The notes below the pieces were generated by a model that ran no database searches, was not told where the DNA came from, and was given only the letters and a program-made list of their open reading frames with translations. From Micromonospora lupini (GTDB lineage: Bacteria; Actinomycetota; Actinomycetes; Mycobacteriales; Micromonosporaceae), in contig NZ_JAPENL010000002.1 in assembly GCF_026342015.1 (NCBI RefSeq), positions 129,001 through 193,000 on the forward strand: DNA of 64,000 bases. Direction: 5' to 3'. A program made the position numbers and the translations under genes. Shown here one piece after another: positions 1 through 64,000 of this stretch (the first letter of the stretch is position 1; each line of letters opens with the position of its first letter).

Positions 1-381
1 CGCCGCCAGCACGGCGGCAATCCGCTCCTGACGGTCGGCGCGCAGCTCTGCGAGGAGTCGACGGGCCTCCGGGGTGAGATGGAGAGAGATCTCCCGCCTG
101 TCGAAGCGGCCCGGCTCGCGCTCCAGCATGCCGGCCGCGACCAACCGGTCGCAGAGCCGGCTTGCGGAACTGAGCAACATGTCCAGGCGGGTGGCGAGTC
201 GGCGTAGGTTGATCCCGTCGTATTGCTCGACCACCATCACAGCCCGTAGTTGGGCTCCGGAGACCCGGCTGGCGGTCGCCTCACGGGCGGAATCCCAGAC
301 GCCCAGCAGGGCATCCGCCGCCGCGTCCAACGCGGCAGCCATACTCGTCGCAGGGTCCGGCGGACCATGTTTTTCGGCCAT
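1..381 (-). CDS. MarR-family transcriptional regulator (C-terminus outside window)
   Basis: Reading the minus strand from an ATG at 381 gives 127 uninterrupted codons running off the window edge. The protein has a MarR-like winged-helix layout: an N-terminal dimerisation helix (residues 1-40), a recognition region around residues 60-85 (LRRLATRLDMLLSSASRLCD), and a wing ending in DRREISLHLTPEA. This wing/strand signature is typical of MarR repressors, which bind DNA as dimers and often respond to small aromatic ligands. It is divergent from the PP2C phosphatase at 439 with a 57-bp gap, so it may control that gene; this is inference. The last residues are missing because of the window border. 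Confidence 0.8.
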   Translation of the reverse strand, partial: MAEKHGPPDPATSMAAALDAAADALLGVWDSAREATASRVSGAQLRAVMVVEQYDGINLRRLATRLDMLLSSASRLCDRLVAAGMLEREPGRFDRREISLHLTPEARRLLAELRADRQERIAAVLAA

Positions 382-438
382 GGTGGCCCGAGACTACTCC
401 GAAGCCACTGGTAGTCGAGCTTTGATCAAGGAGGCCTG

Positions 439-1569
439 ATGAGCGAACCGGTCAATCGGGCACGACGTACCCTGAACGAGACACCCGCCGACCGTGTCGT
501 GGGCGGTGTCGGAGAGGTCCTCGACGAGGTGTACGGGATCACCGAAGCGGAGCTGTACCAGGTCGACTACCGCCTCTCGGAGCTGTTGCCACTCACCGAG
601 GGTGACTCCCTCCGGGGCGCCGGACACCCCGCCTGGCGGGCCTTCGACCACCAGTCGCCCCTGTTGGTCGACGGCACCGCCTGGCTGCCGGTCAGCATGC
701 GCGGCGAACGCCGGGGCGTCCTGCGCCTGGCGCCGGTGTCCGACGACCCCGCCGTGCTCGTCGAGCTGGCCGACATCGCCACCGCGCTCGCGCACGAGCT
801 GGCCGCCGTCTCCCCCGGCACCGACGTCTACAGCGTCGCGCGGCGCAGTCAGCGGCTCACGTTGGCCGCCGAGATGCAGTGGGACCTGCTCCCCGGCCGC
901 AGCCGGATCCGACAGTCGTTCAGCCTGGCCGGGCAGCTGGAACCGGCGTACGCCGTGCGGGGGGACAGCTTCGACTGGTCCGACGACGGGCAGAAGCTCT
1001 GGCTCTCCACCGTCAACGGGACCGGTGAGGGCGTCGCGGCGTCCCTGCTCACGTCGCTGGCCACCCACGCGCTGCGCAACGCTCGCCGGGCCGGCCTCGG
1101 TCTGGGTGATCAGGCAGCCCTCGCCGACCAGGCCATCTACGACGAGTACCGGGGCAAGCGACACCTCTCCGTGCTGTTGATGGAGCTGGACCTGCGGTCC
1201 GGGACGATGACTGTGGTGGACGCCGGCTCGCCGCGGCTCGTCCTGCTGCGCGACGGGGAGGTTGCCGAGCAGCCGCTTGAGGCGCAGTTCCCGCTCGGCA
1301 TGTTCGAGGCGACCGACTACCACGAGCAGACGTTCACGCTTGAACGCGGCGACCGGCTCTTCGTGGTCAGCGACGGCGTGGTGGAGGCCACCGGGCGGAA
1401 CGTGCGCTACGGCGAGACGGCACTGGACCGGTTCCTGCGCCGCACCGGCCCGATGGAGCCGCTGGACGCCGTCCGGTCGCTGATCGGTGACCTGCGCGCC
1501 TTCGTGGCGGGCGACCTCGTCGACGATGCAGTGGTGGTCTGCCTGGACTGGACCGGCCCGCAGGCGTGA
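439..1569 (+). CDS. SpoIIE/RsbU-like PP2C-family serine phosphatase
   Basis: 376 aa, preceded by a strong AAGGAGG. Residues 1-135 look like a degenerate sensory domain and 140-372 form a PP2C (SpoIIE-type) phosphatase domain: GD at 175-176 with D179, the SDG motif in LFVVSDGVVEA, and DDAVVV near the C-terminus. Such proteins dephosphorylate anti-sigma-factor antagonists or related regulators. One oddity: the usual metal-ligand motif D-V-x-G-x-G reads T191-V-N-G-T-G, so one metal-binding Asp is replaced by Thr. It may therefore have low activity or act as a sensor. It lies divergent to the MarR gene. The family is confident; the substrate is unknown. Confidence 0.85.
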   Translation: MSEPVNRARRTLNETPADRVVGGVGEVLDEVYGITEAELYQVDYRLSELLPLTEGDSLRGAGHPAWRAFDHQSPLLVDGTAWLPVSMRGERRGVLRLAPVSDDPAVLVELADIATALAHELAAVSPGTDVYSVARRSQRLTLAAEMQWDLLPGRSRIRQSFSLAGQLEPAYAVRGDSFDWSDDGQKLWLSTVNGTGEGVAASLLTSLATHALRNARRAGLGLGDQAALADQAIYDEYRGKRHLSVLLMELDLRSGTMTVVDAGSPRLVLLRDGEVAEQPLEAQFPLGMFEATDYHEQTFTLERGDRLFVVSDGVVEATGRNVRYGETALDRFLRRTGPMEPLDAVRSLIGDLRAFVAGDLVDDAVVVCLDWTGPQA

Positions 1570-1579
1570 GCGCCGGCGG

Positions 1580-3064
1580 TCAGTACGCGCCGCGGCTGTT
1601 CAGCACCGCGCCTGCGGTCTTCCACAGGATGGTGAGGTCGGCGGCGAGCGACCAGTTCTCCACGTAGTAGAGATCGAGTCGGATGCCGTCCTCCCAGCTC
1701 AGGTCGGACCGGCCGCTGACCTGCCACAGCCCGGTCATGCCGGGCTTCACCAACAGCCGCCGGGCCACGTCACCGTCGTAGCGGGCCACCTCCGAGGGCA
1801 GCGGCGGACGCGGCCCGACCAGGCTCATCTGGCCCAGCAGCACGTTGACAAGCTGCGGCAGCTCGTCAAGCGACCACTTGCGCAGCATCCGGCCGACCCG
1901 GGTCACCCGAGGGTCGTCGCGCATCTTGAACATGAGGCCGTCGGTCTCGTTGCGGGCCGCCAGCTCGGCGAGCAGCGCGTCGGCGTTGACCACCATCGTC
2001 CGGAACTTGAAGACGCCGAACTCCTGCCCGCCCCGGCCCACCCGGACCTGCCGGAACAGCACCGGCCCCCGGCTGTCCAGTTTGATGGCCAACGCGATGA
2101 CCGCGATCAGCGGCAGCAGCAGCGCCAACGCCAGCGACGACGCCGACCTGTCGACGAACCCCTTGACCAGCTTGCGCGCACCCCGGAACTCGGGCGCCTC
2201 GACGTGGATCAGGGGCAGCCCGGCGACCGGACGGGTGTGGATCCGCGGGCCTGCCACATCGGTAAGCGCGGGCGCCACGACGAGGTCGACGCCGGTCCCC
2301 TCCAGTTGCCAACCGAGCCGACGCAGTCGGGTCGCCGTCAGCTCACCGGAGGCGGTCACCGCGACCGTGTCCGCGCCGATCGCGGTGGCGGCCTCCGGGA
2401 TGCCCCTGAACGATCCCACCACCGGCACGTCACCGAGCCGCTGCGCCACGGGCGCGAGCAGCGCGTCGGGGATGCACGCGCCGACCACCTGATAGCCGGC
2501 GTACGGCTCCCGGCGCAGCGTGTGCACCAACTCCAGGACGTGTGCGGTGTCGCCGACCACGAGCACCTTGCGGGACCAGCCGGCGCCCTTCGAGCGGGCC
2601 CGGTGCAGGCGTTTGCGCACGACGAAGCGGGTCGCCTCCAGCCCGACCGTGCCCACCGCGAACGAGAGGCCGAGGAAACCGCGGGAGACGCCGACGTCGG
2701 CGATGTAGCCGGCGATGGCGATCGCGCCGGCCAGCCGCAGGCTCGCCGAGCTGACCCGCCGGTACTCGTCAGCCCCGTAGCCGACGACCCGGTCGTCGTA
2801 GCAGCCGAGCGCCTTGAGGGAGATCAGCCAGGCGAGGACCAACCCCGGGGCCACAAGCACGTACGGGATCTTCGAGCCGACCGGCTCCTCGTCCCCGAAT
2901 CGGCCGACGTACCCGATGAACAGCGCGATGATGAGGATTGTGGTGTCAAGCACGACCAGGACCCGGACGTAGGACCGTTCGTCGGCGCGGGCCACCAGCC
3001 CGCTCGGCGGGCCTTCCGGCGTCGCCGAGGTGTTGGCAGGGGTCAACAGTGTCGCCGCGGTCAC
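1580..3064 (-). CDS. Exopolysaccharide polyprenyl-glycosylphosphotransferase (bacterial sugar transferase)
   Basis: I choose the GTG at 3064 because it has GGGAGGG six bases upstream; an ATG at 3196 in the same frame lacks one. The 494-aa product has several N-terminal membrane helices, a central nucleotide-binding-like domain and a C-terminal bacterial sugar transferase domain (WbaP/CpsE type) over the last 200 residues, with KFRTM, KWSLDELPQ, GPRPPLP and KPGMTGLWQVSGRS. These enzymes transfer a sugar-1-phosphate from a nucleotide sugar to undecaprenyl phosphate on the inner membrane face, starting capsule or exopolysaccharide synthesis. No other polysaccharide genes are adjacent, so the polymer is unknown. 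Stop codons of this gene and the PP2C gene converge with 10 bp between. Confidence 0.9.
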   Translation of the reverse strand: MTAATLLTPANTSATPEGPPSGLVARADERSYVRVLVVLDTTILIIALFIGYVGRFGDEEPVGSKIPYVLVAPGLVLAWLISLKALGCYDDRVVGYGADEYRRVSSASLRLAGAIAIAGYIADVGVSRGFLGLSFAVGTVGLEATRFVVRKRLHRARSKGAGWSRKVLVVGDTAHVLELVHTLRREPYAGYQVVGACIPDALLAPVAQRLGDVPVVGSFRGIPEAATAIGADTVAVTASGELTATRLRRLGWQLEGTGVDLVVAPALTDVAGPRIHTRPVAGLPLIHVEAPEFRGARKLVKGFVDRSASSLALALLLPLIAVIALAIKLDSRGPVLFRQVRVGRGGQEFGVFKFRTMVVNADALLAELAARNETDGLMFKMRDDPRVTRVGRMLRKWSLDELPQLVNVLLGQMSLVGPRPPLPSEVARYDGDVARRLLVKPGMTGLWQVSGRSDLSWEDGIRLDLYYVENWSLAADLTILWKTAGAVLNSRGAY

Positions 3065-3220
3065 CGGCCCTCCCACTCTGCTCAGGACGGCCCCGGCCGA
3101 CGAGTCGGACCGGAGGCGGACGGACGATGCCGGGACACGTCGACATCCTGCCCTGATAACTATGACTGCCGATTGCTTCCGACGTATTGCCGTCACTTTT
3201 CTTCAACCCCGCGGCCATAA

Positions 3221-3260
3221 AGGAACCCGCCGTACCGCTGACGCGGTACGGCGGGTTCCT
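3221..3260 (-). terminator. Hairpin terminator of the VWA gene
   Basis: A perfect 18-bp inverted repeat (3221-3238 with 3243-3260) and a TGAC loop lies just past the stop of the minus-strand VWA gene, and upstream of the sugar transferase start. The T-tract is weak. It probably separates the two genes' transcription. Confidence 0.8.
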
Positions 3261-3276
3261 CCTGCTCTGCGGCCGG

Positions 3277-5010
3277 TCAGCGCGGCGCCGGGGGGCGGCG
3301 CGCGATGGCGGTGAGGAAGATGCTGCCGATCTCGCTCGGGTCCTTCGTGACGAAGACGTCGCCGCCGGTCACCTTGGTGATCGACTCCAACTCGGTCTTG
3401 CTGACGCCCTCGCCGATACCGATCATGATGACCTGGACGGGCCGCTCGGGGTCGGCGATCTGCTTGAGCTTGGCGAGCAGTTGCTGCTGGTTGAGGCCGT
3501 TGTCGTCCTCGTTCTTGCCGTCGGTGAACAGCACGATCGAGTTGACCCGGCCGGGCTGCCAGTCCTCCTGCACCGCCTGGTACGCGGCAAGCATGGTGTC
3601 GTACAGGCCGGTGTCACCGCTTGACGGCTTGACGGTGGCGAGTGCCCCCTCCAACTGCGCCCGCTGGCCGGAGAGCGGCCCGATCGGGACCAGCTCCCGG
3701 TAGTCCCGGTTGCCGACCAGCTTGGTGGAGAAGGTCCACAGGCCGATGGACCAGGAGTCGTCGAAGAGTCCGAGGCCGCGGCGGGCCGCGTCCACGGTGA
3801 CCTCCTCCCGGCTGCGGTTGTTGGCGCTGGGCACCTCGTCCTTCATCGAGCCGGAGACGTCGATGACGGCGAGCATCCGACCGGACTGGGTGGCGATCGA
3901 CCAGCTCGAGACGACACGCTGTATGGCGGCCGGGTCCAGACCGCCCGCCGCGGTGCCGCCGGCCGCCGGAGCTGTCGACGCGCCGCCGGCCGGGCTCGGG
4001 GCGCCCTGCGGCGCGTTGAAGCCGGCGCCCCAGTTGCCGTCCGGGCCGCGCAGCGACTGTGCCGCCAGGCGGTCGCGGAACTTGGGGGCGGTGAGCAGCT
4101 CGAACAGCACCTTCGCCGCGGCCGCCTTGGTCGGCTCGATGCCGGGCAGCACCGCGTACGGGTAGTCCAGCGGCATCGGGGCCGGCTCCATGTAGAGCGC
4201 GGCGAGCGGCACCGGAGGCTTCTTGCTGTTGTAGGCGATCACGTCTTCTTCGGAGAGCGCCGCCGCACCGAGCGCGCTCGCGATGGACGTCGGGTCGGTG
4301 GCGGTCGGGAAGCGGGCCATCAGGTCGTTGCGGAGCGAGGAGCGACCCGTGGCCAGCGCCCGCAGCGCGCCGACGGTGTTGCGCTGGGCGTCCCCGCCCG
4401 CGCCGCTGGCCGCCGTGGTCAGCGAGAGCAGGCCGGACAGGCCGGCCGCGTCCCGGGTCGGCTCGACGATGCCGGTACGCAGCGGCTTGCTGCTGTTCAC
4501 CTGCTTGAGCAGATCGGTCCAGGTGAACTTGGCGTTGGGCCAGCCCAGTCGCGTGGCCACCGGCTCGGGCATCGCCACGACGACGGGGCTGCGGGCGATG
4601 GAGGCGCCGTTTGTCGGCGCGAACGCCGTCGCGTCCTTCTTCAGCCGCAGCAGCCAGGTCGAGGAGTCCGGCACCCAGACGTCCGGCGTGACTGCCGTGC
4701 CGCTGGCCTGCCCGACGCCGGCCAGCACGGCGCCGTGCTTCGCGGCCACCACGGCGGCCACGTCGACCGGGTCGGACGCCGAGACGTCAACCCGGATGCA
4801 GGTGGGGCCGACCGCGGCGCCGTCCTTGACCCACTGGGACGCGGCGGCGTCCACCGCGGGCGCCAGCTCGGAGGCGACCGCCACAGCGAGTCGAATCTCC
4901 CCGGAACAGCTGGGCTGGATCAGCTCCTTGTAGCCGAACCAGACGCCGGTGGTGACGACGAGAACCGTCGCCGTCGCGGCGGCGGCTGCTAGATGGAGTT
5001 TCGAACGCAT
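3277..5010 (-). CDS. Membrane-anchored solute-binding-like protein with VWA domain
   Basis: About 577 aa from the ATG at 5010 (MRSKLHL..., directly followed by a hydrophobic segment). In-frame ATGs at 5037 and 5070 would add an Arg-rich stretch and are possible. A signal anchor (residues 8-27) precedes a periplasmic-binding-like domain starting CSGEIRLAVAVASELAPAVD and reaching about residue 320. A Pro/Ala/Gly linker follows, and then a von Willebrand A domain with the MIDAS motif VIDVSGSMKDE. Known relatives in actinobacteria are extracellular with unknown ligands. The VWA domain implies divalent-metal-dependent protein contacts. It stands alone as a transcription unit, with a strong hairpin downstream. 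Confidence 0.85.
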   Translation of the reverse strand: MRSKLHLAAAAATATVLVVTTGVWFGYKELIQPSCSGEIRLAVAVASELAPAVDAAASQWVKDGAAVGPTCIRVDVSASDPVDVAAVVAAKHGAVLAGVGQASGTAVTPDVWVPDSSTWLLRLKKDATAFAPTNGASIARSPVVVAMPEPVATRLGWPNAKFTWTDLLKQVNSSKPLRTGIVEPTRDAAGLSGLLSLTTAASGAGGDAQRNTVGALRALATGRSSLRNDLMARFPTATDPTSIASALGAAALSEEDVIAYNSKKPPVPLAALYMEPAPMPLDYPYAVLPGIEPTKAAAAKVLFELLTAPKFRDRLAAQSLRGPDGNWGAGFNAPQGAPSPAGGASTAPAAGGTAAGGLDPAAIQRVVSSWSIATQSGRMLAVIDVSGSMKDEVPSANNRSREEVTVDAARRGLGLFDDSWSIGLWTFSTKLVGNRDYRELVPIGPLSGQRAQLEGALATVKPSSGDTGLYDTMLAAYQAVQEDWQPGRVNSIVLFTDGKNEDDNGLNQQQLLAKLKQIADPERPVQVIMIGIGEGVSKTELESITKVTGGDVFVTKDPSEIGSIFLTAIARRPPAPR

Positions 5011-5199
5011 GCGATGGCGGCCTGCTGACACGCTGACCATCTTGCGTATTAGGTGCCGTCTCTGCCACATCCGTTCGGACTAAAGTTACGCAGGAGAAAC
5101 AGTTGATCACCATTTGGCGACAGAGCGTGACGGTGCGGCCCCACGGCGTTGCCAAACCGGTTCCGCTCTCACGTCCGGCCCCGCCGCCCTAACGACGAC

Positions 5200-6237
5200 T
5201 CAGGGCAGCACGCAGGTCGGGCTTGCCACCGGCACGGGCTCGCCGACCGGGGCCGGGACGCCCGTGCTCGCGTCCCGCCGGAAGACACGCACCATGTCCG
5301 CCCGCTCGTCGGCGACGTACAGGTGCTCCCCGATCAGCGCGAAGTGTCGCGGCCACTCTCCGCCGGTGTCCACTTCGGCCACCAACTCGGGCAGCTCATC
5401 GGCCAGGTTGAAGACGGCGATGGTGCCGACCCCGCGGTTGGCGACGTAGAGGAAACGGCCGTCCGGGGTGACCGCGACCTCCGACGGCTGAACGTGGCCC
5501 GCCCGCTCACTCGCCTCGACCCGGCCACGCTGGTGCAGCGCCCCGTCGTCGGTCGACTCGTACGCGGTGACCGAGGCGTCCAGCTCGCCGACCAGATAGC
5601 AGCGCCGACCGTCGGGATGGCGGGCCAGGTGCCGGGGCCCGGTGCCGGGCGCCGTGCGCATCCGTGGACCGCGCGGCACGAGCCGCCCGCTCGCGCCGTC
5701 CAGGTCGTACCGGTAGACCGAGTCGGTGCCGAGATCCACCGCCAGCAGCGGCCCTCGGCCCCGGCCCGGGGAGACCATGTGCGCGTGCGCCCGGTCCTGG
5801 CGTTCCGGGTCGGGGCCGTGCCCCTCGTGCACCACCAGGTCGGTGCGCTCGCCGGGCACGCCCTGGACGTCGAGCGGGAAGACCGCCACGCTGCCGCCGC
5901 CGTAGTTGGCCGCCACCAGGTGGTCCCCGTCGGGCAGCACTGCCAGGTGACAGGGCTCGGCGCCGCCTGTCGACCGGCTGCCGAGCGCGTCCAGCGCGCC
6001 GTCCGGCCCGACCTGCCAGGCGCTGATCTCCCCGTCGGGCAGCTCGTTGACCGCGTAGAGCACCGGACGGGTGGGGTGCCGCACCAGGAACGAGGGCGAC
6101 GGCGTGACCGCCGCCGTGCCGAGCGGGGTCAGGGCCCCGGTCGCCGGATCCCGGTGGGCGGCGACGATGCCGCTGCCCCGCCCGCCGCTCTGCGCGGTGT
6201 AACCCCCGATGTGGACGATCTCGCCCTGACCAGTCAC
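5200..6237 (-). CDS. Lactonase-family seven-bladed beta-propeller protein
   Basis: The GTG at 6237 is preferred because AGAGGGG lies just upstream; an ATG at 6288 is in frame but lacks a binding site. The 346-aa protein is a lactonase/6-phosphogluconolactonase-like beta-propeller with repeated blade motifs such as HPTRPVLYAVNELPDG, HLAVLPDGDHLVAANYGG, PDGRFLYVANRG and the conserved HAHMVSPG. Family members with known function hydrolyse 6-phosphogluconolactone or related lactones; many are uncharacterised. No signal peptide is evident, so it is probably cytoplasmic. It is a single-gene unit between the conservon and the VWA gene. Confidence 0.85.
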   Translation of the reverse strand: MTGQGEIVHIGGYTAQSGGRGSGIVAAHRDPATGALTPLGTAAVTPSPSFLVRHPTRPVLYAVNELPDGEISAWQVGPDGALDALGSRSTGGAEPCHLAVLPDGDHLVAANYGGGSVAVFPLDVQGVPGERTDLVVHEGHGPDPERQDRAHAHMVSPGRGRGPLLAVDLGTDSVYRYDLDGASGRLVPRGPRMRTAPGTGPRHLARHPDGRRCYLVGELDASVTAYESTDDGALHQRGRVEASERAGHVQPSEVAVTPDGRFLYVANRGVGTIAVFNLADELPELVAEVDTGGEWPRHFALIGEHLYVADERADMVRVFRRDASTGVPAPVGEPVPVASPTCVLP

Positions 6238-6376
6238 GCTGCACCCCTCTGCCGGCATCCTGGAGTAGATCCAACCAGAGCTGCCCACGAAGGCGACCCG
6301 CTAACCGGCTTTCCGCGGACCAGATCGGCCCGCCGCTCCCCCGTCGACGGGCCGCCGCCGGTACGGCGGGGCCGGG

Positions 6377-6979
6377 TCAGGCGGCCGGCACCGGCTCACC
6401 GCGCTGCCGGGCCACGTGCTCGACCAGGGAGATCAACACCAGCTTGCCGGACTGCCGGTCCCGGGCGTCGCAGAGCACCATCGGCACGTCCGGATCCAGG
6501 TCGAGAGCCCGGCGTACGGTGTCCAGCTCGAACCGACGGGTGTCCTCGAAGCAGTTCACGCCCACCACGAACGGGATGCCGCGCTGCTCGAAGTAGTCGA
6601 TGGAGGGGAAGCAGTCGGCCAGCCGCCGCGTGTCGGCGAGCACCACCGCGCCGAGCGCGCCGAAGGCCAACTCGTCCCAGAGGAACCAGAACCGGTCCTG
6701 GCCAGGGGTGCCGAAGAGGTACACCTGAAGGTCGTCGTTGATAGTGATCCGGCCGAAGTCCATCGCCACAGTTGTGGTCGACTTGCCCTCCACCCCGGAG
6801 GTGTCGTCGGTGCCGATGCCGGCGTCGGTGAGCACCTCCTCGGTCTGCAGCGGTCGAACCTCGCTCAACGCGCTCACAAGCGTCGTCTTGCCTGCACCGA
6901 AGCCCCCGGCGATGAGGATCTTCAGTGCCAGCGGGACGGTGAACGAGGTGCCCGCCTGGTCATAGCGCACGGAGTCCAC
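6377..6979 (-). CDS. cvnD: Conservon GTPase CvnD
   Basis: A GTG at 6979 gives 200 aa. The P-loop is GGFGAGKTT at residues 25-33, and a switch-like LFGTPGQDRFWFLWDEL and the base-recognition region VGVNCFED follow, as in the Ras-like/MglA-type small GTPases of actinobacterial conservons. In Streptomyces, Cvn proteins form a membrane complex resembling a eukaryotic G-protein-coupled receptor, with CvnD as the nucleotide-binding switch. The start overlaps the end of cvnC by 20 bases, which indicates translational coupling. It is the last gene of the operon. Confidence 0.92.
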   Translation of the reverse strand: MDSVRYDQAGTSFTVPLALKILIAGGFGAGKTTLVSALSEVRPLQTEEVLTDAGIGTDDTSGVEGKSTTTVAMDFGRITINDDLQVYLFGTPGQDRFWFLWDELAFGALGAVVLADTRRLADCFPSIDYFEQRGIPFVVGVNCFEDTRRFELDTVRRALDLDPDVPMVLCDARDRQSGKLVLISLVEHVARQRGEPVPAA

Positions 6980-7349
6980 TGACCACCGCCTTGAGGATGT
7001 CGTCGTCGGGAAGATCGCCGCCGGCCGGCGGCTCGTGCACCGCGACCAGCCCCTGAGCGAGGAGGTCACCGAGCAGCACCCGGATCACCCCGACCGCGAG
7101 GTCCAGCTCGGCCGCCAGCTCGGCCACCGACACCGGGCGACCGGCCAACGTGACCAGCCGCCGATGCTCGGGCGGCAGCTGCGGGTGGGCCGCCAGGTCG
7201 AGGTCCGAGCCGGCCAGCACGAACGCGACCAGGTCGAACCCGTCGACGGCCGAGCGCACCCGGCCGCCGGTGAGCGTGTACGGGCGGACCACCGGGCCCG
7301 CGTCGCCGTCCAGCCACTCGTGCTGGGGGCCGGGCGGCTCAGCCCGCAT
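6960..7349 (-). CDS. cvnC: Conservon DUF742 protein CvnC
   Basis: About 129 aa from the ATG at 7349, which overlaps the end of cvnB (an ATG at 7358 is an alternative). It carries the DUF742 signature: VRPYTLTGGR near residue 20, then a winged-helix-like segment (HRRLVTLAGRPVSVAELAAEL, then GVIRVLLGDLLAQGLVAVHEP). CvnC proteins belong to conservon complexes and resemble DNA-binding folds, but are thought to act within the membrane-associated complex. It overlaps both neighbours and is surely cotranscribed. Confidence 0.9.
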   Translation of the reverse strand: MRAEPPGPQHEWLDGDAGPVVRPYTLTGGRVRSAVDGFDLVAFVLAGSDLDLAAHPQLPPEHRRLVTLAGRPVSVAELAAELDLAVGVIRVLLGDLLAQGLVAVHEPPAGGDLPDDDILKAVVSGLRAL

Positions 7350-7761
7350 CACCGGCATCCGTCGACTGTCGGGCGGCGGCGGTGAGGTTCTCCCCCACGC
7401 GGATGACAAGCATCGCCATCTCGTACGCGACCAGGCCGATGTCCGCGTCGGCGTCGCTCACCACGGCCAGGCAGGCGCCCTGCCCGGCGGCGGTGACGAA
7501 GAGGTACGCGGACTCCATCTCCACCACGGTCTGCCGGACCGGGCCGCCGTCCACGTGCCGGCTCGCGCCCCGGGCCAGGCTGGAGAAGCCGGCGGCCAGC
7601 GCGCAGAGGTGCTCGGCGTCGGAGCGCTCCAACTCGGCGGAGGCGCCGAGCAGCAGCCCGTCGGCGGAGAGCACCACCGCCTCCCGGGCGGCCGGTACGC
7701 GTTGCACCAGCTCGTCGAGCAACCAGTCGAGGCTGTCGCTCTGCTTCGTCGTTTGCCGCAC
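7339..7761 (-). CDS. cvnB: Conservon roadblock/LC7 protein CvnB
   Basis: 140 aa from a GTG at 7761 whose first base is shared with the TAG stop of cvnA. The roadblock/LC7 fold is visible: LDWLLDELVQRVPAAREAVV, LSADGLLLGAS, and CLAVVSDADADIGLVAYEM. Roadblock proteins are typically regulators of small GTPases, fitting CvnB as a partner of CvnD. The one-base overlap with cvnA and overlap with cvnC show a tightly coupled operon. Confidence 0.92.
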   Translation of the reverse strand: MRQTTKQSDSLDWLLDELVQRVPAAREAVVLSADGLLLGASAELERSDAEHLCALAAGFSSLARGASRHVDGGPVRQTVVEMESAYLFVTAAGQGACLAVVSDADADIGLVAYEMAMLVIRVGENLTAAARQSTDAGDAG

Positions 7762-10184
7762 TAGGCGTCCCTCTCAGTCGCGGTCGGAGGTTCGGAGGCC
7801 GTCGGAGGCGCCGGATCCGGGCCTGCCGCGGCCGGGGTCGCGTCCGGCCGGCTCGCCGGGGTGGTCGTGCCGGGCGCACCGCCCCGAGTGGCCGAGCCCG
7901 GAGCGACGACTGTGGCCCGGCCGCGTGCCGTGCCGGCCTGGAGGGCCGCCATGACCTTGCGGACCTCCTCCGGCGATCGTGGCGTCGGCGCGTCGGCGAC
8001 TGTGGACCGGGGCAGGGCGGTGGGGGCACGCCGTCGCACCCGCCGGGGCAGACCCTCCAGGTCGTCAGTCTCTCCGTCGGACGGCGACCCGCCGTCGACG
8101 CCCGGCGCGTCGGCCGACGGTCGGTCCGGCGTCGGGCCCGTGGGCAGGGCGAGGGTGGGCAGGTCGTCGGTGGCGGTCGCGGCCACGGCCGCGCTGGTGC
8201 GGCCGGCGCGGGGCCGGGGCACCGCGCCTCGGCGCACGGGTCGGGCCAGACGCCTGTCGCCCGAGGGGGCGGCAAGCGTGGTGGGGTCGGGGCCCGCCGG
8301 AGGCTCGGTGGTGACCAGGTCGGTGGGGACCAGCACAACTGCGGTGACGCCGCCCGCCTCGGAGGGCCGCAGCCGCACGCGGACGGCGTGCCGGGCCGCC
8401 AGCCGGGCCACCACGAACAGGCCGAGTCGGGCACTCTGCGCCGGGTCGAACTCGGGCGAGCTGGCCAGCCGGGTGTTGGCGCTCTCCAGCGCTGCGGCGG
8501 ACATCCCCAGGCCCTGGTCGGTGACCTCCAGGACGTACCCGTTGGCGACCTGCTCCCCGGTGATGGTCACCCGGGTGGCCGGCGGGGAGAAGGCTGTGGC
8601 GTTCTCGACCAGCTCGGCGAGCAGGTGGATGATGTCGCCGACCGCTCGGCCCAGCACGCCGACAGGCTGCACGGTGGTGATGTCCACCCGGTCGTACGCC
8701 TCGACCTCGCTGATCGCGCCGCGGACCAGGTCGACCATCGCGACCGGGTTGCGCCACCCTCGGCCGGGCGCGGAACCGGCGAGAATGACCAGGTCCTCGG
8801 CGTGCCGGCGGAGTCGGGTCGCCAGGTGGTCCACCTGGAACAGTTCGGCGAGCTCGTCCGGATCCTCGGCGCGACGCTCCATCCGGTCCAGCAGGTGCAG
8901 CTGCCGGTGCACCAGGCCCTGGCTGCGCCGGGCGATGTTGAGGAACACCTCGTTGAGCCCTCGGCGCAGGGTGACCTCGTCCACGGCGGCCTGGACGGCG
9001 GTGCGCTGCACCTCGGTGAAGGCCCGCCCGACCTCGCCGATCTCGTCGTTGCCGTACTCAAGGGGTGGCGCCTCCCGGGCGACGTCGACCTGCTCGCCGC
9101 GGCGCAGTCGGGTCACCACGTCCGGCAGCCGGTGCTCGGCCAACTCCAGGGCGGCGGTACGGACCCCGCTGAGTCGCCGGACCAGGGTGCGGCCGACCCG
9201 CAACGCCACAAGCACCGAGACCACCACGGCGGCGAGCCCGAGCACCCCGGCGGCGGCCAGCCGGACCAGGATCCAGACGGCCACCGGCACCGAACGGTCG
9301 GTGAGCCCGTCGGCCTCGGCCAGCTCGAAGTCGCGCAACTGCTGCTGTACGGCGTCGTGGCTGGCCTGCCACGACGCCGCGTCCACAGGTGGCCGACCGG
9401 ACCCGTTGGCCCCGATCAACGCGTCCTGCATGGCGCGCAGGCTGGTGAACGCCGGGCTCTCGGTCAGTCGCTGGTACGCGGCACGCCCGGCCTCGGGCAG
9501 GTCGGACACCGCGCTCTCGGTGAGCCACCGCTGGTTGCCGATGGCCTGTACGAGCAGGGCGTGCTCCCCCTCGGCGAACTTCCCGGCGGTCAGCACACCG
9601 GCCAGCATGGCGTCGGTCTGGCCGAGCAGCTCCCGGGAACGGCCCAGCGAGGTGAGGGCCAGCGCCTGTCGGTTGATGGCCGGATCGCTCAGGTTCGCCA
9701 TCGCGGAGAACGCCTGGAAGGCAGCCGAGACCATGCCGCTGTAGAGGCCGAGGGCGCCGGCGCGGTCCATCATGCCGTCGTCGATGAAGTCCCGACCGGT
9801 AGGCAATGCCGCCAGGGCGGCGACAAGCCTGTCGACCCGGTCCTCCAACAGGTCGTCGGCGGCGTCGCGCAACGCCTCCCCGTCGACCCGACGACGCAGC
9901 TCGGCGACCGCCCGATCCGTACGCCGGCGCTGGTCGGCCAGGGCGGGCAGCTCGGTGGTGCCGGCGAGCTGCACCACCGACAGTCGACGCTCCCGCTGCA
10001 GCTCGGTGACGACCGCCTCGCCGGGGCGGCCCAGGTCGTACAGCAGGGTGCGCGCGGAGAGCAGGTTCAGGGCGGGGCCGAACGTCAGCGTCGTCGCGAA
10101 GATCCACAGCGCGAGGAGCGCGGTCACCGGAGCGACGACCAACGCGGTCAGCTTCGAGCGGATCGGCCAGTCGCGGGTTCTCAT
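7761..10184 (-). CDS. cvnA: Conservon sensor histidine kinase-like protein CvnA
   Basis: 807 aa from the ATG at 10184 (MRTRDWPIRSKL...). A TM segment at about 13-35 opens a large extracytoplasmic region resembling the nitrate/nitrite-sensing NIT domain. A second TM (about 300-330) leads to a HAMP-like linker. Next come a dimerisation helix region and an HATPase_c domain (N-box ELVENATAF, then DQGLGM and the G2-like RLGLFVVARLA). The C-terminal 180 residues are Pro/Ala/Thr-rich and disordered. CvnA is the membrane sensor of the conservon. It heads the cvnABCD operon, and the ligand is unknown. Confidence 0.92.
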   Translation of the reverse strand: MRTRDWPIRSKLTALVVAPVTALLALWIFATTLTFGPALNLLSARTLLYDLGRPGEAVVTELQRERRLSVVQLAGTTELPALADQRRRTDRAVAELRRRVDGEALRDAADDLLEDRVDRLVAALAALPTGRDFIDDGMMDRAGALGLYSGMVSAAFQAFSAMANLSDPAINRQALALTSLGRSRELLGQTDAMLAGVLTAGKFAEGEHALLVQAIGNQRWLTESAVSDLPEAGRAAYQRLTESPAFTSLRAMQDALIGANGSGRPPVDAASWQASHDAVQQQLRDFELAEADGLTDRSVPVAVWILVRLAAAGVLGLAAVVVSVLVALRVGRTLVRRLSGVRTAALELAEHRLPDVVTRLRRGEQVDVAREAPPLEYGNDEIGEVGRAFTEVQRTAVQAAVDEVTLRRGLNEVFLNIARRSQGLVHRQLHLLDRMERRAEDPDELAELFQVDHLATRLRRHAEDLVILAGSAPGRGWRNPVAMVDLVRGAISEVEAYDRVDITTVQPVGVLGRAVGDIIHLLAELVENATAFSPPATRVTITGEQVANGYVLEVTDQGLGMSAAALESANTRLASSPEFDPAQSARLGLFVVARLAARHAVRVRLRPSEAGGVTAVVLVPTDLVTTEPPAGPDPTTLAAPSGDRRLARPVRRGAVPRPRAGRTSAAVAATATDDLPTLALPTGPTPDRPSADAPGVDGGSPSDGETDDLEGLPRRVRRRAPTALPRSTVADAPTPRSPEEVRKVMAALQAGTARGRATVVAPGSATRGGAPGTTTPASRPDATPAAAGPDPAPPTASEPPTATERDA

Positions 10185-10374
10185 CAGACCTCGCCCGTAC
10201 AGGGGTGGCAGGAGGGGCGCCGGCACCGCCGGGCAACGCGCTCGCCGGTCGCGCACCCGGCCGTCGGGCCGGGCACCGGCGCGGGCGCCTTGGGCAGGAT
10301 ACGTAATCGCGCCCGGTTGCACTACCGCCCGTCGCGTCGACATCGACGCTGCGAAATGCGCCTACGCCGGTACG

Positions 10375-10410
10375 ACGAGCGCCCCACCGGTCCACCGACG
10401 GGGCGCTCGT
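10375..10410 (-). terminator. Hairpin terminator downstream of catalase
   Basis: An 11-bp perfect inverted repeat (ACGAGCGCCCC at 10375-10385, GGGGCGCTCGT at 10400-10410) with a 14-base loop lies 15 bp past the catalase stop. It separates catalase from the conservon promoter region, which sits between here and 10184 and shows no other clear element. Confidence 0.7.
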
Positions 10411-10424
10411 GACACCGGTTCGGA

Positions 10425-11915
10425 TCAGATGGTGTCGGCGATGCCGAGCCCCTCGGCGACGCGCCGGCCGTAGCTCGCGTCGCACTGGCTGAAGTGCCAG
10501 ACCATCTTCTCCTGGATGTGCTTGTCACACTGGGCCAGCAGCGTGGTCAGGTTGTGCACCAGGTCGTCGCGCTCGGCGTCGGTCATCTCGCGGAAGCGGT
10601 GGCCGGCCTGCGCGTAGTTGTTCTGCCGCTCGATCGGGGCCTTCATGACGTGCCCGGAGACGAAGGGCCGGTACTCACGGTAGGACTCGTCGGCCTCCTG
10701 GAGCCCGGCGACGGAGGACGGCTCGAAGTTGATGTGCGGGTTGCCGCCGCGGTTGTCCACCCCGTACGACATCGCACCGCCGCCCTGGTTGGTGCTGACC
10801 TGGACGTCCTCGCGCGGCCTGTTCACCGGAAGTTGGAGGTAGTTCGGACCGACCCGGTAGCGCTGGGTGTCCGAGTAGGAGAACGTCCGCCCGACGAGCA
10901 TCTTGTCGTCGGAGAAGTCGATCCCGTCGACGAGCACACCGGTGCCGAAGGCGATCTGCTCGTTCTCGTTGTGGTGGTCGCTGATGTTGCGGTTGAGCGT
11001 CATCATGCCGACCGGCAGGTAGGGGAACTGCTCCTCCGGCCAGATCTTGGTGTCGTCGAGCGGGTCGAAGTCCAGCTCGGGATGCTCGTCGTCGCTCATG
11101 ATCTGCACGTTCAGCTCCCACTGCGGGTACTCGCCGCGCTCGATCGCCTCGTACAGGTCCCGGGAGGCGTGGCCCAGCTCGGTGGCCTGGATCGCGTCCG
11201 CCTCGGCCTGGGTCAGGTTCTGCTCGCCCTGCTGGGTCAACCAGTGGAACTTGACGAGCACGCCCTCGCCCTGGGCGTTCACCAGGCGGTAGGTGTTCAC
11301 GCCCGACCCGCGCATCGTGCGGTAGTTGCGCGGGATGCCGTACGGGGAGAAGAGCCAGGTCAGCATGTGCATCGACTCGGGCGTGTCGGACATGAGGTCG
11401 AAGATGCGGTTCGGCTCCTGGCGGAAGGTCACCGGGTCGGGCTTCAGCGAGTGGATCACGTCGGGGAACTTGATCGCGTCGCGGATGAAGAAGACCTGGA
11501 GGTTGTTGCCCACCAGATCCCAGTTGCCGTCCCGGGTGCGGAACTTGACAGCGAAGCCGCGCGGGTCGCGGGCGGCCTCGGAGGAGTCCCGGCCGCCGAT
11601 GACTGTGGAGAAGCGGATGGTGACAGGGGTCTTCAACCCCCTCGTCTGGAACAGCTTGGCTCGGGTGTACGTGGCGGCCGGCTCGTCGCCGATAGTCCCG
11701 TACGCCTCGAACTCACCGTGCGCGACGAAGCCGCGCGCGTGCACCACCCGCTCCGGGATGCGTTCCCGGTCGAAGTGACTGATCTTCTCCAGGAAGTGGT
11801 AGTTCTCCAGCGTGGCGGGCCCGCGCGAGCCGACCGTCCGCTGCTGCTGGTTGTTGTGCACGGGGTGACCCTGGCGGGTGGTGAGGGTCGGCCTGTCGGC
11901 CTGCGGGTCGCTCAT
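10425..11915 (-). CDS. katA: Monofunctional haem catalase
   Basis: 496 aa; the ATG at 11915 is chosen because GGAGGAG lies six bases upstream. All catalase hallmarks are present: distal His59 in VVHARG, Asn137 in [10 protein letters not shown], and the proximal haem-ligand Tyr347 in [14 protein letters not shown]. Length near 490 residues fits small-subunit clade catalases that disproportionate hydrogen peroxide in the cytoplasm. The gene is monocistronic, divergent from the gene at 12145, with a hairpin downstream. No adjacent Fur/CatR regulator is present. The intergenic region has an AT-rich patch near 12018-12055, where the divergent promoters probably lie. Confidence 0.95.
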
Positions 11916-12144
11916 CGGTCTCCTCCGGAGGCGTGGTGCGGCGTACCCGACCGGTCCCGGGTTGGCCGGGGCGGGTCGCTCGCGGGCGTACGGCGGGCAC
12001 CACCCACCCAACCGCCTTATCTGGAATGAGTCAAGTTTTCGCCAGAATGTGGCGACACCCGACCGGGGTCGGCGAGGAAAGTGCCTCGGATCGGGATTGG
12101 CGATCAGTGCGCGGAGGGAATACCAGGGAACGAAGGAGGAGCCC

Positions 12145-12744
12145 ATGTCGCCCACGCAGATAATCGTCATCGTGCTCGTCGTGCTGGTGATCGTCGCGGC
12201 GCTCGCCGTGGCCGTCCGGACGATCGGCCGTCGCCGCGCACTGCGCAGCCGGTTCGGGCCGGAGTACGACCGGGTGGTGCAGGAGCAGGACAGCCGGTCC
12301 GCCGCGGAGCGCGAGCTGCGCGACCGGGAACGCCGGCACGCCGAGCTCACGCTCACCCCGCTCAGCCCGGAGTCCCGGGCCCGTTACGCCACCGCCTGGG
12401 AAGAGCTCCAGATCCGCTTCATCGACTCGCCGGGCGAGACCGTGGGCGACGCGGACGAACTGGTCACCCGGCTCATCGAGGAGCAGGGCTACCCGACCGG
12501 GGACTTCTCCGACCAGATCGCCCACCTCTCCGTCGAGCACGCCCGCACGCTTACCAACTACCGGGACGCGCACGAGATCCACCTCCGCAACTCCCGGGGG
12601 GAGGCGAGCACCGAGGAGCTGCGCCAGGCGGTCGTCCACTACCGGTCCCTCTTCGCCGACCTGCTCGGTGAGGAGCCGGTCGGTCAGCGCACTCCCGAAA
12701 AGGGTTCCCACCCGGACACTCCGCACGACGCCACGAGCCGCTGA
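12145..12744 (+). CDS. Membrane-anchored protein of unknown function (paralogue of next gene)
   Basis: 199 aa from the ATG at 12145 after AAGGAGGA. One N-terminal membrane helix (residues 4-25) is followed by an Arg-rich stop and a charged helical region. A conserved module follows (about residues 70-185), with [34 protein letters not shown] and [20 protein letters not shown] cannot name a function. The module recurs at the C-terminus of the gene at 12756, 11 bp downstream, so the two are a tandem paralogous operon. Orientation (short N-terminus, Arg-rich flank) suggests a cytoplasmic C-terminal domain. Confidence 0.8.
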
Positions 12745-12755
12745 GGAGGCCACCG

Positions 12756-13958
12756 ATGCGCCACGAAGAGCAGCAGGTGAGCAACGACCACCCGGAGGCC
12801 GTCCGGTCCGCGCCGGTGCCGGTGCCGCCGACCGGCGACCGGGCCGCCCACCCGGACGTACCCGAGGACGCCCTGGACGACCGGGGCACCTTCGACGACC
12901 CGACCACCGACCGCGACCTGACCACCGACGACGACCCGACCACCGACGACCCGACCACCGACCACGAGCGGGCCAACGGCACCGACCCGGGCGCCCTGCA
13001 CGACCGGACCGACGACGACCGGCTCGCCGACGACGACCGGCTCGCCGACGACGACAGGCTCGCCGACGAACGGGCCGCCGACGAACGGGCCGACACCGAG
13101 TGGGCCGACGACCCACGGGCCGAGGACACCGAGCGCCGGAACCGGCCCGACGACGAGGGTGGCTTCCACGAGCCGGGGCCGCTGCCGACTGCCTTCGGCG
13201 CCACCACAGTTGCCGACGCGGTGGCGGCGTCCGCGCTGGCAAGCCCGTACCCGCAGGACCAGCCGGACCCGCGGGCCGAGCGGACCGCCCAACCGGGCGA
13301 CGGCGCCGAGGACGGCGAGCGGGAGGGTCTGCGCGCCGACCCCACCGCCGAACTGCACCGCCGCGACGGTGTCCCGGAGACCGACCGGGACGCCACACCG
13401 GCGACCGACGAGGTCGCCGACCCGGACGTCGACGACAGGCACGCGGACGCCGACACGCGCACAGTCGTCGCCGCCGACAGCACGGACGGTGCGCCCGAGC
13501 GACGCGGCGACCTGACCGACTGGGCCGGCGATCCCGACGCGGCCGCCGCCGGCGCGGCCGGCTACGGCAGCGCGTCCCCGGACATGGTCGACCCGGACGC
13601 CGACGACGAAACGGTCACCACCGAGGCGGCCGGCACCTCCCTGGAGTCCGCCGGGACGTCGCGTCCCGCCGGTTCGACAGTCGCCGCCGAACCGGCCACG
13701 CTGCTCGACGGGGACACCGCACAGGGCTTCCGGGACCGCTGGCGGGACGTGCAGCTGCGTTTCGTCGATGACCCGCACGCCGCGGCCGGCGAGGCACAGG
13801 CCCTCGTGGAGGAGGCCATCCAGGCCCTCGCCTCCGCGCTGGCCGCGCAGAAAAACACGCTCGGCGGTTGGCAGGACGCCGGCTCGGCGGACACCGAGCA
13901 GTTGCGGATGGCTGTCCGCAACTACCGCGACTTCCTGGACCGCGTACTGGGTCGCTGA
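12756..13958 (+). CDS. Acidic repeat protein with C-terminal module shared with the preceding gene
   Basis: 400 aa after GAGGAGG. Residues 15-300 are disordered and very acidic, with short repeats (DDPTTD, DRLADD, RAADE types). The last 90 residues (GFRDRWRDVQLRFVDDPHAA, AQALVEEAIQAL, QLRMAVRNYRDFLDRVLG) match the module in the preceding membrane protein. No signal peptide or membrane helix is visible. The pair is presumably cotranscribed. The function is unknown. An acidic tail of this type could bind cations or basic partners, which is inference. Confidence 0.75.
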   Translation: MRHEEQQVSNDHPEAVRSAPVPVPPTGDRAAHPDVPEDALDDRGTFDDPTTDRDLTTDDDPTTDDPTTDHERANGTDPGALHDRTDDDRLADDDRLADDDRLADERAADERADTEWADDPRAEDTERRNRPDDEGGFHEPGPLPTAFGATTVADAVAASALASPYPQDQPDPRAERTAQPGDGAEDGEREGLRADPTAELHRRDGVPETDRDATPATDEVADPDVDDRHADADTRTVVAADSTDGAPERRGDLTDWAGDPDAAAAGAAGYGSASPDMVDPDADDETVTTEAAGTSLESAGTSRPAGSTVAAEPATLLDGDTAQGFRDRWRDVQLRFVDDPHAAAGEAQALVEEAIQALASALAAQKNTLGGWQDAGSADTEQLRMAVRNYRDFLDRVLGR

Positions 13959-13970
13959 GCGACACGATCG

Positions 13971-14000
13971 AGGGGCGCCCCGGCAGGCCGGGGCGCCCCT
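13971..14000 (+). terminator. Hairpin terminator after the tandem paralogue operon
   Basis: A 13-bp perfect stem (AGGGGCGCCCCGG with CCGGGGCGCCCCT) and CAGG loop begins 12 bp after the stop at 13958. There is no T-tract, as is common in actinomycetes. Confidence 0.75.
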
Positions 14001-14176
14001 TGGCGTCCTGGGGGAGGCTGCCGAGCGCCTCGACACCTGCCAGCGGTACAGCCTGGCCGAGTCACCCGCGAGGGCGCGAACCCACCGCAGCGGACGCGCA
14101 GGTGTGAAACCTCGCGTAGTGGGTAATACGGCGCGCGCATCAAACCGGTGCCAACGTCGGGACGAGGGGTGACGGG

Positions 14177-15835
14177 ATGGACGGCGGCGGTCTGCGGCTC
14201 AATATGAACGGGCTGGACTACCTGATTCTTGCGCTGTACTTCGTCACGGTCCTCGGGGTGGGCTTCGCCGCCCGGCGGGCGATCCGGACCAGCGTCGACT
14301 TCTTCCTCTCCGGCCGCTCCCTGCCGGCCTGGGTGACAGGCCTCGCGTTCGTCTCCGCGAACCTGGGGGCCCTGGAGATCATCGGCATGGCGGCGAACGG
14401 CGCCCAGTACGGCGTCATGACTGTCCACTACTACTGGATCGGCGCGGTGCCGGCGATGGTCTTCCTGGGCATCGTGATGATGCCCTTCTACTACGGGTCC
14501 AAGGTCCGCAGCGTGCCCGAGTACCTGCGGCTGCGCTTCAACAGGCCGACCCACCTGCTGAACGCGCTCAGCTTCGCCGTCGCCCAGGTGCTGATCGCCG
14601 GCGTGAACCTCTACGCGCTGGCCCTGGTCATGCAGGCGCTGCTCGGCTGGCCGCTCTGGACCGCGATCGTGGTCGGCGCGGCGATCGTGCTGGCGTACAT
14701 CACCATCGGTGGCCTGACCGGGGCGATCTACAACGAGGTGCTCCAGTTCTTCGTCATCCTGGCCGGCCTCATCCCGGTCACGGTGATCGGCCTGGTCAAG
14801 GTCGGCGGGGTGAGCGGGCTGATGGACGCGGTCCGCGACTCGAAGCTCGGCGAGGCGGGTCTGCACGCCTGGCAGGACACCGCCAGCACCGACAACCCGC
14901 TCGGCGCGCAGTGGATCGGCATCGTGTTCGGTCTCGGCTTCGTGCTCTCGTTCGGCTACTGGACGACGAACTTCGCCGAGGTGCAGCGGGCGCTGTCCGC
15001 GAAGAACATGAGCGCCGCCCGGCGTACGCCGATCATCGCCGCGTACCCGAAGCTGTTCATCCCCCTGGTCACGATCATTCCGGGCCTGGTGGCCCTGGTG
15101 ACGGTGAAGGGGCTCGGCGCGGACAAGGGCGACCTTCAGTACAACAACGCGATCCCGCTGCTGATGCGCGACCTGCTGCCCAACGGCGTGCTCGGGGTGG
15201 CGGTCACCGGCCTGCTCGCCTCGTTCATGGCCGGCATGGCGGCCAACGTGAGTGGCTTCAACACCGTCTTCACCTACGACATCTGGCAGTCGTACGTCCG
15301 CCGTGGCCGGTCCGACGAGTACTACCTGCGGATCGGCCGGTGGGCGACTGTCGCGGCCGTGGTGATCGGCATCGGGACGGCGTTCATCGCGTCCGGCTTC
15401 AGCAACATCATGAACTACATCCAGGCGCTCTTCTCGCTCTTCAACGCGCCGCTGTTCGCCACGTTCATCATCGGCATGTTCTGGAAGCGGATGAGCGCCC
15501 TTGCCGGCTTCTGGTCGCTGCTGCTGGGCACGCTTGCCTCGCTGGCCACCTACCTGCTCTACAAGGGCGGCGTGATCGGCTTCAACTCCGACCTGGAGGA
15601 GAGCTTCTGGGGCGCCGGCATCGCGTTCGTCACCGTGGCCGTGGTCGCCGCGATCCTCACCCCGCTCACCGCGCCCAAGCGCGACGAGGAACTGCGCGGG
15701 CTGGTCTACGGGCTGGGCGGCGTCGACCTGAAGGGTGACGTGCTCGCCGGCGACGCCGTCTGGTACCGGTCCCCAGTACTGCTCGGCGTGATCGCGGTCG
15801 CGCTCGCCGCCCTCTTCTACATCCCGGTCTTCTAG
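14177..15835 (+). CDS. Sodium:solute symporter (SSS family)
   Basis: 552 aa with about 13-14 predicted membrane helices. The family signature is clear: an N-terminal GFAARRAIRTSVDFFLSGRSLPAW followed by the SANLGALEIIGMAANGAQYG helix, and later FMAGMAANVSGFNTVFTYDIW. SSS transporters couple sodium uptake to import of sugars, carboxylates, amino acids or vitamins; the substrate here cannot be read from sequence, though the overall look is closest to the SglT/glucose-type branch. The small membrane protein 14 bp downstream is probably a partner or is simply cotranscribed. Confidence 0.88.
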   Translation: MDGGGLRLNMNGLDYLILALYFVTVLGVGFAARRAIRTSVDFFLSGRSLPAWVTGLAFVSANLGALEIIGMAANGAQYGVMTVHYYWIGAVPAMVFLGIVMMPFYYGSKVRSVPEYLRLRFNRPTHLLNALSFAVAQVLIAGVNLYALALVMQALLGWPLWTAIVVGAAIVLAYITIGGLTGAIYNEVLQFFVILAGLIPVTVIGLVKVGGVSGLMDAVRDSKLGEAGLHAWQDTASTDNPLGAQWIGIVFGLGFVLSFGYWTTNFAEVQRALSAKNMSAARRTPIIAAYPKLFIPLVTIIPGLVALVTVKGLGADKGDLQYNNAIPLLMRDLLPNGVLGVAVTGLLASFMAGMAANVSGFNTVFTYDIWQSYVRRGRSDEYYLRIGRWATVAAVVIGIGTAFIASGFSNIMNYIQALFSLFNAPLFATFIIGMFWKRMSALAGFWSLLLGTLASLATYLLYKGGVIGFNSDLEESFWGAGIAFVTVAVVAAILTPLTAPKRDEELRGLVYGLGGVDLKGDVLAGDAVWYRSPVLLGVIAVALAALFYIPVF

Positions 15836-15849
15836 AAAGGAGTCGGCAG

Positions 15850-16158
15850 ATGAGCAACGACGGCCAGCCGGCGCAGGACCCGCTGATCGACGAGACGCAG
15901 GCGGAGGAGCGCCGCTCCGCCGCCGCCCGACTGTTCGACATCCGTCGGGTGATCGGTGGCCTCTTCGTGGTGTACGGGATCATCGTGACGTTGATCGGCA
16001 TCTTCGACAGCCGGGCCGAGATCGACAAGGCCGAGGGCGTCCGGATCAACCTGTGGGCGGGTCTGGCGATGCTCGCCTTCGGGCTGCTCATGCTGCTCTG
16101 GCAGTGGGTGCGCCCGGCCGAGGCGCCGAAACCGAACGAGCAGCAGCCCGGCAGCTGA
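15850..16158 (+). CDS. Small two-helix membrane protein next to the symporter
   Basis: 102 aa after AAAGGAG, starting 14 bp behind the symporter stop. Two membrane helices are visible (VIGGLFVVYGIIVTLIGIF and LWAGLAMLAFGLLMLLWQW), with charged ends. I know no function for it. Placement and spacing suggest an accessory subunit of the symporter, as small hydrophobic partners occur with some SSS and related carriers, but this is inference. Confidence 0.75.
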   Translation: MSNDGQPAQDPLIDETQAEERRSAAARLFDIRRVIGGLFVVYGIIVTLIGIFDSRAEIDKAEGVRINLWAGLAMLAFGLLMLLWQWVRPAEAPKPNEQQPGS

Positions 16159-16275
16159 CGCCAGGCCCGACCGCCGGCACCGTCCCCGTGGGCGGCGCCG
16201 GCGTCGCGCATGGGCGCGGACGCAGGGGGTACGCCACGGGGATCAGGCAACGTGTCGGACACAGGAGGCAGCACC

Positions 16276-16662
16276 ATGACCGATCGCGACCGCCGACCGC
16301 CGCTGGAGGAGAGCCCGCAAACGGCCGCTGCGGTGGACGACGACAGCACCGTGCCGCAGTTGCGGAGCGGGGGCGGGCCCGACCGTGACACGCCGACCTT
16401 CACCGAGCCCCGCGGCCGGCCGGAGGACCTCGCTCCGGACACCGACGACCTGATCGGGGACCCCTACGGCGCCGGCACCGGCGCGACCGGGACGGGCACC
16501 GGCGCGGGCGGCGACAACATCCGCACGGGAGCGGAACAGCCCTGGGAGCCGGAGGACCTGGTGATGGCCCGCGGACAGGACCTCACCCCGGAGAACCTGG
16601 ACAAGGCTCGCCGCGACCTGGCCGAGCAGGGCCGCGCGGCGATCGATCGCACCGTGCCCTGA
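16276..16662 (+). CDS. Small hydrophilic protein of unknown function
   Basis: 128 aa from the ATG at 16276 after AGGAGG. The sequence is rich in Asp, Gly, Pro and Thr, with a GTGATGTGTGAGG stretch and the C-terminal helix LTPENLDKARRDLAEQGRAAIDR. There is no signal peptide or membrane helix. It is probably mostly disordered and cytoplasmic. I do not recognise the family. It is separated from the upstream symporter pair by 117 bp and ends facing the cellulase gene. Confidence 0.65.
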   Translation: MTDRDRRPPLEESPQTAAAVDDDSTVPQLRSGGGPDRDTPTFTEPRGRPEDLAPDTDDLIGDPYGAGTGATGTGTGAGGDNIRTGAEQPWEPEDLVMARGQDLTPENLDKARRDLAEQGRAAIDRTVP

Positions 16663-16746
16663 CCCGGCTGGCCGGCGGCGGCGCGATCAGCACCGGCAGC
16701 AGCCACAGCCCGATGGCGACAAGCGCCAAGCTGGCGGAAAAGGGGT

Positions 16747-16787
16747 GGGGTCCCCGGCCCGACCGAAACGGTCGGACCGGGGACCCC
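16747..16787. terminator. Long hairpin between convergent genes
   Basis: An 18-bp arm with one mismatch (GGGGTCCCCGG-C-CCGACCG, AAA loop) sits between convergent stops at 16662 and 16854, so it can serve either strand. Confidence 0.75.
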
Positions 16788-16798
16788 GGGGGAACCTG

Positions 16799-16829
16799 CC
16801 GCCGGCAGTGCCTCACCTACTGCCGGCGG
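16799..16829 (-). terminator. Hairpin downstream of the cellulase gene
   Basis: An 11-bp perfect stem (CCGCCGGCAGT with ACTGCCGGCGG, nine-base loop) lies 25 bp past the cellulase stop, ahead of the larger hairpin at 16747. Confidence 0.65.
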
Positions 16830-16853
16830 CGGGTTGGCGCGTGAGCTACCCGC

Positions 16854-18671
16854 TCAGAGAGCCGGGTAGGCGTTGCGCATGAGCTCCTGGAACTGGGCGG
16901 AGAACCACGCACCGGAGATCGGCGCGTCCGGCAGCGCACCCGACGGGCTGTTGCCGTTGCGGGCGTTGCCGCCGTACGTCGGGTCGCACATCCGGTCGAA
17001 GCCCTTGCCCTCGTTGTTCGGGATCTCCTTGCTGGAGCCGTCCGACTCGCCCGGGGGCTTCACCCAGACGTACGCGTCGATGCCCGTCGCCGGGTTCGCC
17101 CGCGGCCGCTCGCCGAGACCGGCACCGGCCTGGTTGCACCAGTTGCCGGCGTGGTACCGGCGGTCGATCCGACCACCGTTGACGTACGTGTCCACGCTTG
17201 TGGTCGCGCCCGGGCCGGTGGGCCGGGCGGAGCCGCCCCAACCGTTGCGGGACGTGTCGATCAGCATGCCGATGTTGGAGTTGAAGCCGACCGAGATCAG
17301 CTTGGTACGGAACGCCTGGGCGAAGGACAGCTCATCGACGTAGAAGTTCCAGTCGATCCACTTGGACTGCCGCACCGTCTGGCCGTTCACGTTGTCGGTG
17401 ACCTTGAAGTACGGCTCCGTGAGCGCCGAGTAGTTGGCGGTGTTGGTGATGAAGCCGTGCACGTTGTTGACAGTGCTGCCGGACGCGACAGCGGCGGTCT
17501 TCAGGATGTCGGCGGTCGGGCCGAAGTTCGAGTCCCAGCCGAGCCAGCCGTGGTGCCCGGCGTCGATGTAGTTGTAGACGTTGCCGATCGCGCCCAGCTT
17601 GGCCAGGGCGTAGCCGACACCGTTGACGTACGCGCCGTTGGCCTTGACCGTGTCGCACATGGCCGTGCCGCCGGGCTGACCCGAGGTGTTGGTCACGATG
17701 TTCGGCAGCGAGTCGATCTCGATGACGTTGATGATCCGGATGTTCCGGTACTTCGAGTCGGACTGGATCGCCGCGATCGGGTCGATGTACTCGGCCTTGT
17801 ACCGGGGCAGCTCGTCCGGGCCCAGCTCACCGTTCGAGGAGAGCGCGGAGCAGTCGCGGCCGGGCAGGTTGTAGATCACGAACTGGATGTAGCCGGCACC
17901 CTGGCGCAGCGCCTCGTCCAGGTGCTCCCGCACCCCGAACGCGCCGTTCGAGCTGCTGTCCGGAGTGCCGTTGATGGCGGCGATCCGGTCCAGCCAGACG
18001 GCGGTGGGGTTGTTGGAGACCCGGCTGCCGCCCGTCTCGGCGTCCGCCTTGGCCTTCCACTCCGGGTTCACGTATCCGCGCACACCGGCGTACGGGTTGT
18101 CCACCTTGGTGCCCGGAGGAGGCGTGGTGGGCGGAGGCGTGGTGGGCGGAGGCGTGGTCGGCGGAGGCGTCGTCGGCGGAGGCGTGGTCGGCGGAGGCGT
18201 GGTCGGCGGCGCGCTGGTGGGCGGCGGGGTGGTGGGGTTACCGCCGCCGTTGCAGACCACGCCGTTCAGGGTGAACGAGGTCGGCTTCGGGTTGCTGCCG
18301 CTCCAGGCGCCGTTGAAGCCGATGGTTGTCGACGCGCCAGCGGCGAGGCTGCCGTTGTAGGACAGGCTGCGGGCGGTGACCTGGCTGCCGGACTGGCTGA
18401 ACTCGGCCGACCAGCCCTGCTGCACCCGCTGGCTGGAGTTGGGGAAGGTCCAGCCAAGCGTCCAGCCGTTGACCGGGTCGCCGAGGTTCTTGATGGTGAT
18501 GTTGGCGGTGAAGCCACCCTGCCAGTCGTTGGTCGTGTACGCGATGTCGCACTGCGTCGCGGCCTGCGCCGCGGTGACCGGGATCGTCACCAGCCCGCCG
18601 GCGACCAGGACGCCCGCCCCGGCGAGCGCCAGGGTCCGGCGTGGGCCGGACAGCCTTCTCCACACATTCAT
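16854..18671 (-). CDS. Secreted GH6 cellulase with N-terminal CBM2
   Basis: 605 aa from the ATG at 18671 after AAGGAGA. A signal peptide ends near AQAATQ (residue 38). A family 2 cellulose-binding module follows (about 38-140, starting CDIAYTTNDWQGGF). A linker built from TTPPP repeats (about 142-185) leads to a glycoside hydrolase family 6 domain. GH6 features are the acid Asp in GRDCSALSSNGE, IEIDSLPNIV, IDAGHHGWLGWDSN, DTSRNGWGG and WVKPPGESDG. GH6 enzymes invert beta-1,4 bonds as endo- or cellobiohydrolases; which type is not decided here. A CebR-type operator upstream implies cellobiose induction. Confidence 0.95.
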   Translation of the reverse strand: MNVWRRLSGPRRTLALAGAGVLVAGGLVTIPVTAAQAATQCDIAYTTNDWQGGFTANITIKNLGDPVNGWTLGWTFPNSSQRVQQGWSAEFSQSGSQVTARSLSYNGSLAAGASTTIGFNGAWSGSNPKPTSFTLNGVVCNGGGNPTTPPPTSAPPTTPPPTTPPPTTPPPTTPPPTTPPPTTPPPGTKVDNPYAGVRGYVNPEWKAKADAETGGSRVSNNPTAVWLDRIAAINGTPDSSSNGAFGVREHLDEALRQGAGYIQFVIYNLPGRDCSALSSNGELGPDELPRYKAEYIDPIAAIQSDSKYRNIRIINVIEIDSLPNIVTNTSGQPGGTAMCDTVKANGAYVNGVGYALAKLGAIGNVYNYIDAGHHGWLGWDSNFGPTADILKTAAVASGSTVNNVHGFITNTANYSALTEPYFKVTDNVNGQTVRQSKWIDWNFYVDELSFAQAFRTKLISVGFNSNIGMLIDTSRNGWGGSARPTGPGATTSVDTYVNGGRIDRRYHAGNWCNQAGAGLGERPRANPATGIDAYVWVKPPGESDGSSKEIPNNEGKGFDRMCDPTYGGNARNGNSPSGALPDAPISGAWFSAQFQELMRNAYPAL

Positions 18672-19250
18672 GCCACTGATCTCCTTGGGCGAGACCGGGC
18701 TCGCGTACGGCCCGGCGAGACGGCCCGGCGGGCGTCCTGCACGGACGGCCTCCGGCGCCACGGGATTTATTGGGGGGTGCCCGACCCGGACGGGCGGTGG
18801 TGGTGTTGGTGGTGATTGGCCGGCGTGCGGCCGACCGATCGGCGGCCGGTTGTCGTCCGGCGAACCGGATGCCCTCGACGCCCTGCCTGCGCGGTGTGGC
18901 TCCCCGAACCGCGTGCGCCGATTCTTGCATGGGAGCGCTTCCATGGCAATGGCTCGATGCGCGGCCCGCCCTCAACTCGGACGATACCCCCGAGCAGCGC
19001 GAGCGGCACCTGCCGCCCGTTACCGGATGACAACCGCTGGCCGAGCACTGCGGGTCGGCAACAGCGCGGGGCACGCGCAAGGTCGTGCGGGGTTCGAGAC
19101 GGCACTGCGAGCCGAGAAAGCCGCGTAGCACCCCTTTGCCGCTTACCACCAGCAAAGGTTAAAACGCGAATCTTTCACTTCATTAGTCATGAAACGGTCT
19201 AACGTCGGTCGTAGCTCGGTTGTCGCCGGGCTCAGGACAACAGGGATGGA
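18672..19250. other. 579-bp divergent intergenic region between cellulase and repeat protein
   Basis: No convincing gene. On the cellulase side it holds the GGAG-type binding site, an AT patch near 18763-18772 and the CebR-like site at 18930. A small inverted repeat (CCTTTGC/GCAAAGG) lies at 19133-19158, and an AT-rich stretch at 19157-19204 is the likely promoter zone for the plus-strand gene at 19251. Confidence 0.6.
18930..18943 (-). promoter_or_regulatory. CebR-type operator upstream of the cellulase
   Basis: TGGGAGCGCTTCCA differs by one base from the 14-bp CebR consensus palindrome TGGGAGCGCTCCCA, at which the LacI-family repressor CebR represses cellulase and cellobiose genes in Streptomyces and relatives until cellobiose binds. 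The site lies about 260 bp upstream of the cellulase start, implying a long leader or a second promoter nearer the gene. Confidence 0.85.
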
Positions 19251-20720
19251 GTGACGCAGGTCATGGCTAAGAAGATGCTCGGGAAGGTCGTTGCGGGCGC
19301 CGCACTCGGCGGCGCGTCGCTCCTGGTGTTCGCGCCGGGGATCGCGTTCGCTGACGGGCACCACGGCGAGGACGGCAAGGTCTACGCCAAGCCGCACGTC
19401 GTGAAGGCCGGCGACGAGGTCAAGCTCCTCGAGATCTGCCCGGATCGGCAGGAGCACGCGTACGTGTGGTCCAAGGTCACCGGCAAGGTCAAGCTCGAGC
19501 CGGCGCGGGACGACCGGGGCGAGGACCGCGGCGAGTGGAGCGAGGAGGAGGACTCCTACGACCACGACGACAAGGGCAAGGACGAGCACGGCAAGGACGA
19601 CGAGGGCAAGGACGACAAGGCCAAGGACGAGCACGGCAAGGACGACAAGGCCAAGGACGACAAGGCCAAGGACGACAAGGCCAAGGACGAGCACGGCAAG
19701 GACGACAAGGCCGACGAGCAGGGTAAGGGCCACGAGGGCAAGGACGAGAACGGCGACGACAAGTCCGACGACGCCCAGCCCGGCGGGCAGGGCGGCGGCG
19801 CTGCCGCCGACGCCTACGGCGACGAGGACAGCAAGGACTGGAAGGGCGAGGAGCACGGCCAGGACGCGGACGACAGCCACGAGCAGAAGGACTCGGAGTC
19901 CAAGGACGAGGACAGCAAGGGCTGGGAGTCCAAGGACGAAGACAGCAAGGGCTGGGAGTCCAAGGACGAAGACAGCAAGGGCTGGGAGTCCAAGGACGAA
20001 GACAGCAAGGGCTGGGAGTCCAAGGACGAAGACAGCAAGGGCTGGGAGTCCAAGGACGAAGACAGCAAGGGCTGGGAGTCCAAGGACGAAGACAGCAAGG
20101 GCTGGGAGTCCAAGGACGAAGACAGCAAGGGCTGGGAGTCCAAGGACGAAGACAGCAAGGGCTGGGAGTCCAAGGACGAAGACAGCAAGGGCTGGGAGTC
20201 CAAGGACGAAGACAGCAAGGGCTGGGAGTCCAAGGACGAAGACAGCAAGGGCTGGGAGTCCAAGGACGAAGACAGCAAGGGCTGGGAGTCCAAGGACGAA
20301 GACAGCAAGGGCTGGGAGTCCAAGGACGAAGACAGCAAGGGCTGGGAGTCCAAGGACGAAGACAGCAAGGGCTGGGAGTCCAAGGACGAAGACAGCAAGG
20401 GCTGGGAGTCCAAGGACGAAGACAGCAAGGGCTGGGAGTCCAAGGACGAGCACGGCTCGGACGACGAGCGCGAGTTCGTGTACTACGGCGACGCCAAGGT
20501 CGACAAGGACGCCAAGCCGGGTCGCTACGAGCTCAAGGGCTCGTGCGGCGAGGGCGAACTGGTAGTCCTGCCCCACGGTGGGGTCGACGGTGGTGACGGC
20601 GGCGTCAGCACCGGCACCGACCGTGGCCTGGCCACCGGTGGTGCGGGCCTGCTCGGCGCTGCCGCGCTGGGCGGGATCGTTCTGATGCGTCGTCGGCGGA
20701 CCGATGGTTCGCTCGTCTGA
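19251..20720 (+). CDS. Secreted repeat protein with 18 tandem decapeptides and C-terminal sorting-like tail
   Basis: 489 aa. The GTG at 19251 has AGGGA ahead of it; an ATG at 19263 is possible. A signal peptide (cleavage near IAFADG) precedes a short beta-rich segment (KVYAKPHVVKAGDEVKLLEI). A Lys/Asp-rich region (DDKAKDEHGK types, about 105-165) then leads to 18 copies of ESKDEDSKGW (residues about 216-395). A second beta-rich segment (YYGDAKVDKDAKPGRYELKG) follows. The C-terminus has LATGG, a hydrophobic helix and RRRR, the shape of a sortase sorting signal though not canonical LPxTG. The next gene is a sortase, overlapping the stop, so this is probably its substrate. Function is unknown. 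Confidence 0.85.
   Translation: MTQVMAKKMLGKVVAGAALGGASLLVFAPGIAFADGHHGEDGKVYAKPHVVKAGDEVKLLEICPDRQEHAYVWSKVTGKVKLEPARDDRGEDRGEWSEEEDSYDHDDKGKDEHGKDDEGKDDKAKDEHGKDDKAKDDKAKDDKAKDEHGKDDKADEQGKGHEGKDENGDDKSDDAQPGGQGGGAAADAYGDEDSKDWKGEEHGQDADDSHEQKDSESKDEDSKGWESKDEDSKGWESKDEDSKGWESKDEDSKGWESKDEDSKGWESKDEDSKGWESKDEDSKGWESKDEDSKGWESKDEDSKGWESKDEDSKGWESKDEDSKGWESKDEDSKGWESKDEDSKGWESKDEDSKGWESKDEDSKGWESKDEDSKGWESKDEDSKGWESKDEDSKGWESKDEHGSDDEREFVYYGDAKVDKDAKPGRYELKGSCGEGELVVLPHGGVDGGDGGVSTGTDRGLATGGAGLLGAAALGGIVLMRRRRTDGSLV
19896..20435 (+). repeat. 18 tandem 30-bp units encoding ESKDEDSKGW
   Basis: Eighteen head-to-tail 30-bp units in frame. The first has GAG where the other 17 have GAA; those 17 are identical at every base. 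Such uniformity points to recent expansion or gene conversion, so copy number may vary between strains. Each decapeptide carries a net charge of -2. Confidence 0.98.
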
Positions 20721-21429
20721 CGTGACGGCGACACGGGCCGGCGGCCGTCACGGGAGACCGTGGCGTGCCGCCGGCACGGCCGTCGTCGTCACCCTGGCCA
20801 TGATCGGCGCCGGCATGATCGGCGCCTCGTTGCAGGACCGGCCCGCTGCCCGCCCTCCGCAACCGCTCGCCCAGGCCGGCCCCGAGGTCTCCGGGCCGAC
20901 GGCCACCGGCAGCGACGCCACCGCGCCGGACGGCGGGGAGCACGCCGCGCCTGACGACGTTCCCGACGGGCTGAACCGGGCTGCCCCGACCACCATCGAG
21001 ATCCCCCGCATCGGCGTCAACGCGACGATCATGTCGCTCGGCACCAACCCGGACGGCACCGTCCAGGTCCCCCCGTTGGAGCAGGCCGACCAGGCTGGCT
21101 GGTACGAGCCGGGCGCGAGCCCTGGTGAGACAGGTAACGCGGTAATCGTTGGGCACGTGGACTCGGCGAAGCTCGGCCCGGCCGTCTTCTTCGACCTCGG
21201 CTCGCTCGTGCCCGGTGACACGATCACTGTGCAGCGGGCGGACGGCCAGCCGGCGACGTTCCGGGTCGACTCGGTGAAGTCGTACCCGAAGACGTCCTTC
21301 CCCACCGACCTGGTCTACGGGCCGAACGACCGGCCCGGCCTGCGGGTGGTCACCTGCGGTGGCCAGTTCGACGAGGCCGCCAGGAGCTATCGGGACAACA
21401 TCGTCGTCTTCGCCACCCTGGCGGCGTGA
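20704..21429 (+). CDS. Class F-type sortase
   Basis: 241 aa. A Gly/Ala-rich N-terminal membrane anchor (about 20-40) and a Pro/Ala-rich spacer precede the sortase beta-barrel (about 95-241). Catalytic residues are His151 (VGHVDSA), Cys218 (VVTCGG) and an Arg in RSYRDN (227-230). The protein is anchored outside the membrane and should join a sorting-motif protein to the cell wall or another acceptor. The start overlaps the stop of the repeat protein by 17 bases, so the two are translationally coupled, which marks the repeat protein as likely substrate. Confidence 0.9.
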   Translation: MVRSSDVTATRAGGRHGRPWRAAGTAVVVTLAMIGAGMIGASLQDRPAARPPQPLAQAGPEVSGPTATGSDATAPDGGEHAAPDDVPDGLNRAAPTTIEIPRIGVNATIMSLGTNPDGTVQVPPLEQADQAGWYEPGASPGETGNAVIVGHVDSAKLGPAVFFDLGSLVPGDTITVQRADGQPATFRVDSVKSYPKTSFPTDLVYGPNDRPGLRVVTCGGQFDEAARSYRDNIVVFATLAA

Positions 21430-21446
21430 CCCGGGCGTACACGAAC

Positions 21447-21487
21447 GCGGGCCGGCCGGTCGGGGGTCACCCGATCGGCCGGCCCGC
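21447..21487. terminator. Bidirectional hairpin between sortase and glutamate dehydrogenase
   Basis: An 18-bp arm (21447-21464 with 21470-21487), one G-T wobble and a five-base loop, sits between convergent stops at 21429 and 21503. Confidence 0.85.
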
Positions 21488-21502
21488 GCCCGGCGTAGCT
21501 GA

Positions 21503-24500
21503 TCAGGCGGCGGCGGAGGTCCGCACCAGGGTGCGGATCTGGCGCAGCAGCACCGACAGGGCGGCGAGATCCGCCCGCGACTCGTCGAACTCCCCCATCG
21601 CCCGGCGGGCCCGGTGGATCGACGTGGCGTTCGACTGCTCCCACTGCTGCACCCGCTCGTGCGGCGGCTGATCATCCGGGGTGGAGTCGAGCACCTCCGC
21701 GGTGAGCGCGGCAAGCGCGGCGTACAGGTCGTAGCGCAGCGCCATCCGGGCGAGGGTCTGCCAGCGGTCCTCGCGCGGCAGCAGGGAGATCTTCGACAGC
21801 AGCGAGTCCACCCGGAACAGGTCGGAGAGCACGAAGTAGACCGAGGCCACCTCGCTGACGTCCCGTCCGCTGCGGGTCGCCGTCTCCACGACGTCAAGCA
21901 GGCCGAAGCTGTACATCAGCCGGGTCGCCCGCTCCGCCAGCTCGCGGGGCAGCCCACGGTCGGTCATCGAGTCGATGTGCGCCGCGATGCCCTGCCGCTC
22001 GCTGCCGTAGAAAAGCTCCTCCAGCCCCGGCAGCAGCCGGGCCACGCCGTCGCGCAGCCGCGCGATCTCGGTCGGCACGTCGATCGGCGAGCGCCGGTTG
22101 GTGACCAGCCAGCGCACCGCGCGGTCGAGCAGCCGTCGGGTGTCGAGGTAGACGCTCGTCTGCAGCTCCGGGGAGACCTTGTTGTCCAGCGCCTCCACCG
22201 CGTCCCACAGCTCACGCAGCCCGAACACCTCGCGGACCACCACGTACGCCCGGATCACGTCGGCGGCGCTGGCCGCGGTCTCCTCGACGACCCGGAAGAC
22301 GAACGAGATGCCGCCCCGGTTGATCGCCTCGTTGACAAGCACGGTGGTCACGATGTCCCGGCGGAGCCGGTGCCGGCCCATCCGGTCGGCGAACCGCTCG
22401 CGCATCGGCGTCGGGAAGTACTTGACCAGGACCTCGGTCGTCCACTCCTCGTCGGCCAACCCCTCGGTGAGGATCTCCCGTTCCAGGACGATCTTCACGT
22501 ACGCGAGCAGCACCGCGAACTCCGGCGCGGTCAGCCCGGACTCGCTGCGCACCGCCAGCTCCTCGTCCGGCGGCAGCGCCTCAAGCGACCGGTCCAACGC
22601 GCCGGACCGCTCCAGCTCGTTGATCATCCGTCGGTGCACGGGGAGCAGCGAGGAGGCCTGGGCCTGAGCGTTGTTGATGGCCCGAGCCTGGTCGTAGTTG
22701 TCCCGCAGCACCAGCTCGGCGACCTCGTCGGTCATCCCGGCCAGCAGCTCGTCCCGCTCGGCCGTGGTCAGCTCACCGTCAGCGACAGCAGTGTTCAGGA
22801 GGATCTTGATGTTCACCTCGTGGTCGGAGGTGTCCACCCCGGCCGCGTTGTCGATGAAGTCGGAGAAGATCCGTCCACCTGTCAACGCGTACTCGATGCG
22901 GCCGAGCTGGGTCCAGCCCAGGTTGCCGCCCTCGCCCGCCACCCGGCAGCGCAGGCTGCGCCCGTCCACCCGGATCGCGTCGTTGGACTTGTCGCCCACC
23001 TCGGCGTTGGTCTGGGTGGACGCCTTGACGTACGTGCCGATGCCGCCGTTCCAGAACAGATCCACCGGAGCGGTGACGATCGCCTTCATCAGCTCCTGCG
23101 GCGAGAGCTGGGTGACGTCGTCGTCGAGGCCGATCGCCGCCCGGACCTGCGGCGTGATCGGGATCGACTTCGCGGTACGCGGGAAGATGCCGCCCCCGGC
23201 CGAGATCAGCTCGGGGTTGTAGTCCTCCCACGACGAGCGGGGCAGGTCGAACAGGCGACGACGCTCCGCGTACGAGGTGGCCGCGTCCGGGTCGGGGTCG
23301 AGGAAGATGTGCCTGTGGTCGAACGCGGCCACCAGCCGGATGTGCTCGGAGAGCAGCATTCCGTTGCCGAACACGTCACCGGACATGTCGCCGACGCCGA
23401 CGACCGTGAAGTCCTGGGCCTGGGTGTCCACGCCCAACTCGCGGAAGTGCCGCTTGACCGACTCCCACGCTCCTCGGGCGGTGATGCCCATCTTCTTGTG
23501 GTCGTAGCCGGCCGAACCGCCGGAGGCGAACGCGTCGCCCAGCCAGAAGGTGTGCGCCACGGAGATCTCGTTGGCGATGTCGGAGAACGTCGCAGTGCCC
23601 TTGTCCGCCGCCACCACCAGGTACGGGTCGTCGCCGTCGTGCCGGACCACGTCCTCGGGCGGCACGATCTGCCCGCTGACGATGTTGTCGGTGACGTCAA
23701 GCATCGCGCCGACGAACTCCTGGTAGCAGGCGACCGCCTCGTCCCGGTCGCCAGGCTTCTGCTTCAGCACGAAGCCGCCCTTGGCGCCCACCGGCACGAT
23801 CACTGTGTTCTTCACCATCTGCGCCTTGACCAGGCCCAGCACCTCGGTGCGGAAGTCCTCCCGACGGTCCGACCAGCGCAACCCGCCCCGGGCCACCGGC
23901 CCGAACCGCAGGTGCACGCCCTCGAACCGGGGCGAGTAGACGAAGATCTCGAACTTCGGGCGCGGCGCCGGCAGGTCCGGGATGGCCTGCGGGTCGAGCT
24001 TGAACGCCACGTACGCCTTCGGCCGACCCCCGACCGGCTTCTGGTAGAAGCTGGTCCGAAGCGTCGCCTCGATCAACGTCAGGTACGAGCGCATGATCCG
24101 GTCCTGGTCGAGGCTCGCCACGTCGTCAAGCGCGCCCCGGATCGTCTCCACCAGCTCGCCGCTGCGCTGCTGCCGCTCCTCGGCGGTCAGCTCGCCAGGC
24201 GCGAACCTGGTCTCGAACAGCTCCACCAGCAGGCTGGCGAGCTTCGGGTACGCGATGAAGGTCTGCTCCATGTAGTCCTGCGAGAAGACCGTCCCGGCCT
24301 GCCGCAGGTACTTCGCGTACGCCCGCAGCACCACCACCTGCCGCCAGGTCAGCCCGGCGCGCAGCACCAGCTCGTTGAACCGGTCCACCTCGGCCTCGCC
24401 GCGCCACGCCGCCGCGAACGCGTTCTCCACGTGCGGGCGTACCTCGGACAGCTCGTGGTGCCCCTCGGGCAACATGAGGCCGAAGTCGTACAGGTAGACC

Positions 24501-26584
24501 CGACCGTCGATCCGGTCCACCTCGTACGGGTGCTCGTCGACCACACGGACGCCGAGCGAGTGCAGCACCGGCAGCACGGCGGAGAGCATCATCGGCTCGC
24601 CGTACCGGTAGACCTTGAACCGCACGTTCATCGTGTCGGCCAGGTCGGCACCGGGCACGCGGGTGCCCGGCCGGGGCGCGAGCTGCTTGCGGAACAGGTG
24701 CATCTCGAGCTGGCCGGGCTCCTCCAGCAGCTCCAGCTTGGCCAGGTCCTTCATCGCCTCGTACGGCGTGTGCCCGTCCTTGTAGCCCTCCGGGAACGCG
24801 TCGGCGTACCTGGCGAACAGGTGCTTGGCCTGCTCGTCACCGAGCTTGCGCTCCAGCACCAGCCGGTAGTCGTCGTCCCAGAGGCGGGTCGCGTCGGCCA
24901 ACTCCTCGGCCAGCAGGTCCGCGTCGATGTCGCCGGGCGGCCGGGTCGGGTCGGTGCGGACGATGAAGTGGATCCGGGCGAGCATCGACTCGGTGACCCG
25001 GGTCGTGTAATCCACCCCGACGCCGTTCAGCTCACGCAGCAGGATGTCCTGCATACGGAGCCGGTTCTGGGTGGTGAACCGGTCCCGCGGAAGGTAGATC
25101 AGGCAGGAGATGAACCGCCCGTACGCGTCGCGGCGCAGGAACACCCGCAGCTGCCGGCGGCCCGCCATCCGCAGCACGCCGATCACCGCGTGGTACAGGT
25201 CGTCGGTCTTGATCTGGAACAGCTCGTCGCGCGGGTAGGTCTCCAGGATCTGGAGCAGATCCTTGCCGGAGTGGCTGCGCCGGCTCAGGCCGGAGCGGTC
25301 GAGCACCTCCGCGACCTTGCGGCGCACCACCGGCAGCTCCCGGACGCTTGTCCGGTACGCAGCGGTGGAGAACAGACCCAGGAAGCGGCGCTCCCCGATG
25401 ACCTCGCCGGCCTCGTTGAAGATCTTGAAGCCGATGTAGTCCAGGTACGCCGACCGGTGCACGGTGGCCCGCGAGTTGGCCTTGGTGATGATGAGCAGGC
25501 GCTTCTCCAGCACCTTCTCGTGCGCCTCGTGCGTCATCGACGACAGCGACCGGGCCTCCGGCGAGTCCGAGCGCAGGATGCCCAGGCCGGTGCCGAGAAC
25601 GGCCTCCAGCGCCTTGCCGTCGACCGGGTCGGAGGGGTTCCCGTCCGGGGCGTCGACCAGGCGGTACTCACGGTAGCCGAGGAACGTGAAGTGGTCGTGC
25701 GCCAGCCAGCGCAGCAGCTCCACCGAGTCGGTGATGTCCTTCTCCGGCACCGGCGGACGGTTCTCCGAGGTGCGCGCCGAGGCCAGCTCGTCGGCGAGCG
25801 CGAGCGCGCGCTGACGCATCTTCGGCCAGTCCTCCACGGCCTCCCGTACGTCGGTGAGCACCCGTTGCAGCTCGCGGCGCAGCCGGTCGCGCTCGGCGGC
25901 GTCCCGGACCGGGTCGATCTCGATCCGCATCCAGCTCTCGATGATGTCGCCGGCGATCGCGTCGTCCGGCTCCACGTCCGCCGAGACCTCGCTGAGGCGG
26001 CCAAGCGGCTCGCGCCGGACCACCACCAGCGGGTGCACGAGCAGGTGCACGTCCAGGTGGTACGAGTTGAGCAGCGCGGTCACCGAGTCGACCAGGAACG
26101 GCATGTCGTCGGTGACGATCTCCACGACTGTGTGGTGCTGATCGGCGTGCGGCTCGTGGATGCGCAGCTTCAACTCGCCGGGCACCCGTTGCTGGGCCAG
26201 GTCCCGGTGCGCCCGGGCCGCGTCGAGCATCTCCTCAGCCGTGAAGCCGACCAGCTCCTCGTCCGGGGCGAACCGCCAGAAGCGACCGACAAGGGTCGCC
26301 GCATCGTGGTCGTCCCCGGCGAGAGCGACAGCCTGGGCCACCAGGCGCTCCGCGTTGGGGACCGGTTCGTCGAGCTCGGCGTCCTCCACGTCGTCGGCCA
26401 ACGCCTCGGTCGGAAGTCCCAGATCGTAGATGGTGTCGATGCTCGACCCGGTCAGCCCTGTGACGCCCGTGTCGAGCCGGCCGTAGCCGTCCCCGTCGGT
26501 CGCCGAATCGAAGCTGTCCTCGTCCCGGCCGGAGTCATCCTGCCGGAGGTCGGGTTCCGGTTTGATCGCCGGACGCCGGTCCAT
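21503..26584 (-). CDS. gdh: Large NAD-specific glutamate dehydrogenase (180-kDa class)
   Basis: 1693 aa. The ATG at 26584 is eight bases behind GAGGGGAG; a GTG at 26593 touches that site and is less likely. The length and organisation match the very large NAD-glutamate dehydrogenases of actinobacteria and proteobacteria: long N-terminal regulatory region with ACT-like folds, central catalytic domain ([60 protein letters not shown]) and a C-terminal helical extension. It oxidatively deaminates glutamate to 2-oxoglutarate and ammonia, mainly for catabolism of amino acids. It is monocistronic and divergent from the PBP gene. Confidence 0.95.
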   Translation of the reverse strand: [1693 protein letters not shown]

Positions 26585-26870
26585 CGGTGCCACTCCCCTC
26601 GACCCACCGCGTTGTGGGTCACTCTGCCGCCCAGCGTAAGCCTGTCGTTTCCCGCCTTCGTCGGCGGACCACTGGCCGGACGTCCGGATCGGGACTTTGT
26701 CCTTTCACCCGTTGCGGGTCCGAGGTTGGCCGGTTGCGGGATACCCCGCCCCGCGATGTTCATCACACCGGCCCGGCCCGTCTTTCCGCACGTCGAGCCC
26801 CGCACGGGACGCTGGGGACACCCTTCGCGTACTACCGTGCAGAGCAGCCCGAGACCGGAAGGACCGCTTC

Positions 26871-28835
26871 ATGACCTTGTCCTACCCCCGGCCCCACCGG
26901 CCGAACCGCTCCCGGCGGGTCGCCGCGCTCACTGCGACCCTGCTCACCGCCGGCGTCCTGGCGGCGTGCTCCGCTGACGACGGGCCGGAGCGCAGCGTCG
27001 ACGCCTTCCTCGCCGGCTGGCGCAGCGGCGACCTGCAGGCGGTCGCGATCGTCGACACGACAGGCGCCAAGGTGCCGGCGGCCGAGGTGACCAAGGAGAT
27101 CAAGGAGCTGTCCGGCGAGTTGGCGGCCACCCCGCCCACCCTGACCCGGCAGGGCGAGCCGAAGGTCACCAAGAACATCGCGACCACGACCGTCCGCATC
27201 GACTGGCCCCTGCCCGGCCAGGCCCACTGGACGTACGACCGGGAGCTGCGGCTCGTCCAGGGCGACGACGACCAGTGGCAGGTGATGTGGGAGCCCCGGG
27301 TGATCCACGAGCAGCTCACCAAGGGCGACCGGCTGGGGCTGCGTCGCGACACCGGCACCCGCGCCGGCGTGCTTGACGCGGCCGGCCAGCCGATCGTGTC
27401 GCCCCGCCCGGTGGTGCGGGTGGGCGTGCAGCCCAACCAGGTCACCGACATCAAGAAGCTGGTCAAGGATCTCGACGGGGCCTTCAAGGCGATCCGACCG
27501 GCCCTGGTTCCCGCCGTCGACCTGTCCGACCTGCCCAAGCGGGTGGCCGAGGCCGACCCGGCCGCGCTCGTCGAGGTGGTGACCCTGCGCGACGACGCGT
27601 ACCGCCAGATCAAGCCCCGGATCTACGACCTGCCCGGCACCAAGTTCGCCTCCGACAAGCTCGACCTGGCGCCGACCCGGGAGTTCGCCCGCGCGCTGCT
27701 CGGCTCGGTCGACCCGGCGCAGGCCGACGACCTCGCCGCCCACCCGGACCGGTACGTCACCGGCGACCTGGTCGGGCACGGCGGGTTGCAGGGCCGCTAC
27801 GACGAGCGGTTGCGCGGCGCCCCCGGCCTGACGGTAGTGGTCGAGCGGCCCGACGAGGGCGGCAAGCTGGCGCCCACCGGCGCCGAGCTGTTCCACCAGG
27901 AGCCGAAGCCCGGCCAGGCCCTGAAGACCACCCTGGACGTGGCAACCCAGAACGCTGCCGACGGTGCGCTGCGCGCCGAGTCGCGCCGAGCCGCGCTTGT
28001 CGCGGTACGCGTCAAGGACGGCGCGGTCCTCGCCGCCGCCAACGGTCCCGGGCCGGCCGGCGAGAACCTGGCCTTCGACGCCCAGGTGCCGCCGGGGTCC
28101 ACGTTCAAGATGGTCAGCGCGCTGGGTCTGCTGGACCGCGGCGCGGTCACCCTGGACGGGCCGGTGGAGTGCAAGAAGACCTTCACAGTCGATGGCCGCT
28201 CCTTCAAGAACTCGGACAACTTCGAGCTGGGCTCGGTGCCGTTCCGCACCGACTTCGCCAAGTCCTGCAACACGGCCTTCGCCTCGCTGGCCCCGAAGCT
28301 CGGCGGTGACGGGCTGGCCGCCGCCGGCCGCTCGCTGGGCCTGGAGGGGCAGTGGGATCTCGGCACGGACGCCTTCACCGGCAAGGTGTCGACCGGTGGC
28401 AGCCCCGCCGAGCAGGCCGCCGCGTCGTTCGGCCAGGGCACCACGCTTGTCAGCCCGCTGGCCATGGCCGGCGCCACCGCGGCCGTAGCCCGCGGTGCCT
28501 TCATCCAGCCGAAGCTGCTTGTCGACCCGGCGCCGGCCAAGCCGGCCGCGACCGACGGACCGCTCAAGCCGCAGTCGATCGAGGCGCTGCGCACGATGAT
28601 GCGCGAGGTGGTCACCGCCGGCACCGGCAGCGCGCTCAAGGACGTTCCGGGCGGCGAGGTGTACGGCAAGACCGGCACCGCCGAGTACGACGACAATCCG
28701 GCCCACACGCACGCCTGGTTCGTGGGCTGGCAGGGTGACGTCGCGTTCGCCGTGTTCGTGGAGAAGGGCGGGGCCAGCACGGCCTCGGCCGTTCCGATCG
28801 CCGAGCGCTTCCTCCGCGCCCTACCCACCCCGTGA
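26871..28835 (+). CDS. Lipoprotein class B penicillin-binding protein (transpeptidase)
   Basis: 654 aa from the ATG at 26871 after GGAAGGA. The N-terminal hydrophobic segment ends in a lipobox LAAC (Cys33), so it should be a lipoprotein and not held by a transmembrane helix as usual for PBPs. Residues 40-145 form an NTF2-like MecA-N domain, and 160-330 a PBP dimerisation-like region. The transpeptidase domain has SxxK at Ser410-Lys413 (GSTFKM), SxN at 465-467 (SCN) and KTG at 600-602. It cross-links peptidoglycan. The MecA-N plus transpeptidase order resembles low-affinity PBPs such as MecA and actinobacterial PBPs; beta-lactam response is not inferable. Confidence 0.93.
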   Translation: MTLSYPRPHRPNRSRRVAALTATLLTAGVLAACSADDGPERSVDAFLAGWRSGDLQAVAIVDTTGAKVPAAEVTKEIKELSGELAATPPTLTRQGEPKVTKNIATTTVRIDWPLPGQAHWTYDRELRLVQGDDDQWQVMWEPRVIHEQLTKGDRLGLRRDTGTRAGVLDAAGQPIVSPRPVVRVGVQPNQVTDIKKLVKDLDGAFKAIRPALVPAVDLSDLPKRVAEADPAALVEVVTLRDDAYRQIKPRIYDLPGTKFASDKLDLAPTREFARALLGSVDPAQADDLAAHPDRYVTGDLVGHGGLQGRYDERLRGAPGLTVVVERPDEGGKLAPTGAELFHQEPKPGQALKTTLDVATQNAADGALRAESRRAALVAVRVKDGAVLAAANGPGPAGENLAFDAQVPPGSTFKMVSALGLLDRGAVTLDGPVECKKTFTVDGRSFKNSDNFELGSVPFRTDFAKSCNTAFASLAPKLGGDGLAAAGRSLGLEGQWDLGTDAFTGKVSTGGSPAEQAAASFGQGTTLVSPLAMAGATAAVARGAFIQPKLLVDPAPAKPAATDGPLKPQSIEALRTMMREVVTAGTGSALKDVPGGEVYGKTGTAEYDDNPAHTHAWFVGWQGDVAFAVFVEKGGASTASAVPIAERFLRALPTP

Positions 28836-28878
28836 CCGGCTGAGAGCGGCGCGGCCTCGACGACGACCGCGCAGGTGG

Positions 28879-28954
28879 TGATCGACTCCAGCTCGCCGAT
28901 GTGGCGGTGTCCCCGCGCTTGGACACCGCCACATCGGCGAAACGGAGTCGATCA
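28879..28954. repeat. Long GATC-ended intergenic palindrome (family 1)
   Basis: TGATCGACTCC and a 19-bp inner arm, spaced by AGCT, mirror CGCC..., AAAC and GGAGTCGATCA around the eight-base centre CCGCGCTT. It lies between convergent genes ending at 28835 and 28966, so it may act as a terminator for both. Its left arm aligns without gaps with the elements at 42591 and 57107. Confidence 0.8.
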
Positions 28955-28965
28955 ATACGTTCGGG

Positions 28966-30588
28966 TCAGGCGGTGTCGGCGTTGTCGTGGTCTGGGACGT
29001 CCTGGGCCGGCGGGGCGGCTCGGCGGAGCAGGCCCGGGCCCGCCGACGCCGGCGGGCCGACCGGCTCCCGCTCAACCGGGGCCGAGATGAGGGCCGCGAT
29101 ACCCGATGCGATGCCGGCCCGCTCCGAGTGGACCGGGCCGCGAACATCGGGCGGCTCCGGCTGGGCCGCGATGCCGTGGGACACCGAGCCCAACCCACGC
29201 ACCCCAGCGGACCCGACGTCAGCGGACCCGACGTCAGCGGACCCGACGTCAGCGGACCGGGCACCGGAGGACACGGCGCCGGATCGGTCGGCACCGGCGA
29301 AGTCGGCGTCGGCGGGATCGGCGTCGGCGGGATCGGCGGCAGCAGTCTCCACGGCGGAGGACGCGGCATCACCAGGAGAACCGGCACCGACGAACGAGTC
29401 ACGCAAGGTGGCAGCCGACGAGTCGCGCACGCCGGCACCGGCACGATCCGACCGGTCGAGGCGGTCGGACCGGTCGAGCAGCTCCGACCGGTCGAGCAAC
29501 TCGGACCGGTCGAGCAACTCCGACCGGTCGAGCAACTCCGACCGGTCGAGCAACTCGGACCGGTCGAGCAACTCGGACCGGTCGAGATGCTCCGAGGCGG
29601 TCGACGGCCGGCCGTTGCCGCGTCGCGGGGAGGGCGTGGGTCGGGGCGACAGCAGTCGGGGCGGCACCGCCTCCGGGGCGGTGACCGGGGCCAGACCGGC
29701 GACCACGGTGTTGACGATCTCGGCGGCGTACGAGCCGTCCGGGTCGTAGTCGGGGTCGAAGACGGTCAGCTCGACGCCCAGGCAGTGTGGGGTGTCGACC
29801 AGGCCGGCGAGCAGGATCTCCAGCTCGGCGAAGGCGATTCCACCCGGGTCGGGGGCGTCCACGGCCGGCATCACCGCCGGGTCGAGCACGTCGACGTCGA
29901 TGTGCACCCAGTAGCCCGCGCAGTCGGCGAGCTGCTCGTGCGCCCACTGGGCCGTCCGGGCGGCGCCCTCGGCGCGCAGCGCCGGCACCGGTCGGGTGGT
30001 GATCCCGGCGGCCTGGAGGTCGAGCCGGTACTCGTCCTGGGCGCGGATGCCGAGCACCACCACGTCGATGTCGCGGAAGTAGGGCCGGCGACCCTCCAGC
30101 GCGGCCAGGTCGGCCTGCCCGCGCCCGGTGACGAGGGCGAGGTCCTCCCCGGCGGCCGCGCCGACGTAGGAGGCGTTGCCGGGGTGCCGGAAGTCGGAGT
30201 GCCCGTCGACGAAGACCAGCCCGATCCGCCCGCCGACCGCCTCACCGAGGCGGTGCATGGCCAGCGCGGAGCCGAGCAGCACTGAGCAGTCGCCGCCCAG
30301 CACCACCGGGAACTCGCCCCGGTCGATGATCGAGCCGATCCGCTCGGCGAGGGCGAGGGAGTAGTCGGCGATCTCCCGGGCGTGGCACACGCCGTCGCCG
30401 GGCCGCCAGTCGCCGGGGTCGTACCGCGGTGGGGTGACGCAGCCGGCGTCGCGGGCCCGCAGCCGGGCCAGCAGGTCGTGGTCACGCAACGCGCCGGGCG
30501 CCTTCGCGCAGCCCGGCACGGAGGTGGACGTGGGGGGTCGCAGGCCAAGATTTGTCGGCGCGTCGAGGACGGCGATCCGGCGCATCAT
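28966..30588 (-). CDS. Arginase/agmatinase-family enzyme with long repetitive C-terminal tail
   Basis: 540 aa (an ATG at 30585 is better spaced from GGGAG). Residues 1-300 are an ureohydrolase domain with the binuclear manganese motifs GGDCS, DGHSDF and HIDVDVLDP. The family includes arginase, agmatinase and formimidoylglutamase; substrate is unclear. GGDCS has Cys where most members have His, which removes one usual metal ligand. The last 240 residues are unusual: eight hexapeptides LDRSEL/LDRSDR (about residues 333-380), then PADAD/SADVG repeats and a Pro/Ala tail. That tail is absent from ordinary arginases. It lies 74 bp after the thioredoxin/TPR gene. Confidence 0.85.
   Translation of the reverse strand: MMRRIAVLDAPTNLGLRPPTSTSVPGCAKAPGALRDHDLLARLRARDAGCVTPPRYDPGDWRPGDGVCHAREIADYSLALAERIGSIIDRGEFPVVLGGDCSVLLGSALAMHRLGEAVGGRIGLVFVDGHSDFRHPGNASYVGAAAGEDLALVTGRGQADLAALEGRRPYFRDIDVVVLGIRAQDEYRLDLQAAGITTRPVPALRAEGAARTAQWAHEQLADCAGYWVHIDVDVLDPAVMPAVDAPDPGGIAFAELEILLAGLVDTPHCLGVELTVFDPDYDPDGSYAAEIVNTVVAGLAPVTAPEAVPPRLLSPRPTPSPRRGNGRPSTASEHLDRSELLDRSELLDRSELLDRSELLDRSELLDRSELLDRSDRLDRSDRAGAGVRDSSAATLRDSFVGAGSPGDAASSAVETAAADPADADPADADFAGADRSGAVSSGARSADVGSADVGSADVGSAGVRGLGSVSHGIAAQPEPPDVRGPVHSERAGIASGIAALISAPVEREPVGPPASAGPGLLRRAAPPAQDVPDHDNADTA
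29206..29250 (-). repeat. Three 15-bp tandem units in the arginase tail
   Basis: AGCGGACCCGACGTC on the plus strand, three exact copies, encodes the SADVG repeats on the minus strand. Confidence 0.9.
29449..29592 (-). repeat. Eight 18-bp tandem units encoding LDRSEL/LDRSDR
   Basis: The core CCGGTCGAG recurs every 18 bases from 29452 to 29578 (eight copies), in frame in the arginase-family gene. Units differ at only a few bases. Confidence 0.9.
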
Positions 30589-30611
30589 GAGCTCCCGTCC
30601 TCGGTGGTCGG

Positions 30612-30636
30612 GCGGGCCGGCGAAACGCCGGCCCGC
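30612..30636 (-). terminator. Hairpin after the thioredoxin/TPR gene
   Basis: A perfect 11-bp stem (GCGGGCCGGCG, AAA loop, CGCCGGCCCGC) between the end of the thioredoxin-like gene and the start of the arginase-family gene. It may attenuate readthrough between them. Confidence 0.75.
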
Positions 30637-30662
30637 GCTGGCGTGCTACGAAGTCATTGAAC

Positions 30663-31586
30663 TCAGAAGAGGGCGCTGGCCAGGGCCCGCCGGGCCGAGG
30701 CGACCGCCGGGTCGTCCGGGCCGGCGATGGAGAACAGCGACACCAGGTGCTGGCGAACCTCCTCGCGGTCCTCACCGGCGGTGCGCCGGACCAGGCCGAC
30801 GAGCCGGGCGTACGCCTGCTCGGCCAGGCCGCTGAGCACCTCGATGTCGGCGGCCAGCAGTTGGGCCGCGACGTCGTCGGGGGCACTCTCGGCGGCGGCC
30901 AGCGCGGTGGCCGGGTCGGCGCCCGCCACCCGGCGGGCCACGCCGACCTGGGCCAGGCCCGCGGTGGCCGCGGCGTCCGCCGGGGCGTCGGCAAGGATCT
31001 TGCGGTACGCCTGCTCGGCGGCGTCCAGGTCGCCGCTCATGAGCGCGTCGTCCGCCTCGTCGAGGCGGGGGTCCTCCGGTTCGGCGACGGCCACGCCGCC
31101 GGCCTTGAGCACGGCCTGGATCCACTGGCGGAGCTGCGCCTCGGGCACCACACCGGAGAAGGCGTCGATCGGCTGTCCGCCGACGACCGCGTAGACCATG
31201 GGGATGCCCTGGACCCGGAACATCTGGGCGATCCGGGGGTTTTCCTGCACGTCGACCCGGGCGAGGACCCAGGTGCCACCGCTCTCGGCGGCCAGCCGCT
31301 CCAGCACCGGGGCGAACTCGTCGCTCTCCGGGAAGCCGGCCGCGCCGAAGAAGACGATGACGGGCATGGCCATCGACCGTTCGAGCACATCGGCCTGGAT
31401 GGTCGCCTCGGTGACGTCGACGATTGCGGCGTTGCCGCCGGCGGTCTGCGCGCCGGGCACGCCTGCGGACGGGCCGCCCTGCGGGGGTGTGCCGGAGCGG
31501 GAACTGGCTGGTGCGGGGCCGCGCAGCGTGCTGAGGTCGACCGCGCCGCGGGTGAAGATCGACGAGGTGATCCGTGGGTCGCTCAT
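30663..31586 (-). CDS. Thioredoxin-fold/TPR co-chaperone (CnoX/YbbN-like)
   Basis: 307 aa: a Pro/Gly-rich N-terminus (1-50), a thioredoxin fold (about 52-165: PVIVFFGAAGFPESDEF, ARVDVQENPRIAQMFRVQGIPMVYAV) and TPR-like helices (about 175-305). The arrangement is that of YbbN/CnoX co-chaperones, which hold stress-damaged proteins for GroEL or DnaK. The active-site position CxxC is replaced by A-A-G-F, so this copy cannot do thiol-disulphide exchange. It is upstream of the arginase-family gene on the same strand. Confidence 0.88.
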   Translation of the reverse strand: MSDPRITSSIFTRGAVDLSTLRGPAPASSRSGTPPQGGPSAGVPGAQTAGGNAAIVDVTEATIQADVLERSMAMPVIVFFGAAGFPESDEFAPVLERLAAESGGTWVLARVDVQENPRIAQMFRVQGIPMVYAVVGGQPIDAFSGVVPEAQLRQWIQAVLKAGGVAVAEPEDPRLDEADDALMSGDLDAAEQAYRKILADAPADAAATAGLAQVGVARRVAGADPATALAAAESAPDDVAAQLLAADIEVLSGLAEQAYARLVGLVRRTAGEDREEVRQHLVSLFSIAGPDDPAVASARRALASALF

Positions 31587-31672
31587 GGTTACCTAGTCTC
31601 GCACGCGAGCCCGGATTCCCGGCTCACCCACAACTCCGACGTTGCAACTCTCACGCCCCACCCCCACCCCCG

Positions 31673-31741
31673 CGATCGTGCACTTTCTGTCACCGGAACG
31701 CGGCATTGACCCGGTTCACCCGGACAGGAAGTGCACGATCG
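31673..31741. repeat. GATC-ended intergenic palindrome (family 2)
   Basis: A 19-bp arm CGATCGTGCACTTTCTGTC at 31673-31691 is mirrored at 31723-31741 with one mismatch; an inner ACCGG/CCGGT can extend the fold. It lies just past the isobutyryl-CoA mutase stop and probably acts as a terminator. Confidence 0.75.
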
Positions 31742-31747
31742 ACGGGG

Positions 31748-33436
31748 TCAGAAGCGGGCGGGTTCGCGGTAGGTGCCCCACTCGGCCCGGAGGGCGTCGC
31801 AGATCTCGCCCAGAGTCGCCTCGGCGCGGACCGCGTCGAGCATGGCGGGGATCATGTTCTCGTCGGTACGGCTGGCGTCGACCATCCGGGCCACCGCAGC
31901 CTGGACCGCCAACTCGTCCCGGGCGCCCTTGCGCTCGGCGAGCACCCGCCGCTGCTCCAGCTCCACCTCGTGCGAGATGCGCAGGATCTCCAGTTCCTTG
32001 GCGACGGTGCCGGTGTGGCAGTTGACGCCGACGATCTTCTTGTCACCCTTTTCGAGGGCCTGCTGGTAGACGAACGCCGACTCGGCGATGTGCCCGGTGA
32101 ACCAGCCGTCCTCGATGCCGCGCAGGATGCCCGAGGTCATCGGGCCGATCTGGTGCGGCCCGTCCCCGCCGAGTTGCCGGATCCGGGCGAAGATCTCCTC
32201 CGCCTCGGCTTCGATCTTGTCGGTGAGCGCCTCGACGTACCAGGAGCCACCGAGCGGGTCGGCCACGTTCACCACGCCGGTCTCCTCCATCAGCACCTGC
32301 TGGGTGCGCAGGGCGATCTCGGCGGACTCGTCGGTGGGCAGCGCCAGGGTCTCGTCCAGCGCGTTCGTGTGCAGCGAGTTGGTGCCGCCCAGCACCGCCG
32401 CGAGAGCCTCGACTGCGGTGCGTACGACGTTGTTGACCGGCTGCTGCGCGGTCAGCGACACCCCTGCGGTCTGCGTGTGGAACCGCAGCCAGAGGGCCTT
32501 TTCGCTTGTCACGCCGTAGACGTCGCGCAGCCAGCGGGCCCAGATCCGGCGAGCGGCGCGGAACTTGGCGATCTCCTCGAAGAAGTCGAGGTGCGAGTCG
32601 AAGAAGAAGCTCAGCCCCGGCGCGAAGACGTTGACGTCGAGCCCGCGCGAGAGGCCCAGCTCCACGTAGCCGAAGCCGTCGGCCAGGGTGTACGCCAGCT
32701 CCTGCGCGGCTGTCGAGCCGGCCTCGCGGATGTGGTAGCCGGAGACCGACAGCGGCTTGTAGCGCGGGATCTCGGCCGCGCAGTACTCCATCAGGTCGCC
32801 GATCAGGCGCAGGTGCGGCTCCGGGTCGAAGAGCCACTCCTTCTGCGCGATGTACTCCTTGAAGATGTCGGTCTGCAGGGTGCCGTCCAGCTTCGACAGG
32901 TCGGCGCCCTGCCGCTCGGCGGCGACCAGATACATGCAGAACACCGGCACGGCCGGACCGGAGATGGTCATCGAGGTGGTGACGTCGGCCAGGTCGATGC
33001 CGTCGAAGAGCGCCTGCATGTCGGTGGCGGTGTCGATGGCGACGCCGCAGTGGCCGACCTCGCCGAGCGCCTGCGGGTCGTCGGAGTCGCGGCCCATCAG
33101 GGTCGGCATGTCGAACGCGACGGAGAGACCGCCGCCGCCGGCGCCGAGGATCATCTTGTAGCGCTCGTTCGTCTGCTGGGCGTTGCCGAAGCCGGCGAAC
33201 TGCCGGATCGTCCAGGTTCGCCCGCGATAGCCGGTCGGATGAAGACCCCTGGTGTACGGGTACTCGCCCGGCCAGCCGATCCGTTCGAAGCCCGGGTACG
33301 CGCTGCCCTCCGGTGGCCCGTACACCGGCTCCACGGGCATTCCGGAGAGCGTGGTGAAGTCGGCGTCCCGCTTGCGCGCGGAGTCGTACCGGGCCTGCCA
33401 GCGTGCCCGTCCGGCGTCGATCTCGTCGGCGTCCAT
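31748..33436 (-). CDS. icmA: Isobutyryl-CoA mutase large subunit
   Basis: 562 aa from the ATG at 33436 after GGAGGAG. It is a B12-dependent acyl-CoA mutase alpha domain without a cobalamin-binding domain, so it needs a separate small subunit, not found in this window. Phe80 ([10 protein letters not shown]) and Gln198 (KEYIAQKEW) occupy exactly the positions that in IcmA replace the Tyr and Arg of methylmalonyl-CoA mutase. That marks isobutyryl-/n-butyryl-CoA as substrate instead of a dicarboxylic acyl-CoA. The enzyme interconverts those two, linking valine and fatty acid metabolism to polyketide precursors. Its promoter carries the shared TGAACG-type operator at 33491. Confidence 0.92.
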
Positions 33437-33473
33437 GCGCAGGGCTCCTCCTCGGTTCCTCGACTGCACGTCG

Positions 33474-33479
33474 AGTGTA
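33474..33479 (-). promoter_or_regulatory. Predicted -10 box of icmA
   Basis: TACACT on the minus strand, with the operator-like site 11 bp upstream and a SD-led leader of about 30 bases downstream. Confidence 0.5.
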
Positions 33480-33490
33480 GAGCCCTCGCC

Positions 33491-33505
33491 TGAACGATCG
33501 CTAAG
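33491..33505 (-). promoter_or_regulatory. Shared acyl-CoA operator site at icmA
   Basis: TGAACGATCGCTAAG with a CGATCG centre. It stands 11 bp upstream of the -10 TACACT, the same geometry as at 62442 in front of the 3-hydroxybutyryl-CoA dehydrogenase gene. A TetR-type repressor is the likely reader, by inference. Confidence 0.6.
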
Positions 33506-33531
33506 TAAGAGCGTACCGACGGGTAACCAGG

Positions 33532-33939
33532 TCAGACGGTGGCAGCGGGGCCGCCGATCGCCACGTCGTCGACCCGGATGTTCACCTCGTCGACCCGCAG
33601 CCCGTACGCCTCGACCGCCTCGGTGACCCGGGCCCGCACCTGCCCGGTGATCTCCGGCACCGGCTGACCGGCCTCGATCACCAGCACCAGGTTGACCACC
33701 GCGGCGTCCCCTGTCACGTGCGCCGAGCAGCCCCTCCGGGCGTCGCCCACCTGGTCCAACCCGACCCGGTCGAGGACGGAGTTGAAGAACCGGGCGACGT
33801 CTCCGCCCAACTCGGCGACCCCGGGCACCGCGCGGGCCGCCGCGACGGCGATCTTCTCGATCACCTCGTCGGAGACCTGCGTCGTGCCCCCGGCCGGCAC
33901 CGACGCCGCCGTCATCTCCTGCGTCGCCTCGTGATCCAT
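33532..33939 (-). CDS. Asp23/Gls24-family envelope stress protein
   Basis: 135 aa. The Asp23 family pattern is visible: VSDEVIEKIAVAAARAVPGVAEL near the start, then HVTGDAAVVNLVLVIEAGQPVPEITGQVRARVTEAVE and the final VNIRVDDVAI. Members are small cytoplasmic or membrane-associated proteins linked to cell-envelope stress. It sits between icmA and meaB with its own upstream hairpin, so it is probably transcribed alone. The exact role is unknown. Confidence 0.88.
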   Translation of the reverse strand: MDHEATQEMTAASVPAGGTTQVSDEVIEKIAVAAARAVPGVAELGGDVARFFNSVLDRVGLDQVGDARRGCSAHVTGDAAVVNLVLVIEAGQPVPEITGQVRARVTEAVEAYGLRVDEVNIRVDDVAIGGPAATV

Positions 33940-33955
33940 GCCCGCTCCCCTGCTC

Positions 33956-33990
33956 CTCGCACCGGCCCCACCGCCGTGGGGCGGTGCGAG
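33956..33990 (-). terminator. Hairpin downstream of meaB
   Basis: CTCGCACCG plus CCCCA pair with TGGGG and CGGTGCGAG across a six-base loop, with one bulged G. It lies just after the meaB stop at 34033 and before the Asp23 start. Confidence 0.75.
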
Positions 33991-34032
33991 CCTACAAGGG
34001 TCGGGCAGCGCCGGGGCGTCCCCGGTGGACGG

Positions 34033-35034
34033 TCAGCGGGCGAGCTGGGCGAGCAGGGTGTCGGCCGCCGCGTACGGGTCGAGGCCACCCTCGGCCACCT
34101 TGGCGGCGAGCGTGCTCAGCTCCGTACCGTCGCGAAGTGAGCCGATCCGGGCGCGGAGAGTGCCGAGCGCGATGGCCTCGATCTCGGCGGCGGCCCGCGC
34201 CTCCTGGCGGCGGCGCAGCTCGCCGTGCTCGACCAGCCAGCCCCGGTGCTTGTCGATGGCGGCGGCGATGTCGTCGATGCCCTCGCCCCGGGCCGCCACC
34301 GCGCGGACCACCTGCGGCCGCCACTGCCCCGGGCCTCGCTCACCGAGAGCGATCATGCCTTGGATGTCGCGGACGGTGGCGTCGACGCCGTCCCGGTCGG
34401 CCTTGTTGACCACGAACACGTCGGCGATCTCCAGGATGCCTGCCTTGACCGCCTGGATCGCATCACCCATGCCGGGTGCGAGCAGCACGAGCGTGGTGTC
34501 GGCGAGCGAGGCGACCTCCACCTCGGCCTGCCCGACGCCGACGGTCTCGACCAGCACCACGTCACAGCCGGCGCCCTCAAGCACGCGGACCGCCTGCGGC
34601 GTCGCCGCCGCCAACCCGCCGAGGTGCCCCCGACTGGACATCGACCGGATGTAGACGCCCGGATCGGTGGCGTGGTCCTGCATGCGCACCCGGTCGCCGA
34701 GGATCGCCCCGCCGGTGAACGGGCTGGACGGGTCGACAGCCAGCACGCCGACCCGGTGCCCACGCGCCCGCAGCGCGCGGACCAGCTCGTTCGTGGTGGT
34801 CGACTTGCCCACCCCCGGTGAGCCGGTGAGCCCGACGACCTGGGCCTGCCCGGCGTACGGCGCCAACGCGGCGGCGATCGCCGGCAGCAGGGTGTCGCCG
34901 TTCTCCACCAGGGTGATGAGGCGGGCCACCGCACGGGGGTCCCCGGTGCGGGCCCGCTCGACAAGCATCGGCACGTCCCGGCTGCGGCGCACCGACGTGG
35001 TGCCCGCCGGGACGCCCTCTGCCGCTTCGCTCAC
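34033..35034 (-). CDS. meaB: MeaB/ArgK-type GTPase chaperone of acyl-CoA mutases
   Basis: 333 aa from a GTG at 35034. It has the Walker A GSPGVGKST at residues 71-79, VDPSSPFTGGAILGDRVRM, ETVGVGQAEVE (the mutase-signalling switch) and the specificity motif NKAD. MeaB uses GTP hydrolysis to gate cobalamin loading and protect methylmalonyl- or related acyl-CoA mutases from inactivation. It is upstream of icmA, downstream of a thiolase, and presumably serves IcmA and the Ecm at 57654. Its leader contains one copy of a 52-bp direct repeat. Confidence 0.92.
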   Translation of the reverse strand: MSEAAEGVPAGTTSVRRSRDVPMLVERARTGDPRAVARLITLVENGDTLLPAIAAALAPYAGQAQVVGLTGSPGVGKSTTTNELVRALRARGHRVGVLAVDPSSPFTGGAILGDRVRMQDHATDPGVYIRSMSSRGHLGGLAAATPQAVRVLEGAGCDVVLVETVGVGQAEVEVASLADTTLVLLAPGMGDAIQAVKAGILEIADVFVVNKADRDGVDATVRDIQGMIALGERGPGQWRPQVVRAVAARGEGIDDIAAAIDKHRGWLVEHGELRRRQEARAAAEIEAIALGTLRARIGSLRDGTELSTLAAKVAEGGLDPYAAADTLLAQLAR

Positions 35035-35041
35035 TGCGCCA

Positions 35042-35153
35042 TCTCTGTTCGCGACTGCGGGGCTCGCAAAACCGGCTCACTCCTCGCGCTCACCGCGGCC
35101 GTCTCTGTTCGCGACTGCGGGGCTCGCAAAACCGGCTCACTCCTCGCGCTCAC
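35042..35153 (-). repeat. Tandem 52-bp direct repeat in the thiolase-meaB gap
   Basis: Two identical 52-bp copies (35042-35093 and 35102-35153, period 60) read on the minus strand as GTGAGCGCGAGGAGTGAGCC and onward. The left edge meets the thiolase stop and each copy holds GAGGAG, so it may have supplied the binding site for meaB. Confidence 0.9.
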
Positions 35154-36349
35154 TTGTCGGTCTCAGCCTTACCCGGCACGTGGATGATCAGCGCGTCGCC
35201 CTGACCACCGCCGCCGCACAGAGCGGCCGCGCCGGTGCCGCCGCCGCGCCGCTTCAGCTCGAGGGCGAGGGTGAGGACGAGACGCGCGCCGGACATGCCG
35301 ATCGGGTGCCCCAACGCGATCGCGCCGCCGTTGACGTTGACCCTGTCGGAGCTGACGCCGAGGTCGCGGCTGGACTGGATGCCTACCTGCGCGAACGCCT
35401 CGTTGATCTCGATGAGGTCCAGGTCCTCCACGCTCAGGCCGCCCTTCTTCAGGGCGTGGTTGATCGCGTTGGACGGCTGCGAGTGCAGGGAGTTGTCCGG
35501 ACCCGCCACGTTGCCGTGCGCGCCGATCTCGGCCAGCCAGGTCAGCCCCAGCTCCTTGGCCTTGGCCATGCTCATGACGACCACCGCGGCGGCGCCGTCG
35601 GAGATCGGCGAGGAGCTGCCGGCGGTGATCGTTCCGTCCTTGGTGAAGGCGGGGCGCAGCCTGGCCAGCGACTCGGCGGTGGTGTCCGGGCGGATGCCCT
35701 CGTCGTCACTGATCACCAGCGGGTCACCCTTGCGCTGCGGGATCAGCACCGGGGTGATCTCCTCGGCGAAGTGGCCGTTCTTCTGCGCGGCGGCGGCCCG
35801 CTGGTGGCTGGCCGCGGCGAAGGCGTCCTGCTCCTCGCGGGAGATCCCGTGCTTCGTGCCGAGCCGCTCGGTCGACTCACCCATCGAGCAGCAGTCCCAG
35901 GCGTCGCTGAGCCCGTCGTGCGCCATGTGGTCCTTGACCACCACGTCGCCGTACTTGTAGCCGGTGCGCTGGCCCATCAGCAGGTGCGGGGCGTTTGTCA
36001 TCGACTCCATGCCGCCGGCCACCACGATGTCGAACTCGCCGGCCCTGATGAGCTGGTCGGCCAGGGCGATGGCGTCCAGGCCGGAGAGGCAGACCTTGTT
36101 GATGGTCAGCGCCGGCACCGACATGGGCACGCCTGCCTCGACAGCCGCCTGCCGGGCCGGGATCTGCCCGGCGCCCGCCTGGAGCACCTGCCCCATGATC
36201 ACGTACTGGACCTGGTCCGGGCTGACACCGGCCCGCTCCAGGGCTGCCTTGATGGCGATCCCGCCGAGCTTGGTGGCCGGGAGGTCCTTGAGGTTGCCCA
36301 GCAGGCGCCCCATCGGGGTCCGCGCGCCGCTGACGATCACCGAAGCCAT
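35150..36349 (-). CDS. Acetyl-CoA C-acetyltransferase (thiolase)
   Basis: 399 aa, ATG at 36349 with GGAGG upstream. Thiolase II features: nucleophile Cys87 (NKVCLSG), [26 protein letters not shown] and the C-terminal acid/base Cys in CGGGGQGDA. It condenses two acetyl-CoA to acetoacetyl-CoA, the entry step of the ethylmalonyl-CoA pathway and of polyhydroxybutyrate or butyryl-CoA synthesis, or runs in reverse in degradation. It is divergent from methylmalonyl-CoA epimerase, sharing a 61-bp promoter region, and upstream of meaB on the same strand. Confidence 0.92.
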
Positions 36350-36382
36350 GCCTGCCTCCGAGGGGGTGCCGAGCTGTACGCC

Positions 36383-36397
36383 TTAACGATTGTTCGG
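36383..36397. promoter_or_regulatory. Shared acyl-CoA operator-like site between thiolase and epimerase
   Basis: TTAACGATTGTTCGG, the most divergent member of the set; in the thiolase direction it shares ATCGTTNAGG with the icmA site (that is, on the minus strand). It would cover both divergent promoters. Confidence 0.4.
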
Positions 36398-36398
36398 C

Positions 36399-36404
36399 CA
36401 GACT
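36399..36404 (+). promoter_or_regulatory. Predicted -10 of a leaderless epimerase transcript
   Basis: CAGACT ends six bases before the ATG at 36411 and no Shine-Dalgarno sequence is present, as expected for a leaderless mRNA. Confidence 0.45.
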
Positions 36405-36410
36405 AGCGTC

Positions 36411-36884
36411 ATGGCTGAGAACTCCCCCGTCGAGCCCGGTGCGGACTACGTCACAGACATCGGGCTTCGCAAGATTGACCACGTCGGCATCGCCGTCTCC
36501 GACCTGGATGCCGCGATCGACTTCTACCAGCGGACCTTCGGGATGCGCTGCGTGCACGTCGAGACCAACGCCGAGCAGGGCGTACGGGAGGCGATGCTGA
36601 CCGTCGGCCCGACCGTCGAGGGGGGCTGCGTGCAACTGCTGGCCCCGCTCAACCCGGAGTCGACGATCGCGAAGTTCCTCGACCGCAACGGGCCGGGCGT
36701 GCAGCAGGTGGCGTACACCGTTGCGGACATCGACGTGGCGTGCGCGGCGCTGCGCGAGCGGGGGATGCGGCTGCTCTACGACGCCCCGCGCCGCGGCACC
36801 GCCGACAGCCGCATCAACTTCGTGCACCCCAAGGACGCCGGCGGCGTCCTGATCGAACTGGTCCAACCCGCCCCCACCCCCTGA
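36411..36884 (+). CDS. mce: Methylmalonyl-CoA epimerase
   Basis: 157 aa with a vicinal-oxygen-chelate fold: IDHVGIAVSDLDAAIDFYQRTFG at the start, VQQVAYTVADIDVA in the middle and INFVHPKDAGGVLIELVQ at the end, supplying the metal-binding His/Glu residues. It interconverts (2R)- and (2S)-methylmalonyl-CoA, and in some bacteria ethylmalonyl-CoA as well, so it can serve both the ethylmalonyl-CoA pathway and propionyl-CoA use. It is the start of the block also conserved in Streptomyces next to coiled-coil genes. No SD; leaderless start inferred. Confidence 0.93.
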   Translation: MAENSPVEPGADYVTDIGLRKIDHVGIAVSDLDAAIDFYQRTFGMRCVHVETNAEQGVREAMLTVGPTVEGGCVQLLAPLNPESTIAKFLDRNGPGVQQVAYTVADIDVACAALRERGMRLLYDAPRRGTADSRINFVHPKDAGGVLIELVQPAPTP

Positions 36885-36923
36885 CTCCCCCCTGACTGCC
36901 CCCCACCCCCACCGCGGTCACCG

Positions 36924-36985
36924 CGGTGATCAAGAGGTTTGCGTCATCCTGCGCCCCACAGATGACCCAAACCTCTTGATCACCG
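36924..36985. repeat. GATC-ended intergenic palindrome (family 3)
   Basis: A perfect 17-bp arm CGGTGATCAAGAGGTTT at 36924-36940 and its inverse at 36969-36985, with an inner GTCATC/GATGAC stem and a CTGCGCCCCACA loop. It lies 40 bp after the epimerase stop and is probably a terminator. Confidence 0.85.
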
Positions 36986-37102
36986 GGGGTCGGCGGGCGG
37001 TGCCCTGGACGGGCGTGCGCGCACTTCTGTGCGTGGTTGGCGGGGTGGTCGGGCACCTTCACGCATCGGCCGATGCAGTTTTTCACAGAGGACTTCCCGC
37101 CC

Positions 37103-37121
37103 TAGCTACCGTTCAGTAACG
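37103..37121 (+). promoter_or_regulatory. Shared acyl-CoA operator site at ccr
   Basis: CCTAGCTACCGTTCAGTAA; its TACCGTTCAGTAA is identical over 13 bases to the site in front of ecm at 59670. This couples the two signature enzymes of the ethylmalonyl-CoA pathway. Confidence 0.7.
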
Positions 37122-37245
37122 TCCCGGCCCACAGGGGCGCGACCGGGCCGGATGTGTCGAATGCCGACATGGTGGTCGTGTCCGCCGGCGCCGACGATGG
37201 CAGCACCCGGGCCCGTGCGGGTGCGGGGACGAACCGGAGGTCACC

Positions 37246-38601
37246 GTGCAGGACATCCTCGAAGCGATCATGGCGGCGGAGGAATCGAACGACCCGGACC
37301 GCGAGCTGGCGGGCGTCGCCGGACTGCCCGTGCCGGAGAGTTACCGGGGCGTGGTCGTCCGCGCCGAGGAGTCCCGGATGTTCGACGGCATGGCCACCCG
37401 GGACAAGGACCCCCGCAAGGCGCTGCACGTGCAGGAGGTGCCGACGCCGGAGCTGGCGCCGGGCGAGGCGCTGATCGCGGTGATGGCCAGCGCGATCAAC
37501 TACAACACGGTGTGGACGAGCATCTTCGAGCCGGTGTCCACCTTCCGGTTCCTCGAACGCTACGGCCGGGTCTCCGAGCTGACCCGCCGACACGACCTGC
37601 CGTACCACGTGGTCGGCTCGGACGCCGCAGGCGTGGTGCTGCGCACCGGCCCGGGGGTGACCCGATGGACGGCCGGCGACGAGGTCGTCGCGCACTGCCT
37701 CTCCGTCGAGCTGGAGGACGCCGCCGGGCACGACGACACAATGCTCGACCCGCAGCAGCGGATCTGGGGCTTCGAGACCAACTTCGGCGGGCTGGCCGAG
37801 CTGGCAGTGGTCAAGGCCAACCAGCTGATGCCCAAGCCGCGGCACCTGAGCTGGGAGGAGGCGGCGAGCCCCGGGCTTGTCAACTCCACCGCGTACCGGC
37901 AACTCGTCTCGCACCACGGCGCCAACATGAAGCAGGGTGACGTGGTGCTGATCTGGGGCGCCTCCGGCGGCCTCGGCGGGTACGCCACCCAGATGGCCCT
38001 CAACGGGGGCGCGATCCCGGTCTGCGTGGTCTCGTCCCCGGAGAAGGCCGAGCTGTGCCGCCGGATGGGCGCGGACCTGGTCATCGACCGGGCGGCCGAG
38101 GGCTTCCGGTTCTGGAAGGACGAGCAGACCCAGGACCAGGACGAGTGGCGGCGCTTCGGCGAGCGGATCCGCGAGCTGACCGGCGGCGAGGACCCGGACA
38201 TCGTCTTCGAGCACCCGGGCCGGGAGACGTTCGGCGCGAGCGTCTACGTGGCCCGCCGTGGCGGCACCATCGTCACCTGCGCGTCCACGAGCGGGTTCCA
38301 GCACCAGTACGACAACCGCTACCTGTGGATGCACCTGAAGCGGATCGTGGGCAGCCACTTCGCCAACTACCACGAGGCATGGCAGGCCAACCGTCTGGTC
38401 GCGCTCGGAAAGGTGCACCCGACCGTGTCGCGCACCTACCCGCTGGAGCAGACCGGTCAGGCCGCGTACGAGGTGCACCGCAACGCGCACCAGGGCAAGG
38501 TCGGGGTGCGCTGCCTCGCGCCCTGCGACGGGTTGGGCGTCCGTGACGGGGAGTTGCGGGCCCGGCACGAGGACGCCATCAACAGGTTCCGGGGGCACTG
38601 A
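37246..38601 (+). CDS. ccr: Crotonyl-CoA carboxylase/reductase
   Basis: 451 aa from a GTG after GGAGG. It is an MDR-fold reductase with the NADPH loop GASGGLGG (238-245). All four residues reported to hold CO2 in the Kitasatospora enzyme (Asn81, Phe170, Glu171, His365) are present here at Asn87, Phe176, Glu177 and His371, each with the same offset of six. That makes carboxylation, not just reduction, likely: crotonyl-CoA + CO2 + NADPH gives (2S)-ethylmalonyl-CoA. It feeds acetyl-CoA assimilation and polyketide extender units. It lies between epimerase and coiled-coil genes. Confidence 0.96.
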   Translation: MQDILEAIMAAEESNDPDRELAGVAGLPVPESYRGVVVRAEESRMFDGMATRDKDPRKALHVQEVPTPELAPGEALIAVMASAINYNTVWTSIFEPVSTFRFLERYGRVSELTRRHDLPYHVVGSDAAGVVLRTGPGVTRWTAGDEVVAHCLSVELEDAAGHDDTMLDPQQRIWGFETNFGGLAELAVVKANQLMPKPRHLSWEEAASPGLVNSTAYRQLVSHHGANMKQGDVVLIWGASGGLGGYATQMALNGGAIPVCVVSSPEKAELCRRMGADLVIDRAAEGFRFWKDEQTQDQDEWRRFGERIRELTGGEDPDIVFEHPGRETFGASVYVARRGGTIVTCASTSGFQHQYDNRYLWMHLKRIVGSHFANYHEAWQANRLVALGKVHPTVSRTYPLEQTGQAAYEVHRNAHQGKVGVRCLAPCDGLGVRDGELRARHEDAINRFRGH

Positions 38602-38698
38602 GCGGGCCACCGGCCGGACGGATGAGCACCCGATGGCCAATACGGTGATCGGCCATTGTTCTTCCACACCCATTAGCCGGAACCCATCCGGATCGAAC

Positions 38699-38731
38699 AA
38701 AGGGCCACGGGACGCGCCCGTGGCCCTTTTT
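38699..38731 (+). terminator. Intrinsic terminator of ccr
   Basis: A perfect 13-bp stem (AAAGGGCCACGGG with CCCGTGGCCCTTT, ACGCG loop) is followed by further T residues. It is the most classical Rho-independent terminator in the window. Confidence 0.95.
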
Positions 38732-38886
38732 CGCGTCACGCTCCGTGGCGCCCGTCCCGCCCGGGACCTGCCAAGATCGCCGATTGGTCCGGCCTCGGCG
38801 GCCAGGTCAGTTGACCATGTAATGAGGACACGAAAGCTCCGTACCGCTCTTGCGAAGCACCCTGGGGCGTCTGCCAGTATGTCCCA

Positions 38887-40149
38887 ATGCCCCAGCAGCA
38901 GTCCTCCCCTCTCGCGTTCTTCGATAACGCGAACTCGCAGCCAGATTTCACCGTTGGCCTGCGCGGATACAACACTCACCAGGTCGATGACTTCATCGGC
39001 CGGATGACCGCCGCGCTGACCCAGTCCGAGCAGGCCCGTGCCGAGGCCGAGCAGCGGATGAACGACGCCCAGCGTCGCCTCCGCCAGGCCGAGCAGCGCA
39101 TGAGTGCGCTGGAGCAGAAGCTCACCGACACGAACAAGCAGCTCGAGGAGAACAGCCGGCCCACCCTCTCCGGGCTCGGCACCCGCGTCGAGCAGATCCT
39201 CCGGCTCGCCGAGGAGCAGGCCAACGACCACCGCAACGAGGCCAAGCGCGAGTCGGAGGGCATCCTCTCCGCCGCCCGCCTCGAGGCCCGGGAGATCACG
39301 GACAAGGCCCGCGCCGAGGCCGCCGCGATGAAGGCCAGCGCCGAGCGCGAGGCCGGCAACCTGCGCACCGCCGCCGAGCGCGAGGCCGCCGAGGTCCGTG
39401 TGCAGGCCCGCCGCGAGGCCGACACGCTGCGCGCCGACGCGGACCGCGAGACCAAGCAGCTGCGGACGGTGACGGCCCACGAGGTGGCCGAGCTGAAGTC
39501 GACTGTCGAGCGGGAGGTGGCGACCCTCCGGGCCACCGCCGAGCGGGAGATCACCCAGCAGCGGGCCAAGGCCGCCCGCGAGGCCGAGGAGAAGCGCGCC
39601 GAGGCCACCAAGCTGCTCACCGACGCGCGGGACAAGCGCGACAAGGACCTCCAGGCCCTGGAGCTGCAACTGGCCGAGCGGCGCGAGAAGGCCGAGCGCG
39701 AGGAGTCCGAGCGGCACGCCGCCCAGGTCGCGCAGACCCAGAAGATGGTCAGCGAGGCCGAGCAGCGCGCTCGTGCCGCCCAGGAGCGCGCGAAGGAGAT
39801 CGAGCAGCGCGCCGAGGCCCGCCGGGTCGAGTCGGAGCGCAACGCCGCCGAGACGATCGACAAGGCCAAGGCGCACTCCGAGAAGACGCTCAACGAGGCC
39901 AAGGCCGAGTCGCAGCGCCTGCTCACCGAGGCGCGCAGCGAGGCCGAGCACACCACGCAGGCCGCCCGTCGCGAGGTCGAGGACCTCACCCGGCAGAAGG
40001 ACGCGGTCACCTCGCAGCTCGGTCAGATGCTCTCCGGGCTCGCCGGCATCGTGCCCGGCGTGCCGGCGGCGGCTGCCCCGGCGGCCAAGCCGGAGGCGAA
40101 GAAGACCGACGGTGGTCAGGAGCGTGTGACCGCGGAGACCGCCGGCTGA
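38887..40149 (+). CDS. DivIVA-domain coiled-coil protein (Scy/FilP-like)
   Basis: 420 aa. A DivIVA-like N-terminal motif (VGLRGYNTHQVDDFIGRM, about 23-40) starts a nearly continuous coiled coil from about 45 to 385 rich in Ala/Glu/Arg heptads, then a short Pro/Ala tail. In Streptomyces the homologous cytoskeletal proteins Scy and FilP, which organise the tip polarisome, sit beside methylmalonyl-CoA epimerase. That neighbourhood is retained here, with ccr inserted. I therefore take this and the next gene as the filament-forming pair; which is Scy and which FilP is not decided. Confidence 0.85.
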   Translation: MPQQQSSPLAFFDNANSQPDFTVGLRGYNTHQVDDFIGRMTAALTQSEQARAEAEQRMNDAQRRLRQAEQRMSALEQKLTDTNKQLEENSRPTLSGLGTRVEQILRLAEEQANDHRNEAKRESEGILSAARLEAREITDKARAEAAAMKASAEREAGNLRTAAEREAAEVRVQARREADTLRADADRETKQLRTVTAHEVAELKSTVEREVATLRATAEREITQQRAKAAREAEEKRAEATKLLTDARDKRDKDLQALELQLAERREKAEREESERHAAQVAQTQKMVSEAEQRARAAQERAKEIEQRAEARRVESERNAAETIDKAKAHSEKTLNEAKAESQRLLTEARSEAEHTTQAARREVEDLTRQKDAVTSQLGQMLSGLAGIVPGVPAAAAPAAKPEAKKTDGGQERVTAETAG

Positions 40150-40175
40150 CGCGAGGCGTCAGGTCGGGGCATCGA

Positions 40176-40219
40176 ACGGCGCGAGGTGACACCGGGTGAC
40201 CGGTGTGACCTCGCGCCGT
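40176..40219 (+). terminator. Long hairpin between the coiled-coil genes
   Basis: ACGGCGCGAGGT pairs with ACCTCGCGCCGT, one G-G mismatch, then ACACCGG with CCGGTGT around a GTGA loop. It lies 27 bp after the first coiled-coil stop and lacks a T-tract. Confidence 0.8.
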
Positions 40220-40327
40220 GTGCGTTTCCCAACCCTTGGTGTGGTGCTCTCGCCACGGAGTGAAGTAGGTCCCACAAGGGGCGTCCGTATCGCCCCAGCA
40301 GGGGGCGATGCGTGTGAGGATGGGGGC

Positions 40328-42565
40328 ATGTCGCACGGCGAGGAACTGTTCGCTCTCGGCGGGGACGTGACCACGGAGCCCAGCTTCGAGTCCGCTCTGC
40401 GGGGGTACGAGAAGAAACAGGTTGACAGGTACGTCGCGCGTGCCGAGCACGAGATCGCGACCCTCGCCGCCGAACGGGAACAGGCCTATACACAGATCCA
40501 CAAGCTCGCCGGCCAGGTCGAGGTTCTGCAACGGGATCTGACCCAGGTCCGCAAGCAGATGAACGTGGTGGACCGCGCCTCCTTCCGGCACCTGGGCCCC
40601 CGCGTCGAGTCGATCCTCACCCTCGCCGAGGAGCAGGCCGAGCAGATCCTCTCCGCGGCCAACGAGGAGATCGAGGCCCGTCGCGCCACCGCCGAGCACA
40701 TCATCGAAGAGGCCCGCGAGCAGGCCGCGCGGGCGTTGAAGGACTTCGAGATCGCTCTCGCCGCCCGGCGCCAGGAGGAGGAGCGGCACAGCGCCTCCCG
40801 CCGCGCCGAGGCGGACGCCACCCTGCGGTCGGCCAAGGACGAGTCGGCGAAGCTGCGCAAGGCCGCGCAGGACGAGCTGGCCAAGGCCCAGCAGGAGGCC
40901 ACCCACCTGCGGGACACCGCCAAGGAGATCCACACCCGGGCACAGCAGGAGGCCACCAAGCTGCGCGAGGCCGCCCGCGAGGCGCTGACCACAGCTCGGC
41001 AGGAGGCCGGCGAGCTGCGCGAGGCGGCCAAGGAGGTGCACGCCAAGGCCCAGCAGGAGGCCAAGCGGCTCACCGACACGGCGACCGAGGCGGGCCGGGC
41101 GACTCACGCCAAGGCACAGCAGGAGGCCAAGCAGATCATCGACGACGCGTCGATGGCCGGCCGGGCCACCCGCGCCAAGGCACAGCAGGAGGCCGAGCGG
41201 CTGACCACGCAGGCGTCCGAGTCGGCCAAGCGCAGCCGGGCCGAGACCGAGGCGTACGTGCAGCGGATGCGCGGCGAGACCGAGGCGTACGTGCAGCAGT
41301 CCCGGGCGCAGACCCAGCAGGAGCTGGGCGCCTGGCGGGCCGGCGTGGAGCAGGAGGTCAACTCGCGGCGCGAGGCGGCCGATCGCGAGCTGGCCCAGCG
41401 ACGGTCCACCGCCGAGCAGGAGTTCGCCAAGCGCCGCGACGAGCTGGACAAGCAGCACGAGTCCCGCCAGCAGGAGCTGGAGTCGGGCTGGACCGCGCGC
41501 AGCACCGAGCTGGAGTCGGGCTTCACCGCCCGGCGCGACGAGCTGGAGACCGAGTACTCGACCCGCAAGGACGCGCTGGAGACCGAGTACACAGGTCGTA
41601 AGAACGAGATCGAGCAGGGTGCCGAGGCGATCCGCCTGGCGGCCGAACGGGACGCGTCGGCCCTGCGCGAGCGCGCCGAGACGGAGGCCGCCGAGCTGCT
41701 GGGCCGGGCCGAGACCGAGGCGGGCGACAAGCGCCGCAAGGCCGACGAGCACGTCGCGGCCTCGCGCCGCCAGTTCGAGGAGTACGCGGCCACCACCCAG
41801 CAGCACCTCGCCACCACGCAGCAGCACCTGGCGGCGACACAGCAGGAGTCGGCGGCCGGCCGGCAGCAGCTCGCCCAGGTGATGCTGGAGATCGCGCAGG
41901 CGCAACAAGAGCTCGCCGACCTGCGGCAGGAGACCTGGAAGGCGCGGCAGGAGTCCGACGAACTCGAACGGCAGATGACCGAGGTGCGGCTCCGCGGCAC
42001 CACCGGCCCGATCGACGGCCCGACGACACCGGCCACTGGCGACCGCCCCGACGCGCCGGCCGGGACTGCGACCGTGTCCGCGTCGGCAGGCGGCGAGGCC
42101 GTGACCGGGTCGGGCATCGGTGACGACGGGGCTGCCGCGCCCGCCGACGCTGGCACGGTGGGCGGTCGCAAGGGCGAGCCCGACGACGCTGGTACGCCTG
42201 TCGGCGCCGGTGCCGTGGCCGCTCTGAAGCCCGACGACGCCAGCGTGCTTGCCGATGCCGGCAGCGCGAACGGCCGCACGGGCGAGACCGACGACGCCCG
42301 GCAGCCGGCGAACGCCGCCGCGGGCGGCGAGTCCGGGCAGTCCACGACCCGGCCGGTGGCCGAGCCGATGACCACTGTCGACGGTGGCGCGGCCAGCGCC
42401 GGGGTGGACGGCGAGCCCACTGTGGCGGCCGTTCCGGGCGAGGGTGGCCGGGGCGCCAAGCCAACGAAGATCACCAGCACCGGTGAGAACGGCAAGCGCC
42501 CCAGCAAGCCGACCACCGACGAGCGCAGCGCCAAGCCCAGCAAGGTCACGATCGAGAAGGACTGA
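40328..42565 (+). CDS. Long DivIVA-domain coiled-coil protein (Scy/FilP-like)
   Basis: 745 aa from the ATG at 40328 after GGGGG. The N-terminal motif FESALRGYEKKQVDRYVARA echoes that of the upstream paralogue. An unusually long coiled coil covers about residues 30-570 and includes repeated AQQEATKLRE-type and RDELETEYSTRKDALETEYT segments. A disordered Gly/Ala/Asp tail (about 580-745) with DDAG-like repeats follows. It is probably a filament-forming scaffold of polar growth. The gene is separated from its partner by a hairpin and may have its own promoter. Confidence 0.85.
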   Translation: MSHGEELFALGGDVTTEPSFESALRGYEKKQVDRYVARAEHEIATLAAEREQAYTQIHKLAGQVEVLQRDLTQVRKQMNVVDRASFRHLGPRVESILTLAEEQAEQILSAANEEIEARRATAEHIIEEAREQAARALKDFEIALAARRQEEERHSASRRAEADATLRSAKDESAKLRKAAQDELAKAQQEATHLRDTAKEIHTRAQQEATKLREAAREALTTARQEAGELREAAKEVHAKAQQEAKRLTDTATEAGRATHAKAQQEAKQIIDDASMAGRATRAKAQQEAERLTTQASESAKRSRAETEAYVQRMRGETEAYVQQSRAQTQQELGAWRAGVEQEVNSRREAADRELAQRRSTAEQEFAKRRDELDKQHESRQQELESGWTARSTELESGFTARRDELETEYSTRKDALETEYTGRKNEIEQGAEAIRLAAERDASALRERAETEAAELLGRAETEAGDKRRKADEHVAASRRQFEEYAATTQQHLATTQQHLAATQQESAAGRQQLAQVMLEIAQAQQELADLRQETWKARQESDELERQMTEVRLRGTTGPIDGPTTPATGDRPDAPAGTATVSASAGGEAVTGSGIGDDGAAAPADAGTVGGRKGEPDDAGTPVGAGAVAALKPDDASVLADAGSANGRTGETDDARQPANAAAGGESGQSTTRPVAEPMTTVDGGAASAGVDGEPTVAAVPGEGGRGAKPTKITSTGENGKRPSKPTTDERSAKPSKVTIEKD

Positions 42566-42590
42566 CCGCCGGCACGGCACCGCGACCTCA

Positions 42591-42648
42591 AGATCGACAC
42601 GAGATCAGCGAAATCGGGGTGTCCGGCTACCCCGGACATCCCGATTTC
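42591..42648. repeat. GATC-ended intergenic palindrome (family 1)
   Basis: GAAATCGGGGTGTCCGG (42610-42626) is mirrored at 42632-42648 with one wobble mismatch. The 34-bp left part (42591-42624) aligns ungapped with the elements at 28879 and 57107. It lies between convergent genes ending at 42565 and 42665. Confidence 0.8.
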
Positions 42649-42664
42649 CTGCAACCCGAGTGGG

Positions 42665-43255
42665 TCAAGCCCGGTCTTCGGGGCTTGGGTCGAGGATCGG
42701 GCGGCGGAACGGGCCCCAGGCCACGAAGCGTTCGAACAGCTCCCTGGGCGCCGGCCCGTCGTAGGGATTGAGCTGGTACAGGTCGTGCGCCGCCTCGTGG
42801 TACAGCCCTGCGAGGTAGATGGTCAACGCGGCCGGATCCTCGTCGAACTCCGCCTTGAGCAGCAGCCGGGCGTCCGCGCAGGGCCAGGGTAGGCCGTCGG
42901 CCCGGCAGCACCACATCGGTCGCAGCGGGGTGTGCGGCGTCCGCGTGCCGCAGGGTCGCGGGAACATGGGGTACGGCCCGAGCCGCGGCTGCGGCAACCC
43001 CGACACCGGGGTGGGCGCCCCGCCACCCGAGGTCGGACCCGGCGGCCTGCGACCGGCGGACGGCCCCGACACCGGCGTACGTGCTTGGCCGCCTGATCGG
43101 GGATCCGGCGGCCTGCGACCGGCGGACGGCCCCGACACCGGGGTACGCGCCCCGCCGCCCGAGGTCGGATCCGACGGTGTGCAGCCGGTGGACGGCCGCG
43201 ACGCCGTGGCCATGGTGACGGGCAACGACCGGCCGGCGGGGCGAGACGTGGACAT
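42665..43255 (-). CDS. Small Cys-containing actinobacterial protein divergent to DUF5753 regulator
   Basis: 196 aa from the ATG at 43255 after GAGGAGG. Residues 1-110 are low complexity with a 22-residue repeat (GPSAGRRPPxPxSGGxAxTPVS). The C-terminal 80 residues hold the recognisable module WCCRADGLPWPCADARLLL, DPAALTIYLAGLYHEAAHDL, ELFERFVAW. This module is common in actinobacteria beside XRE/DUF5753 and DUF397 genes and is sometimes labelled flavin reductase, which I do not trust. The Cys residues may bind zinc. Divergent from the regulator at 43472. Confidence 0.75.
   Translation of the reverse strand: MSTSRPAGRSLPVTMATASRPSTGCTPSDPTSGGGARTPVSGPSAGRRPPDPRSGGQARTPVSGPSAGRRPPGPTSGGGAPTPVSGLPQPRLGPYPMFPRPCGTRTPHTPLRPMWCCRADGLPWPCADARLLLKAEFDEDPAALTIYLAGLYHEAAHDLYQLNPYDGPAPRELFERFVAWGPFRRPILDPSPEDRA
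43040..43141 (-). repeat. 36-bp direct repeat with 66-bp period in the small Cys protein gene
   Basis: Two identical 36-bp copies start at 43040 and 43106; degenerate copies flank them. The period of 22 codons keeps the frame. Confidence 0.85.
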
Positions 43256-43471
43256 GGGGTTGCCTCCTCGACTGGGGCCCGGGCCGGCCGCCGTGCGACG
43301 GCAGGCCCGGACGGTGGAAACCGAACCGGTCCGGGACGATCCGGTACGTGACAGTCTGCTGAGAACACGACTACGGTCGGAAGGCATCGCCGCGTCCGGT
43401 GGGGTGACTGCGGGAACGGCAGGCCCCGCCGGGTCGGCCGGTGGAGACGACCCTCGACCTGCGGAGGCACT

Positions 43472-44281
43472 GTGGAAGGCGACGCCGCGCCGACGGCCGA
43501 CATGATCCGGGCGCAACTGCGTCGACTGCGGATCGGCGCCGGGATGAGCCAGGAGGACTTCGGTCGGCTGGTGCACTACTCCGGCTCGATGGTGTCCGCG
43601 CTGGAGCTGGGCCAACGCCCGCTGGACCGGCTCTTCCTGGCCCGCGCCGACGAGGTGCTGACCACCGGCGGCCTACTCGTCCACTTGCTCAAGCTCGCCG
43701 AGCGGGACGGCCAACCGAGCTGGTTCCGGCCCTGGCTGGACGCCGAGCGCAGCGCCCGCCAACTGCGCTGCTTCCAACCCACGCTGATCCCCGGCCTGCT
43801 CCAGACCGAGAACTACGCCCGCGCGGTGATCCGCTGCGACGACCTGTTGAGCGACGACGAGGTGGAACGACGAGTCCACGCCCGCCTGGACCGACAGTCG
43901 CTGTTGGCTCAGCCAGAGCCGCCGCAGTTCGTCGCGGTCGTCGACGAGTTGGTGCTGCGGCGTGCCGGCGAGGAGGTCCGAGGGCTGATGGTCGAGCAGA
44001 TCAGCCATCTGGTCGCCAGCCTGGCACGGCCGCACGTCAGTCTGCACATCGTGCCGGCCGGAGGCGGGTTGCATGTCGGCCTGTCGGGCCCGTTCAATCT
44101 CGCCCGAGGCGCGGACGGGGGCTGGGTAGGGCACATGGAACACCAGATTGACGGCCTTGTGGTCGACAGCGACCACGAGGTGGCTACGCTGCTGACGCGC
44201 TGGGAGATGATCAGAAACAGTGCGTTGCCCCGCCAGCAGTCGATCGAGCTGATGAAGGAAGTGGTCACGTCATGGACCTGA
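43472..44281 (+). CDS. XRE-family regulator with DUF5753
   Basis: 269 aa from a GTG at 43472. An N-terminal XRE helix-turn-helix (about 13-65: LRRLRIGAGMSQEDFGRLV, SGSMVSALELG) is followed by the DUF5753 sensor domain (FQPTLIPGLLQTENYARAVI, VVDELVLRR, VSLHIVPAGGG). This architecture is greatly expanded in streptomycetes and relatives and always pairs with a DUF397 protein. They control development and antibiotic production in studied cases. The last 10 bases overlap the next gene. Confidence 0.92.
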   Translation: MEGDAAPTADMIRAQLRRLRIGAGMSQEDFGRLVHYSGSMVSALELGQRPLDRLFLARADEVLTTGGLLVHLLKLAERDGQPSWFRPWLDAERSARQLRCFQPTLIPGLLQTENYARAVIRCDDLLSDDEVERRVHARLDRQSLLAQPEPPQFVAVVDELVLRRAGEEVRGLMVEQISHLVASLARPHVSLHIVPAGGGLHVGLSGPFNLARGADGGWVGHMEHQIDGLVVDSDHEVATLLTRWEMIRNSALPRQQSIELMKEVVTSWT

Positions 44282-44460
44282 CCGGCGCTCAGTGGCGTAC
44301 GTCCACCCGTAGCGGCAATGGTGAGTGCGTCGAGGTGGCGGACAATCTGCCCGGGGTGGTGGGGGTGCGGGACAGCAAGGATCCGTCCGGCCCGGTGTTG
44401 GTGTTCGCGCCTGTCGCGTGGCGGGCGTTCGTGGCCGTCGCCAGTCGTCGTACCGCCTGA
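44272..44460 (+). CDS. DUF397 small protein partner
   Basis: 62 aa, start inside the last codons of the DUF5753 regulator gene. DUF397 signature: WRTSTRSGNGECVEVAD, VGVRDSKDP and a final WRAFVAV. Members are small cytoplasmic partners of XRE/DUF5753 regulators; a toxin-antitoxin-like relationship has been discussed, though not shown for this pair. Confidence 0.93.
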   Translation: MDLTGAQWRTSTRSGNGECVEVADNLPGVVGVRDSKDPSGPVLVFAPVAWRAFVAVASRRTA

Positions 44461-44475
44461 GCCGGGAGGCCCCTG

Positions 44476-45669
44476 GTGCCACAGCACGACCCGTCGGCCG
44501 ACGACCCGGACGCGACCCCGAGTCCCCCACCAGGGCAGACGTCGACGTCGGCGGAGACTCCACCGGCGGTGCCGGTCCCCGCCCCGGGAATCGACCCCGA
44601 GGAGCCACCTGCCGTGCCGTCGGGGAAGTTCGGCACGCCTGGGCGTCCCCTGCGCCGCAGCAGCTTCCTGATCGGCTTCACGGGCGCGCTTGGCGTGCTG
44701 CTGGCGTACACCCTCTATCTGGGGATTCGCAATGCCGGCGGCATCCTGGTGCTGGTGGTGATCGCGCTCTTCCTCGCGGTGGGCCTCAACCCGGCGGTGG
44801 TGCGGTTGCGCACCTGGGGTGTGCCCCACGGCCTGGGGGTGACTGTGGTGGCGTTGACCGTGGTGCTGCTGCTCTGCGGCGGCATCGTGGCGCTGGTCCC
44901 GCCGATCGTCACGCAGTCGGGGCAGTTCATCGACCAGATCCCGAGTCTGCTCGACGAGTTGCGCCGCAATCCGACGGTCAACGACCTGGTGGAGCGGTAC
45001 GACGTGGTGGAGCGGGTGCAGGGCGCGGCCAACGCGAACACCATCGGCCGGGCGCTCGGCGGGGTACTCGGCGGCGCTCAACTGATCTTCGGCACGGTGT
45101 TCCGGACGTTGACGGTGCTGGTGCTGACGATCTACTTCCTTGCCTACTTCAACAAGCTGCGGTCGCTTGGCTACTCGTTGGTGCCCCGGTCGCGGCGGGA
45201 GCGTGTGCAGCTGATCGGCGACGAGATCCTGGCAAAGGTGGGCGCCTACATGGTCGGCGCGCTGAGCATCGCCGTGCTGGCCGGCGCGACCACGTTCGTG
45301 TTCGCGCTGATCGTGGGACTGCCGTACCCGTTCGCGCTTGCCGTGGTCGTCGCGGTGACCGACCTGATCCCGCAGATCGGCGCGACCCTCGGCGCGGTGA
45401 TCGTGAGCCTGGTCGGCTTCGCCGCCGGCCTGCCCACAGGCATCGCCTGCGCGGTCTTCTTCCTGATCTACCAGCAGGTCGAGAACTACCTCATCTACCC
45501 GAAGGTGATGCGGCGTTCGGTGGAGGTCAACGAGGTCGCCGCACTGCTGGCCGCACTGCTCGGGGTGGCGCTGCTCGGCGTGGTGGGCGCGCTGATCGCC
45601 ATCCCCACGGTGGCCGCGCTGCAACTGATCCTGCGTGAGGTGGTGCTCCCCCGGCAGGAGAGGAGCTGA
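44476..45669 (+). CDS. AI-2E-family transporter
   Basis: 397 aa from a GTG after GGGAGG. A Pro/Asp-rich N-terminal 60 residues leads to eight or so membrane helices with the family pattern VALFLAVGLNPAVVRLRTWGVPHGL, a periplasmic/cytoplasmic helical loop (SGQFIDQIPSLLDELRRNP), VGAYMVGALSIAVLAG and NYLIYPKVMRRSVEVNEVAALLAAL. Family members export autoinducer-2 or act as ion/solute exporters, so the label does not fix the substrate. It follows the DUF397 gene by 15 bp and ends three bases from a convergent stop. Confidence 0.9.
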   Translation: MPQHDPSADDPDATPSPPPGQTSTSAETPPAVPVPAPGIDPEEPPAVPSGKFGTPGRPLRRSSFLIGFTGALGVLLAYTLYLGIRNAGGILVLVVIALFLAVGLNPAVVRLRTWGVPHGLGVTVVALTVVLLLCGGIVALVPPIVTQSGQFIDQIPSLLDELRRNPTVNDLVERYDVVERVQGAANANTIGRALGGVLGGAQLIFGTVFRTLTVLVLTIYFLAYFNKLRSLGYSLVPRSRRERVQLIGDEILAKVGAYMVGALSIAVLAGATTFVFALIVGLPYPFALAVVVAVTDLIPQIGATLGAVIVSLVGFAAGLPTGIACAVFFLIYQQVENYLIYPKVMRRSVEVNEVAALLAALLGVALLGVVGALIAIPTVAALQLILREVVLPRQERS

Positions 45670-45672
45670 GCG

Positions 45673-46470
45673 TCAGTCGGCCGGCCCGGGGACGGGCGTG
45701 TCCGCGAAGGCGGCCACCGTCCGGTCGGCGTACGCGCTGACGTCGCCGGCCTCCATCGGCCCGTCCCAGGTCGTCGGCAGCGGCACCTCGACCGCCGGGT
45801 TGACCCGCTTGACGATCTCGTCGAGCACCGTCTCCGCGTCGCCGACCCAGAGGTGCTTCGCGCCGGGCACCCCGACCACCTCGGCCTGCGGCACCGCGGC
45901 GAACCGCTCCCGCGCCTCGTCCGGGCGCAGGTAGTCGTCGAACTCCGGCACCAGCGCCGTCAGCGGTCGACCCGAGGCGGCCCAGGTGGCCAGGTCCTCC
46001 GGGGCGGAGAAGCGCAGCGGCGGGGAGAGCAGGATGGCCCCGGCGATCGTCGGGTCGCAGCCGTACTTCAGGGCTAGGTCGGTGCCGAACGACCAGCCGA
46101 CGAGCCAGATGTTGGGCAGTTCGGCGAACTCCGCGTACTCGATGGCGGCGGCCACGTCGTAGCGCTCGCCCACCGCGCCGTCGAACGCACCCTCGCTGGT
46201 GCCCCGCACACTGCTGGTGCCCCGGGTGTTGAACCGGAGCACGGCCAGGTCGGCAAGCGCGGGCAGCCGCCACGCCGCCTTGCGGAACACGTGGCTGTCC
46301 ATCATTCCGCCGTGGGTGGGCAGCGGGTGCAGGCAGACGAGGGTGGCCACCGGCGGCCGGTCGGCCGGCAGGGCCAGCTCGCCGACCAGCCGTAGACCGT
46401 CGGCGGTGTGCAGCTCGATGTCCTCCCGGCGGCCGGGCAGGATCGACGACGCGCGGATCGCTGTGCTCAC
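45673..46470 (-). CDS. Alpha/beta hydrolase
   Basis: 265 aa from a GTG at 46470; a longer in-frame start at 46515 is less likely because CAGACT lies exactly six bases before the GTG, suggesting a leaderless transcript. Hydrolase features: VCLHPLPTHGG (oxyanion strand), RFNTRGTS, and the nucleophile elbow GWSFGTD. A C-terminal H in GAKHLWVGD completes the triad. Substrate unknown; it resembles cytoplasmic serine esterases of the S9/S15-like hydrolase group. Ends four bases from the convergent AI-2E gene. Confidence 0.85.
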   Translation of the reverse strand: MSTAIRASSILPGRREDIELHTADGLRLVGELALPADRPPVATLVCLHPLPTHGGMMDSHVFRKAAWRLPALADLAVLRFNTRGTSSVRGTSEGAFDGAVGERYDVAAAIEYAEFAELPNIWLVGWSFGTDLALKYGCDPTIAGAILLSPPLRFSAPEDLATWAASGRPLTALVPEFDDYLRPDEARERFAAVPQAEVVGVPGAKHLWVGDAETVLDEIVKRVNPAVEVPLPTTWDGPMEAGDVSAYADRTVAAFADTPVPGPAD

Positions 46471-46476
46471 CGCACA

Positions 46477-46482
46477 AGTCTG
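46477..46482 (-). promoter_or_regulatory. Predicted -10 of a leaderless hydrolase transcript
   Basis: CAGACT on the minus strand, six bases before the GTG at 46470; no SD is visible. Confidence 0.4.
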
Positions 46483-46536
46483 TCGCGAACTCGCCGCGAC
46501 CGCCCGCCCAGGCACGAACAGGGTGATCCAGGTCGC

Positions 46537-46860
46537 TCAGTAGCGCGGCGTGCCCCGGCCGCGCTGCACCGCCGGGCCGCGCCGCTCCCGGGCACGCCAG
46601 CAGCCGCTGTGCCAGTGCCGGCGGTCGGTCAGGTCACCCAGGCCGTCGGCGGGCCAGGCCACGAGGTGCGCCACCCCGGGTCGGATCTCCTGGTCACAAC
46701 CGGGGCAGCGGTACGTCTTGACCGAGGCCCCCGCTCCGATGCCGCGTACCTGCCAGGCGCCGTCGGTCCACTGCTGCACCGAGGCGACGCCCTGCCGGGC
46801 CCGGTCGGCGTCCAGGTTGGCGTTCTCGTCCCGACGAGGGCGGTTGCGACGGGGGCTCAC
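46537..46860 (-). CDS. Small Cys-rich actinobacterial protein
   Basis: 107 aa from a GTG at 46860. A basic N-terminus (SPRRNRPRRDE) precedes the conserved module YRCPGCDQEIRPGVAHLVAW ... RRHWHSGCWRARERR. The CPGC pair plus HWHSGC form a probable zinc ribbon. The same small protein occurs in many actinobacteria and is often misannotated as an ATP/GTP-binding protein. The function is unknown; it might bind nucleic acid. It is upstream of the hydrolase on the same strand. Confidence 0.85.
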   Translation of the reverse strand: MSPRRNRPRRDENANLDADRARQGVASVQQWTDGAWQVRGIGAGASVKTYRCPGCDQEIRPGVAHLVAWPADGLGDLTDRRHWHSGCWRARERRGPAVQRGRGTPRY

Positions 46861-46904
46861 AGTCACCAAGCGTACGGTCCGCCGCGCGGGACGGCCCGGG
46901 GCGG

Positions 46905-47960
46905 TCACCAGGTCGTGGGCCGGTCCAGGTGCTCGGCCACCTGCGCCCCGCCCAGGATCGTGACCGCGTCCTCCTCGGTGAACCCCCGGCTCGGAAAACC
47001 GAGGTTGGCGGTCAGGTGAGCCTTGGGGAAGCCGAGGAGTTCGAGCACGCCCAGAGGGTCGCGGTAGGCGGGTCTCCCGCCGATCGTCCGGTTTCCCTCG
47101 GTGCGGTTCCCGGCGATGCCGACCGCATACTGCACCTCGACGGTGACGTGCGCCTCGGCACCTCGGGTGACCATCAGCACCACGCCGAACGCGGCCGGGA
47201 ACGGCGCCACAGTCACCTCGCACCTGGTCACCTCGGCTCCCGCCGGCAGCGTCGTGAGTCGCAGCGGCCCACCGCAGCGGCGCGCCTGGTCGAGCCGCAA
47301 CGCGCCGGCCACCTCGAGCAACTCCCGCTCGCCGTCGGCGATGGCGGTGGCCCGGGCGTACACCCCGGGGGCCGGTTGCCAGTGCCGCAGCCAGACCGTG
47401 ACGCCGTAGGGCCCCGGGGCGTGCGACACCGACCCGTCGAAGACGCCCTCCGTGATCAGCTCCGGCACCAGCGCCGGCAGCCCGGGGGCGCGCATGGGCA
47501 GCGCCTCGGGGGACGCGGAGAGCTCCAGGGTGACCGTGTGCCCGTCGACGTCGAGCCGCGCCATCTCCACGCCGCTCTGCACCGACCAGGACAGGTAGCG
47601 GAACCCGTCCGAGGAGAACCCGAAGTGCAGCAACTGCGGATCGGCGCCGAGCAGATCGGGTTGGGCGGCCGCGCCCGGCACGCCGTCGGCGCGCGGCGGC
47701 ACCACGGCCACCACGGCATCCGCCGGCAGACCGGGGCCGGGCGTCACGTCCGGGCCGGAGTCGACCAGGCCCGCCGGGTCCGTCACCACGCCCAGGCCGA
47801 GGACCGCCACCACACCGAGCGCGAGACCGGCGACGGTACGCCGACGGCGTACCCGACCGCGTCCCCGCACCACGGCGGCGGCCAGCAGCCGGTCGGTGTC
47901 CACGCTGCCCTCGGCGCGCTCGCGCAGCGTCTGGTTGATCCGCTGGTCGAGGTCGGTCAC
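46905..47960 (-). CDS. Membrane protein coupled to an ECF sigma factor (putative anti-sigma factor)
   Basis: 351 aa from a GTG whose last bases form GTGA with the sigma-factor stop. The N-terminal 40 residues (DQRINQTLRERAEGSVDTDRLL) are cytoplasmic and helical; a single membrane helix follows a basic stretch (VAGLALGVVAVLGLGVV), and about 300 residues lie outside. The topology and the 4-base overlap with the sigma gene fit an anti-sigma factor or sensor, but no zinc-binding HxxxCxxC motif is present. The extracytoplasmic domain is not recognised. Confidence 0.8.
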   Translation of the reverse strand: MTDLDQRINQTLRERAEGSVDTDRLLAAAVVRGRGRVRRRRTVAGLALGVVAVLGLGVVTDPAGLVDSGPDVTPGPGLPADAVVAVVPPRADGVPGAAAQPDLLGADPQLLHFGFSSDGFRYLSWSVQSGVEMARLDVDGHTVTLELSASPEALPMRAPGLPALVPELITEGVFDGSVSHAPGPYGVTVWLRHWQPAPGVYARATAIADGERELLEVAGALRLDQARRCGGPLRLTTLPAGAEVTRCEVTVAPFPAAFGVVLMVTRGAEAHVTVEVQYAVGIAGNRTEGNRTIGGRPAYRDPLGVLELLGFPKAHLTANLGFPSRGFTEEDAVTILGGAQVAEHLDRPTTW

Positions 47961-48451
47961 TGTCGGCTCCCGTTCGTCGTCGGAACGCCGCAGCGCTCCC
48001 GGAGGTTGGCGAGGGCCCGCATGGCGTGGGTGCGGACGGTGACCGGCGAGCAGTTCAGGATCTGCGCGATCGTCGCGTCGTCGAGGTCCTCGTAGTAGCG
48101 CAGCACCAGCACCGCCCGCTGACGGTCGGGCAGGCCGATGATCAGCCGCCACATCTCGTCCCGGTCGGCCGCCTCGCCGCCGACGTCGCCCCGGTGCGGC
48201 CCGTCGACGACGGCGTCGATGACCACTTCCCGGTTCGAGCGGCGTCGCCACCAGGAGTTGTTGGCGTTGACGAGCATCCGTCGCACGTACACGTCGGGGC
48301 GGTCGGCGCGGGAGATCCGACGCCAGTGCACGTACGCCTGGGACAACACCTCCTGGGTGAGGTCCTCGGCCCGGTGCTCGTCACCGGTGAGCAGTCGGGC
48401 CAGCCGGTACAGGGCCGGGCCTCGACTGCCGACGTACTCCTCGAAGGTCAC
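47957..48451 (-). CDS. ECF RNA polymerase sigma factor (SigE family)
   Basis: 164 aa from a GTG. Region 2 is visible (EEYVGSRGPALYRLARLLTGDEHRAEDLTQEVLSQAYVHW) and region 4 (LPDRQRAVLVLRYYEDLDDATIAQILNCSPVTVRTHAMRALANL). It belongs to the actinobacterial SigE-like ECF group that usually pairs with a coupled membrane protein, which is present here. Targets and inducing signal cannot be read from sequence. Confidence 0.92.
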   Translation of the reverse strand: MTFEEYVGSRGPALYRLARLLTGDEHRAEDLTQEVLSQAYVHWRRISRADRPDVYVRRMLVNANNSWWRRRSNREVVIDAVVDGPHRGDVGGEAADRDEMWRLIIGLPDRQRAVLVLRYYEDLDDATIAQILNCSPVTVRTHAMRALANLRERCGVPTTNGSRQ

Positions 48452-48491
48452 ATCCTGTAGACGCGGTAGGGACCGTCCGGCGTTGACCCGG

Positions 48492-50282
48492 TCAGCGGTG
48501 CGAGTGGTCGCGGAAACCGCGGCGGGTCTTGCGGCCCAGGTAGCCGGCGGTCACCAGGTGCTCCAGCAGCGGCGCGGGCGCGAAGCCCGGCTCGCGCAGC
48601 TCCAGGTACAGCTCCCGCTGGATGGCCAGCGCGACGTCCAGCCCCACCACGTCGAGCAGCTCGAAGGGGCCCATCGGGTAGCCGCAGCCCAGCTTCATGG
48701 CGTGGTCGATGTCGTCGGCAGTGGAGTAGCTGGCCTCAAGCATCCTCACCGCGTCGTTCAGGTACGGGAAGAGCAGCGCGTTGACGATGAACCCGGACCG
48801 GTCGCCGCAGACCACACCTGTCTTGCCCAGCGCGGCGCAGACCGCGCGGGCGGTGGCGGTGGCCTCCGGTGAGGTGCGGATGGTCCGGACGACCTCGACA
48901 AGCGGCATGATCGGCGCCGGGTTGAAGAAGTGCAGACCCACCACGTCGGCCGGCCGGTGGGTGGCCATCGCCACGTCGATCACCGGCAGGGACGAGGTGG
49001 TGGTGGCCAGCACCACGCCCGGCTTGCAGATCTCGTCGAGGCTGGCGAAGAGCGCCTTCTTCACGCTCAACTCCTCGACGACCGCCTCGACCACCAGGTC
49101 GACGTCGGCGAGGTGGTCGAGCGTGGCCGACCAGCTGATCCGGCCGAGCGCGGCGTCCCGGTCGGCCTCGGCGAGCTTGCCGCGCACCACGCCCTTGTTC
49201 AGCGAGGTCTTCACCGCCTCGCAGACGGCCGTGGACTTCTCCGCGCCCCGGGTCACCGAGACGACCTCGTACCCGGCCTTCGCGAACACCTCGATGATCC
49301 CGGTGGCCATCGTCCCGGAACCCACCACGCCGACCTTGGTGATGGCGCGGTCGCCGTCGGCGAGCGCGGCCTCCGCGGCCGGCGGCGTCGCCTCATCCGG
49401 TACGACGACAGGGGAGCCCGGCCGCTGGTAGGTGTAGAAACCCCTACCGGACTTCCGACCGAGCAGCCCCGCCGTCACCATCTGCTTGAGCAGGGGCACG
49501 GGGGCGTGCCGGCGGTCCCGCCCGCCGCGCCGGTACATCGTGTCCAGGATCTCGTACGCCGTGTCCAGGCCGATCAGGTCCATCAGCGCCAGCGGGCCCA
49601 TCGGCAGGCCGCAGCCGAGCTTCATCGCCGCGTCGATGTCCTCCCGGGTCGCGTAGTGCGACTCGACCATGGCGACCGCGTGGTTGAGGTAGCCGAAGAG
49701 CAGCGCGTTGGCGATGAAGCCGGCCCGGTCGTTGATGGTGACGTCGACCTTGCCGAGCCGGGCGCACAGCGCCTCGACGTCGGCGACCACCTCGGGCGCG
49801 GTGACGACCGTACGGACCACCTCGACCAGCTTCATCACCGGCGCGGGGTTGAAGAAGTGGATGCCGATCACCTGGTTGGGCCGGGTGGTGGCGACCGATA
49901 TCTCGGTGACGCTCAACGACGAGGTGTTGGTGGCGAGGATGGTGTCCGGCCGGCAGACCCGGTCCAGCTCCGCGAAGATCCGCTGCTTGAGGTCCAGGTG
50001 CTCGGGCACCGCCTCGATCACCAGGTCCACGGAGTGCAGGGCGTCCAGCCCCACCGCGAAGCGCACCCGCTCGTGCAGGGCGTCCCGGTCCGCCTCGGCG
50101 AGCTTGCCCTTGGCCACCGCGCGATCGGTGGAGCCGGTGAGGGTGGCCCGGCCGCGCTCCAGCGCCGACTCGGAGATCTCGACCGCGAGCACGTCGATGC
50201 CGTTGCGGGCGAAGACCTCGACGATGCCGGCACCCATGGTGCCCAGCCCCACCACGCCCACGGTGCTGAACTCGCGCGCCAC
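48492..50282 (-). CDS. Tandem-duplicated 3-hydroxyacyl-CoA dehydrogenase (3-hydroxybutyryl-CoA type)
   Basis: 596 aa from a GTG after GGGGAGG. It is two complete dehydrogenases in one chain: each half has the GxGxMG NAD(P) motif (residues 11-16 and 321-326), the catalytic His in HFFNPAP (142 and 451) and the C-terminal MGP..LxDxxGLD..YE region. The first half has an acid at the nucleotide-specificity position (VEIS, Glu35); the second has VTRG instead, which would suit NADPH. It reduces acetoacetyl-CoA or oxidises 3-hydroxyacyl-CoA. The promoter has the shared operator at 50315. Confidence 0.9.
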   Translation of the reverse strand: MAREFSTVGVVGLGTMGAGIVEVFARNGIDVLAVEISESALERGRATLTGSTDRAVAKGKLAEADRDALHERVRFAVGLDALHSVDLVIEAVPEHLDLKQRIFAELDRVCRPDTILATNTSSLSVTEISVATTRPNQVIGIHFFNPAPVMKLVEVVRTVVTAPEVVADVEALCARLGKVDVTINDRAGFIANALLFGYLNHAVAMVESHYATREDIDAAMKLGCGLPMGPLALMDLIGLDTAYEILDTMYRRGGRDRRHAPVPLLKQMVTAGLLGRKSGRGFYTYQRPGSPVVVPDEATPPAAEAALADGDRAITKVGVVGSGTMATGIIEVFAKAGYEVVSVTRGAEKSTAVCEAVKTSLNKGVVRGKLAEADRDAALGRISWSATLDHLADVDLVVEAVVEELSVKKALFASLDEICKPGVVLATTTSSLPVIDVAMATHRPADVVGLHFFNPAPIMPLVEVVRTIRTSPEATATARAVCAALGKTGVVCGDRSGFIVNALLFPYLNDAVRMLEASYSTADDIDHAMKLGCGYPMGPFELLDVVGLDVALAIQRELYLELREPGFAPAPLLEHLVTAGYLGRKTRRGFRDHSHR

Positions 50283-50314
50283 GACCGGCCTCCCCAGACA
50301 CTCCGCACGGCCAC

Positions 50315-50329
50315 TGAACGGCCGCTAAG
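50315..50329 (-). promoter_or_regulatory. Shared acyl-CoA operator site at the double dehydrogenase gene
   Basis: TGAACGGCCGCTAAG, 32 bp upstream of the GTG. It matches the icmA site at 13 of 15 positions. Confidence 0.6.
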
Positions 50330-50408
50330 GTTATGCGCGCGAGTCTGCCACGTGACGCTTGGTTGTCGAGACGCCGTGGCATATTTCACCGCCCACGACG
50401 TGGGGTCG

Positions 50409-51581
50409 CTAGACGGCCGGCACGCCGGTCAGCGCCAGCAGCTCCGCGACGAACTCCGCCGGGCGTTCCAGGTGCGGGCTGTGCCCGCAGCCGGGCAACA
50501 CCACCTCGCGGTACGCGCCGCCGCCCGCCGCCACGTACCGCTCCAGCACCGCACGGGTCTGGCCGACCATCGGCTGCGGCGGGCAGGACTCCTCCCCCGG
50601 CCAGCCGGGCACGACACCAAGCGAACCCAGGTACGCCAGGTCGAACAGCGACGTGTCCGAGACGATCACGTCGGCGTCCCCGCGTACCCAGGTGACCGGC
50701 GGCTTGTGGGCGACGGCCACCAGGTCGTCGGCGATCCGGAACCAGGTCGGGGCGAGCGCGTTGAGCACGCCCCGCTCCCCCGGCGCGGTACCCGGCCAGT
50801 TCGCCGACGGCACCGCCGTGCCGGGATAGTTGTCCTCGCCGGTCGCCGTGGACAGCAGACTGTCCAACAGCAACTCCTCGTCGACGCCCAGCGCGGCGGG
50901 ATCGGCCACGTAGGTGGCCCGCAGCACGGCGCGCGGGCTGGCCGGCGCGTCGACGCCACGGTCACCGGCGGCGAGCCGCGCGACGAAGTCCGCGTTGGCC
51001 GTGCCCGCGCCGGTACCGGCGAAGTCGGGCGTGGTCGGCGTACCTGTCAGGTCACGCGTGCCACCGAAGCCGTACGGCGACACCGGCGCGGCCAACAGCA
51101 GCGCGCCCACTCGGTGCGGATGGTCGACGAGCAACTGCATCGCCACTCCCCCGCCGAGGGAGTGCCCGACCACCACGGGCAGGCCGCTGCCGGTATCGCT
51201 GCCACCGCCGCTTGCGGTGCCGGCGGTGCCGGCGGTGGCGGCACTGCCGGCGGTGGCGCTGCCCCTGGCGGCGGTGGCGCTGCCTGCGGTGGGGAAGAGC
51301 GTCGGGTCGTCAAGTAGGGCGGCGACGTCGTCGGCGAAGTCCCGCAGGCCCCGCGTGGCGTTCACCGGAGCGGTGGCGGAGTCGCCGTACCCCCGCAGGT
51401 CGGGGGCCACGACGCGCAGCGTCGGCGGCAGCCGCCGAAGCAGCGGTTCCCAGAACAGCGAGGAGGAGCAGTTGCCGTGGATCAGCAGCACCGGAGTGCC
51501 GTCCGGCGGGCCGGCCACCCGTACCGCCTGGGTGGTGCCGTTCGCCGTCACGACCCGCCGCTCGCTCTCCATCCGCGGCAT
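50409..51581 (-). CDS. Alpha/beta hydrolase with repetitive insertion
   Basis: 390 aa from the ATG at 51581 (starts at 51572 and 51656 are possible). Core features: VLLIHGNCSSSLFWEPLLRRL, DLRGYGDS, nucleophile elbow GHSLGGG, and GCGHSPHLERP. Between the first lid and the nucleophile lies a 35-residue Ala/Gly/Thr/Ser stretch ([20 protein letters not shown]-type), a low-complexity expansion unusual for the fold. It is a cytoplasmic esterase/epoxide hydrolase-like enzyme of unknown substrate. The frame upstream stays open into the FHA gene. Confidence 0.85.
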   Translation of the reverse strand: MPRMESERRVVTANGTTQAVRVAGPPDGTPVLLIHGNCSSSLFWEPLLRRLPPTLRVVAPDLRGYGDSATAPVNATRGLRDFADDVAALLDDPTLFPTAGSATAARGSATAGSAATAGTAGTASGGGSDTGSGLPVVVGHSLGGGVAMQLLVDHPHRVGALLLAAPVSPYGFGGTRDLTGTPTTPDFAGTGAGTANADFVARLAAGDRGVDAPASPRAVLRATYVADPAALGVDEELLLDSLLSTATGEDNYPGTAVPSANWPGTAPGERGVLNALAPTWFRIADDLVAVAHKPPVTWVRGDADVIVSDTSLFDLAYLGSLGVVPGWPGEESCPPQPMVGQTRAVLERYVAAGGGAYREVVLPGCGHSPHLERPAEFVAELLALTGVPAV

Positions 51582-51767
51582 GCTGCCACGCCGCTCTCCG
51601 CCGGTCCAGGTGCCTGCCAGCCACCCGGCGACGCCGCCCGGTGTGGCCGACGCCACCGTTCCCGGCGGTCCCGCCGGCTCCGACGGCTCTGTCGGTCCCG
51701 CCGGCTCCGGCAGCTCCGGCGACTCCGTCGGCTCCGTCGGTCCCGGCGGGCCCGGCGGGCCCGGCGG
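51582..51767 (-). repeat. Collagen-like GC-rich repeats between hydrolase and FHA genes
   Basis: About 110 bp (51660-51767) of GGCCCGCCG/GGAGCC-type nine-base repeats. On the minus strand, in the hydrolase frame, it reads as PPGPPGPPGP followed by PTE/PSE units, and joins the FHA stop in the same frame. Confidence 0.7.
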
Positions 51768-52184
51768 TCAGCGGCGGGCGGTCGGCGGCGTGGCCAGCGG
51801 CAGTGGCAGTGTCGGTCGGACGTCCCGCCGGGACGGGCCGAAGCTGAGCCCGACCGGATCCGTGTGCGCGACCCCCGGATCGAACAGGCGCAGCTCGGTG
51901 CGGCCGAGCCGGATCACGTCACCGTCGGAGAGGCGCTCCACCTCGGTGATCCGGCGGTCGTTGAGCCAGGTGCCGTTTGTCGAGCCCAGGTCACGCAGCG
52001 ATGCACCCTCCGGGGCCAGCCACACCTCGGCGTGCCGGCGACTCAGGTGCGGATCGTTGATGACCACGTGCCCGCTCGGCGCTCGACCGATCACCTGCGG
52101 GTCGACCCGTAAGCGAAAGCTCGCTCCGCGCATCGGCCCACCGGCGACCGTCAACAACGGCAGCAGTTCCGGATGTTCCTCCAT
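51768..52184 (-). CDS. FHA-domain protein
   Basis: 138 aa. A forkhead-associated domain occupies most of the chain: GR at 33-34, SRRHAEVW at 48-55 and STNGTWLN at 68-75, the three phosphothreonine-contact motifs. Such proteins read phosphorylation made by Ser/Thr kinases; a truncated kinase gene lies at 63244 but is not linked. The C-terminus is Pro-rich. The stop is in the same frame as the hydrolase downstream. Confidence 0.93.
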   Translation of the reverse strand: MEEHPELLPLLTVAGGPMRGASFRLRVDPQVIGRAPSGHVVINDPHLSRRHAEVWLAPEGASLRDLGSTNGTWLNDRRITEVERLSDGDVIRLGRTELRLFDPGVAHTDPVGLSFGPSRRDVRPTLPLPLATPPTARR

Positions 52185-52428
52185 GGACAGTCAGCCCTCC
52201 ACCCCACACCGTTACTCCGCGCGTCAGCCTGCCATCAGACGGTAATCGTCAATACCGACCGGCCGGTCACCTCCTCGCCACCTCCCGGCCACCCACCGTT
52301 CGACGGTTCGGGCGGCCGACCCCCGGCACCCGGTGTCTGACCTGCACTGATCAACGAGTGGGCGGGTCACCGCGACTCCCGTCCCGGCGGGCCGAAATCG
52401 CGGCCTACCGGTGAGTAATCTTCGGGTC

Positions 52429-52434
52429 TAGACT
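52429..52434 (+). promoter_or_regulatory. Predicted -10 of a leaderless aldehyde dehydrogenase transcript
   Basis: TAGACT ends six bases before the ATG at 52441; no SD is visible. Confidence 0.65.
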
Positions 52435-52440
52435 TCCGCC

Positions 52441-53937
52441 ATGACGGCTGTGCACGCCCCCGGCACCCCTCGCATCGAGGCGGACGAGCTGGTTTCCACC
52501 AGTCCGGCCACCGGCATCGAAGCCGGCCGCCTTCCCGTCGCCACCGAGGCCGCCGTGCGCCAGGCCGTCGACCAGGCGCGCGCCGCCAGCGAGTGGTGGG
52601 CCGGCCTGGGCTTCACCGGCCGCCGGCAACGGCTGCTGCGCTGGCGCGCGCTACTCGCCCAGCGGATCGAGCAGCTCGCCGAGCTGATGCACGTCGAGGG
52701 CGGCAAGCCGGTTCCCGACGCCATCGTCGAGGTCGTCACCGCGATCGAGCACGTCGACTGGGCGGCCCGCAACGCTGGCCGGGTGCTCGGCCCGCGCCGG
52801 GTCCGGTCGCGGCTCATCCTCGCCGAGTTCTCCGGTCACCTGGAATACCAGCCGTTCGGCGTCGTCGGCGTGATCGGCCCGTGGAACTATCCGGTCTTCA
52901 CCCCGATCGGCTCCGCCGCGTACGCCCTGGCCGCCGGCAACGCCGTCGTGCTCAAGCCCAGCGAGTACACGCCGGTCGTCGGCCAGTGGCTTGTGGACAC
53001 CTTCGCCGAGGTGGTGCCCGAGCAGCAGGTGTTCACCGCCGTGCACGGCCTCGGGGACGTGGGCGCCGCGCTGTGCCGCTCCGGCGTCGACAAGGTGGCC
53101 TTCACCGGCTCCACCGCGACCGCCCGCAAGGTGATGGCCGCCTGCGCCGAGACGCTGACCCCGGTGCTGATCGAGGGCGGCGGCAAGGACGCCATGATCG
53201 TCGACAGCGACGCCAACCTGGACGCGGCCGCCGAGGCGTGCGTCTGGGGCGCCATGACCAACGCCGGCCAGACGTGCATCGGCATCGAACGGGTCTACGC
53301 CGTCGACCCGGTCTTCGACGCCTTCGTCGACAAGGTCGTCGCACGCGCCGGCCGGCTGACCGTCGGCGCGGAGGGTACCGACATCGGCCCGATCACCATG
53401 CCCGGCCAGATCGACGTGATCCGGCGACACATCGAGGCCGCGGTCAGCGCCGGCGGTCGCGCCGTGCTCGGCGGCCCCGACGCGGTGCAACCCCCGTACG
53501 TGCATCCGACCGTGCTGGTGGACGTCCCGGAGGAGTCGGCCGCCGTCCGCGAAGAGACCTTCGGCCCGACGCTGACCATCACCCGGGTCCGCGACGCCGA
53601 CGAGGCCGTCGCCCGCGCCAACGCCCTGTCGTACGGCCTGGGGGGTTCGGTCTTCGGCCGGCAGCGGGCGCTGGCCATCGCGCGGCGCCTGCGCTCGGGA
53701 ATGGCCTCGATCAACTCGACTCTGACCTTCGCCGGGATGTCCACCCTGCCGTTCGGTGGTGTCGGTGACTCAGGCTTCGGGCGGATCCACGGCGAGGACG
53801 GCCTGCGCGAGTTCGGCCGCGCCAAGGCCATCACCCGCCGCCGGGCACGATCGCTGCTGCCGTCGATGACCTTCGAACGCACCCCGACCGACATGGCCCG
53901 CCTCGTCAAGGCCATCAAGATGATGTACGGCAGATGA
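52441..53937 (+). CDS. Aldehyde dehydrogenase (succinic-semialdehyde dehydrogenase-like)
   Basis: 498 aa. ALDH features: NAD(P) region VIGPWNYPVFTPIGSAAYAL, FTGSTATARKV, the general-base Glu245 (IEGGGKDAM) and nucleophile Cys279 (NAGQTC), and a final FAGMSTLPFGGVGDSGFGR. It oxidises an aldehyde to the acid with NAD(P). Similarity in my reading is closest to succinate-semialdehyde dehydrogenases, but the substrate is not certain. It probably has a leaderless mRNA. Confidence 0.88.
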   Translation: MTAVHAPGTPRIEADELVSTSPATGIEAGRLPVATEAAVRQAVDQARAASEWWAGLGFTGRRQRLLRWRALLAQRIEQLAELMHVEGGKPVPDAIVEVVTAIEHVDWAARNAGRVLGPRRVRSRLILAEFSGHLEYQPFGVVGVIGPWNYPVFTPIGSAAYALAAGNAVVLKPSEYTPVVGQWLVDTFAEVVPEQQVFTAVHGLGDVGAALCRSGVDKVAFTGSTATARKVMAACAETLTPVLIEGGGKDAMIVDSDANLDAAAEACVWGAMTNAGQTCIGIERVYAVDPVFDAFVDKVVARAGRLTVGAEGTDIGPITMPGQIDVIRRHIEAAVSAGGRAVLGGPDAVQPPYVHPTVLVDVPEESAAVREETFGPTLTITRVRDADEAVARANALSYGLGGSVFGRQRALAIARRLRSGMASINSTLTFAGMSTLPFGGVGDSGFGRIHGEDGLREFGRAKAITRRRARSLLPSMTFERTPTDMARLVKAIKMMYGR

Positions 53938-54003
53938 GTGTCGGATAGCCGATCTGGACGCTGATCGGCGCATCCACATGTTTATACAGCGTGCTCGCGG
54001 CGG

Positions 54004-54009
54004 TACATT
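54004..54009 (+). promoter_or_regulatory. Predicted -10 of a leaderless methyltransferase transcript
   Basis: TACATT ends seven bases before the ATG at 54017 in a locally AT-rich segment; no SD. Confidence 0.6.
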
Positions 54010-54016
54010 GCGTTAA

Positions 54017-54676
54017 ATGGGCCACAATCGATTGCGCCACCGCCTCGTCGACAGTGACCAGTCGTGGAGCGCCCGGCAGAGGCGTCGTCGTTCGGACTGG
54101 CTGGCGCGCACCTTCCCCGACATCGGCGACATGCACGTCGTCGACCTCGGCGGCCGGCTCGGCACCTGGCACCGCGCCACCGTCCGACCGGCCCGGGTGA
54201 CAGTGGTCAACCTGGAACAGCCGCCCGCCGCGGTGCCGGAATGGGCCCACGTCGAACAGGCCGACGCCTGCGACCTGCCAGCCCACGTCACCAACGGCAC
54301 CTACGACCTGGTCTTCTCCAACTCCGTGCTGGAGCACGTCGGCGGGCACGAACGTCGGCTGCGGTTCGCCGCCGCCACGAGGTCACTTGCCGATCGCCAC
54401 TGGGTGCAGACGCCCTACCGCTACTTCCCCATCGAGCCGCACTGGATCGCACCCGGAATGCAGTTCCTGCCGATCCGGCTGCGCACCGCGCTCGCCCGCC
54501 GCTGGCCCCTCGGGCACAAACCGACCCGCAGCCATGAAGCCGCCATCCACCAGGTGCTCTGGACCGAGCTGCTGGACCGTTCACAGATGCGCCACTACTT
54601 CCCCGACTCGCGGATGCTCATCGAGCGGGTGGCCGGCCTGCCCAAGTCCCTCATCGCCGTGCGAACCGGGGCGTGA
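54017..54676 (+). CDS. SAM-dependent class I methyltransferase
   Basis: 219 aa. A Rossmann-fold methyltransferase: motif I VVDLGGRLGTW at 41-51, acidic binding residue in VVNLEQPP, then DLPAHVTNGTYDLVFSNSVLEH, the Methyltransf_11-type core. The basic N-terminus (RRRRSDWLARTF) may bind a nucleic acid or phosphate. The acceptor is unknown. It is monocistronic. Confidence 0.8.
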   Translation: MGHNRLRHRLVDSDQSWSARQRRRRSDWLARTFPDIGDMHVVDLGGRLGTWHRATVRPARVTVVNLEQPPAAVPEWAHVEQADACDLPAHVTNGTYDLVFSNSVLEHVGGHERRLRFAAATRSLADRHWVQTPYRYFPIEPHWIAPGMQFLPIRLRTALARRWPLGHKPTRSHEAAIHQVLWTELLDRSQMRHYFPDSRMLIERVAGLPKSLIAVRTGA

Positions 54677-54739
54677 CCGGCCGCGAGCCGTCCGGGGGTC
54701 CGGGGTCCGTCCGGGGTCCGGGGTCCGTCCGGGGTTCGG

Positions 54740-55399
54740 TCAGAAGAGGGTCAGCTCGTCCTTCTCGATGCCGCGCAGCCGGTCGTAGTTGACGACCACG
54801 CAGCGGATGCCCCGGTCGGCGGCGAGCACCCGGGCCTGCGGCTTGATCTCCTGAGCCGCGAAGACCCCGGTGACCGGGCTGAGCAGCGGATCACGGTTCA
54901 TCAGTTCGAGATAGCGGGTCAACTGCTCCACCCCGTCGATCTCCCCACGCCGCTTGATCTCGACGGCGACGGCGCCGGAGTTGGCGTCCCGGCACAGCAG
55001 ATCCACCGGCCCGATCGCCGTCATGTACTCGCGGCGCACCAACGTGTACCCCTCGCCCAGCACACCCGGGTTGGCGGCCAGCAACTCCTGCAGGTGCGCC
55101 TCGACCCCGTCCTTGCGCAGGCCAGGGTCCACACCCAGCTCGTACGAGGTGTCCTGGAAGACCTCCTCCAGGGTGATCCGCAGCTCCTCGCCGGCCTTGT
55201 TGACCACCCGCCACACGCCGGGGGCCTCCTCCAGCCGACACGGCGGGCTCATCCAGTTGAGCGGCTTGTACGCACGATCGTCGGCATGGATGGACACCGA
55301 CCCGTCCGCCTTCACCATCAACAGCCGAGTGGCCGGCGGCAGGTGAGCCGAGAGCCGTCCGACGTAGTCCACCGAGCACTTCGCAATGACCAACCGCAC
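54740..55399 (-). CDS. nucS: Mismatch-specific endonuclease NucS (EndoMS)
   Basis: 219 aa from a GTG at 55399. The C-terminal nuclease core has D133 (GPVDLLCRD) and E147/K149 (VAVEIKRR), the restriction-like catalytic set. The protein ends in DELTLF, the beta-clamp-binding peptide of NucS. In actinobacteria, which lack MutS/MutL, this enzyme performs non-canonical mismatch repair. TACCCT sits six bases before the start, so it is probably leaderless. Divergent from DUF4126. Confidence 0.97.
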
Positions 55400-55405
55400 C
55401 CGACG

Positions 55406-55411
55406 AGGGTA
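55406..55411 (-). promoter_or_regulatory. Predicted -10 of a leaderless nucS transcript
   Basis: TACCCT on the minus strand ends six bases before the GTG of nucS. Confidence 0.6.
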
Positions 55412-55470
55412 GCCGAGCACCCGGCCACCACCACCGAGCGGCACTGGCGCGTCGGTGCGATGCTGAGACG

Positions 55471-56088
55471 GTGTTCGAAGTCCTCACCGGCACCGGTCTC
55501 GCCGCCTCAGCGGGCCTGAACGCCTACATACCCCTGCTCATCCTCGGTCTGCTCGCCCGCTACAGCGACCTCATCGACCTGCCCAGCGGCTGGACGTGGC
55601 TCGGCAACGGCTGGGTCATCGTCATCCTGGCCGTCCTGCTCGCCGTCGAGATGGTGGCGGACAAGGTGCCAGTGGTCGACCACATCAACGACGTCGTGCA
55701 GACCGTCGTCCGGCCCACCGCCGGCGGCCTCGCCTTCGGCGCCGGGTCGTCCTCGGAGACCGTGACCGTCAGCGACCCGGGGAGTTTCTTCACCTCCCAC
55801 CAGTGGGTGCCCGTGGCCACCGGCGTCCTGCTCGCCTTCGGCGTACACCTGCTCAAGTCCGCCGCACGGCCAGTGATCAACGCGACCACCGCCGGGTTCG
55901 GCGCCCCGGTCGCCAGCACCGCCGAGGACGCGACAAGCGTGATCGTCTCCCTGGTGGCGATCATCCTGCCGGTTCTGGTGCTCGCCTTCCTGGTGGGCCT
56001 GGTCGTCTTCATCTACTGGTTCCTCCGTCGGCGATCAGAACGCCGTCGGGAACGCGAGGCGGCCCGCGCCGCCGGCTTCCGCGTCTGA
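55471..56088 (+). CDS. DUF4126 membrane protein
   Basis: 205 aa from a GTG. The DUF4126 start [22 protein letters not shown] and [20 protein letters not shown] are present; about five membrane helices and a basic C-terminal tail ([11 protein letters not shown]). Function unknown. It shares a short intergenic region with nucS in divergent orientation. Confidence 0.9.
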
Positions 56089-56183
56089 GCCGAGCGGCCA
56101 GGTCAGCGGGTCAGGGCTGGACATGCCGCTGGCCGGCACCCGAGGTTCGGGATGCCGGCCAGTCGGTCGGGTCGTGCGGTGGG

Positions 56184-56747
56184 TCAGCTGTTCCAGTGCT
56201 GGGTGACGAGGTCGGTGGCCTGCTGCTCCCACTGGGCGTAGGCGTCGGGGTAGGCGGAGACCTGGACGGTCTGCGCGGCGTCGGTCAGGGGCATGTCCTG
56301 CCAGCCGTCGACCTGACGCAGGCCCTTGAGGAACGCGGTCGTCGAGTACTCCGGGTTGGTGATCTGCTCGGGGGTGCCCCAACCACTGGAGGGGCGCTGC
56401 TGGAACAGGCCCAGCGAGTCGTGGTCGTTGGCGTCGCCGAGGTGGCCGAGGTTGTCGAGCTTCGACTCCTGCAGGCTCGTCGCGATGGAGATGACCGCGG
56501 CGCGTTCGGGCAGGCCGGCCTTCTTCGTGGCGGCGATGATCGCCTTGGCGTTGGCCGTCTGCTCACCGTTGAGGGTGATGTGCGACTGGTCGCCCTGCGG
56601 CTTCGGCGCGCTGGTCTGCACGACCGCGACCGGCTTGGCGTCCATCGCGGGCGTGGCGGCGTGGGCGGCGATCGGGCCGGCGAAGACACCACCGGCGAAC
56701 GCGAGACCAGCAACCGACAGCATGCTCTTACGGAAGATCGTGTTCAT
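56184..56747 (-). CDS. Secreted lysozyme-like/transglycosylase-like cell-wall protein
   Basis: 187 aa from the ATG at 56747 after AAGGAG. A signal peptide (MNTIFRKSMLSVAGLAFAGG) and a spacer precede a compact domain (about 80-187) with the lysozyme-like Glu in SIATSLQESKLDNL, then DSLGLFQQRPSSGWG. It is the kind of domain found at the end of actinobacterial peptidoglycan hydrolases, and it probably cleaves or binds peptidoglycan outside the cell. A long leader of about 250 bp may be structured. Confidence 0.85.
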   Translation of the reverse strand: MNTIFRKSMLSVAGLAFAGGVFAGPIAAHAATPAMDAKPVAVVQTSAPKPQGDQSHITLNGEQTANAKAIIAATKKAGLPERAAVISIATSLQESKLDNLGHLGDANDHDSLGLFQQRPSSGWGTPEQITNPEYSTTAFLKGLRQVDGWQDMPLTDAAQTVQVSAYPDAYAQWEQQATDLVTQHWNS

Positions 56748-56901
56748 CAGGGGTAGCTCCTTCGGGGGTAGGAACACCCACGCGACCGACGGGGGTCGGC
56801 ACGGCGGGGGTGTGAGCACCTCGTCCGGCGCTGCAGATTCAAAGGGGGAAAGTCTCAGGGTCGGCGGCCTGCGAGCGGGGGCTCGTGGCGCCGGGACCGG
56901 A

Positions 56902-56990
56902 TGTAACGACCGTCGGGCCGGGGCCATTCCCGGGGCCGCCCATCGCGCCGGCGGGCCGTGCTCCTGCGATCGTCAGGGTGTGTAACGACC
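56902..56990 (-). promoter_or_regulatory. Two TGTAACGACC motifs upstream of the lysozyme-like gene
   Basis: Direct repeats at 56902-56911 and 56981-56990, 79 bp apart. They resemble half-sites of MtrA (GTAAC), which controls cell-wall hydrolases in actinobacteria, but the usual close tandem arrangement is missing. Confidence 0.35.
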
Positions 56991-57106
56991 CCCGGCCGGC
57001 CACGATTCCGGCCCACGGATGCACCCGGTCACACCCCAGACACCCCAGGACCGGACACTACGCCCAGACCGGCCTTCCGCGCCCACCGAAGCCAACGTAC
57101 GGACGA

Positions 57107-57183
57107 TGATCGACACGACTTCGCTGATATCGGGGCATCCACGGCACCGTGACACCCCGATATCAACGAACCGGTGTTGATCA
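57107..57183. repeat. GATC-ended intergenic palindrome (family 1)
   Basis: The 29-bp arms 57107-57135 and 57155-57183 match at 24 positions. The left 34 bases align ungapped with 28879 and 42591. It stands in a divergent gap, so it is not merely a terminator of convergent genes. Confidence 0.75.
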
Positions 57184-57324
57184 CGGCCAAACCTGACGAC
57201 CCCGCCGGGACGGTGCGAGCGGACCGCCAAGCGCTGCCCCAGGGCTGATCGGCGAGCGGACATATCGGGTCTTCGGCGACCGGCAAATGCCTAGGATCGG
57301 GGCAAGAGCCTAGAGGAGGTCGGC

Positions 57325-57621
57325 ATGACCACAGCGATGGAGATGCCCCGGGTCCAGGAGTGTGTGGTCGCGGCGTGTGCGTACAACCAGGGCGGTGACT
57401 GCCACGCCTTCGCGATCACGATCGGCAGCATGGACCACGCGCACTGCCACACCTTCGTCGAGTCGCCCGTCCGCGGCGGCGTGGACGGCCTCACCGCGCA
57501 GGTGGGCGCCTGCCAGCGTTCCGACTGTCGGCACAACGAGCAGTTGGAATGCCACGCGTCGTCGATCAAGGTCGGCCCGGACAACGACATGGCCGACTGC
57601 ATCACGTACGCCGGTCGCTGA
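57325..57621 (+). CDS. DUF1540 Cys-rich small protein
   Basis: 98 aa after GAGGAGG. It has two C-x4-C-x5-C-type DUF1540 units: CVVAACAYNQGGDCHAFAI and CQRSDCRHNEQLECHASSI, with a further Cys at the end. Such modules probably bind a metal such as zinc. The function is not known. It is separate from the ecm gene, which ends 33 bp away and converges. Confidence 0.9.
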   Translation: MTTAMEMPRVQECVVAACAYNQGGDCHAFAITIGSMDHAHCHTFVESPVRGGVDGLTAQVGACQRSDCRHNEQLECHASSIKVGPDNDMADCITYAGR

Positions 57622-57653
57622 CCGACCGCCGCCGGCTTCGACAAGCGGCACGG

Positions 57654-59654
57654 TCAGGGCAGGTCGTTGGCGTGCCGGATGACAGTCACCAGGTCGTCGA
57701 TGATGCCGGTGAGGGCGAAGTCCTTCGGGGTGAAGACCCGGGCCACCCCGGCTGCCCGCAGGGTGTCGGCGTCTCCGGTGGGGATGATGCCGCCCACCAC
57801 CACCGGCAGGTCGGCCCGCCCGGCGGCGCGCAGCCCGTCGAGCACAGCGGGTACGGCGGCCAGGTGCGAGCCGGACAGCACGGAGAGCCCGACCAGGTCG
57901 ACGTCCTCCTCGACGGCGGCTGCCACGATCTGCCCGGCGGTCAGCCTGATGCCCTGGTAGATGACCTCGAAGCCGGCATCGCGGGCGCGTACCGCGATCT
58001 GTTCCGCGCCGTTGGAGTGCCCGTCCAGGCCGGGTTTGCCGACCAGCAGCCGCAGCCGGCCGCTGCCCAGCTCGCGCGCCGTGGCGGTGACGCGCTCGCG
58101 CACGGCCGCGAGGCCGGGGTCGCCGCCGCCGCCGGTGGCGCCGGCCAGGCCGGTGGGCGCGCGGTACTCGCCGAAGACCTGACGCAGCGCGCCCGCCCAC
58201 TCGCCGGTGGTCACCCCGGCCCGCACGCACTCAAGGGTCGCGGGCATCAGGTTGGCGGTGGTCGCGGCGTCCGCGCGGAGCCGGGCCAGTGCCGCGTCGA
58301 CCGCCGCGTCGTCCCGACCGGCACGCCACTGGCGTACGGAGGCGACGGCGGCCGCCTCGACGGCGGGGTCGACCTGTTCGACGGCCTCCGCTCCGGCGAC
58401 GGTCAGCGGGGAGGGTTCGGTCTCGGCGTACCTGTTGACGCCGACCACCACGTCGGCCCCGGACTCGATCCGGCGGCGGCGCTCGGCGAGCGAGGCGACA
58501 AGCGCGCTCTTGAGGTAGCCGGTCTCCACGGCGGCGACCACCCCGCCCAGCTCCAGCACCTTGTCCAGCTCGACGCGCGCTCCGGTGACGATCTCGTCGA
58601 CGAGCGCGGTCATCACGTGCGAGCCGGCGAAGAGGTCGGGGTATTCGAGCAGGTCCGACTCGTACGCCAGGACCTGCTGCATCCGCAGCGACCACTGCTG
58701 GTCCCAGGGGCGGGGCAGGCCGAGCGCCTCGTTCCAGGCGGGCAGTTGCACGGCGCGGGCCCGGGCGTCGCGGGACATCGTGACGCCGAGCATCTCCAAC
58801 ACGATGCGCTGGATGTTGTTCTCCGGCTGCGCCTCGGTGAGGCCGAGCGAGTTGACCTGTACGCCGTAGCGGAACCGCCGCTGCCGGGCGTCGGTCACCC
58901 CGTACCGGTCCCGGGTGATCTCGTCCCAGAGCACGCCGAACGCGCGCATCTTGGCGATCTCCTCGACGAAGCGCACACCGGAGTTGACGAAGAACGAGAT
59001 CCGCTGGACCACGTCGCCCATCCGCTCGGCCGGCACCTGACCGGAGTCACGGACCGCGTCGAGCACGGCGACGGCGGTGGCCAGGGCGAAACCGACCTCC
59101 TGCACGGGCGTGGCGCCGGCTTCCTGAAGGTGGTACGAGCAGATGTTGACCGGGTTCCACCGGGGCATCTCGCGCAGCGTGTACGCCACCACGTCGGCGG
59201 TGAGCCGCAGGGAGGCGGCCGGCGGGAAGATGTACGTCCCCCGGGACAGGTACTCCTTGATGATGTCGTTCTGGGTGGTGCCGGCGCAGCGGGCCAGTTC
59301 GGCGTCCTGCTCGATGCCGACCGTGCCGTACAGGGCCAGCAGCCACATCGCCGGGGCGTTGATCGTCATCGAGGTGTTCATCTCGGCGAGCGGGATGCCG
59401 TCGAAGAGCGCCCGCATGTCGCCCAGGTGGGTCACCGGCACGCCGACCCGGCCGACCTCACCTGAGGCGAGTTCGTGGTCCGGGTCGTACCCCGTCTGGG
59501 TGGGCAGGTCGAAGGCGACCGAGAGGCCGGTCTGGCCCTTGGCGAGGTTGCGGCGGAAGAGGGCGTTGGTCGCGACGGCCGACGAGTGACCGGCGTACGT
59601 GCGCATCACCCACGGGCGGTCCCGCTCGGGTAACCGGCTCGGCGTCTCATCCAT
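57654..59654 (-). CDS. ecm: Ethylmalonyl-CoA mutase (MeaA/Ecm)
   Basis: 666 aa with both mutase and B12 domains in one chain. The alpha part begins with MRTYAGHSSAVATNALFRRN and the SVAFDLPTQTGYDPDHELA region; KEYLSRGTYIFPP retains the Arg of dicarboxylic-acyl-CoA mutases. The cobalamin domain carries DxHxxG at D544-His546-G549 (LDGHSNG). It converts ethylmalonyl-CoA to methylsuccinyl-CoA. TAGACT six bases before the ATG suggests a leaderless message, and the shared operator overlaps it. Confidence 0.94.
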   Translation of the reverse strand: MDETPSRLPERDRPWVMRTYAGHSSAVATNALFRRNLAKGQTGLSVAFDLPTQTGYDPDHELASGEVGRVGVPVTHLGDMRALFDGIPLAEMNTSMTINAPAMWLLALYGTVGIEQDAELARCAGTTQNDIIKEYLSRGTYIFPPAASLRLTADVVAYTLREMPRWNPVNICSYHLQEAGATPVQEVGFALATAVAVLDAVRDSGQVPAERMGDVVQRISFFVNSGVRFVEEIAKMRAFGVLWDEITRDRYGVTDARQRRFRYGVQVNSLGLTEAQPENNIQRIVLEMLGVTMSRDARARAVQLPAWNEALGLPRPWDQQWSLRMQQVLAYESDLLEYPDLFAGSHVMTALVDEIVTGARVELDKVLELGGVVAAVETGYLKSALVASLAERRRRIESGADVVVGVNRYAETEPSPLTVAGAEAVEQVDPAVEAAAVASVRQWRAGRDDAAVDAALARLRADAATTANLMPATLECVRAGVTTGEWAGALRQVFGEYRAPTGLAGATGGGGDPGLAAVRERVTATARELGSGRLRLLVGKPGLDGHSNGAEQIAVRARDAGFEVIYQGIRLTAGQIVAAAVEEDVDLVGLSVLSGSHLAAVPAVLDGLRAAGRADLPVVVGGIIPTGDADTLRAAGVARVFTPKDFALTGIIDDLVTVIRHANDLP

Positions 59655-59660
59655 GGCCGG

Positions 59661-59666
59661 AGTCTA
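59661..59666 (-). promoter_or_regulatory. Predicted -10 of a leaderless ecm transcript
   Basis: TAGACT on the minus strand ends six bases before the ATG of ecm. The shared operator overlaps its upstream edge. Confidence 0.65.
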
Positions 59667-59682
59667 AGTTACCGTTCAGTAA
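59664..59682 (-). promoter_or_regulatory. Shared acyl-CoA operator site at ecm
   Basis: CTAAGTTACCGTTCAGTAA on the plus strand: TTAC-N6-GTAA palindrome with the same TACCGTTCAGTAA as ccr and, read backwards, TGAACG-N4-CTTAG as at icmA. It overlaps the -10, ideal for repression. Confidence 0.7.
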
Positions 59683-59805
59683 AGTGGGTTGTGGAAAACC
59701 ACACACGTCCATGTCGCGGACGCCTGGGTGTCAAATACGCGCAGTGGCGCTGACCGCCACACCCCGGGCAGCGGGCAGGCCCGACCAGGACGCACACTTG
59801 ACCTC

Positions 59806-60657
59806 ATGGAAGACGAGCTGGCCATCTCCGTCCGAGGGCTGCGCAAGGCGTACGGCGACAACGTGGCGGTGGCGGGCGTGGACCTCGACGTCCGCCGGGG
59901 CGAGGTGTTCGCGTTGCTCGGCCCGAACGGCGCCGGCAAGACCACCACCGTGGAAATCCTGGAGGGCTACCGGCGTCGCGACGCGGGTGAGGTCTCCGTG
60001 CTGGGCGCGGACCCGGCACACCCCGCCCCGGACTGGCGCTCGCGCGTCGGCATCGTGCTCCAGGGCACGGGCGAGTTCGACGAGCTGACCGTGGCCGAGG
60101 TGGTCCGGCACTTCTCCGGCTTCTACCCCGACGCCGACGACCCGGACAAGGTGATCGAGCGGGTCGGGCTGACCGGCAAGGCGAAGGCGCGCACGCACAC
60201 CCTCTCCGGTGGGCAGAAGCGCCGTCTCGACGTGGCGCTGGGCATCATCGGCCGCCCCGAGCTGCTCTTCCTCGACGAGCCGACCACAGGCTTCGACCCG
60301 GAGGCCCGCCGCGAGTTCTGGGAGCTGATCCGCGACCTCGCCGCGGCCGGCACCACAATCGTGCTCACCACCCACTACCTGGACGAGGCCGAGGCCCTCG
60401 CCGACCGGGTCGGCGTGATCGCCGGTGGCCGGCTGGTCGAGGTCGCTGCCCCGAACCTGCTGGGCAATCGGCAGGAGGCCCTCGCGACGGTCTCCTGGCG
60501 TACCCCGGAAGGCAACTTGCAGAGCGAGCAGAGCGCGACGCCGACGGCCTTCGTGGCCGACCTGGCCGCGCGTCACGGCGGCGAGGTCCCCGGCCTCACG
60601 GTGACCCGGCCGACCCTGGAGGACGTCTACCTCACCATGATCGGACACGCGCGATGA
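59806..60657 (+). CDS. ABC transporter ATP-binding protein
   Basis: 283 aa from the ATG at 59806. Walker A GPNGAGKT (39-46), signature LSGGQ (133-137), Walker B LLFLDEP (153-159) and the H-loop THYLDEAEAL. The DEAEALADRVGVI pattern is the DrrA/ABC-2 export class. It pairs with the permease whose ATG overlaps the stop. No SD is visible, so the message may be leaderless. The substrate is unknown. Confidence 0.93.
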   Translation: MEDELAISVRGLRKAYGDNVAVAGVDLDVRRGEVFALLGPNGAGKTTTVEILEGYRRRDAGEVSVLGADPAHPAPDWRSRVGIVLQGTGEFDELTVAEVVRHFSGFYPDADDPDKVIERVGLTGKAKARTHTLSGGQKRRLDVALGIIGRPELLFLDEPTTGFDPEARREFWELIRDLAAAGTTIVLTTHYLDEAEALADRVGVIAGGRLVEVAAPNLLGNRQEALATVSWRTPEGNLQSEQSATPTAFVADLAARHGGEVPGLTVTRPTLEDVYLTMIGHAR

Positions 60658-61499
60658 CGACCACGACGAAGCCGGCGACGCCTGTCGCCGCGAGCCACGG
60701 CCGGCGGCCGGGCGCCGGCGCCCTGGCCCTGCGCCAGGGCCGGCTGGAGATCACCCAGTTCCTGCGCAGCCGGGAGTCCGTGGTCTTCACGATGGGCTTC
60801 CCCATCATCATGATCCTGATCTTCGCGTCGATCTTCCACGGGACGATCGGCGGCGGGGTCAAGTTCACGCAGTACTTCATCACCGGCATGATCGCGACCG
60901 GCCTGATGACTGTGAGCTTCCAGAACCTGGGCATCTGGATCCCGATCGAGCGGGACCGGGGCGTGCTCAAGCGCTACCGGGGCACGCCCATGCCGAAGTG
61001 GGTCTGGTTCGCCGGCAAGGTGATCATGGTGGTGGCGATCGGCATCGCCGAGACCGCGCTGCTGCTGGCCGTCGCGGTGGCACTTTTCGACCTCGACCTG
61101 CCCGGCACCGCCGGCAAGTGGTTCACCTTCGGTTGGGTGTCCGTGCTCGGGGTGACCGCGTGCACCCTGTGCGGCATCGCCATCTCGTCGCTGGCCCGCA
61201 CCGCCCGCAGCGGCTCGGCGGTGGTCACCCCGGTCGCCCTGGTGCTGCAGTTCATCTCCGGGGTGTTCTTCGTCTTCACCGACCTGCCCACCTGGATGCA
61301 GCAGGTGGCGGCGCTGTTCCCGCTCAAGTGGATGTGTCAGGGGCTGCGCGCGGTCTTCCTGCCGGAGAGCTTCGGCGCCCAGGAGCCGGGCGGGTCGTTC
61401 GAGCTGGGCCGTGTCGCGCTGGTGCTCGCCCTGTGGTGCGTGATCGGCGTGGTGCTCTGCCTGACCACGTTCCGCTGGACCACCAAGCGCGACGGCTGA
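60654..61499 (+). CDS. ABC-2 type transporter permease
   Basis: 281 aa, ATGA overlap with the ATPase. Six membrane helices with the ABC-2 pattern FLRSRESVVFTMGFPIIMILIF, the GVLKRYRGTPMP coupling loop and a final LFPLKWMCQGLRAVFLPE. Together with the ATPase it makes an exporter, of drug/lipid type, from the inner membrane. The substrate is unknown. Confidence 0.92.
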   Translation: MTTTTKPATPVAASHGRRPGAGALALRQGRLEITQFLRSRESVVFTMGFPIIMILIFASIFHGTIGGGVKFTQYFITGMIATGLMTVSFQNLGIWIPIERDRGVLKRYRGTPMPKWVWFAGKVIMVVAIGIAETALLLAVAVALFDLDLPGTAGKWFTFGWVSVLGVTACTLCGIAISSLARTARSGSAVVTPVALVLQFISGVFFVFTDLPTWMQQVAALFPLKWMCQGLRAVFLPESFGAQEPGGSFELGRVALVLALWCVIGVVLCLTTFRWTTKRDG

Positions 61500-61539
61500 G
61501 CGGTCGGCCGGGGCGGGCAGCCGCCCCGGCCGTCGCGAC

Positions 61540-62388
61540 TCAGTACGTGTAGAAGCCCTTGCCGGTCTTGCGGCCCAGGTCGCCGGCGGTGACCATGCGC
61601 TGGAGCAGCTCCGGCGGGAAGAACTTCTCGTCAGCAGTGTCGGTGTAGATGTTCTGCGAGGCGTGCAGAAGCACATCCACGCCTGTCAGGTCGGTGGTGG
61701 CCAGCGGGCCCATGGCGTGCCCGAAGCCCAGGCGGCAGGCGGTGTCCAGGTCCTCCGCCGACACCACGCCCGACTCGACAAGCTTGACCGCCTCCACCAC
61801 CAGGGCGGAGATCAGCCGGGTGGTGACGAAGCCGGCGATGTCCCTGTTGACCACCACGACCGTCTTGCCGATCTCCTCGGCGAAGGCCCGCACGGTGGCC
61901 AGCGTGGCGTCACTGGTCTTGTAGCCGCGCACCAGCTCGCAGAGCTGCATCATCGGCACCGGCGAGAAGAAGTGGGTGCCGACGACGGCCTCGGGCCGCT
62001 CGGTCACCGCGGCGATCTGGGTGACCGGAATCGCCGACGTGTTGGTGGCGAGGACCGCGTCGGACTTGCAGATCTTGTCCAGGGCGCGGAACACCTCGTG
62101 CTTGATCTCCAGCCGCTCGAAGACCGCCTCGACCACGATGTCCGCGTCCGCGGCCGCCTCCAGGTCGGTGGTCGGGGTGATCCGCGCGAGGGTCGCCTCG
62201 ACGTCGGACGCCTCGATCTTGCCCTTCTCGGCGAACTTCTCCAGCGACTTCCGGATGCCGCCGAGCCCTCGGGTGGTGGCCGCGTCGTCCAGGTCGCGCA
62301 GTGTCACCTGCCAGCCCGCCTGCGCCGCCACCTGGGCGATGCCGGAGCCCATGAGCCCGGCCCCGACGACCGCGAGTCGACCCGCCAT
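61540..62388 (-). CDS. hbd: 3-hydroxybutyryl-CoA dehydrogenase
   Basis: 282 aa after GGGAG. It has NAD motif GAGLMGSGIAQVAAQAG (residues 9-25), an acid specificity residue (LRDLDD, for NAD), catalytic His139 (GTHFFSPVPMMQL) and the GFGHAMGPLATTDLTGVD tail. It reduces acetoacetyl-CoA to (S)-3-hydroxybutyryl-CoA or the reverse. It is a second copy beside the double-domain gene at 48492. The promoter has the shared operator at 62442. Confidence 0.95.
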   Translation of the reverse strand: MAGRLAVVGAGLMGSGIAQVAAQAGWQVTLRDLDDAATTRGLGGIRKSLEKFAEKGKIEASDVEATLARITPTTDLEAAADADIVVEAVFERLEIKHEVFRALDKICKSDAVLATNTSAIPVTQIAAVTERPEAVVGTHFFSPVPMMQLCELVRGYKTSDATLATVRAFAEEIGKTVVVVNRDIAGFVTTRLISALVVEAVKLVESGVVSAEDLDTACRLGFGHAMGPLATTDLTGVDVLLHASQNIYTDTADEKFFPPELLQRMVTAGDLGRKTGKGFYTY

Positions 62389-62424
62389 CTGCTTCTCCCT
62401 CGCTGCGATTGAGTGCCTGCCTGC

Positions 62425-62430
62425 ACCCTA
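62425..62430 (-). promoter_or_regulatory. Predicted -10 box of the hbd gene
   Basis: TAGGGT on the minus strand, 11 bp downstream of the shared operator, the same spacing as at icmA. Confidence 0.5.
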
Positions 62431-62441
62431 GTCGGCGAGCC

Positions 62442-62456
62442 TGAACGATGACTAAG
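62442..62456 (-). promoter_or_regulatory. Shared acyl-CoA operator site at hbd
   Basis: TGAACGATGACTAAG; it differs from the icmA site at two positions and lies at the same distance from the -10. Confidence 0.6.
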
Positions 62457-62608
62457 CGCTCCACGCCTGACGATGTCGGGCGCTTCCGGTGAGCCTGAGC
62501 GGGGTAGGGACCGGTGACGGATTCACGACTCCGCTCGGCGAACAAACGCCGGTGTGGGTGCATCGAACCCTACGACAACAGCCCAGCGGAATTTGCCAGG
62601 AGTTCATG

Positions 62609-63253
62609 ATGCGTGCAACGCCCTTGGTCGGAACCCTCACCTGCCTTCTGCTCGTCGCCGCGTGCTCGTCACCCGTGCACAAGAGCGGCGACGCCGCGCC
62701 GGCCGGCTCAGCAGACCCCGTGATCAGCGCGGCCACCACCGGGACACCCACGGCGTCCACGCCGTCCGCGTCCTCCTCGCCGTCCGCGTCGTCTTCGCCG
62801 TCCGCGCGGCCGTCGAGCAGCGCCACCACCACCGCTCCGCTCGTCCTGGGCCCGAGGGGCATCGGCTCGTTGAAGCTCGGGATGACCCGTCAGCAGGCCA
62901 CCGCGACAGGAATGGTGCGCCCGTTCGACACCACGGGCCGCTGCGGTGTGTCATTCCTGCGTGCCGCCCCGGCCGAAGAGGGGAACGTCACCCTCTCGCC
63001 GACCCTGGGAGTCGCCGCCATCAGCGTGTGGCCCGGCATCAAGACGCCCGAGGGTCTGCGCATCGGCATGTCGAGCGCCGAGATGCTTCGGATCTACCCG
63101 GCTTACCGGGCCGCCGAGGGCGCGGAGGCGACAAACGCTCGCGGTTACGTGACGGTCCCCGGTAACGACAAGGCCTCCTACCGCATCGCGACGAGGAACG
63201 GCAAGGTCACCGGGCTGGCCCTGCAGTTCAGGAACCAGGACTGCTACGAGTAG
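62609..63253 (+). CDS. Secreted lipoprotein of unknown function
   Basis: 214 aa from the second of two ATGs (62609, better spaced from CAGGAG than 62606). Lipobox LVAAC with Cys19, then a Thr/Ser/Ala/Pro-rich linker (about 35-75) and a C-terminal domain with LGPRGIGSLKLGMTRQQA, LRIGMSSAEMLRIYPAY and a C-terminal NQDCYE. The paired LxLGMT/LRIGMS motifs resemble small surface domains seen in other actinobacteria. Function is unknown. The stop overlaps a convergent stop by 10 bases. Confidence 0.85.
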   Translation: MRATPLVGTLTCLLLVAACSSPVHKSGDAAPAGSADPVISAATTGTPTASTPSASSSPSASSSPSARPSSSATTTAPLVLGPRGIGSLKLGMTRQQATATGMVRPFDTTGRCGVSFLRAAPAEEGNVTLSPTLGVAAISVWPGIKTPEGLRIGMSSAEMLRIYPAYRAAEGAEATNARGYVTVPGNDKASYRIATRNGKVTGLALQFRNQDCYE

Positions 63254-64000
63254 GCAGACCCGAGACGGCCGGCCTGCGGTGCCAGTGAGCTGGAGATCCG
63301 CAGGCCGGTCAGGATCTCGTCGGTCAGGTCCGCGTCGCCGACCTGCTTGATCTGCACGTAGACGCCGAAGCCGCGCTGCGGAACGGCGAACACCACCTCG
63401 CTGAACGAGACCGAGGCGGCACACGATGTCCACCGTCGTACCAGCGCCCGGTTACCGCCCACGTCCACGGTCCGGTCGGGCTGCTGGACGCACGAGGTGT
63501 GGCTGGGCAACGCGGGCGCCGGGCCGCCGGCGAGCAGGGTCCTGCTCGCGCCGACGAAGACGCCGGGCATCCCACTCGCCGGATCCGGCCAGACGGCGAG
63601 ATCCGGGGCGACCACGAGACCCGGCGCCGGGCCAGCGGAGAGTCGCAGCACCGAAGGATCCCAGCCGGCGTCCTTCACCTGGCCCGCCCAGCTCGCCGGC
63701 ACCGCTACCGAAAGAGCACCAGAGGCATCGTGTACGCGAACCCACCCCGACCGTTCCGGCAGCGTGGAACCGGAACCCGTCGTCGCCAGCACAGCGGTCA
63801 GTGCGACCCCGACGCCGACGACCCGCCCCAGCTGCCGTACGAACCGGCCACGGCCCGCGTTCCGCTCCATCGACGCGATGACCCGGTGCAGTTCCTCGAG
63901 CAACACCGCGGCAGAGGCCCAGCGTTGCCGCGGGTCCGGATGCAGCGCCCGCCGCACCACGTCGTCCACTTCGGAGGGAACTCCGGGCCGAAGCTGGGAC
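63244..64000 (-). CDS. Ser/Thr protein kinase, C-terminal part (N-terminus outside window)
   Basis: The frame is open to the window edge. The first visible residues SQLRPGVPSEVDDVVRRALH and DPRQRWASAAVLLEEL are the end of a PknB-type kinase C-lobe. Then come a basic stretch, one membrane helix (VVGVGVALTAVLATT) and an outer domain of about 180 residues with a SCVQQ/SCAAS Cys pair. The extracytoplasmic domain is a sensor of unknown kind. The kinase catalytic motifs lie beyond the border. Confidence 0.85.
   Translation of the reverse strand, partial: SQLRPGVPSEVDDVVRRALHPDPRQRWASAAVLLEELHRVIASMERNAGRGRFVRQLGRVVGVGVALTAVLATTGSGSTLPERSGWVRVHDASGALSVAVPASWAGQVKDAGWDPSVLRLSAGPAPGLVVAPDLAVWPDPASGMPGVFVGASRTLLAGGPAPALPSHTSCVQQPDRTVDVGGNRALVRRWTSCAASVSFSEVVFAVPQRGFGVYVQIKQVGDADLTDEILTGLRISSSLAPQAGRLGSAYS

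Follow-up and report, generated by a model that had tools for sequence, protein, structure and literature searches.

The gene at 19251..20720 of the analysed window, a stretch of 64,000 nucleotides from Micromonospora lupini, encodes a predicted sortase substrate whose gene overlaps that of a class F sortase. The reading that we prefer, with moderate confidence, is that a sortase-displayed, Ig-like wall domain, probably closed by a disulfide, presents a disordered polyelectrolyte loop.

Gene Organization and Upstream Region

The substrate gene (+ strand, as are all features of the locus given below) starts with GTG and encodes a predicted secreted wall protein of 489 aa with a split beta domain. 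The signal peptide that the preliminary description had placed at its start is present (residues 1-35, 19251..19355), ends with ..AGAALGGASLLVFAPGIAFAD and was near-invariant across the orthologs. It is followed by the first half of the split Ig-like beta domain (residues 42-85 with Cys63, 19374..19505), a charged, low-complexity insert that is predicted to be disordered (residues 86-407, 19506..20471) and the second half of the domain (residues 408-441 with Cys432, 20472..20573). The sorting motif LPHGGVDGGDGG (20568..20603) was recognised from the ortholog alignment, and the C-terminus carries a hydrophobic segment and then RRRR (20643..20699), in agreement with the sorting-like tail that had been noticed earlier.

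The sortase gene (20704..21429) encodes 241 aa with His151 and Cys218. Its product scored 208.8 bits with NF033748, for which the cut-off is 166, and this confirmed the proposed assignment to class F. The stop of the substrate gene had been described as overlapping the start of the sortase gene; the overlap is real, and its extent is 17 nt from the sortase ATG to the substrate TGA, beyond the stop codon alone.

A block of ~100 bp in front of the substrate gene (CGAATCTTTC..ATAAGTC.TGAAACGGTCTAACGTCGGTC.., 19160-19262, + strand) was strongly conserved over 68 aligned Micromonospora loci, unlike a normal intergenic region. The part before the start codon (19160..19250) probably holds a promoter and 5' UTR, and the promoter may depend on an alternative sigma factor. 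The Rfam scan of the upstream region gave no match, and the sigma-70 scan of its + strand found nothing. No regulon was found, because the element occurs once in the genome.

One Domain Split by the Insert

The split domain was examined by profile comparison of the joined flanks and by folding of natural proteins. The joined flanks of 53 orthologs matched the uninterrupted L118 family with 97.2% probability (HHalign, E 3e-11), with 70 collinear columns across the junction, and the single halves matched the corresponding parts of that family at E 4e-7 and 2e-5. As controls, the halves in swapped order gave a match of one half only, and the reversed sequence gave nothing. A second uninterrupted paralog family, L148, matched the C half directly (E 2e-5, 48% identity). 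Both families belong to the M. lupini genome itself and comprise proteins of ~160-205 aa with a homologous beta domain, two cysteines, an adjacent class F sortase and no insert. Insert-free homologs of the same length (~160-205 aa), with a beta domain, two cysteines and a class F sortase next to them, were also found in other genera of Micromonosporaceae (L221, L223, and L226).

In the AlphaFold model of the window protein, residues 41-80 and 411-440 formed five and three strands, respectively, with mean pLDDT of 92-98 (96-97 in the core of the second half), and the insert stayed below 50 nearly throughout. A much shorter ortholog gave a comparable AF2 model; across both proteins the halves reached pLDDT 91-98 and the insert fell below 50. 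When the predicted model was structurally aligned, 72-89 residues spanning 37-442 were placed on single contiguous Ig-like domains with Z of 6.3-7.3. The fold matches were middling overall (Z up to 7.9, none ≥8), and thus "Ig-like" is meant here as a description of the arrangement and not as a proven family. Neither the split protein nor the joined domain nor the paralogs reached the cut-off of any Pfam family, and the substrate profile had no match in the PDB by sequence. Foldseek against the PDB gave no match at E ≤ 0.001, by which a new fold is not shown. The collinear homology to an uninterrupted paralog, the AlphaFold models and the fold alignment agree, and they support the earlier suggestion that the two flanks together represent one domain split by the insert.

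Each half contributes one cysteine, and these two are the sole cysteines after the signal peptide in all 59 orthologs. They probably form a Cys63-Cys432 disulfide, which would close both the domain and the loop. Five species (L019, L029, L032, L107, and L117) have lost the beta strands and retained the cysteine on each side of the repeats, the repeats themselves and the sorting tail. The sortase tree did not place L019 directly beside L029 and L032, and the beta domain may thus have been lost more than once.

Repeats and Composition of the Insert

The low-complexity insert of the window protein is ~320 aa long (residues ~86-407) and not 180, because a weaker array of degenerate 15-bp repeats of the GKDDK/GKDEH type (19566..19754) precedes the decapeptides. 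The latter (ESKDEDSKGW, 19896..20435) form the strongest array in the window, with 18.8 copies, 99% match and a score of 1105 in TRF. The count of 18 tandem decapeptides, 17 of them identical at the DNA level, was borne out, and the first unit differs from the others by one synonymous base. So many identical 30-bp units would indicate a recent expansion. A semi-conserved segment between the two arrays (GGQGGGAAAD..DWKGEEHGQDA, 19782..19868) recurs in most Micromonospora orthologs in the form GGxGGGAAAD..DWKGxEHGQDAE, inside an otherwise unconserved insert. Elsewhere in the window, tandem repeats of 54-66 bp were observed at 40850-41206; their consensus in one frame (KLREAAKEVHTKAQQEAT) suggests that they belong to a long coiled-coil protein.

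The insert length ranged from 124 to 324 aa among 53 Micromonospora genes, of which the window gene had the longest, and the insert of Salinispora vitiensis was longer than all 53. The net charge was negative in each of the 53 inserts, charged residues made up 32-68%, and the residues ILVMFC had a median of 0.4%. The repeat units varied by species (15, 24, 30, 36, 45, 48, 57, 60, and 120 bp, among others). The uniform acidic repeats with regular Trp that had been described for the protein hold in this species, and its relatives carry other repeats at the same site. Outside Micromonospora, the same site was occupied by EYKKYKEY, PTPGQPTTPGQP, PAEDPAKAE-like or HHDDKKWDHEK units, and by Pro/Thr-rich sequence. 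One such locus (L215, 4463000-4468000 of G082 C1) had a same-site insert of His/Lys/Asp units (HHDDKKWDDKKHFEHHDKKF), chemically far from the acidic Micromonospora type.

The insert length, the repeat unit and, between genera, the chemistry thus change, and the insertion site, the two cysteines, the scarcity of hydrophobic residues and the gene overlap are constant. Since the chemistry differs in other genera, net acidity is not a requirement of the whole family; the shared property of the inserts is hydrophilic disorder, rather than acidity or the spacing of Trp. Nearly all relatives keep the domain and swap the repeats, so the physical nature of the loop, and not its exact sequence, seems to matter. 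The sortase tree is compatible with a single origin of the insert but does not prove it.

Two other explanations of the insert have to be weighed here. The first is that the surface loop tolerates slippage-driven repeat expansion as a neutral passenger, and that the folded domain alone matters. The rapid turnover of unit and length and the 17 identical copies would fit it, and so would the ratio of changes between adjacent units within the arrays, where pN/pS was 1.42 (bootstrap 1.11-1.82) against 0.31 in the flanks. However, GC-biased codon usage contributes to this ratio, and we therefore gave more weight to the pattern at the second codon position, which was spared in the differences between repeat units (0.48 of the other positions). 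T at this position, which specifies hydrophobic residues, occurred in 63 of ~11,800 codons (0.5%). Such an exclusion of second-position T and of hydrophobic residues argues against a passenger. Moreover, every complete Micromonospora ortholog that was read bears the insert, none of the 53 measured being shorter than 124 aa, and the five species without the folded domain still hold it between the two cysteines. We consider a neutral insert unlikely.

The second explanation takes the insert for a cation-binding loop, whose acidic repeats would capture Ca2+, Mg2+ or metals at the wall and, once loaded, order or cross-link the surface layer. The window insert has 40% D+E and a net charge of -0.21 per residue, and the negative charge of all 53 Micromonospora inserts would suit this. 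However, lysine is abundant as well, no known metal-binding motif was recognised in the insert, and Pro/Thr-rich, mixed K/E or His/Lys-rich inserts stand at the same site in other genera. Cation binding is accordingly not a likely role of the loop either.

Sorting Tail and the Class F Sortase

The conserved element of the tail is LPxGxVxxGDGG, in which P, G, V and GDGG were invariant in 59 of 59 orthologs and the leading L was found in 55. It lies ~30 residues before the arginines. The preliminary description had taken LATGG as a tail signal departing from known motifs. This did not hold: LATGG is variable (24 of the 59 orthologs, with LAAGG, LATAG, MAAGG, LATTG and others elsewhere) and was rejected as the sorting motif, and LPxGxVxxGDGG falls within the GVDTG sorting domain NF058571. 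No canonical LPXTG/LAXTG pentapeptide exists in the window protein, which contains LPHGG and LATGG only. NF058571 matched all 53 orthologs searched at E ≤ 0.01; the window protein, matched at residues 441-482, scored 26.6 bits as a protein, where the cut-off is 29, and 32 in the genome search. In the M. lupini genome, the GVDTG sorting domain was matched four times, each time directly upstream of a class F sortase, and a class F sortase was found within 1.5 kb of such a domain at 13 of 15 loci of other actinobacterial genomes (L229-L243). The tail is therefore a subtype of a described signal.

The catalytic His151 and Cys218 of the sortase were invariant in 20 aligned homologs. For the catalytic Arg, there was no conserved candidate after the Cys in these sequences, and R214, just before it, was nearly invariant. 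The single sortase sequence had no match in the PDB by sequence, and a sortase profile gave weak, class-distant sortases only. The genome encodes seven class F-like sortases.

The overlap of the two genes was kept at 57 of the 60 loci in which both were readable, with 17 nt at 44 and 14 nt at 13; at least two of the three exceptions are frame-broken or gapped assemblies. The pairs of other genera have the 17-nt overlap too. By this conservation across loci and genera, coupled expression of the substrate and the sortase is strongly, though indirectly, supported. Almost all Micromonospora examined have the pair, and so do Salinispora and several other genera of Micromonosporaceae. Two sortase genes of this kind were observed in tandem at three loci of other Micromonosporaceae (L209, L210, and L217); at L217, each is preceded by a split-domain substrate, and the Pro/Thr-rich insert is long in one of these substrates and short in the other. 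Two further class F sortases of the M. lupini genome (L006 and L007) have neighbours with larger, different extracellular parts and a DTPVDVYV/DTPAVDVYL motif, which are possibly another type of class F substrate.

It may be asked whether the class F neighbour is the processing enzyme at all, or whether a class E sortase, or none, acts on the tail. The motif is neither LPXTG nor LAXTG, the adjacent enzyme has no conserved Arg after its Cys, and among the Actinoplanes sortases substrates are known only for a class E enzyme (PMC13251363). However, the gene overlap is conserved across genera, and the GVDTG tail adjoins class F sortases throughout the phylum, which makes processing by another enzyme quite improbable.

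Proposed Display of the Loop at the Cell Wall

According to the favoured reading of a wall-displayed domain with a disordered loop, the substrate and the class F sortase would be a translationally coupled pair, in which the sortase is dedicated to its substrate. The substrate would be exported, its tail (LPxGxVxxGDGG, the hydrophobic segment and RRRR) would be cut by the adjacent sortase, and the product would be joined to peptidoglycan. The only folded part would be the Ig-like beta domain beside the anchor, probably closed by Cys63-Cys432, with one inter-strand loop replaced by a charged, predicted disordered repeat region of 120-320 residues that is nearly free of hydrophobic residues and is longer in Salinispora. 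This region would protrude from the wall as a loop with both ends in one domain. In the least certain step, the loop might act as a hydrated polyelectrolyte brush or matrix spacer at the surface of hyphae or spores, a role that we find plausible but hold at somewhat less than even confidence.

The topology bears on the stalk-in-a-domain design of the preliminary description, which had to be given up. Both repeat ends leave the same anchor-adjacent domain, and therefore the repeats form a loop and cannot lift the domain off the wall. A repeat stalk adhesin, whose repeats project a binding domain off the wall as in fibrillar adhesins, is very improbable: long tandem repeats, a signal peptide and a sorting tail would be expected of it, and one ortholog is weakly similar to MSCRAMM models (ClfA, ClfB, and SdrD), probably via its repeats, but no folded adhesive domain was found at the distal end of the repeats, the insert has pLDDT below 50, the split domain beside the anchor is the sole confidently folded part, and five species keep only the repeats between the two cysteines.

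Relation to Known Systems

The GVDTG tail type and its pairing with class F sortases are already known; here they occur as a motif variant with a disordered loop in a split domain. NF058571 proteins with class F sortases (NF033748) in Actinomycetota share with the window protein the tail type, the signal peptide and the position directly upstream of the sortase. The window protein differs by its LPxGxVDGGDGG variant, with G for T, and by the long disordered loop.

Class F sortases occur widely among actinobacteria, and no physiological role is known for them (PMC13251363). In Actinoplanes missouriensis, neither the single deletions of the four class F sortases nor the deletion of all four brought a visible change (PMC13251363), and the function of the window pair is thus perhaps subtle. 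AMIS_11010 and AMIS_36440, which lie beside srtF1 and srtF4 and have no pentapeptide motif, were proposed as possible substrates (PMC13251363). They resemble the window protein in having a signal peptide, a TM segment and a basic tail without a canonical pentapeptide. However, no insert was reported for them, and they are likened here by description.

SspA, described by the same group, is a disordered wall protein that is anchored by a class E sortase and required for firm sporangia (PMC13293333). Like the window protein, it is a wall-anchored protein of Micromonosporaceae with an intrinsically disordered mature part (PMC13293333). It differs in its length of 191 aa, its wholly disordered nature, its LPVTG tail, the class E enzyme SrtE and a gene that is not beside a sortase. 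LPVTG is absent from the window protein, and the neighbouring sortase belongs to class F. Thus, the window protein is not an SspA, though by analogy SspA may serve as a same-family precedent of a wall protein that is disordered and has a structural role. The long chaplins of Streptomyces (PMC5148588) are likewise actinobacterial, sortase-displayed surface proteins, but they are different proteins with an LAXTG motif and a class E enzyme.

Implications for the Family

A bolder proposal, which we put forward tentatively and hold more loosely than a brush-like role of the loop, concerns the whole family. Class F sortases might mount an Ig-like clip, one loop of which is a disordered cassette that evolves fast, can be freely exchanged and is closed by a conserved disulfide; selection would then act on bulk polymer properties (length, charge, and hydrophilicity), and slippage of the repeats would retune the surface. 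The clip of some species would be reduced to the two cysteines that hold the loop.

The locus is a clear one-to-one pair of a sortase and its predicted substrate with an invariant, non-canonical motif, and it makes class F specificity directly testable. The relatives also provide a natural series of inserts, from <100 to >300 residues and of many chemistries, at one fixed site. With this series one can ask what such a disordered loop contributes at the surface and which of its properties are visible to selection.
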